Shown here: positions 1 to 20,160 of the stretch, piece by piece | How positions within the stretch are numbered: the stretch's first letter is position 1 | Layout: the number at the start of each line of letters is the position of its first letter | Source: Clostridia bacterium | GTDB lineage: Bacteria > Bacillota > Clostridia > Oscillospirales > CAG-272 | Assembly: GCA_017395885.1 (NCBI GenBank) | Contig: JAFQNM010000106.1 | Span: 1-20,160, forward strand | Length of the DNA: 20,160 nt | Direction: 5' to 3' | The notes under the pieces: model-generated | Seen by the model: only the letters and a program-made list of their open reading frames with translations | Told to the model about the DNA's origin: nothing | Database searches by the model: none | Translations under genes and position numbers: made by a program

Positions 1-10
1 AGTTTCGCAC

Positions 11-51
11 TAAAAAGCGACCGTTCTCCCCTCCCCGTAAAACCGGAATTT
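11..51 (+). repeat. Right end of an intergenic repeat family (truncated copy 1)
   Basis: The stretch AAAAAGCGACCG, followed by a CT-rich run, CTCCCCG and AAACCGGAATTT, matches the right end of the repeat at 17061-17100 with only small insertions or deletions. The rest of this copy would lie to the left of the window. No gene overlaps it. Confidence 0.7.
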
Positions 52-60
52 GAAAGACAA

Positions 61-101
61 AAACGGACTTTTCAAAGCTTCAATGCTTGAAAAGTCCGTT
101 T
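61..101 (-). terminator. Intrinsic terminator after the amidase gene
   Basis: A perfect 15-bp inverted repeat has arms at 61-75 and 87-101 around an 11-nt loop. On the minus strand it starts five bases after the amidase stop codon and is followed by a T-rich stretch (TTGTCTTTC). The plus strand also has a T run, so it could stop transcripts from either side. Confidence 0.8.
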
Positions 102-105
102 TTTA

Positions 106-2178
106 TTATGCTTTTTCTGTGTGGGATGCGGCTTCTGAGTGAGCTTGCGCTGCTTCGTCGGAGTTTTCTGAGTCTTCTCCGCTTTCGTCTTTTTCCTCAT
201 TTCCGCTTTTATCTGCGGGGACGGCGGCAGGGGCTGCCTCACCCTTTTCATCGGAGGGTGCCTCCTCCTTTTTCGATCTTCTGATAACAACAAAGATTAC
301 TCCTGCAAGTATAGCGGCGATGAGAACTGCAATGCTTCCCATAAGGAGCAGCTTATCTCTGTTTGAAAACTGTGCAGGGATTTCCTCGGTAAAGGTCTTT
401 CCGCAGCCGTTGGCGCAGGCATACTCAGCATATCCCTTTGAAAAGGCTGTTGCATTTTCAGCAGACGTTGCCGTTTCGCTCTTTATATGTCCCAGAGGAG
501 GGAGCTCCTCTGTAACGGTGCTTTGGCAAAGGGAGCAAACAAGGATACGTGAGCCTGATGCCTCGCAGGTGGGAGCTACCGTGTCTACGGTATCGTAGCT
601 GTGGGGCGTTTTTTCTGTTGTTTGTGTCTCACTGTGGCTGCAAACGGAGCAGGTCTGCACAATGCTGCCCTCGGTCTGGCAGGTGGCCTCTGTCTGAGAT
701 ACGATCACAAAGGTGTGGCCGGTTGCGGGGACGGTCTCGTCAACCGTTTCACCGCATACCGTACAGCTTCCCTTATTATATCCGTCCTCCGTGCAGGTAG
801 GGGCAAGGGAGGAGGATTCGGGGAATCTGTGGCCGAGGGGAGAGAGCTCCTCCGATTCGCTGTGACTGCAAACGGAGCATATGCGCTCCTCTGATCCAGT
901 TTCCGTACAGGTGGGCTCAGTTCTTGAGGTCACCGTAAAGGTGTGTCCCGTTGCGGGAACGGAATCTGTATATGTATGGTCGCAGGATGTGCATTTGTAG
1001 TTATCTCCGCCCGGGTCAGTGCAGGTGGGGGCGGTGTAGCCCACGTATTCAAGGGTGTGCCCCTCTGCCTGAATAGTCTCCGAGAAGGAGTAGGAGCAGG
1101 TTGAGCACTTCCAGGTCTGGTAGCCGTTTTCCGTATGAGTGGCTTCAACGTTTGCCACCATAACGAAGCTGTGGTCCTGAGGGGCGGGGATGACCTCCAC
1201 AGAGGTATGTACCTGACCCTCCCAGCCCTTGTCTGCAAGGTTCTGGGTAATGCGGCACTCCAGAACCACGCTTCCGTCAACTCCGCAGGAGGCGGGAGTG
1301 CTTCCCTTATCGACCCAGTAGTGGTTGGAGAGGTTTTGAGCCAGACTCTGAACGTTTCTTCTGTGCCCGCAAACGGAGCAATGCTCGCTCTGCTTGCCTG
1401 TATAAACGCAGTTTGATGCATAGTCCTGTATTGCAGCGGAATACACGTGGGTATGGTTAGTATAATAATTGATGATTGCTTGAGCCTCGGCCTTTGCCAT
1501 TTTCTGCATAGCGCCCTCGGCAAACAGCTTGCTCACATCGGAGGAGTTGGAGAAGAAGCCGTGCTCAATAATGGCTGAGGGGATACCGAACTTAGCGCAC
1601 CAGGTAGGTATGCCGTAGTAGTCCGAGAGGGTGCCGAGAGAGGGGTCCTGGCAGTCCCACTGCTTTTCAAAGTTCCAGTAGTATCCGGCATTGTCCTGCC
1701 TGCGCTTAACGCCGTTATCTCCAATGCCGATGGCAGAGGAGATGCCTGAGGTTATGGAGGCAGAGAGGGTGGTAAGGGCAAAGCGGTCAAGCACGGAGGT
1801 ATATGCCGTTGCACCATTCATATAGGTGCTTGTGCTTCCGTCGAAATGAAGGCTGAGGAGCAGGTCTGCGTTATAGCGGTTGGCCACCTCTGCTCTCTCG
1901 TAGAGCTCCAGGTCGTAGTCTCCTGTTCTTGTGAAATAGACGTTAAAGCTGCCGTTTGCATTTAGCTCATCTCTGATGAGCTCTGCAAGGCGGTAGGAAT
2001 ATACCTTTTCGCCAACGCCTCTGGCAGAGGCGCCAACGTTGGTGCCGCCGTGACCGGGGTCAAGAACGATATTGATCTTATCCTCTCCGGTGAAGGAGGC
2101 CCTTGCGGGTACGGAAAAAATAGGTAAGGAGCAGAATACCGTGGCGCAGATAAGTAAAAGTGCCGCGAGCTTTTTCAT
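106..2178 (-). CDS. N-acetylmuramoyl-L-alanine amidase (Amidase_3) with Cys-rich repeats and a C-terminal membrane anchor
   Basis: This is a 690-aa exported enzyme expected to cut the amide bond between muramic acid and L-alanine in peptidoglycan. A signal peptide spans about residues 1-28. The Amidase_3 domain (about 36-240) has the zinc ligands His43 (DPGHGG), Glu57 and His111 (SLHFDGS), and the catalytic Glu205 (IIEHGFFSN). Residues about 243-600 hold roughly eight degenerate units of about 35-45 aa, most with a Cys-x2-Cys pair, a second Cys in an 'APTC' motif and a closing 'GH'. A single membrane helix (about 610-633), RRSKK and an acidic tail follow. The start chosen is the ATG at 2178, preceded by AAGGAG; a longer frame begins ten codons upstream without a ribosome site. 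The amidase domain is certain; the role of the repeat stalk (wall binding or spacing) is inferred. Confidence 0.9.
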   Translation of the reverse strand: MKKLAALLLICATVFCSLPIFSVPARASFTGEDKINIVLDPGHGGTNVGASARGVGEKVYSYRLAELIRDELNANGSFNVYFTRTGDYDLELYERAEVANRYNADLLLSLHFDGSTSTYMNGATAYTSVLDRFALTTLSASITSGISSAIGIGDNGVKRRQDNAGYYWNFEKQWDCQDPSLGTLSDYYGIPTWCAKFGIPSAIIEHGFFSNSSDVSKLFAEGAMQKMAKAEAQAIINYYTNHTHVYSAAIQDYASNCVYTGKQSEHCSVCGHRRNVQSLAQNLSNHYWVDKGSTPASCGVDGSVVLECRITQNLADKGWEGQVHTSVEVIPAPQDHSFVMVANVEATHTENGYQTWKCSTCSYSFSETIQAEGHTLEYVGYTAPTCTDPGGDNYKCTSCDHTYTDSVPATGHTFTVTSRTEPTCTETGSEERICSVCSHSESEELSPLGHRFPESSSLAPTCTEDGYNKGSCTVCGETVDETVPATGHTFVIVSQTEATCQTEGSIVQTCSVCSHSETQTTEKTPHSYDTVDTVAPTCEASGSRILVCSLCQSTVTEELPPLGHIKSETATSAENATAFSKGYAEYACANGCGKTFTEEIPAQFSNRDKLLLMGSIAVLIAAILAGVIFVVIRRSKKEEAPSDEKGEAAPAAVPADKSGNEEKDESGEDSENSDEAAQAHSEAASHTEKA

Positions 2179-2211
2179 GAGATTCTCCTTAAAACTCAAA
2201 ATATACACATT

Positions 2212-2240
2212 ATTATACCACCTTCGACAAGGTTCGTCAA
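2212..2240 (-). promoter_or_regulatory. Sigma-A promoter of the amidase gene
   Basis: On the minus strand the -35 TTGACG (2235-2240) and the -10 TATAAT (2212-2217) are separated by 17 bp. The spacer contains TTGTCGAA, which matches the Spo0A box core, so sporulation control is possible but unproven. Confidence 0.8.
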
Positions 2241-2255
2241 TGATTTTATTGGCTA

Positions 2256-2284
2256 TTGACGGACAGGGCTGGCTGTGGTAAAAT
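2256..2284 (+). promoter_or_regulatory. Sigma-A promoter of pnuC
   Basis: The -35 TTGACG (2256-2261) and the -10 TAAAAT (2279-2284) have a 17-bp spacer. The start of transcription would be near 2291, leaving a leader of about 67 nt in which I recognise no riboswitch. The promoter is back to back with the amidase promoter. Confidence 0.75.
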
Positions 2285-2357
2285 TCAGCTAAGAAAGGCT
2301 TGCATTCGTTTTTTGCATCGCAGAGCCGGTGCAGGCAGAGTGCTTTTTGAGGAAAAT

Positions 2358-3050
2358 ATGGGAAAGCTTAAAAAATATCTTTCGCTGACTCCATTTGAGA
2401 TCTGCCTGTGGGTGTTTTCCGTAACAGTTTCGGTGGTCAGCTACATACTGTCGCCTGAGAACGGTCTTTTGAATTTCATTGCATCGGTGATAGGCGTCAC
2501 CGCCATACTGTTCATAGCAAAGGGCCGCCTTCTGGGCCAGATACTGTCTGCCGTGTTTTCTTTGCTGTACGGCTTCATTTCGCTGAAATACGCCTACTAC
2601 GGTGAGCTTATCACCTATATGGGAATGACCTTTCCCATGGCGGTGCTCTCCATTATTTCGTGGGCTAAAAATCCGTATAAGGATACGGGAGAGGTAACGG
2701 TTGCAAGGGTCTCAAGGCGGGGGCTTTTTATTCTCGGTGCCCTGGCCGTTCTCGTAACTGCCGGGTTTTATTTTATACTAAGTGCGCTTGATACCCGAAA
2801 TCTCATAGTCAGCACCGTATCTGTCACCACAAGCTTTGTTGCCTGCGGCCTCACCTTTCTCAGAAGCCCGTATTATGCTCTGTGGTACAGTGCAAACGAC
2901 GTTATACTCATTGTGCTGTGGGGGCTGGCTGCCATAAACGACAGCTCTTATATAATAATGGTCATATGTTTTGGAGCATTTCTTGCCAACGACCTATATG
3001 CATTTTTCAATTGGCGAAGAATGAGAAAAAGGCAAAAGGAAGAAGAATAA
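2358..3050 (+). CDS. pnuC: PnuC-family nicotinamide riboside/vitamin transporter
   Basis: This 230-aa integral membrane protein is of the PnuC family (PF04973), which moves nicotinamide riboside, or in relatives thiamine or riboflavin, by facilitated diffusion. About seven hydrophobic segments are visible. The family features 'NFIASVIGVTAILF', the 'GLLYGF'-like stretch 'SLLYGFISLKYAYYGE', and the C-terminal 'WYSANDVILIVLWGLAA' followed by 'FLANDLYAFFNW' are present. The start is the ATG at 2358, just downstream of GAGGA; an in-frame upstream extension from 2256 would lie across its own promoter and is rejected. It stands alone between its promoter and the terminator at 3140. The family is clear, but the substrate cannot be fixed, because no kinase gene or recognisable riboswitch is nearby. 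The symbol follows the family name. Confidence 0.88.
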   Translation: MGKLKKYLSLTPFEICLWVFSVTVSVVSYILSPENGLLNFIASVIGVTAILFIAKGRLLGQILSAVFSLLYGFISLKYAYYGELITYMGMTFPMAVLSIISWAKNPYKDTGEVTVARVSRRGLFILGALAVLVTAGFYFILSALDTRNLIVSTVSVTTSFVACGLTFLRSPYYALWYSANDVILIVLWGLAAINDSSYIIMVICFGAFLANDLYAFFNWRRMRKRQKEEE

Positions 3051-3057
3051 AGAAAGG

Positions 3058-3271
3058 CTGTCGAGAAGGATGCAGATTTCGTCATTTCAAGGCCGTTGTC
3101 GTACAAAGGTACGACAGGACTTGAAAGGGCGAAAAGCGTGAGCTCCCCTGATTATTCAGGGGAGCTCTTTAATATGATTTTAATTATTTATTGATCTTGC
3201 TTTTTACAGTTAAAGCCACGATCCGGCTGTCTCTGTTTTGACACATCTGCGGTCTGCGCCTTTTTCGACAG
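3058..3271. repeat. Structured intergenic repeat, MITE-like, about 214 bp
   Basis: The ends are imperfect inverted repeats: CTGTCGAGAAGGATGCAG at 3058-3075 pairs with 3254-3271 at 14 of 18 positions. Inside, 3078-3136 folds into a long hairpin whose tip is GTCGTAC-AAAG-GTACGAC. A second hairpin (3140-3167) looks like a terminator. No open reading frame lies within it. It begins 7 bp after the pnuC stop codon. No target-site duplication was found. The layout suggests a non-autonomous mobile repeat or a conserved RNA structure; which one is unknown. Confidence 0.6.
3140..3167 (+). terminator. Intrinsic terminator downstream of pnuC
   Basis: Perfect 12-bp stem GAGCTCCCCTGA / TCAGGGGAGCTC with a TTAT loop, followed by a T/A-rich stretch (TTTAATATGATTTT). 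It sits inside the structured repeat, which may therefore supply the terminator for pnuC. Confidence 0.7.
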
Positions 3272-3278
3272 TCTGAGA

Positions 3279-3303
3279 AAGCCTCGGAATCACCGAGGCT
3301 TTC
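3279..3303 (-). terminator. Hairpin at the end of the glycosyltransferase gene
   Basis: GAAAGCCTCGG / CCGAGGCTTTC with a short loop lies directly after the glycosyltransferase stop codon. On the minus strand it is not followed by a proper T run: the end of the 3058-3271 repeat comes within 8 bp. It may be a terminator whose T tract was replaced by the repeat. Confidence 0.5.
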
Positions 3304-3304
3304 T

Positions 3305-4243
3305 CTATTTATTTCGGTTGTCGAAGTGCTCTTTTTCGATATAGATAGGTCTGTTTTTCAGCTGAACGTACATTTTTGCAAGGTACTCTCCTATAATGCC
3401 CAGGCAGAAAAGGATCAGTCCGCCCATAAGCAGGAGCAGAACGATAATGGTGGCGTATCCGGGAACGTCTATGCCGAAGCAAAGCTTTTGAACGATGACC
3501 GTTATCATATATGCAATAGAAAGAAAGGCTGAAACAAAGCCGACCACGGTAACGAACTTGAGAGGTGCCGTTGAAAAGGCAATAATGCCGCCAACGCCGT
3601 AGTCAAATAGCTTTTTGGGGCTCCACTTTGTTTTTCCGTGCTTTCTGCTGGCTACCTCGTAGGGAATATACTCGGTGTTGAAGCCTATCCAACTGAAGAT
3701 TCCTTTGGAGAAGCGGTGGTACTCCGTCATGGAAAGGATAACGTTCACCATCTGCCGTTTCATAAGGCGGAAATCGGAGGCTCCGTTAACGAAATCAACG
3801 TCTGAAATGCCGTTGATGATCTTGTAGAAAAGTGACTTGACAAAGGAGATGAGCTTGTTCTCACGGCGCTTTTCCTGATAAGCGCAAACGCAGTCAACCT
3901 CAGGCCTTGAGTCCAGTATCTTCATCATTTCGAGAACCACCTCAGGGCGCTGCTGAAGGTCGGCATCGATAATGCATACCGTATCTCCCCTTGAGTGGGC
4001 AAGGCCTGCATATATGGCAGACTCCTTGCCGAAGTTTCGGCTGAAGGAAACTATCTGCAGGGCAGGCTCCTCGTGCTCGGTGAGGGTATAGAGCTTTTCC
4101 AGAGTTTTGTCGGTGCTTCCGTCGTTGACGAAGATGATCTCGTAATCATCTATCTTGCCTCTGAAGCATGCCTTTGCACAGTGGTAAAACTCCTGAACGT
4201 TATCCATCTCATTATAGCAGGGAACAACAAGAGAAAGCTTCAT
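3305..4243 (-). CDS. GtrB/DPM1-type membrane glycosyltransferase (GT2)
   Basis: This 312-aa family 2 glycosyltransferase is of the polyisoprenyl-phosphate sugar type, related to GtrB, YkcC and YkoT. Such enzymes transfer a sugar from a nucleotide donor to undecaprenyl phosphate at the inner face of the membrane, for later modification of wall polymers. The GT-A fold starts at 'SLVVPCYNEMDNV'; 'FVNDGSTDKT' (Asp41) and 'IIDADLQQRPE' (DxD-like) bind the nucleotide sugar and metal, and 'NGASDFRLMKR' and 'RKHGKTKWS' are typical later motifs. Two membrane helices lie near residues 228-250 and 262-287. The start follows a near-perfect GGAGGTGA site. It is a single-gene unit with its own strong promoter. 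No flippase or GtrA partner is in view, so the acceptor is unknown. Confidence 0.88.
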   Translation of the reverse strand: MKLSLVVPCYNEMDNVQEFYHCAKACFRGKIDDYEIIFVNDGSTDKTLEKLYTLTEHEEPALQIVSFSRNFGKESAIYAGLAHSRGDTVCIIDADLQQRPEVVLEMMKILDSRPEVDCVCAYQEKRRENKLISFVKSLFYKIINGISDVDFVNGASDFRLMKRQMVNVILSMTEYHRFSKGIFSWIGFNTEYIPYEVASRKHGKTKWSPKKLFDYGVGGIIAFSTAPLKFVTVVGFVSAFLSIAYMITVIVQKLCFGIDVPGYATIIVLLLLMGGLILFCLGIIGEYLAKMYVQLKNRPIYIEKEHFDNRNK

Positions 4244-4273
4244 ATTCTCACCTCCGTAAAAACAGTTTCATTC

Positions 4274-4302
4274 ATTATATACTATTGCCGATTCTTTGTC
4301 AA
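4274..4302 (-). promoter_or_regulatory. Consensus sigma-A promoter of the glycosyltransferase gene
   Basis: TTGACA (4297-4302), a 17-bp spacer and TATAAT (4274-4279) on the minus strand: a full consensus match, about 30 bp upstream of the start codon. Confidence 0.85.
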
Positions 4303-4330
4303 CAAACAAATCGAATGGCGTTATAAAAAT

Positions 4331-4645
4331 TCAGATAAGGGTAAAGATAAGCTGAGCTGCGTATGCGGCGGCGCAGGAGGAGAGAGCAACAACTATAAGA
4401 GAACGGTTGAAGTATGAGAGAATAAGGGCGCATACCGTTCCTGCTGCGGCTCCTGCAAGGCTGCCTGTTGAGTAGAATATCCAGGGAATGGTCATTCCAC
4501 CAAGCACAGCGTAAGGGATATAGTGGAAAAAGCTTTTGAGAAAGGGGCTATTTATCCGTTTTCTGAAAAGGGTGAAGGGCAGCATACGGATAAGATAGGT
4601 GGTAAGGGCCATAACGAAAATGTATATAAGCAGCTCAACGGTCAT
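4331..4645 (-). CDS. azlD: AzlD-family branched-chain amino acid export subunit
   Basis: This 104-aa hydrophobic protein has the AzlD pattern: an N-terminal helix, then 'TYLIRMLPFTLFRKRI' and 'SFFHYIPYAVLGGMTIPWIF', with about four membrane segments. AzlD is the small partner of AzlC in a two-protein exporter that discharges branched-chain amino acids, and in relatives other amino acids. Its start codon overlaps the end of azlC by 11 bp (ATGACCGTTGA), and its ribosome site AAAGGAGG lies inside azlC, so the two are translationally coupled. The length is normal for the family. The substrate is inferred from the family only. Confidence 0.88.
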   Translation of the reverse strand: MTVELLIYIFVMALTTYLIRMLPFTLFRKRINSPFLKSFFHYIPYAVLGGMTIPWIFYSTGSLAGAAAGTVCALILSYFNRSLIVVALSSCAAAYAAQLIFTLI

Positions 4646-5360
4646 CGTTCTGTTCCTCCTTTACGGGGAATATAACGGCGGCAAGGGCCGCAGCCAGAAC
4701 TGCGCATATGATTATGGCAAATCCCTGAGTTATAAATGAAAAGACGGGAATATACTTGAAGCAGCAGCTGACAGCGGCAGCCACCGCAACGGCAAAGAGA
4801 ATACCCCTGTTCTTTTTTGCGGGCGGAACGATGATTGCAACGAACATACCGTAAATTGCAATGCCGAGAGAAGAGGATATGCTCGCTGGAAGCAGAGAGC
4901 CTGCAATAGCTCCCGCAAGGGTTCCCGCCGCCCAGCCCATATAGGGCAGAAGGCCAAGGCCGTACATATACCGTGTGTTGACTCCCCCCGTCTTTGAGGA
5001 GGCAACGGCATATATCTCATCGGTGATGAAGAAGGAGATGGCCATACGGTGCAGGGTTGAGAACGTATCGTCAAGCCTTTGCGTAAGGGTCAGCCCCATA
5101 AGTGAGTAGCGGAGATTGATAATGAGCTGGGTCATTATCATTTCTATAATGGCGCCGGAGGCGGCAATAACGGAGAGGCCTGCCACCTGACCTGCAGAGG
5201 TCAGGTTGGTCATTGAAATGAGAAGTGCAGGCAGTGGGGGGAGGCCCTTTGCCACAGCGCTGATGCCGAAGCCGAAGGAAACGGAAAGGTAGCCCAGAGC
5301 AATGGGCAGTCCGTCACGCAGACCGTGGCGGAATTTAAGCCTTGATGCACGTATTTCCAT
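4635..5360 (-). CDS. azlC: AzlC-family branched-chain amino acid export permease
   Basis: This 241-aa membrane permease has the AzlC hallmarks: 'FRHGLRDGLPIALGYLSVSFGFG', 'SMTNLTSAGQ', 'INLRYSLMGL' and 'FFITDEIYAVA', with about eight hydrophobic segments. With AzlD it forms an export complex for branched-chain amino acids. The start ATG at 5360 follows AAAGGAGG at good spacing. A consensus promoter stands just upstream, with a 16-bp perfect palindrome running into its -10 box, so repression or attenuation is likely. No Lrp- or LysR-type regulator, the usual neighbour in other genomes, is seen here. Confidence 0.9.
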   Translation of the reverse strand: MEIRASRLKFRHGLRDGLPIALGYLSVSFGFGISAVAKGLPPLPALLISMTNLTSAGQVAGLSVIAASGAIIEMIMTQLIINLRYSLMGLTLTQRLDDTFSTLHRMAISFFITDEIYAVASSKTGGVNTRYMYGLGLLPYMGWAAGTLAGAIAGSLLPASISSSLGIAIYGMFVAIIVPPAKKNRGILFAVAVAAAVSCCFKYIPVFSFITQGFAIIICAVLAAALAAVIFPVKEEQNDDR

Positions 5361-5377
5361 CGAATGCCTCCTTTAAA

Positions 5378-5414
5378 ATAATAAACCTTGCCGAAAAGCG
5401 GCAAGGTTTATTAT
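5378..5414. promoter_or_regulatory. 16-bp perfect palindrome over the azlC transcription start
   Basis: The arms ATAATAAACCTTGCCG (5378-5393) and CGGCAAGGTTTATTAT (5399-5414) flank a 5-nt loop. The right arm covers all but one base of the azlC -10 hexamer, and the rest falls at or after the expected start site. On the minus strand it is followed by TTTTAAAGGAGG. It could be an operator, a leader attenuator, or the old terminator of nfo, whose 3' end once probably lay directly upstream. Confidence 0.65.
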
Positions 5415-5438
5415 ACTACCGTGATAAGCCTCCGTCAA
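5410..5438 (-). promoter_or_regulatory. Sigma-A promoter of azlCD
   Basis: TTGACG (5433-5438), 17 bp, TATAAT (5410-5415) on the minus strand. The -35 lies only 11 bp from the stop codon of the nfo 3'-end duplicate. Confidence 0.82.
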
Positions 5439-5448
5439 GAAGGCTTTC

Positions 5449-5495
5449 TCATTTTCTGAGCGACTTCAAAAGAGCGATCTCTCTTTCGTAGCCGT
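5449..5495 (-). repeat. 47-bp direct repeat, copy 1: detached 3' end of nfo
   Basis: All 47 bases are identical to 7118-7164. On the minus strand they read as the last 14 codons of nfo plus its TGA stop (GYEREIALLKSLRK). Identity ends exactly at the stop codon on one side and two bases into an Asp codon on the other. No start codon or ribosome site serves this fragment. It marks the left edge of the lipoprotein segment. Confidence 0.95.
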
Positions 5496-5512
5496 AAGGA
5501 GCATCATAGTTT

Positions 5513-6901
5513 TTAATCTATGTATCCCTTGTTGTTTCTGTAATTTTTATATTCTTCAGTTTCTCCGACAGCAATGAAATGCTTATCGTCACCACCGGCA
5601 CTTATGCGTATTATACCGTTTGACAGATCGACCCCTTTTTGACTGACATAGAAATCCTCAACGAGATTTCCGCTGTCATCATAAACGTGATACAACTTTG
5701 AATAAACGTCACCGTCGGAAATTAAAAAATGCGTTCCGTCCTGATCGTCGATACCGAAGTCGGGAGTTATCTCCATTTTAACAGGCTCAAATTTATAGCT
5801 TCCGTCTGCTTTTCTAAGGCCGAAATAGCAGGTTCCTTCGCTGTTCTCAATAACCTCGGCAAGCAGACCGTTGATATAATGCTCGGCAAAATAGTTTTCT
5901 GCTGTATCAATTGCCAGAGTATCGCGGCACCAGACGTTGTTCTGGAACATAAAATATTTTCCCTTCATAGTTTCGCTGCCGGATGAGAAAATATCTGCTT
6001 CTTTTTCACCCTCATACACCGGTGTTACAGTTCCATCCGGTGTAATTGAAAATAGCTTGTCTACGTAAGGATAATACTCAGCAAACACCATCCTTCCGTT
6101 TTCAAACCACATTGTCTCTACGGAAACATCGTAATTGGTTCTAGCTACTAATCCAACCTTGTTGGCTTTGCTGTCGTAAATTGCAACATTGGGATATTTT
6201 GCATCAAAAACGAACATTCCGTCTCCTGCGTATATGATCTCCTTGATAGAGTACGTGCTCCATGCACTTCCGCACTCTGTTGTAAGGATGGGGTTGGAGG
6301 CGGAAAGAGGCTGGATCCAATGTCCGTCCAACGCAACGACGCCTATTTCATACGTAACACCGTTGTAAGATTCTGTTACACGGTATGCCAGCAGATAGCC
6401 CTCTTCAAAGCTCACGATCTCTGTGTCTCGTCCGCAATTTTCTGTCTCAGGAAGAACGAATCCGGTTACTCCAAGAGATTCGGTAGAGAAAACAATATTG
6501 CCTTTTTCGTCTACAATATAGATTGTATCGCTTTCGGAATCCTCAAATAAGGTCTTTCCCGAATTCATTTTTGAAATGGGGTTACCGTTCTCAAAGCTTC
6601 CGATGATCCTTCCTTCGTAGGTAACGCATTTCCAACCATCGCTCTGCACCCAGCCGAAGCCTTCAGCGCTTTCGGCGAAAAATATGGCTTCGTTTATCTT
6701 CTCTTTGCTTACCTCGGCTACGGGAGCTTCATTCTCATCATCCTCATCCTCAAGGGTGTCGGATCCTTCTGCCGTACCGCTCTCGTCCATACCGGTGATT
6801 TCTGCTTCTGTATCGTTTGCGCTTTCGTCTTTATCGCTACCGCAGGAAACGAAAGCGATGCAAATAAGCATACAAATTAAAACAGTTACAATTTTTTTCA
6901 T
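5513..6901 (-). CDS. Putative lipoprotein of unknown function with beta-propeller-like repeats
   Basis: I do not recognise this 462-aa protein as a named family. The start is the ATG at 6901, preceded by AAAGGTGAG; a frame extending 17 codons upstream has no ribosome site. An N-terminal hydrophobic stretch (MKKIVTVLICMLICIAFVSC) ends in a lipobox-like AFVSC, so Cys20 would be lipid-modified; the Phe at -3 is less usual. An acidic linker rich in Asp, Glu and Ser follows (about residues 21-66). The rest is made of short strand-turn units such as 'IYIVDEKGNIVFST', 'VAIYDSKANKVGLV' and 'LFSITPDGTVTPVY', which resemble WG-repeat or propeller lipoproteins. It has its own promoter, is more AT-rich than its neighbours, and sits between the two 47-bp nfo repeats, suggesting acquisition. 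It probably acts on the outer cell surface; the ligand is unknown. Confidence 0.75.
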   Translation of the reverse strand: MKKIVTVLICMLICIAFVSCGSDKDESANDTEAEITGMDESGTAEGSDTLEDEDDENEAPVAEVSKEKINEAIFFAESAEGFGWVQSDGWKCVTYEGRIIGSFENGNPISKMNSGKTLFEDSESDTIYIVDEKGNIVFSTESLGVTGFVLPETENCGRDTEIVSFEEGYLLAYRVTESYNGVTYEIGVVALDGHWIQPLSASNPILTTECGSAWSTYSIKEIIYAGDGMFVFDAKYPNVAIYDSKANKVGLVARTNYDVSVETMWFENGRMVFAEYYPYVDKLFSITPDGTVTPVYEGEKEADIFSSGSETMKGKYFMFQNNVWCRDTLAIDTAENYFAEHYINGLLAEVIENSEGTCYFGLRKADGSYKFEPVKMEITPDFGIDDQDGTHFLISDGDVYSKLYHVYDDSGNLVEDFYVSQKGVDLSNGIIRISAGGDDKHFIAVGETEEYKNYRNNKGYID

Positions 6902-6939
6902 ATTTCTCACCTTTCTGCTATCAATTGGAGCAATTACCG

Positions 6940-6963
6940 TTAAGCTAAGCAAGCTATGCTTAA
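6940..6963. repeat. Small inverted repeat in the lipoprotein mRNA leader
   Basis: TTAAGC (6940-6945) and GCTTAA (6958-6963) are complementary arms around a 12-nt centre that itself contains AGCAAGCT. It lies between the promoter and the ribosome site. A regulatory role is possible but not shown. Confidence 0.35.
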
Positions 6964-6986
6964 AGCTTTTGGGTATTTATAACATC

Positions 6987-7015
6987 ATTATATATTATAA
7001 ACAGTGCTCAGTCAA
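6987..7015 (-). promoter_or_regulatory. Sigma-A promoter of the lipoprotein gene
   Basis: TTGACT (7010-7015), 17 bp, TATAAT (6987-6992) on the minus strand, inside the putative cassette and giving a leader of about 80 nt. Confidence 0.75.
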
Positions 7016-7117
7016 TACAGATGGCTTATATTATCATCATTGTTTTATGGGTCGATCTTTGCAAATATGAGGATGTTGGAAAAACAAAGGATATTCTTCT
7101 CTGCTAATGTAGTCAGA

Positions 7118-7164
7118 TCATTTTCTGAGCGACTTCAAAAGAGCGATCTCTCTTTCGTAGCCGT
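7118..7164 (-). repeat. 47-bp direct repeat, copy 2: genuine 3' end of nfo
   Basis: Identical over 47 bases to 5449-5495. Here it is fused in frame to the intact nfo gene and supplies its last 14 codons and stop. Confidence 0.95.
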
Positions 7165-7954
7165 CCAGCTCGTTGGGCGTTTCCAGATAAAAGGGCAGGT
7201 GGCTGATGAGAGGATGGTTTATGACCCTTGCTATTCCCTCAAGGCCGAGAAAGCCCTCGCCTATCTTCTCGTGCCTGTCCTTTGCGGCGCCGAGAGGATT
7301 TTTTGAGTCGTTCAGGTGGATGGCGCAGAGCCTGTCAAGGCCGATAACGGTATCAAAGGTCTCCAGCACCGCATCCGTATCCTGTATAATATCGTAGCCT
7401 CCGTCGGAGATATGGCAGGTGTCAAGGCAAACTCCCACGTGGCTTTTGCAGTCTTCGTCAACCGAATCTATAATTGCACGGATCTCCTCAAAGGTCTTGC
7501 CTATCTCGCTGCCCTTTCCGGCCATGGTCTCAATAAGCACCCTTGTTCCCTGACCGGGGGTGATGACCTCTGAGAGTAGTCTTGCCGTGTTTTCTATTCC
7601 CGCCTCGGCGCCGATACCAACGTGGCAGCCGGGGTGGAAGTTGTAAAGCGCACCGGGAATATCCTCCAGCACCTCCAGGTCCTCCCTCATGGAATCTCTG
7701 GAGTAGCTCCATATCCTGTCCTCTGCAGAGGCAGGATTGAAGGTGTACGGTGCGTGAGCCAGAGGGGGCGCAAAGCCGTTTTCTGAAATAAGCTTGTTGA
7801 GCGCCTCTATATCCTCCCTTGCAGGGCGGCGAAAGCCTCGGCCTCTGGGATTTCTTGTGAAATACTGAAAGGTGTTTGCGCCGATGGAAAGAGCGGTCCT
7901 TCCCATAGCGGCATACCCCTGAGAAACAGAAAGGTGACAGCCTATATAAAACAT
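7118..7954 (-). CDS. nfo: Endonuclease IV (apurinic/apyrimidinic endonuclease)
   Basis: This 278-aa cytoplasmic base-excision-repair enzyme cuts the DNA backbone 5' of abasic sites and removes blocked 3' ends, using three zinc ions. All nine expected metal ligands are visible: His67 (LAHAPY), His107 (NFHPG), Glu142 (IETMAG), Asp178 and His181 (CLDTCH), His213 (IHLND), Asp226 and His228 (DRHEKIG) and Glu258 (YLETP). The length is normal. The start is the ATG at 7954, six bases after a GGAG; a TTG four codons upstream is in frame but poorly placed. Its last 14 codons and stop are duplicated 1.67 kb downstream, and no terminator is found within 100 bp after it. It diverges from the YihY gene. 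Confidence 0.95.
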   Translation of the reverse strand: MFYIGCHLSVSQGYAAMGRTALSIGANTFQYFTRNPRGRGFRRPAREDIEALNKLISENGFAPPLAHAPYTFNPASAEDRIWSYSRDSMREDLEVLEDIPGALYNFHPGCHVGIGAEAGIENTARLLSEVITPGQGTRVLIETMAGKGSEIGKTFEEIRAIIDSVDEDCKSHVGVCLDTCHISDGGYDIIQDTDAVLETFDTVIGLDRLCAIHLNDSKNPLGAAKDRHEKIGEGFLGLEGIARVINHPLISHLPFYLETPNELDGYEREIALLKSLRK

Positions 7955-7999
7955 TGTAAGCTCCAATCTCCGCTTTTGCGGTCAAAAACTCTATACATT

Positions 8000-8028
8000 A
8001 TTATAGCACGCTTTGCGGTGAATTGCAA
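8000..8028 (-). promoter_or_regulatory. Sigma-A promoter of nfo
   Basis: TTGCAA (8023-8028), 17 bp, TATAAT (8000-8005) on the minus strand. Its -35 lies 4 bp from the -35 of the divergent YihY promoter. Confidence 0.72.
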
Positions 8029-8032
8029 TCGT

Positions 8033-8061
8033 TTGACAAAGGACGGTATGTTTGGTATAAT
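8033..8061 (+). promoter_or_regulatory. Consensus sigma-A promoter of the YihY-family gene
   Basis: TTGACA (8033-8038), 17 bp, TATAAT (8056-8061). The leader to the start codon is only about 25 nt. Confidence 0.85.
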
Positions 8062-8093
8062 TGGGGCAGTATATAATATGGAGGAGGAGAGGC

Positions 8094-9011
8094 ATGAAAA
8101 GCGTTAAGGAGTTTGTAAGAAGAGCCTGGGGATATATTCTTCGCTTTTTTGGCATAATGGGCGAGGACCAGATAACGGTATATGCGGCGCAGTCTGCTTT
8201 TTTTCTCATAGTATCCTCCGTTCCCTTTGCCATTCTTCTCATAGGCATTGCCAGATACGTTATAGACGTTGATTGGCTCCTCGGTCTCATCTCAAGGCAC
8301 GTTGGCGGCGAGGCGGGAAGCATTCTTTCCTCTATCGTTGCCGAGGTGGTGGAAAAAACGGGCGCATCTCTCTTCTCCGTTTCCGTTATCACCGTTATAT
8401 GGAGTGCCTCCAGAGGTGTTTATTCCGTCACCAGAGGAATCTCCGTGGCATACGGCGTGCGTCTGAGGGAGAATTTTATCTTTGATATTCTCAGGTCGCT
8501 CATATATACTCTTGTATTTATAATGATGATAATCCTGTCTCTCGTGGCACTTGTCTTTGCAGAGACGATCTTTCGTGCGGCAAGGCCTTATCTGCCCCTG
8601 CCTGCCCTTGTTCCCATGCTTTTCAAAAAGCTGGCTCCCGTTATACTGACCGTGCTGCTGACGCTTTTTTTCGCCCTTATCTACAATACTGTCTCCAGAA
8701 AGGGCCGCAGCTTTTCACACAGCCAGTATAAGGGCCTTTCGGGAACCTTGCCGAGGGGCTTTGCGGCGCAGCTTCCCGGAGCGGTGTTTGCCTCTCTCGG
8801 ATGGGTGCTGTTCTCCTATTTCTTTGCCCTGTATCTCAGATACTTTCCCGGCGTATCGTATCTGTACGGCAGCCTTGCAACCTTGATGATCCTGATGCTC
8901 TGGGTCTACTCCTGTATGCTTATTCTGATGATAGGAGCAGAGATAAACAAGGTCGTGTTCCGCAAATGGGGCTCCCGAAAAAGGAGAAAAAAGCAGACCG
9001 GAGAGGGATAA
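8094..9011 (+). CDS. YihY/BrkB family membrane protein
   Basis: This 305-aa integral membrane protein is of the YihY/BrkB family (PF03631), once labelled ribonuclease BN; the true RNase BN is a different protein and the family's molecular role is unsettled. The family pattern is visible: 'MGEDQITVYAAQSAFFLIVSSVPFAILLIG' near the N terminus, 'WSASRGVYSVTRGISVAYGVRLRENF', 'RGFAAQLPGAVFASLGWVLFSYFFALYLR', and 'YGSLATLMILMLWVYSCMLILMIGAEINKV', with about six membrane helices and a basic tail. The start ATG at 8094 follows GGAGGAGAG; an upstream in-frame ATG at 8061 lacks a site and overlaps the promoter. It is transcribed alone. I see no clear terminator after it. Confidence 0.88.
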   Translation: MKSVKEFVRRAWGYILRFFGIMGEDQITVYAAQSAFFLIVSSVPFAILLIGIARYVIDVDWLLGLISRHVGGEAGSILSSIVAEVVEKTGASLFSVSVITVIWSASRGVYSVTRGISVAYGVRLRENFIFDILRSLIYTLVFIMMIILSLVALVFAETIFRAARPYLPLPALVPMLFKKLAPVILTVLLTLFFALIYNTVSRKGRSFSHSQYKGLSGTLPRGFAAQLPGAVFASLGWVLFSYFFALYLRYFPGVSYLYGSLATLMILMLWVYSCMLILMIGAEINKVVFRKWGSRKRRKKQTGEG

Positions 9012-9089
9012 AGCATATATTTTTCTGCCCTTGCATACGTATTATTAAGGCAAAAAACGGAAAAATGAGAAAAAATTAAAAAAATTTAC

Positions 9090-9118
9090 TTGACAAAATC
9101 CGTCACCGATGATATATT
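9090..9118 (+). promoter_or_regulatory. Sigma-A promoter of the feo operon
   Basis: TTGACA (9090-9095), 17 bp, TATATT (9113-9118). Transcription should begin near 9125, so the palindrome at 9128-9141 lies just after the start, where a bound repressor would block elongation or promoter escape. Confidence 0.82.
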
Positions 9119-9127
9119 ATGTAGTGG

Positions 9128-9141
9128 TTAGCATATGCTAA
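9128..9141. promoter_or_regulatory. Candidate iron-repressor operator 1, TTAGC-N4-GCTAA
   Basis: Perfect 14-bp palindrome TTAGCATATGCTAA about 3-17 bp downstream of the expected feoA start site. The same half-sites and spacing recur at 9414-9427. TTAG...CTAA palindromes are typical of DtxR/IdeR-type metal-dependent repressors; no such regulator gene is in the window. Confidence 0.65.
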
Positions 9142-9160
9142 TCGCCGAAAGGATGATACT

Positions 9161-9373
9161 ATGAACTTAACACAGGCTATAGAAGGAAAAGAGTATATCA
9201 TTCGAGCTATCGAAACTGACGATGAGGAGATGGATAGCTTTCTCTTCTCTCTGGGATGCTACAGCGGAGAGCCTATTACCGTTGTCAGCCACCGCAGAGG
9301 CGGTTGCACCGTTTCTATTAAGGACGGCCGCTATAATATCGACAGTCAGCTTGCAGAAGCTATTATCATCTGA
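9161..9373 (+). CDS. feoA: FeoA-domain ferrous iron transport accessory protein
   Basis: This 70-aa cytoplasmic protein has an SH3-like FeoA fold, the partner that associates with FeoB and is needed for ferrous iron uptake. Typical features are an N-terminal 'EYIIRAIETDDEEMDSFLFSLGCYSGEPITVV' (usual pattern: glycine-rich turn after a helix) and 'DGRYNIDSQLAEAIII' at the end, where family members carry R-x-ALR-like ends. It is first in the operon with feoB, with a 92-bp gap that holds a hairpin and a second operator-like palindrome. The start follows AAAGGATG. Confidence 0.87.
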   Translation: MNLTQAIEGKEYIIRAIETDDEEMDSFLFSLGCYSGEPITVVSHRRGGCTVSIKDGRYNIDSQLAEAIII

Positions 9374-9379
9374 TAATAA

Positions 9380-9406
9380 AGCCGCCTTGGCGGCTGACTT
9401 TTTTGC
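9380..9406 (+). terminator. Hairpin between feoA and feoB
   Basis: The 7-bp stem AGCCGCC / GGCGGCT has a 2-nt loop, followed three bases later by six Ts. It resembles a terminator and would reduce, not necessarily abolish, read-through from feoA into feoB. Confidence 0.6.
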
Positions 9407-9413
9407 CAAGCAG

Positions 9414-9427
9414 TTAGCGGCAGCTAA
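9414..9427. promoter_or_regulatory. Candidate iron-repressor operator 2, TTAGC-N4-GCTAA
   Basis: TTAGC-GGCA-GCTAA, extended to GTTAGC / GCTAAC, 38 bp before the feoB start codon. It has the same half-sites and spacing as the site at 9128-9141. It suggests a second regulated promoter for feoB, though no strong -35/-10 pair could be read here. Confidence 0.6.
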
Positions 9428-9465
9428 CCCATATAAACGTATTCTACAAAGGTAGGTATAAATTT

Positions 9466-11511
9466 ATGAGAATTGCTTTTGCAGGCAATCCAAACAGCGG
9501 TAAGACCACAATGTACAACGCCCTCACCGGCAGAAATGAAAAGGTGGGCAACTGGGCAGGCGTTACCGTTGAGAAAAAGGAGGGCACCATTAAGAGAAGC
9601 TACTGGTCAGGCGATGAGGAGCTTATTGCAGTAGACCTTCCCGGCGCATATTCCATGTCTCCCTTCACCAGCGAGGAGAGCATCACCAGCGCATACGTTA
9701 AGAACGAGCGCCCCGACGTTATTATCAATATCGTGGATGCAACGAACCTTAGCCGAAGCCTGTTTTTCACAACACAGCTTCTTGAGCTGGGCATTCCCGT
9801 TGTGGTTGCTCTCAATAAGAGCGACGTAAATAAGAAAAAGGAAACGAAAATAGATACCGCGGCCCTTTCCAAGGCCCTTTGCTGTCCCGTTTTCATGACC
9901 GTTTCCACCTCAGCAAGGCACGAGGGCCTTGAGGACGTAGTCAAGGCGGCTGTATCCCTTAAGGGTCAGGAGCAGAGAGCTCCCTACGTTCAGGGCAATA
10001 TTGACCTTTCCGATAAAAAGGTAGTTGAGGAGGCAGACAGAAAGAGATTTGCCTTTGTTAATAAGATCGTAGATGGCGTTGAGGAGAGAAAGGTAAAGTC
10101 AAACAAAAAGAACATAAACGATAAGATAGATGCCGTTCTCACAAATAAGTGGGCAGGCATCCCCATCTTTGCAGTAGTAATGTTCCTCGTTTTCCAGATC
10201 TCCCAGACTTGGCTCGGCGTGTGGATAGCCGAGGGCGTTGAGATCGGCGGAGTTGAGATCCCCGGCCTTGTAACACTTATCGATATGTTCAAGGAATGGG
10301 TGGCAGGCGCCCTTGAGGGCGGCAACGAATTTCTTGTTGCTCTTCTCACAGAGGGCATCATCGGCGGTGTTTCTGCCGTTGTTGGCTTCCTCCCTCTCGT
10401 AATGGTAATGTACTTCCTTATTGCGCTTCTTGAGGATTGCGGCTATATGGCAAGAGTTTCCGTAGTTCTTGACCCCATCTTCAAGAAGGTTGGTCTCTCC
10501 GGCAAGTCTGTTATCCCCTTTGTTATCGGCACAGGCTGTGCTATTCCCGGCGTTATGGCCTGCCGTACTATCCGCAACGAGCGTGAGAGACGTGCAACCG
10601 CAATGCTTGCTCCCTTTATGCCCTGCGGCGCAAAGCTTCCCGTTATCGCCCTCTTTGCAGGTGCGTTCTTCGGAGATGCTCCCTGGGTGGGCACTCTCAT
10701 GTATTTTGTGGGAATTCTTGTTATCCTTCTCGGTGCACTTCTTATCAATAAGATCACAGGATATAAGAACAGAAAGTCATACTTTATCATTGAGCTTCCC
10801 GAATATAAGGCGCCCAGCGTTTGGCGTGCATTCAAGTCTATGTGCTCCCGCGGATGGTCTTACATAGTAAAGGCAGGAACCATCATCCTCCTTTGCAACG
10901 CAGCAGTATATATCATGCAGTCCTTCACTTGGAGCTTCAAGCTTGTTGAGGAAGGGGCTGAGAGCACGTCTATCCTCGCATCCATCGCAGGCCCCATTGC
11001 AATTCTTTTGGTTCCCATCGGCGTCAAGGCGTGGGAAATGGCAGCAGCGGCAGTAACAGGCTTTATAGCAAAGGAAAACGTTGTTGGTACTCTTGCGGTT
11101 TGCTACGGCATCTCCAACCTTATAGATACAGAGGAGCTTGCAATGGCAGAGGGCGCAGGCAGCGAGGTTGCGGCTGTGTTCGGCATTACAAAGATAGCGG
11201 CACTTGCATACCTTATGTTCAACCTTTTCTCTCCTCCCTGCTTTGCGGCTATCGGCGCTATGAACTCTGAGATGAAGAGCGCAAAATGGCTCTGGGGCGG
11301 CATTGGCCTCCAGCTTGCAGTTGGCTATACTATCGCATATCTCGTATATACGATAGGTACGCTCATCACCGCACCTGAAAGCCTTGCAGCAGTGCCTGCG
11401 ATCTGCGGACTTATAGCAGTTCTCGTATTTGCGGGAATCATTATTTTCCTTATCAACAATACAAACAAGAAAATGAAGAACGAGTATGCTCTCAACGGCA
11501 AGAAGGCATAA
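9466..11511 (+). CDS. feoB: FeoB ferrous iron transporter
   Basis: This 681-aa inner-membrane permease takes up Fe2+ and is gated by an N-terminal GTPase. The G domain shows G1 GNPNSGKT (residues about 7-14), G3 DLPG, G4 NKSD and G5-like SAR, followed by a helical spacer (about 165-220). The membrane part has both Gate motifs: 'GTGCAIPGVMACRTI' with 'MPCGAKLPVIALFAG', and 'LFSPPCFAAIGAM'. About eight or more membrane segments are evident. The ATG at 9466 follows AAGGTAGG. The gene is read after feoA and is followed 11 bp later by a Cys-rich accessory protein. Length and motifs are complete; this is a full, functional-looking FeoB. Confidence 0.96.
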   Translation: MRIAFAGNPNSGKTTMYNALTGRNEKVGNWAGVTVEKKEGTIKRSYWSGDEELIAVDLPGAYSMSPFTSEESITSAYVKNERPDVIINIVDATNLSRSLFFTTQLLELGIPVVVALNKSDVNKKKETKIDTAALSKALCCPVFMTVSTSARHEGLEDVVKAAVSLKGQEQRAPYVQGNIDLSDKKVVEEADRKRFAFVNKIVDGVEERKVKSNKKNINDKIDAVLTNKWAGIPIFAVVMFLVFQISQTWLGVWIAEGVEIGGVEIPGLVTLIDMFKEWVAGALEGGNEFLVALLTEGIIGGVSAVVGFLPLVMVMYFLIALLEDCGYMARVSVVLDPIFKKVGLSGKSVIPFVIGTGCAIPGVMACRTIRNERERRATAMLAPFMPCGAKLPVIALFAGAFFGDAPWVGTLMYFVGILVILLGALLINKITGYKNRKSYFIIELPEYKAPSVWRAFKSMCSRGWSYIVKAGTIILLCNAAVYIMQSFTWSFKLVEEGAESTSILASIAGPIAILLVPIGVKAWEMAAAAVTGFIAKENVVGTLAVCYGISNLIDTEELAMAEGAGSEVAAVFGITKIAALAYLMFNLFSPPCFAAIGAMNSEMKSAKWLWGGIGLQLAVGYTIAYLVYTIGTLITAPESLAAVPAICGLIAVLVFAGIIIFLINNTNKKMKNEYALNGKKA

Positions 11512-11522
11512 TAATTAGAGCT

Positions 11523-11702
11523 ATGAAAGAAACAATAATCGTAACGGCACTGATCGTAGCCATTCTCGGGCTTGCCATATTCTACGTTGTCCGCTCAAAA
11601 AAGCAGGGTAGAAGATGTATCGGCTGTCCCGATTCAAAGACCTGTCCGTCAGCAAAAAACGGCGGATGCAGCTGCGGCTGCTCGGATAAAAACGCTGATT
11701 AA
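11523..11702 (+). CDS. FeoB-associated Cys-rich membrane protein
   Basis: This 59-aa protein has one N-terminal membrane helix (about residues 5-23), a basic RSKKQGRR patch and a cytoplasmic tail with six cysteines: Cys32, Cys35, Cys41, Cys49, Cys51 and Cys53 (CIGC, then CSCGC). This matches the FeoB-associated Cys-rich family (PF12669), found beside feoB in many Firmicutes; a role in receiving or sensing iron is assumed but not established. It follows feoB by 11 bp, has only a weak ribosome site, and ends just before a strong terminator, so it belongs to the feo operon. Confidence 0.88.
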   Translation: MKETIIVTALIVAILGLAIFYVVRSKKQGRRCIGCPDSKTCPSAKNGGCSCGCSDKNAD

Positions 11703-11706
11703 CACA

Positions 11707-11740
11707 AAAGATCCCTGATTTCTCAGGGATCTTTATTTTT
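11707..11740 (+). terminator. Bidirectional intrinsic terminator between feo and trxB
   Basis: Perfect 12-bp stem AAAGATCCCTGA / TCAGGGATCTTT with a 4-nt loop, then ATTTTT. The A run on the other side lets it also serve trxB, which ends at 11750 on the minus strand. Confidence 0.88.
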
Positions 11741-11749
11741 GATCATGGC

Positions 11750-12709
11750 TTATATGGCCGGGGTTATTTGTGGAAGGCTCAGATCTGAGGTGAGCCCTTG
11801 GATATATTCCTCGGCAAGATGGGCGCTGACGGCGCCGTCTGCGGCGGCAGTCACCACCTGACGCAAACGCTTTGTGCGAACATCACCTGCGGCAAACACT
11901 CCCTCAAGTGATGTCTTGGTCGTTTCATCCGCAATGATATAGCCGTTTTCGTCAAGGCTGAGCTCATCTGCAAAAAGGGCAGACTCAGGCTCTCTTCCAA
12001 TGCTGACAAACAGGCCGTCGAGCTCTATTTTCCGTTCCTCGTTGCTGATCTTGTTCTTTACCGTAACGGCAGTAAGTCTCTTTTCAAAATCAAGCAGAGA
12101 AACGGTGCTGTTCCAGATAAATTCCACGTTTTCGGCCCTCATAAGCGGCTCGTGGTGGATCCTTTCGCCTCTCAGAGTATCTCTGCGATGGATAACGTAA
12201 ACCTTTTTCGCAAGGCGGGAGAGGTAGAGAGAATCCTGAACGGCAGAGTTTCCGCCTCCCACAACTGCCACGGTCTTGTCCTTATAGAACCTTCCATCGC
12301 AGTGGGCGCAGTAGTGAACTCCTCTGCCCGTCAGCTCATCCTCGTGGTCAAGCCCAAGTCTTCTTGGCTTTGCTCCCGTTGCAATTATGACCGTTTTTGC
12401 AAAAAACGTGCCTTGTGAGGTCTCCACTTTTTTGATCCCTTCGGAAAGGCTGACGGAGGTGACCTCTGCATATTCCGTTGCAGCGCCGAAGCGCTCAGCG
12501 CCCTTTTGCATTTTCATTCCCAGGGTAAAGCCGTCCACCCCCTCGTCAAAGCCGGGGTAATTGTCAATATCGCCTGTCAGTGCCATCTGCCCGCCGGGCG
12601 AAATTTTTTCAATTATCAGGGTATCGAGGCCGCCTCTCGCACAGTAGAGAGCTGCGCTGTAGCCGGCAGGGCCTCCGCCCAGAATAACGGTATCGTAAAT
12701 ATGCTCCAT
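11750..12709 (-). CDS. trxB: Thioredoxin reductase (NADPH, FAD-dependent)
   Basis: This 319-aa flavoprotein passes electrons from NADPH through FAD and a redox disulfide to thioredoxin. The FAD-binding GGGPAGYSAA is at residues 11-20, the active-site Cys134-Ala-His-Cys137 (CAHCDG) in the middle, NADPH-binding GGGNSA at 151-156 with HRRDTLR at 174-180, and the C-terminal FAD motif FAAGDVR near 279. HRRxxxR favours NADPH over the ferredoxin-dependent type. An AAAGGAG site lies 11 bp before the ATG, slightly far. The gene shares an upstream region with the divergent Crp/Fnr regulator; I could not read a clear promoter for trxB. Confidence 0.93.
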   Translation of the reverse strand: MEHIYDTVILGGGPAGYSAALYCARGGLDTLIIEKISPGGQMALTGDIDNYPGFDEGVDGFTLGMKMQKGAERFGAATEYAEVTSVSLSEGIKKVETSQGTFFAKTVIIATGAKPRRLGLDHEDELTGRGVHYCAHCDGRFYKDKTVAVVGGGNSAVQDSLYLSRLAKKVYVIHRRDTLRGERIHHEPLMRAENVEFIWNSTVSLLDFEKRLTAVTVKNKISNEERKIELDGLFVSIGREPESALFADELSLDENGYIIADETTKTSLEGVFAAGDVRTKRLRQVVTAAADGAVSAHLAEEYIQGLTSDLSLPQITPAI

Positions 12710-12734
12710 AGCAGAGAAAACTCCTTTAAAATCC

Positions 12735-12761
12735 TTTCGGCGGTATTTACACGGGCCGAAA
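12735..12761. promoter_or_regulatory. Inverted repeat between trxB and the Crp-family gene
   Basis: TTTCGGC (12735-12741) and GCCGAAA (12755-12761) are complementary 7-bp arms around 13 bp that contain the -35 box of the regulator gene. It is a candidate operator shared by the two divergent genes; which protein binds is unknown. Confidence 0.4.
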
Positions 12762-12774
12762 AAAGCTTTATAAT
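12746..12774 (+). promoter_or_regulatory. Sigma-A promoter of the Crp-family regulator
   Basis: TTTACA (12746-12751), 17 bp, TATAAT (12769-12774). The leader to the ATG is about 24 nt. Confidence 0.72.
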
Positions 12775-12803
12775 TGATTTAGAAAAGAAACGAGGTGATT
12801 GTA

Positions 12804-13478
12804 ATGGCAAGAGAAATGTTTGAGCCTGTCTTTCGTGAGATATTCCCCTTTTGGGGAGGCATACCGGAGGAGGACAAGTCTTTTATCTGCGAGAACACCC
12901 TTGCAATGACATATCCCGCAGGCACCACCGTTCACGATTCAACGGAGTGCTCGGGAGTTATTTTCATTCGTTCAGGCTGTCTTCGGGTATATATAATGTC
13001 CGATGAGGGCAAGGATATAACCCTGTATCGCCTCCACGCAGGAGATATCTGTATGCTTTCTGCATCCTGCGTTCTGGAGACGGTTACCTTTGACGTGTTT
13101 GTGGATGCAGAGGAAAACAGCGAATGCTACGTAATAAAGGGCTGTGCCTTCTCCACGGTATCAGAGCGCAATCCTCTGATAAAGATATATGCGCTGGAAA
13201 CGGCGGTCAGCCGCTTTTCCGACGTTATGTGGGTCATGCAGCAGATACTTTTTATGAGCCTTGACCGCCGACTTGCCATTTTTCTTTGGGATGAAACGGC
13301 AAGATGCGGCTCCGATACGGTCAATCTGACTCATGCTGAGATCGCCAGATATATGGGCTCAGCACGAGAGGTGGTATCACGAATGCTCAGGTATTTCTCC
13401 TCCGAGGGCATCGTTGAGGTCTCCCGAGGGGGAGTTCGTGTTATAGATAAGGAGAAGCTTCGTGCCTTAGCCCTCTAA
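12804..13478 (+). CDS. Crp/Fnr-family transcriptional regulator, Cys-rich
   Basis: This 224-aa DNA-binding regulator has an N-terminal cyclic-nucleotide-type beta-roll (about 15-125: 'YPAGTTVHDSTECSGVIFIRSGCLRVYIMSDEGKDITLYRLHAGD' in pieces), a dimer helix, and a winged helix-turn-helix near the C terminus ('LTHAEIARYMGSAREVVSRMLRYFSSEGIVEV'). The residues that hold cAMP in true Crp proteins are not evident. Instead there are about eight cysteines, mostly in the sensor half, without the Fnr N-terminal cluster pattern. The ATG at 12804 is chosen because AGGTGA lies five bases upstream; a GTG three codons earlier is within that site. It is flanked by trxB and trxA, and its end overlaps trxA by 12 bp tail to tail. 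A thiol- or redox-responsive role is inferred from context. Confidence 0.85.
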   Translation: MAREMFEPVFREIFPFWGGIPEEDKSFICENTLAMTYPAGTTVHDSTECSGVIFIRSGCLRVYIMSDEGKDITLYRLHAGDICMLSASCVLETVTFDVFVDAEENSECYVIKGCAFSTVSERNPLIKIYALETAVSRFSDVMWVMQQILFMSLDRRLAIFLWDETARCGSDTVNLTHAEIARYMGSAREVVSRMLRYFSSEGIVEVSRGGVRVIDKEKLRALAL

Positions 13479-13775
13479 GAGTGCAAGGATCTGCGCCTTG
13501 GGGCGTGCTCCGGCAGACTGAGCCGTTATCTTTCCGTTTTTGATAACCACCAGAGTAGGTATGCTTGCAACGTCAAACTCTGCGCTAAGCTCAGGCTCCT
13601 CGTCTACGTTGACCTTTGCAACAACGTATTCGGGATGCTCCTCGCTGATCTCGTCAACGATGGGGGAGACCATGCGGCAGGGGCCGCACCAGTCTGCGTA
13701 GAAATCCAGCAGAACGGTCCTGTCTCCTGAGGTGATGATATCGAAATTCTTGCTTGTTAATTTAATAACTGCCAT
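13467..13775 (-). CDS. trxA: Thioredoxin
   Basis: This 102-aa cytoplasmic disulfide reductase has the canonical WCGPC active site (Cys30 and Cys33), the buried Asp in 'VLLDFYADWCGPC', 'VAKVNVDEEPEL', and the cis-proline loop 'VASIPTLVVIKNGK'. It is reduced by the trxB product encoded about 750 bp away on the same strand. The ATG follows AAAGGAA. A TATAAT -10 (13808-13813) lacks a good -35, and a CRP-like palindrome lies near -41, as in class II activated promoters. The end of the gene overlaps the convergent regulator gene, leaving no room for a terminator between them. Confidence 0.95.
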   Translation of the reverse strand: MAVIKLTSKNFDIITSGDRTVLLDFYADWCGPCRMVSPIVDEISEEHPEYVVAKVNVDEEPELSAEFDVASIPTLVVIKNGKITAQSAGARPKAQILALLEG

Positions 13776-13807
13776 AGTATTAATTCCTTTCTTTGATTTA
13801 CACCCTT

Positions 13808-13849
13808 ATTATACCCTGCTTTGCAGACGATTTCTGTGACGAGGTCACA
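13808..13849 (-). promoter_or_regulatory. trxA promoter with a CRP-like palindrome in place of a -35
   Basis: The -10 TATAAT is at 13808-13813 (minus strand), placing the start site near 13801. The perfect palindrome TGTGAC-GAG-GTCACA (13835-13849) is centred at 13842, about 41 bp upstream. No recognisable -35 hexamer lies at 16-18 bp. This layout fits activation by a Crp/Fnr-family protein, and one is encoded next door. Confidence 0.6.
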
Positions 13850-13911
13850 AATCCTTGTCGAAAGATAGCGAGAATTGTAAAACGGTTTTTTGGGATAATT
13901 GTGTCGAGTTA

Positions 13912-13940
13912 TTGACAAAAACTGTAAATTGAGTTACAAT
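13912..13940 (+). promoter_or_regulatory. Sigma-A promoter of the AbrB-like gene
   Basis: TTGACA (13912-13917), 17 bp, TACAAT (13935-13940). The -10 is embedded in an inverted repeat listed separately. The leader is about 80 nt. Confidence 0.8.
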
Positions 13941-13957
13941 ACTGTTGTAATATACAA
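13934..13957. promoter_or_regulatory. TTGTA/TACAA inverted repeats over the AbrB-like promoter
   Basis: TTACAA-N5-TTGTAA (13934-13950) covers the -10 box, and TTGTA-ATA-TACAA (13945-13957) overlaps the expected start site. The AT-rich, symmetrical layout suits negative autoregulation by an AbrB-type protein. Similar half-sites occur before spoIIE (14439-14459). Confidence 0.5.
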
Positions 13958-14029
13958 TATCTGGTAATTCAGGGTAAAAACAGGAAGAAAAATGTTGGCC
14001 CTATGCCGGATTGAAAGGAAGGTAATAAT

Positions 14030-14272
14030 ATGAAATCACTTGGAATGCTGAGAAAGATCGATGAGCTGGGACGTATCACCCTCCCCATAGAGATCAGAAG
14101 AATGCTTGATATCAACCCCGGCGACGGAGTTGAAATGTTTTCCGATAAGGATAGGATCATCCTCCAGAAGTATGCTCCCGCCTGCATATTCTGCGGCGAG
14201 GCAGACGATACGGTTACCTATAAGGATAAAAGAGTCTGCAAGGCGTGCCTTGAGGAGATGAAGGGCATCTGA
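14030..14272 (+). CDS. AbrB/SpoVT-type transition regulator with a Cys-rich C-terminal half
   Basis: This 80-aa DNA-binding protein starts with a clear AbrB swapped-hairpin domain (MKSLGMLRKIDELGRITLPI, then EIRRMLDINPGDGVEMF, residues 1-48), very close to the N terminus of Bacillus AbrB. The usual AbrB C-terminal dimer domain is missing. In its place is a short segment with Cys52-x2-Cys55 and Cys70-x2-Cys73 (CIFC ... CKAC), arranged like a zinc ribbon or a redox switch. The start follows GGAAGGT. It lies just upstream of spoIIE and behind its own promoter and terminator, so it is probably monocistronic. A role as a stationary-phase or sporulation regulator is inferred from the family and the neighbour. 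Confidence 0.88.
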   Translation: MKSLGMLRKIDELGRITLPIEIRRMLDINPGDGVEMFSDKDRIILQKYAPACIFCGEADDTVTYKDKRVCKACLEEMKGI

Positions 14273-14303
14273 GCCTGAGTAAAAAACAAGAATATATTTT
14301 TCG

Positions 14304-14359
14304 AAATTCCCCGAGGGAGTTTTCCGTTTTGGGACGGAAGAGCCACGGGGAATTTTTTT
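14304..14359 (+). terminator. Terminator after the AbrB-like gene
   Basis: Outer arms AAATTCCCCG (14304-14313) and CGGGGAATTT (14346-14355) are followed by a run of seven Ts, with an inner hairpin TTCCGT / ACGGAA in the loop. It is larger than a normal terminator and may derive from a repeat, as the 'AAATTCC' end resembles the 16841 repeat. Confidence 0.65.
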
Positions 14360-14397
14360 CTTTTCTTTTTCCCGAAGAAAAAGGCCCAAAAGAAACA
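14353..14397. repeat. Inverted repeat of TTTCTTTT / AAAAGAAA type before spoIIE
   Basis: A pyrimidine-rich arm (about 14355-14370) and a purine-rich arm (about 14376-14397) face each other around CCCGAAG, with the inner match CTTTTT / AAAAAG. No coding function is evident. It may be a third type of intergenic repeat or part of a complex terminator. Confidence 0.4.
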
Positions 14398-14438
14398 TTT
14401 TCGGCCATCCCGAAAGCGACGGAGTTTTTTTAGCTTCG

Positions 14439-14459
14439 GTTGTAGAATCCTAATACAAC
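14439..14459. promoter_or_regulatory. GTTGTA-N9-TACAAC inverted repeat upstream of spoIIE
   Basis: The 6-bp arms are at 14439-14444 and 14454-14459, centred about 40 bp before the spoIIE start. The half-sites match those over the AbrB-like promoter. A possible -10 (TAGAAT, 14443-14448) falls inside it, with no good -35. Confidence 0.4.
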
Positions 14460-14488
14460 AAAAAGGGAAATGAGGTAAAACAAAGGAA

Positions 14489-16831
14489 ATGAAAAGAAAA
14501 AAGCTTGAGCCGTCCTCCGGGGGAACGGCAGAGGTCATTAAGGAAAAAATATTCGGTGTGCTTTTGGCAGAGGGCGGCAGGCTGTCGGCGCTGCTTGGGC
14601 CTGCGGCCGTGTTTGTAACGGCACTGCTTGTGGGCTCGGTCAGGGCGCCCCTTGGTACCTATCCTCTCAGCTATGCCGCTCTTGCCTCTGTTTGCGGGTG
14701 GGAGTACGTGGCGGCTGCCTTTGCAGGCTCCGTGCTCTCGGCCACGGCGCTTGACGTGGGAGCCGTGGTGCAGATAAGCATACTTTCGTCAATGCTGCTG
14801 GTTAGGCTGGCCGTTTGCTTTTTGAAGGGAGATATGCGAGACCGTGCCACCGCCTTGAGAAGGATATTCAGAGAGCGAGGCTACGTCAGGGTGATACTTG
14901 CCTCTCTCGGCTCGGCAGCGTTTGGGTGCTTTACCATATGGAGGAGCGAAAGCATATACTACGGCCTGTTCTCTGCTCTTCTCGGTATCGGAGAAACGGC
15001 ACTTGCCTCGGCAGCGCTTGTGTTTTTTGCAAACAGAAGGGCAGAGCCAAGGAAAAGGCTTTGCGGATTTCTGGTGCTTTTGCTTGGGTTAATGGCGGCG
15101 GTGGAGGGCATCGGTCTGCCCTTCAGCCTTTCGGCGGTGCTCACGTTTCTTCTTGCAGTATATTTCAGCTATGCGGGAGGTGCAGCGATCGGGACTGCCG
15201 TGGGCTTTGCCGGCGGTATGGCTGTTGGGATCCCCTATGCACCGGCCCTTGGCTCTGTGGGGGTGGTCTGCGCTCTCATATGGAGCCACAGCCGCATAGG
15301 TGCAGTAGCCGTGGCGGCGTTAACAGCGTCTGCTCTGTCACTTTTCGGAGGAGGACTTGATGCGGTAACGGATATTATTCCCGAGCTTGCTCTTGCGGCG
15401 GCGGTAGCCTGCCCGTTTGTAAGCCTCGGGCCGATACCCAAGGGTCTGCCATCCTTCCTTTGCTTTGAGGGGAGGGCAAAGGCGGACGTGCCTTCTCAAA
15501 AAAGGGGAACGGAAGGCGAGCGGCTTCGCAGGGTGGGAAAGGCACTGGAGAGCCTTTCTGCCATGCTGTATGAAATAGGAAGTAAAATGAGACTCCCCAC
15601 AGAGGAGGAGGCTCACCGTATATGCACGTCTGCCAGAGCAAAATTCTGCAGCGGATGCCCGGGCAGAAATGAATGCGAGGGCAGAGAAAAGAGCACGGTA
15701 GACTCAATGTTTGCCAATATGGAGTATATGATAGGCGCAAGGGGCAGAATAACGGCAAAGATTGTGCCGGATTCTGTTGCCAGACGGTGCTTTAATATGG
15801 CCCCGATCTTTGAAAGCATAAACACAAAGGTGACAAAAAACGCCGCCCTCACGGGTGCAGGCAAAAGAAACGAGCTTTTTGCATCTGATTATAAGGCTGT
15901 TGCCGCCCTGTTTTCGGAAATGAACGAGGATGAGTGGGAAAGCCCCGATAAAGAGGCAGGCAAAAGGCTCTCTGCGGCCCTATATGAGAGAGGCTTTTCG
16001 TTTGAGGGAGCAGACGTGTATGGAAAAAGGCAGAGAAGGGTGTATATGAGAGGAGTGGATATGGGTGCCGTGAGGGCGGGAGAGGAGGATATAAGAAGGA
16101 GTGCGGAGGAGGTTCTCTCCGCCAAGCTTTCCTCGCCTGAATTCTCGCTGGACGGAGGAAGAGTGAATGCATCTATGGAGTCTGTGCCGAGAATAAGTCT
16201 TCGCTGCGGCCGCCACAGCGTCAAGAGCATGAGAGACAGCACAACGGGAGATAGCGTCAGTACCTTTGAAAACAGAGAGGGGTATCATTATACTCTGGTT
16301 TCGGACGGAATGGGAACGGGCCGTGAGGCGGCACTGACCAGCGGCCTGTGTGCGGCATTTCTGGAGAAGCTGCTTTCTGCGGGATGCCCTATGAGGAGCG
16401 CCCTTGAGCTGCTGAATTGCTTTGTTCGCGGCGGAGAGGGCGAGTGCTTTGCAACGGTGGATATGATGGAGGCCGACCTGTATACGGGAAGAGCAAGATT
16501 TATAAAAAGCGGAGCGGCGCCATCCTTTGTTATAAGGAACGGAAGGCTGTACAGGATCCATTCCAAAACGGTGCCTATCGGAATAATGAGGGCGCTGGAT
16601 GCCGAATCTGTCAGCTTCGATCTTTTGGAGGGTGATACGGTGGTAATGATGAGCGATGGAGTTTGCGGCTCATATGAGGATTGCCCGTGGCTCTTCGAGC
16701 TGCTCTCGAACGGACTTTTGAAGGACGAGCCGCCGGCTGCAGCCGCAGTAAGAATAGCAAGAACAGCCGCAGAAATGACAGGAAGAGACGACGATATAAC
16801 AGTCTGCGTTCTCAGAGTAGAGGCCGCGTGA
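14489..16831 (+). CDS. spoIIE: Stage II sporulation protein E (membrane serine phosphatase)
   Basis: This 780-aa protein, close to the 827 aa of Bacillus SpoIIE, is the asymmetric-septum phosphatase that dephosphorylates SpoIIAA and so activates sigma-F in the forespore. About ten membrane segments occupy residues 35-335. A linker follows, with the cysteine cluster 'CTSARAKFCSGCPGRNEC' (about 380-400) that many clostridial SpoIIE proteins share. The C-terminal PP2C-type phosphatase (about 570-780) has the metal-binding motifs 'SDGMGTGREA', 'MSDGVCGSY' and 'GRDDDITVCVLRV'. The ATG at 14489 follows AAAGGAA. It is preceded by the AbrB-like gene and its terminator and followed by the structured repeat at 16841. 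Presence of the gene marks a spore-forming lineage. Confidence 0.95.
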   Translation: MKRKKLEPSSGGTAEVIKEKIFGVLLAEGGRLSALLGPAAVFVTALLVGSVRAPLGTYPLSYAALASVCGWEYVAAAFAGSVLSATALDVGAVVQISILSSMLLVRLAVCFLKGDMRDRATALRRIFRERGYVRVILASLGSAAFGCFTIWRSESIYYGLFSALLGIGETALASAALVFFANRRAEPRKRLCGFLVLLLGLMAAVEGIGLPFSLSAVLTFLLAVYFSYAGGAAIGTAVGFAGGMAVGIPYAPALGSVGVVCALIWSHSRIGAVAVAALTASALSLFGGGLDAVTDIIPELALAAAVACPFVSLGPIPKGLPSFLCFEGRAKADVPSQKRGTEGERLRRVGKALESLSAMLYEIGSKMRLPTEEEAHRICTSARAKFCSGCPGRNECEGREKSTVDSMFANMEYMIGARGRITAKIVPDSVARRCFNMAPIFESINTKVTKNAALTGAGKRNELFASDYKAVAALFSEMNEDEWESPDKEAGKRLSAALYERGFSFEGADVYGKRQRRVYMRGVDMGAVRAGEEDIRRSAEEVLSAKLSSPEFSLDGGRVNASMESVPRISLRCGRHSVKSMRDSTTGDSVSTFENREGYHYTLVSDGMGTGREAALTSGLCAAFLEKLLSAGCPMRSALELLNCFVRGGEGECFATVDMMEADLYTGRARFIKSGAAPSFVIRNGRLYRIHSKTVPIGIMRALDAESVSFDLLEGDTVVMMSDGVCGSYEDCPWLFELLSNGLLKDEPPAAAAVRIARTAAEMTGRDDDITVCVLRVEAA

Positions 16832-16840
16832 CCATCTTTC

Positions 16841-17100
16841 AAATTCCGGTTTATGGGGGAGATATGTAGGAGGCCTTTTTGTAAAAAGGCCCCCTACGAC
16901 CCCCGAAAAACTTCAAAAAGGGGATAATAATTCGGCTTATCGGCAAGGGGCGTCCACTCCTTTGAACAAAGGCCCCGCGAGGGGCTTTTGCCGGTTTATA
17001 TAAAGGGAGTGTGCTCCCTTTATATAAACCTGTTTAAAGTTTTTTGCGGAGCTTTTTTTCAAAAAAGCGACCGTCTCCCCTCCCCGATAAACCGGAATTT
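16841..17100. repeat. Structured intergenic repeat with terminal inverted repeats, about 260 bp
   Basis: The region 16832-17163 has no gene. Its main content is a unit whose ends, AAATTCCGGTTTAT-GGGGGA (16841-16860) and the inverse at 17081-17100, match at 19 of 20 positions. Inside are four hairpins: 16866-16897 (15-bp arms, one mismatch), GCCCC-GCGA-GGGGC (16972-16988) within a larger fold, a perfect 17-bp hairpin (16993-17009 with 17014-17030), and GCTTTTTT / AAAAAAGC (17051-17068). Right-end copies recur at 11-51 and 20139-20160. It begins 10 bp after the spoIIE stop. No target duplication was seen. It may be a MITE-like element. Confidence 0.65.
16993..17030. repeat. Perfect 17-bp hairpin within the structured repeat
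   Basis: The arms GGTTTATATAAAGGGAG and CTCCCTTTATATAAACC enclose TGTG. It is the strongest secondary structure of the element and is not followed by a T run, so it is not a plain terminator. Confidence 0.75.
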
Positions 17101-17126
17101 ACAGAAATATAGTTGGTGAGAAAGGT

Positions 17127-17151
17127 AAAAGTCCCCTTTTGGGGGACTTTT
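17127..17151 (-). terminator. Terminator after the ABC-F gene
   Basis: Perfect 10-bp stem AAAAGTCCCC / GGGGACTTTT with a 5-nt loop, 12 bp after the ABC-F stop codon. The T run on the minus strand is partly inside the stem (CTTTTACCTTTC), so strength is uncertain. Confidence 0.65.
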
Positions 17152-17163
17152 GTCTTTCTGTTA

Positions 17164-19068
17164 TCAATCTTCAAAGGCTTCCTGTTCCTCATAGAGCTCC
17201 AGCAGGCGCTCCTCGAGGGCAGATCTTTGGCTATCCAGCTCGGCCACCTTCACGTAATCTGTTGCGGCTTCTCCGAACATTGCTTTTGTGATCTCGTCTA
17301 TCTGAGCCTCGATCCTTTCGATCTCTGAAAGGATCTTTCTCTGCCTTGCCGCTTCCTTTCTTCTGTCGGCGGCGCCGGTCTTTCTTTTCAGGTAATCCTC
17401 CTTGGCGGCAGAGGTGGTCTGAGCGGCCTTTGCCTTTGCCTCAACTTCTTTGGCAATGCGGTGAGACTCATACTCCTCATAGCCTCCTCTCCAATCGGAG
17501 AAGGGGTCGCCAAGCTCAATAACTCTCGTTGCCAGCCGCTTTATGAAATATCTGTCGTGGCTGACGGCGATGACGGTGCCGTCAAAGGAGCTGACAGCGT
17601 TTTCCAGCACCTCACGTGAGGGTATATCAAGGTGGTTTGTGGGCTCATCCAAAATCAGCACGTTTGTTTTGGAGAGGATAAGCTTTGCAAGGGTCAGTCT
17701 TGCACGCTCGCCACCTGAAAGAACGGCCACCTTTTTTTCTATATCGTCACCCTTGAACATAAACGAGGCCAGCAGGCTTCTCAGCTGTGTCTGCGTGATG
17801 GCGGGGTATGCATCCCATATCTCATCCAGAACGGTTTTGTCCTCATCAAGATTCTGGTTTTCCTGGTCGTAGTATGCTACCTGAACGTTGTAGCCAAACT
17901 CTATTTTGCCCGAAACGGGAGCAAGCCTTCCGAGCAGGAGCTTCAAAAGGGTAGATTTTCCGCATCCGTTGGGACCTGCAATGAAAACCCTCTCTCTTTT
18001 TTTAACGTCAAAGGTCAGATTATCAAAGAGAACCTTTTCACCGAAGGCCATACGGAGGCCCTTGACGGTAAGAACGTCGTTGCCCGATTCACCAGAGCTG
18101 TCAAAGGCGAAGCTGATGGCCTTTGGCTCATCCTTTGGCTTTTCCACCTTTTCCATTCGGGCAATGGCCTTTTCACGGCTTTCTGCCGCAATGATATTGC
18201 GCTCGCGGTTCCATCTTCTCTGTTGCTCGATATAAGCCTCAAGCCTTGCGATCTCCTTTTGCTGAAGCTCGTATTTTTTCTCCTCTGCGGCACGCTTTTC
18301 CTTTTTTCTTTCAACGTACTGAGTATAGGGGCAGCGATAGAGCTCGGCACGGTGGTTTTCTATATCAAGAGTCTTGTTTGTGACCTTATCGAGAAAATAT
18401 CTGTCGTGGCTGACGACTATAAGGGTCTTTTTATACTGGGAGAGATGCTCCTCCAGCCATATCATAGTGTCTGTATCCAGGTGGTTGGTGGGCTCGTCCA
18501 GAATAAGTATGTCCGGCTGGGCAAAGAGGAGCCTTGCAAGGGCAAGGCGTGTGCGCTGACCTCCGGAGAGGGAGGCGATGCTCATTTGGTGAGTGGCCTC
18601 TCCGAAGCCGAGACGCTCGAGAATGCTTTTGCAGCGAGACTTGTAGTGAAGGCCGCCGCCCTCTGCAAATCTTGTGTTGAGGCGCTCAAGCTCAGAGTAG
18701 AGCCTGATGGCCTCATCGCCAACTGCAGTTTCAATAAGCTTTTCCAGCTCTGCGATACGTACTTCCATACGGCAAAGGTCGGGATATGCACCGTACATAC
18801 GGGAGAGAACGGTCTCGCCTTCTCCCTCGCCGCCCTCAAAGGCATCGTTCTGCTCCATCATACCAAGAGAACTGTCCTTTGAGAGGTGTATCTCGCCGCT
18901 GTCGGCATCAAGCTTCCCTGCAATGATGCGAAGGAGGGTAGACTTGCCGCTGCCGTTAACGCCGACAACGCCGAGCCTGTCTCCCTCTTCAATGGAAAAG
19001 GTTACGTCTCTCAGTATTTCCTTAACGCCTATGGTATAGGTGATCTTGCTTAAAGACAGTGAAATCAT
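17164..19068 (-). CDS. ABC-F family ATP-binding protein (translation-associated)
   Basis: This 634-aa soluble protein has two ABC cassettes and no membrane segments, as in the ABC-F class (Uup, YdiF, EttA-like and antibiotic-resistance factors) that act on the ribosome. Cassette 1 has Walker A GVNGSGKST (36-44), signature LSGGQRTRLALA and Walker B ILILDEPTNHLD. The arm between the two contains a charged linker with 'EEKKYELQQKEIARLEAYIEQQ'-like helix character. Cassette 2 has GPNGCGKST, LSGGERARLTLA and VLILDEPTNHLD. A C-terminal coiled-coil of about 100 residues ends it, as in the Uup/YdiF groups. The ATG at 19068 follows CGGAGATAAA; a frame extending ten codons further crosses the hairpin upstream. 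Whether it is housekeeping or drug-protective cannot be told. Confidence 0.92.
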   Translation of the reverse strand: MISLSLSKITYTIGVKEILRDVTFSIEEGDRLGVVGVNGSGKSTLLRIIAGKLDADSGEIHLSKDSSLGMMEQNDAFEGGEGEGETVLSRMYGAYPDLCRMEVRIAELEKLIETAVGDEAIRLYSELERLNTRFAEGGGLHYKSRCKSILERLGFGEATHQMSIASLSGGQRTRLALARLLFAQPDILILDEPTNHLDTDTMIWLEEHLSQYKKTLIVVSHDRYFLDKVTNKTLDIENHRAELYRCPYTQYVERKKEKRAAEEKKYELQQKEIARLEAYIEQQRRWNRERNIIAAESREKAIARMEKVEKPKDEPKAISFAFDSSGESGNDVLTVKGLRMAFGEKVLFDNLTFDVKKRERVFIAGPNGCGKSTLLKLLLGRLAPVSGKIEFGYNVQVAYYDQENQNLDEDKTVLDEIWDAYPAITQTQLRSLLASFMFKGDDIEKKVAVLSGGERARLTLAKLILSKTNVLILDEPTNHLDIPSREVLENAVSSFDGTVIAVSHDRYFIKRLATRVIELGDPFSDWRGGYEEYESHRIAKEVEAKAKAAQTTSAAKEDYLKRKTGAADRRKEAARQRKILSEIERIEAQIDEITKAMFGEAATDYVKVAELDSQRSALEERLLELYEEQEAFED

Positions 19069-19086
19069 TTTATCTCCGTTAAAATA

Positions 19087-19111
19087 ACTGCCTGCCACCG
19101 GGGCAGGCAGT
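19087..19111 (-). terminator. Hairpin between the membrane protein and ABC-F genes
   Basis: Perfect 10-bp stem ACTGCCTGCC / GGCAGGCAGT with a 5-nt loop, then TTATTTTAA and the ABC-F ribosome site. It lies in a 48-bp gap between two co-directional genes. It could end the upstream transcript or act as an attenuator for the ABC-F gene. Confidence 0.6.
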
Positions 19112-19116
19112 CCTTT

Positions 19117-20055
19117 TTATTCTTCTGTTTCAAAGGTAGTGGGCTCTTTTTCAGCCTCATCAGCGTCCTCGTCGCCGTCAGCGGGCATAACCTCCTCAAT
19201 GGGCTCAGAGCCTGCGCCCTTCTTTTGGGGTGAGGTAAAGTCGGCATCGGCCCGTGTGAGCATCACAAGCTGCACGCACATATAGATGAAAAGGCCGATC
19301 TTTGCAAAGCTCTCCTCGCCTGCAAAGGCAGAGCACTGAACGTTAGTGAAGCGAACGGCAACAGCCGCAATGGCGCCGGTTCCTCCAACGGCGATCGCAG
19401 TGCAGAGAGCGAAAATATATCTGGGCAGGAGCCTGCCTCTGCCGAGGGTAAGGCCGGTCTGGGCGGTAAGGGCCAGCATATAAGAAAGGTAGTTGAGCTG
19501 GCAGATAAGCTTCAGAGGGCTGTTGACCGCAACAGACTGGTCGAAATAGAGTAGCAGGACCTTGGTGGCGCAGTAGATAACGGCGCAGAAGCCGAGGAGG
19601 GAAACGAGAGCGCTGCGGGGAGCGTTATCCTTTCCCGTAAAGGCGGAAACGATAAGGTAAGCGGCCAAAGCGAGGCCGAGAACTGAGGAGATCTTGGCAA
19701 GGGTAGTTGCCGAACCGGGGATTCCGTTTATATTGGAGGAAAGCTCAAGTACAGACGAAAGGGAAACAAGAGCTGCAGCGATAATGCTGACCGCCTTGCT
19801 TGTGACAGTTCTCGGGAGAGGCCTGTCGGGGAGAGAGCCCTTGGCAAAGAGCACCCAGCCTGCAATACCCAGAATGGGGCCTGCAGCTATGCAGCAGTAA
19901 ACAACAGGTGCAAAAAGTGATCCCACGTTAAAGTGGCCCATAGCATCGTTGTATTCGCTGCCGAGACCCATATAGAGGCAAACGGCGCCGAAGATACCCA
20001 TAAAGAGAGAGGCGGCAAAAAGGCAATATATCTGTAATTTTCTGTTGTTATCCAT
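19117..20055 (-). CDS. Multi-pass membrane protein of unknown function
   Basis: I do not recognise a family. The 312-aa product has about eight hydrophobic helices between residues 8 and 265, separated by short loops, and then a soluble, acidic tail (from about 270: 'ADADFTSPQKKGAGSEP', then Glu/Asp-rich to the end) with no lipobox or signal cleavage site. There is no cysteine motif, ATP-binding loop or catalytic signature. The ATG at 20055 follows AAGGTAGGG. It is the first of two co-directional genes with the ABC-F gene 48 bp downstream, separated by a hairpin. The coding frame is open, well spaced and has a promoter, so a real gene is likely; function is unknown. Confidence 0.8.
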   Translation of the reverse strand: MDNNRKLQIYCLFAASLFMGIFGAVCLYMGLGSEYNDAMGHFNVGSLFAPVVYCCIAAGPILGIAGWVLFAKGSLPDRPLPRTVTSKAVSIIAAALVSLSSVLELSSNINGIPGSATTLAKISSVLGLALAAYLIVSAFTGKDNAPRSALVSLLGFCAVIYCATKVLLLYFDQSVAVNSPLKLICQLNYLSYMLALTAQTGLTLGRGRLLPRYIFALCTAIAVGGTGAIAAVAVRFTNVQCSAFAGEESFAKIGLFIYMCVQLVMLTRADADFTSPQKKGAGSEPIEEVMPADGDEDADEAEKEPTTFETEE

Positions 20056-20087
20056 AAAAAAGACCCTACCTTATGATAGATATGATA

Positions 20088-20116
20088 ATTGTATCACATT
20101 TGTCTCTGCAAGGCAA
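20088..20116 (-). promoter_or_regulatory. Promoter of the 19117-20055 membrane protein gene
   Basis: TTGCCT (20111-20116), 17 bp, TACAAT (20088-20093) on the minus strand. The -35 matches the consensus at only four positions, so it is weaker than others here. Confidence 0.55.
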
Positions 20117-20138
20117 GGAGTTTGGCAAATTGTTTTGG

Positions 20139-20160
20139 CAGAAACTTTTTCAAAAAAGCG
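20139..20160 (+). repeat. Start of a further copy of the intergenic repeat right end
   Basis: ACTTTTTCAAAAAAGCG at the end of the window matches the 17051-17070 portion of the structured repeat (GCTTTTTTTCAAAAAAGCG). The window cuts it, so only the first part is visible. Confidence 0.55.

Follow-up and report, generated by a model that had tools for sequence, protein, structure and literature searches.

A lipoprotein gene between two copies of the nfo 3′ end in a Clostridia genome: anatomy of a probable single-crossover insertion

How did a lipoprotein gene come to lie between two identical copies of the 3′ end of nfo, the gene for deoxyribonuclease IV? We addressed this question in a stretch of 20,160 bp, hereafter the window, which is one whole contig (C303) of a fragmented metagenome-assembled genome (MAG G000; 1,675,895 bases in 303 contigs, ~72% complete), to which MAGs of Oscillospiraceae and Clostridia are the closest relatives with a name. 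The features of the locus are as follows.

4635-5360, minus strand: azlC (PF03591)
5378-5414, no strand assigned: palindromic hairpin in the leader of azlC (matches its own reverse strand at 86% over 37 bp)
5410-5438, minus strand: azlC promoter-like site, TTGACG-17-TATAAT (consensus match only)
5449-5495, minus strand: R2, orphan duplicate of the nfo tail (sequence identity and copy search of the MAG)
5461-5494, minus strand: 34-bp inverted repeat in R2 (arms of 14 bp that form 11 Watson-Crick pairs, 6 bp between them)
5513-6901, minus strand: lipoprotein gene, 462 aa, no assigned family
6902-7117, minus strand: intergenic region of 216 bp, nfo to lipoprotein gene
6987-7015, minus strand: promoter-like site of the lipoprotein gene, TTGACT-17-TATAAT (consensus match only, 11 of 12)
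7118-7164, minus strand: R1, last 47 bp of nfo including the TGA (sequence identity)
7130-7163, minus strand: R1 copy of the 34-bp inverted repeat, same as in R2
7118-7954, minus strand: nfo, intact (likely ATG at 7954, in an ORF that stays open to 7966)

The anatomy of the locus and the identity of the two copies are matters of direct observation. Positions 5449-5495 and 7118-7164 share 47 bp without a mismatch, and both copies end exactly at the nfo TGA. This identity, the starting point of the sequence-only reading of the locus, was borne out, as the longest exact repeats in 30 first-order Markov simulations of the window measured 13-16 bp, none exceeding 16 bp. On the gene strand, the base after the TGA is T at the nfo copy and G at the far copy, and a comparison of the flanks showed that identity likewise breaks off at once at the opposite edge; both edges of the repeat are sharp. 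R1 and R2 are separated by 1,622 bp, and the one main ORF in this interval spans 5513-6952 on the minus strand; its probable ATG at 6901, a start also used by the database protein P0001, gives the 462-residue product. The claim that nfo keeps an intact end also stood: the protein scores 262.3 bits against TIGR00587 (cut-off 129.65) and matches PF01261 as well, and most congener matches begin at residue 4-5 of the ORF. Direct repeats whose length falls within about 8-60 bp thus bound the insert, and the restored end of a gene is one of them; equally, a homologous segment is doubled at both ends and the target gene is whole on one side. No terminal inverted repeats were seen by eye in the 25 bases at each insert end, and the combination typical of DDE transposons, such repeats with a short target duplication, was not found, the duplication here being 47 bp.

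When up to three mismatches were allowed, the MAG (~72% complete) contained two copies of the repeat, both in the window, which rules out a dispersed repeat; the further copies for which a search had been proposed did not appear. Where the core of the repeat has matches in two congeners, G010 and G014, the matched stretch codes for part of an AraC-like protein, so named by eye, that has a similar peptide. The idea that R1 is a foreign tail in place of the native one is unsupported. The divergence of the last 47 bp is ordinary by comparison with the rest of nfo (54th percentile against G015, 40th against G008), so R1 bears no mark of foreignness. An alanine-to-glutamate change within the repeat (alanine in 82 of 100 nfo rows, glutamate in 4) is only suggestive of such an origin.

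We then characterized the cargo. Its product has a lipobox-like start, as judged by eye, and its GC content (43.4%) and GC3 (0.447) are the lowest of the 16 genes of the window, the other 15 ranging from 46.7 to 55.0% and from 0.514 to 0.617, respectively; the description of a single AT-rich lipoprotein gene between the copies therefore held. Promoter-like sites also lie where they had been proposed, ahead of the lipoprotein gene and, past the far copy, ahead of azlC, as consensus matches only, of which 4.0 kb contained 12 against 6.0 ± 2.5 expected. No Pfam or NCBIfam family exceeded its cut-off. A search of 5.8 billion proteins, in which the best 8,000 word-sharing candidates were scored, returned the protein's own cluster (four sequences, represented by P0001, two residues off the window protein) and two relatives at 36% and 31% identity. 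No full-length relative was found among 57 related genomes, many of them incomplete; partial matches at E ≤ 0.001 occurred in 16 of the 57, all within residues 4-134 and mostly in the signal peptide, and the MAG itself holds four further N-terminal matches of the same kind. The searches gave no match indicating viral, phage or plasmid origin, PHROGs hits being weak and mostly N-terminal, and no solved structure was related by sequence below E 0.44. The 216-bp intergenic region matched the 16 congeners over 17-30 bp only (best E 0.009). The cargo is rare, and we regard the gene as accessory in this lineage.

We hold that the insertion is real and recent. Our preferred reading, to which we assign a probability of about 0.58, is a recent and probably single insertion of the Campbell type, in which one crossover joined the nfo tail of the chromosome to a tail on incoming DNA. 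The incoming DNA would have carried the lipoprotein gene together with a copy of the nfo tail and would have been circular at the time of recombination; a single crossover between the two tails would then place the gene downstream of nfo, leaving nfo whole and putting another tail copy ahead of azlC. What we infer here is the circle, the crossover and an ancestral order nfo-tail-azlC. The sharp repeat edges, the restored gene, the AT-rich and rare cargo and the lack of terminal inverted repeats all speak for insertion; against a single crossover, neither an empty site nor a circle was seen, and nothing points to a source in which an nfo tail lies beside this gene.

The neighbourhood in relatives bears on the ancestral order. 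Among the 16 congeners, the closest being G015 with 86-87% protein identity, nfo was found in 12 and azlC in 9. Seven have both genes, on different contigs, which does not by itself rule out adjacency; in four the azlC identity is ≥59%, and G013 gives a weak match (24%). The available nfo flanks of the 12 contained no azlC, and neither an empty nfo-azlC site nor any congener with nfo adjoining azlC was found. A neighbour of nfo in 9 of the 12 is yihY. Downstream of nfo, the next gene varies between congeners; from their motifs we take these genes to encode a GH25-like lysozyme, a RecG-like helicase, PhoU-like and YpsA-like proteins, and others. Because of this variation and the missing azlC, the nfo-azlC neighbourhood appears to be a derived arrangement of this genome. 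When both insert flanks were aligned locally to G015, G008 and G011, two of the six alignments beat their own shuffles: the R2 flank with G015 (0 of 200 shuffles as good) and the R1 flank with G008 (4 of 200). A first-order Markov null weakened both (7 and 24 of 2000, respectively), and one lies in a convergent coding region and the other on promoter-like letters; we drew no earlier nfo downstream region from these alignments. Downstream of nfo in another congener (G003, contig C23, locus L061), we observed a multi-copy repeat at 8594, 11583 (inverted), 15022 and 15223, comprising one inverted arm and three direct copies, two of which match the reference over 107 nt at 61% and 77%.

Since gene order around nfo and azlC changes from congener to congener, rearrangements are common here, and the repeat pair might reflect a tandem duplication from the nfo tail through the lipoprotein gene, with the second lipoprotein copy then deleted up to the azlC promoter, or some other rearrangement scar. 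Such a history makes a recombinase unnecessary, but it needs two events, the second ending exactly after the TGA, and the 88 bp that separate R2 from azlC contain no lipoprotein remnant. We consider it unlikely. Across 17 genomes of the genus, this 88-bp stretch, which lies outside the repeat, matched nothing except its own hairpin. The azlC promoter-like site begins at 5438, 10 bp beyond R2, and the hairpin at 5378-5414 overlaps its -10 box and occurs in a single place among the readable contigs of the MAG. The azlC leader (5361-5512) folds with z = -7.05, and the window gave nothing in Rfam at the gathering threshold. The hairpin is possibly an attenuator, or the terminator of the upstream unit.

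A fragmented MAG (303 contigs in 1.68 Mb, ~72% complete) also invites the explanation that the contig path ran twice through the 47-bp stretch and joined sequences that are not neighbours. The lipoprotein gene is, however, represented in a database cluster of four sequences, whose source is not shown and whose representative is two residues off. Moreover, at the join the tail meets the 3′ flank of the lipoprotein gene, which does not belong to the nfo coding sequence, and the reads should thus have included another tail. Finally, a single exact overlap, 37 bp long, was counted among the ends of 69 readable contigs of the MAG; no overlap of 47 bp occurred there, and the 2016 others lie between 32 masked contigs. 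An assembly error is thus quite unlikely.

We return to insertion by a single crossover and to the agent that may have carried it out. Bases 2-35 of the repeat form the 34-bp inverted repeat, the duplicated block starting one base ahead of it; a 34-bp inverted repeat with a 6-bp spacer is what we take to be the shape of a tyrosine-recombinase core. By the 14-bp-arm measure, inverted repeats as good occurred in 8 of 651 ORF tails, nfo included (ORFs of at least 150 codons, six frames, readable part of the genome), and in 2 of 329 tails of ORFs of at least 250 codons. The inner 18 bp are a near-palindrome with 8 of 9 positions paired, a level reached by 2 of the 651 tails (nfo included) and by 8 of 2000 shuffles of the repeat; by a less elaborate criterion, 7 pairs in arms of 8 bp, such tails are far less rare (47 of 651). 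The nfo tails of the two closest species lack the 34-bp inverted repeat (6 of 14 pairs at most), and those of 13 relatives pair at no more than 6 of 9 positions of the palindrome. As these statistics were picked after the sequence had been seen, the inverted repeat counts as a lead to a putative recombinase site. An insertion at a break with 47-nt staggered ends, subsequently filled in, would equally yield a directly duplicated target and insert ends without terminal inverted repeats, in effect a very long duplication of the target site with no dedicated element involved. It would leave both the stop-codon end and the inverted-repeat start of the block to chance, and staggers as long as 47 nt are unusual; we regard it as highly improbable.

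With the position of the inverted repeat in its favor, a site-specific recombinase of the tyrosine type, either lost since then or working in trans, is a tentative candidate for the agent of the single-crossover insertion. PF00589 proteins are encoded in all 17 genomes of the genus set and PF00239 proteins in 13 of them, but the nfo contigs of the 12 congeners, several of them short, contained no match to either family, and no related integrase-coding element using the nfo site was found. The proposed search for a recombinase elsewhere in the genome gave a single PF00589 protein, which is Xer-like by NCBIfam but at 231 bits stays under the 335 bits required for XerC, and a serine recombinase encoded on a contig other than the window. 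Also, nfo ends are weakly conserved across species and therefore make a poor integrase target, and among the papers listed in the literature searches, titles and abstract openings offered no case of nfo as an integration site. Viral contigs contained no exact match to the repeat or its core and no relative of nfo or the lipoprotein. Thus, of the proposed integrating cassette, the insertion that leaves nfo whole, the duplicated tail, the accessory AT-rich cargo and a repeat length within range stand, whereas a recombinase on the congener nfo contigs is missing.

The sequence-only reading had further suggested that nfo tails, if other genomes had different cargo between them, might mark a site of cargo exchange. 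We reject this, as no second case emerged at nfo loci or in the readable part of the MAG. None of 100 nfo loci (93 distinct, 7 being repeat contigs from another collection, as matched by length) had a second nfo tail in an ungapped search, the best off-site matches reaching 22-29 of 47 positions; six rows (five distinct contigs) extend less than 1 kb downstream of nfo, where a distant second copy could be missed. Within the 480,578 readable bp of the MAG (69 of 101 contigs looked at, ~29% of the MAG), 13 direct pairs of at least 22 bp lay 200-12,000 bp apart on the same contig, and only the window pair touched the stop of an ORF of at least 100 codons; there was no second gene-tail cassette. 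A mixed set of partly overlapping loci (1.71 Mb) gave 19 repeat pairs of at least 26 bp, of which one more, from an azlC locus of G014, meets an ORF end on one side only; there the stop codon falls 31 bases within the repeat. It is very unlikely that the locus represents a minimal single-gene cassette whose 47-bp site (the 34-bp inverted repeat together with the final 12 bases of nfo) is recognized by a recombinase encoded elsewhere, which would bring surface lipoprotein genes to the nfo 3′ end in this lineage.

Tyrosine-recombinase elements, as described in the available part of PMC5704250, have repeats of 8-60 bp, and many use the 3′ ends of housekeeping genes. The CIME of that account (cis-mobilizable element, a decayed ICE or IME with its att sites kept) resembles the nfo locus in that direct repeats of this length, one of them a housekeeping 3′ end, enclose cargo lacking genes for integration or transfer. 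It differs in that relatives show no integrase-bearing element at nfo, the insert holds one gene only and the target is poorly conserved. Because related integrase elements were not found at the site, we do not file the locus as a CIME, although it could work that way.

Recombination by RecA or short homology is an almost equally tentative candidate for the agent of the crossover; 47 bp is short for RecA. In E. coli conjugation, single crossovers of circularized incoming DNA duplicated 109-950 bp of the target gene end in 14 sequenced clones (PMC3240628, as far as its available text goes). These lacZ-end duplications share with our locus a part of a gene doubled on both sides of inserted DNA and an insert without a recombinase; they are unlike it in that 47 bp is shorter than any of the published gene-end duplications. 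The available portion of PMC3784515 describes much larger tandem duplications in pneumococcus, arising when incoming DNA pairs with chromosomal repeats.

A parallel case beside azlC, in the congener G011 (contig C79, locus L079), argues for a crossover without a recombinase. A partial copy of the azlC 5′ end (119 nt, 88% identical; 1587-1705 against 4481-4599) sits 2.9 kb upstream of the intact azlC, and between the two lie genes for an LMWPc-family (ArsC-like) protein, a thioredoxin-like protein (Thioredoxin_3), an ArsP permease (ArsP_1) and an ArsR-family regulator. A scan of these four proteins found no recombinase. Such a topology would result from one crossover with a circle that bore the start of azlC. 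The two insertions are alike in combining a gene fragment, cargo without a recombinase among the scanned proteins and an intact gene, both beside azlC; the arsenic insertion differs in involving the 5′ end of the gene, a 119-nt copy that is only 88% identical, and four genes.

If an integrase made the nfo insertion, nfo would join the housekeeping genes used as attachment sites, and the locus would indicate the small size that units of this kind can have. If the crossover was recombinase-free, the locus would illustrate, together with the arsenic insertion of G011, how in nature accessory genes come in through one crossover and leave the end of a gene duplicated. With either agent, this is a modest case of gene acquisition and not a new system.

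Two families of dispersed repeats also came to light in the MAG. One is intergenic, occurs in the window at 12-58 and 16864-17100, and is present on 11 of the 69 readable contigs. The second, at 3083-3167 of the window and at 2859-2963 of another contig (C5, locus L196), copies that match one another, is present on 12-13 of the 69.
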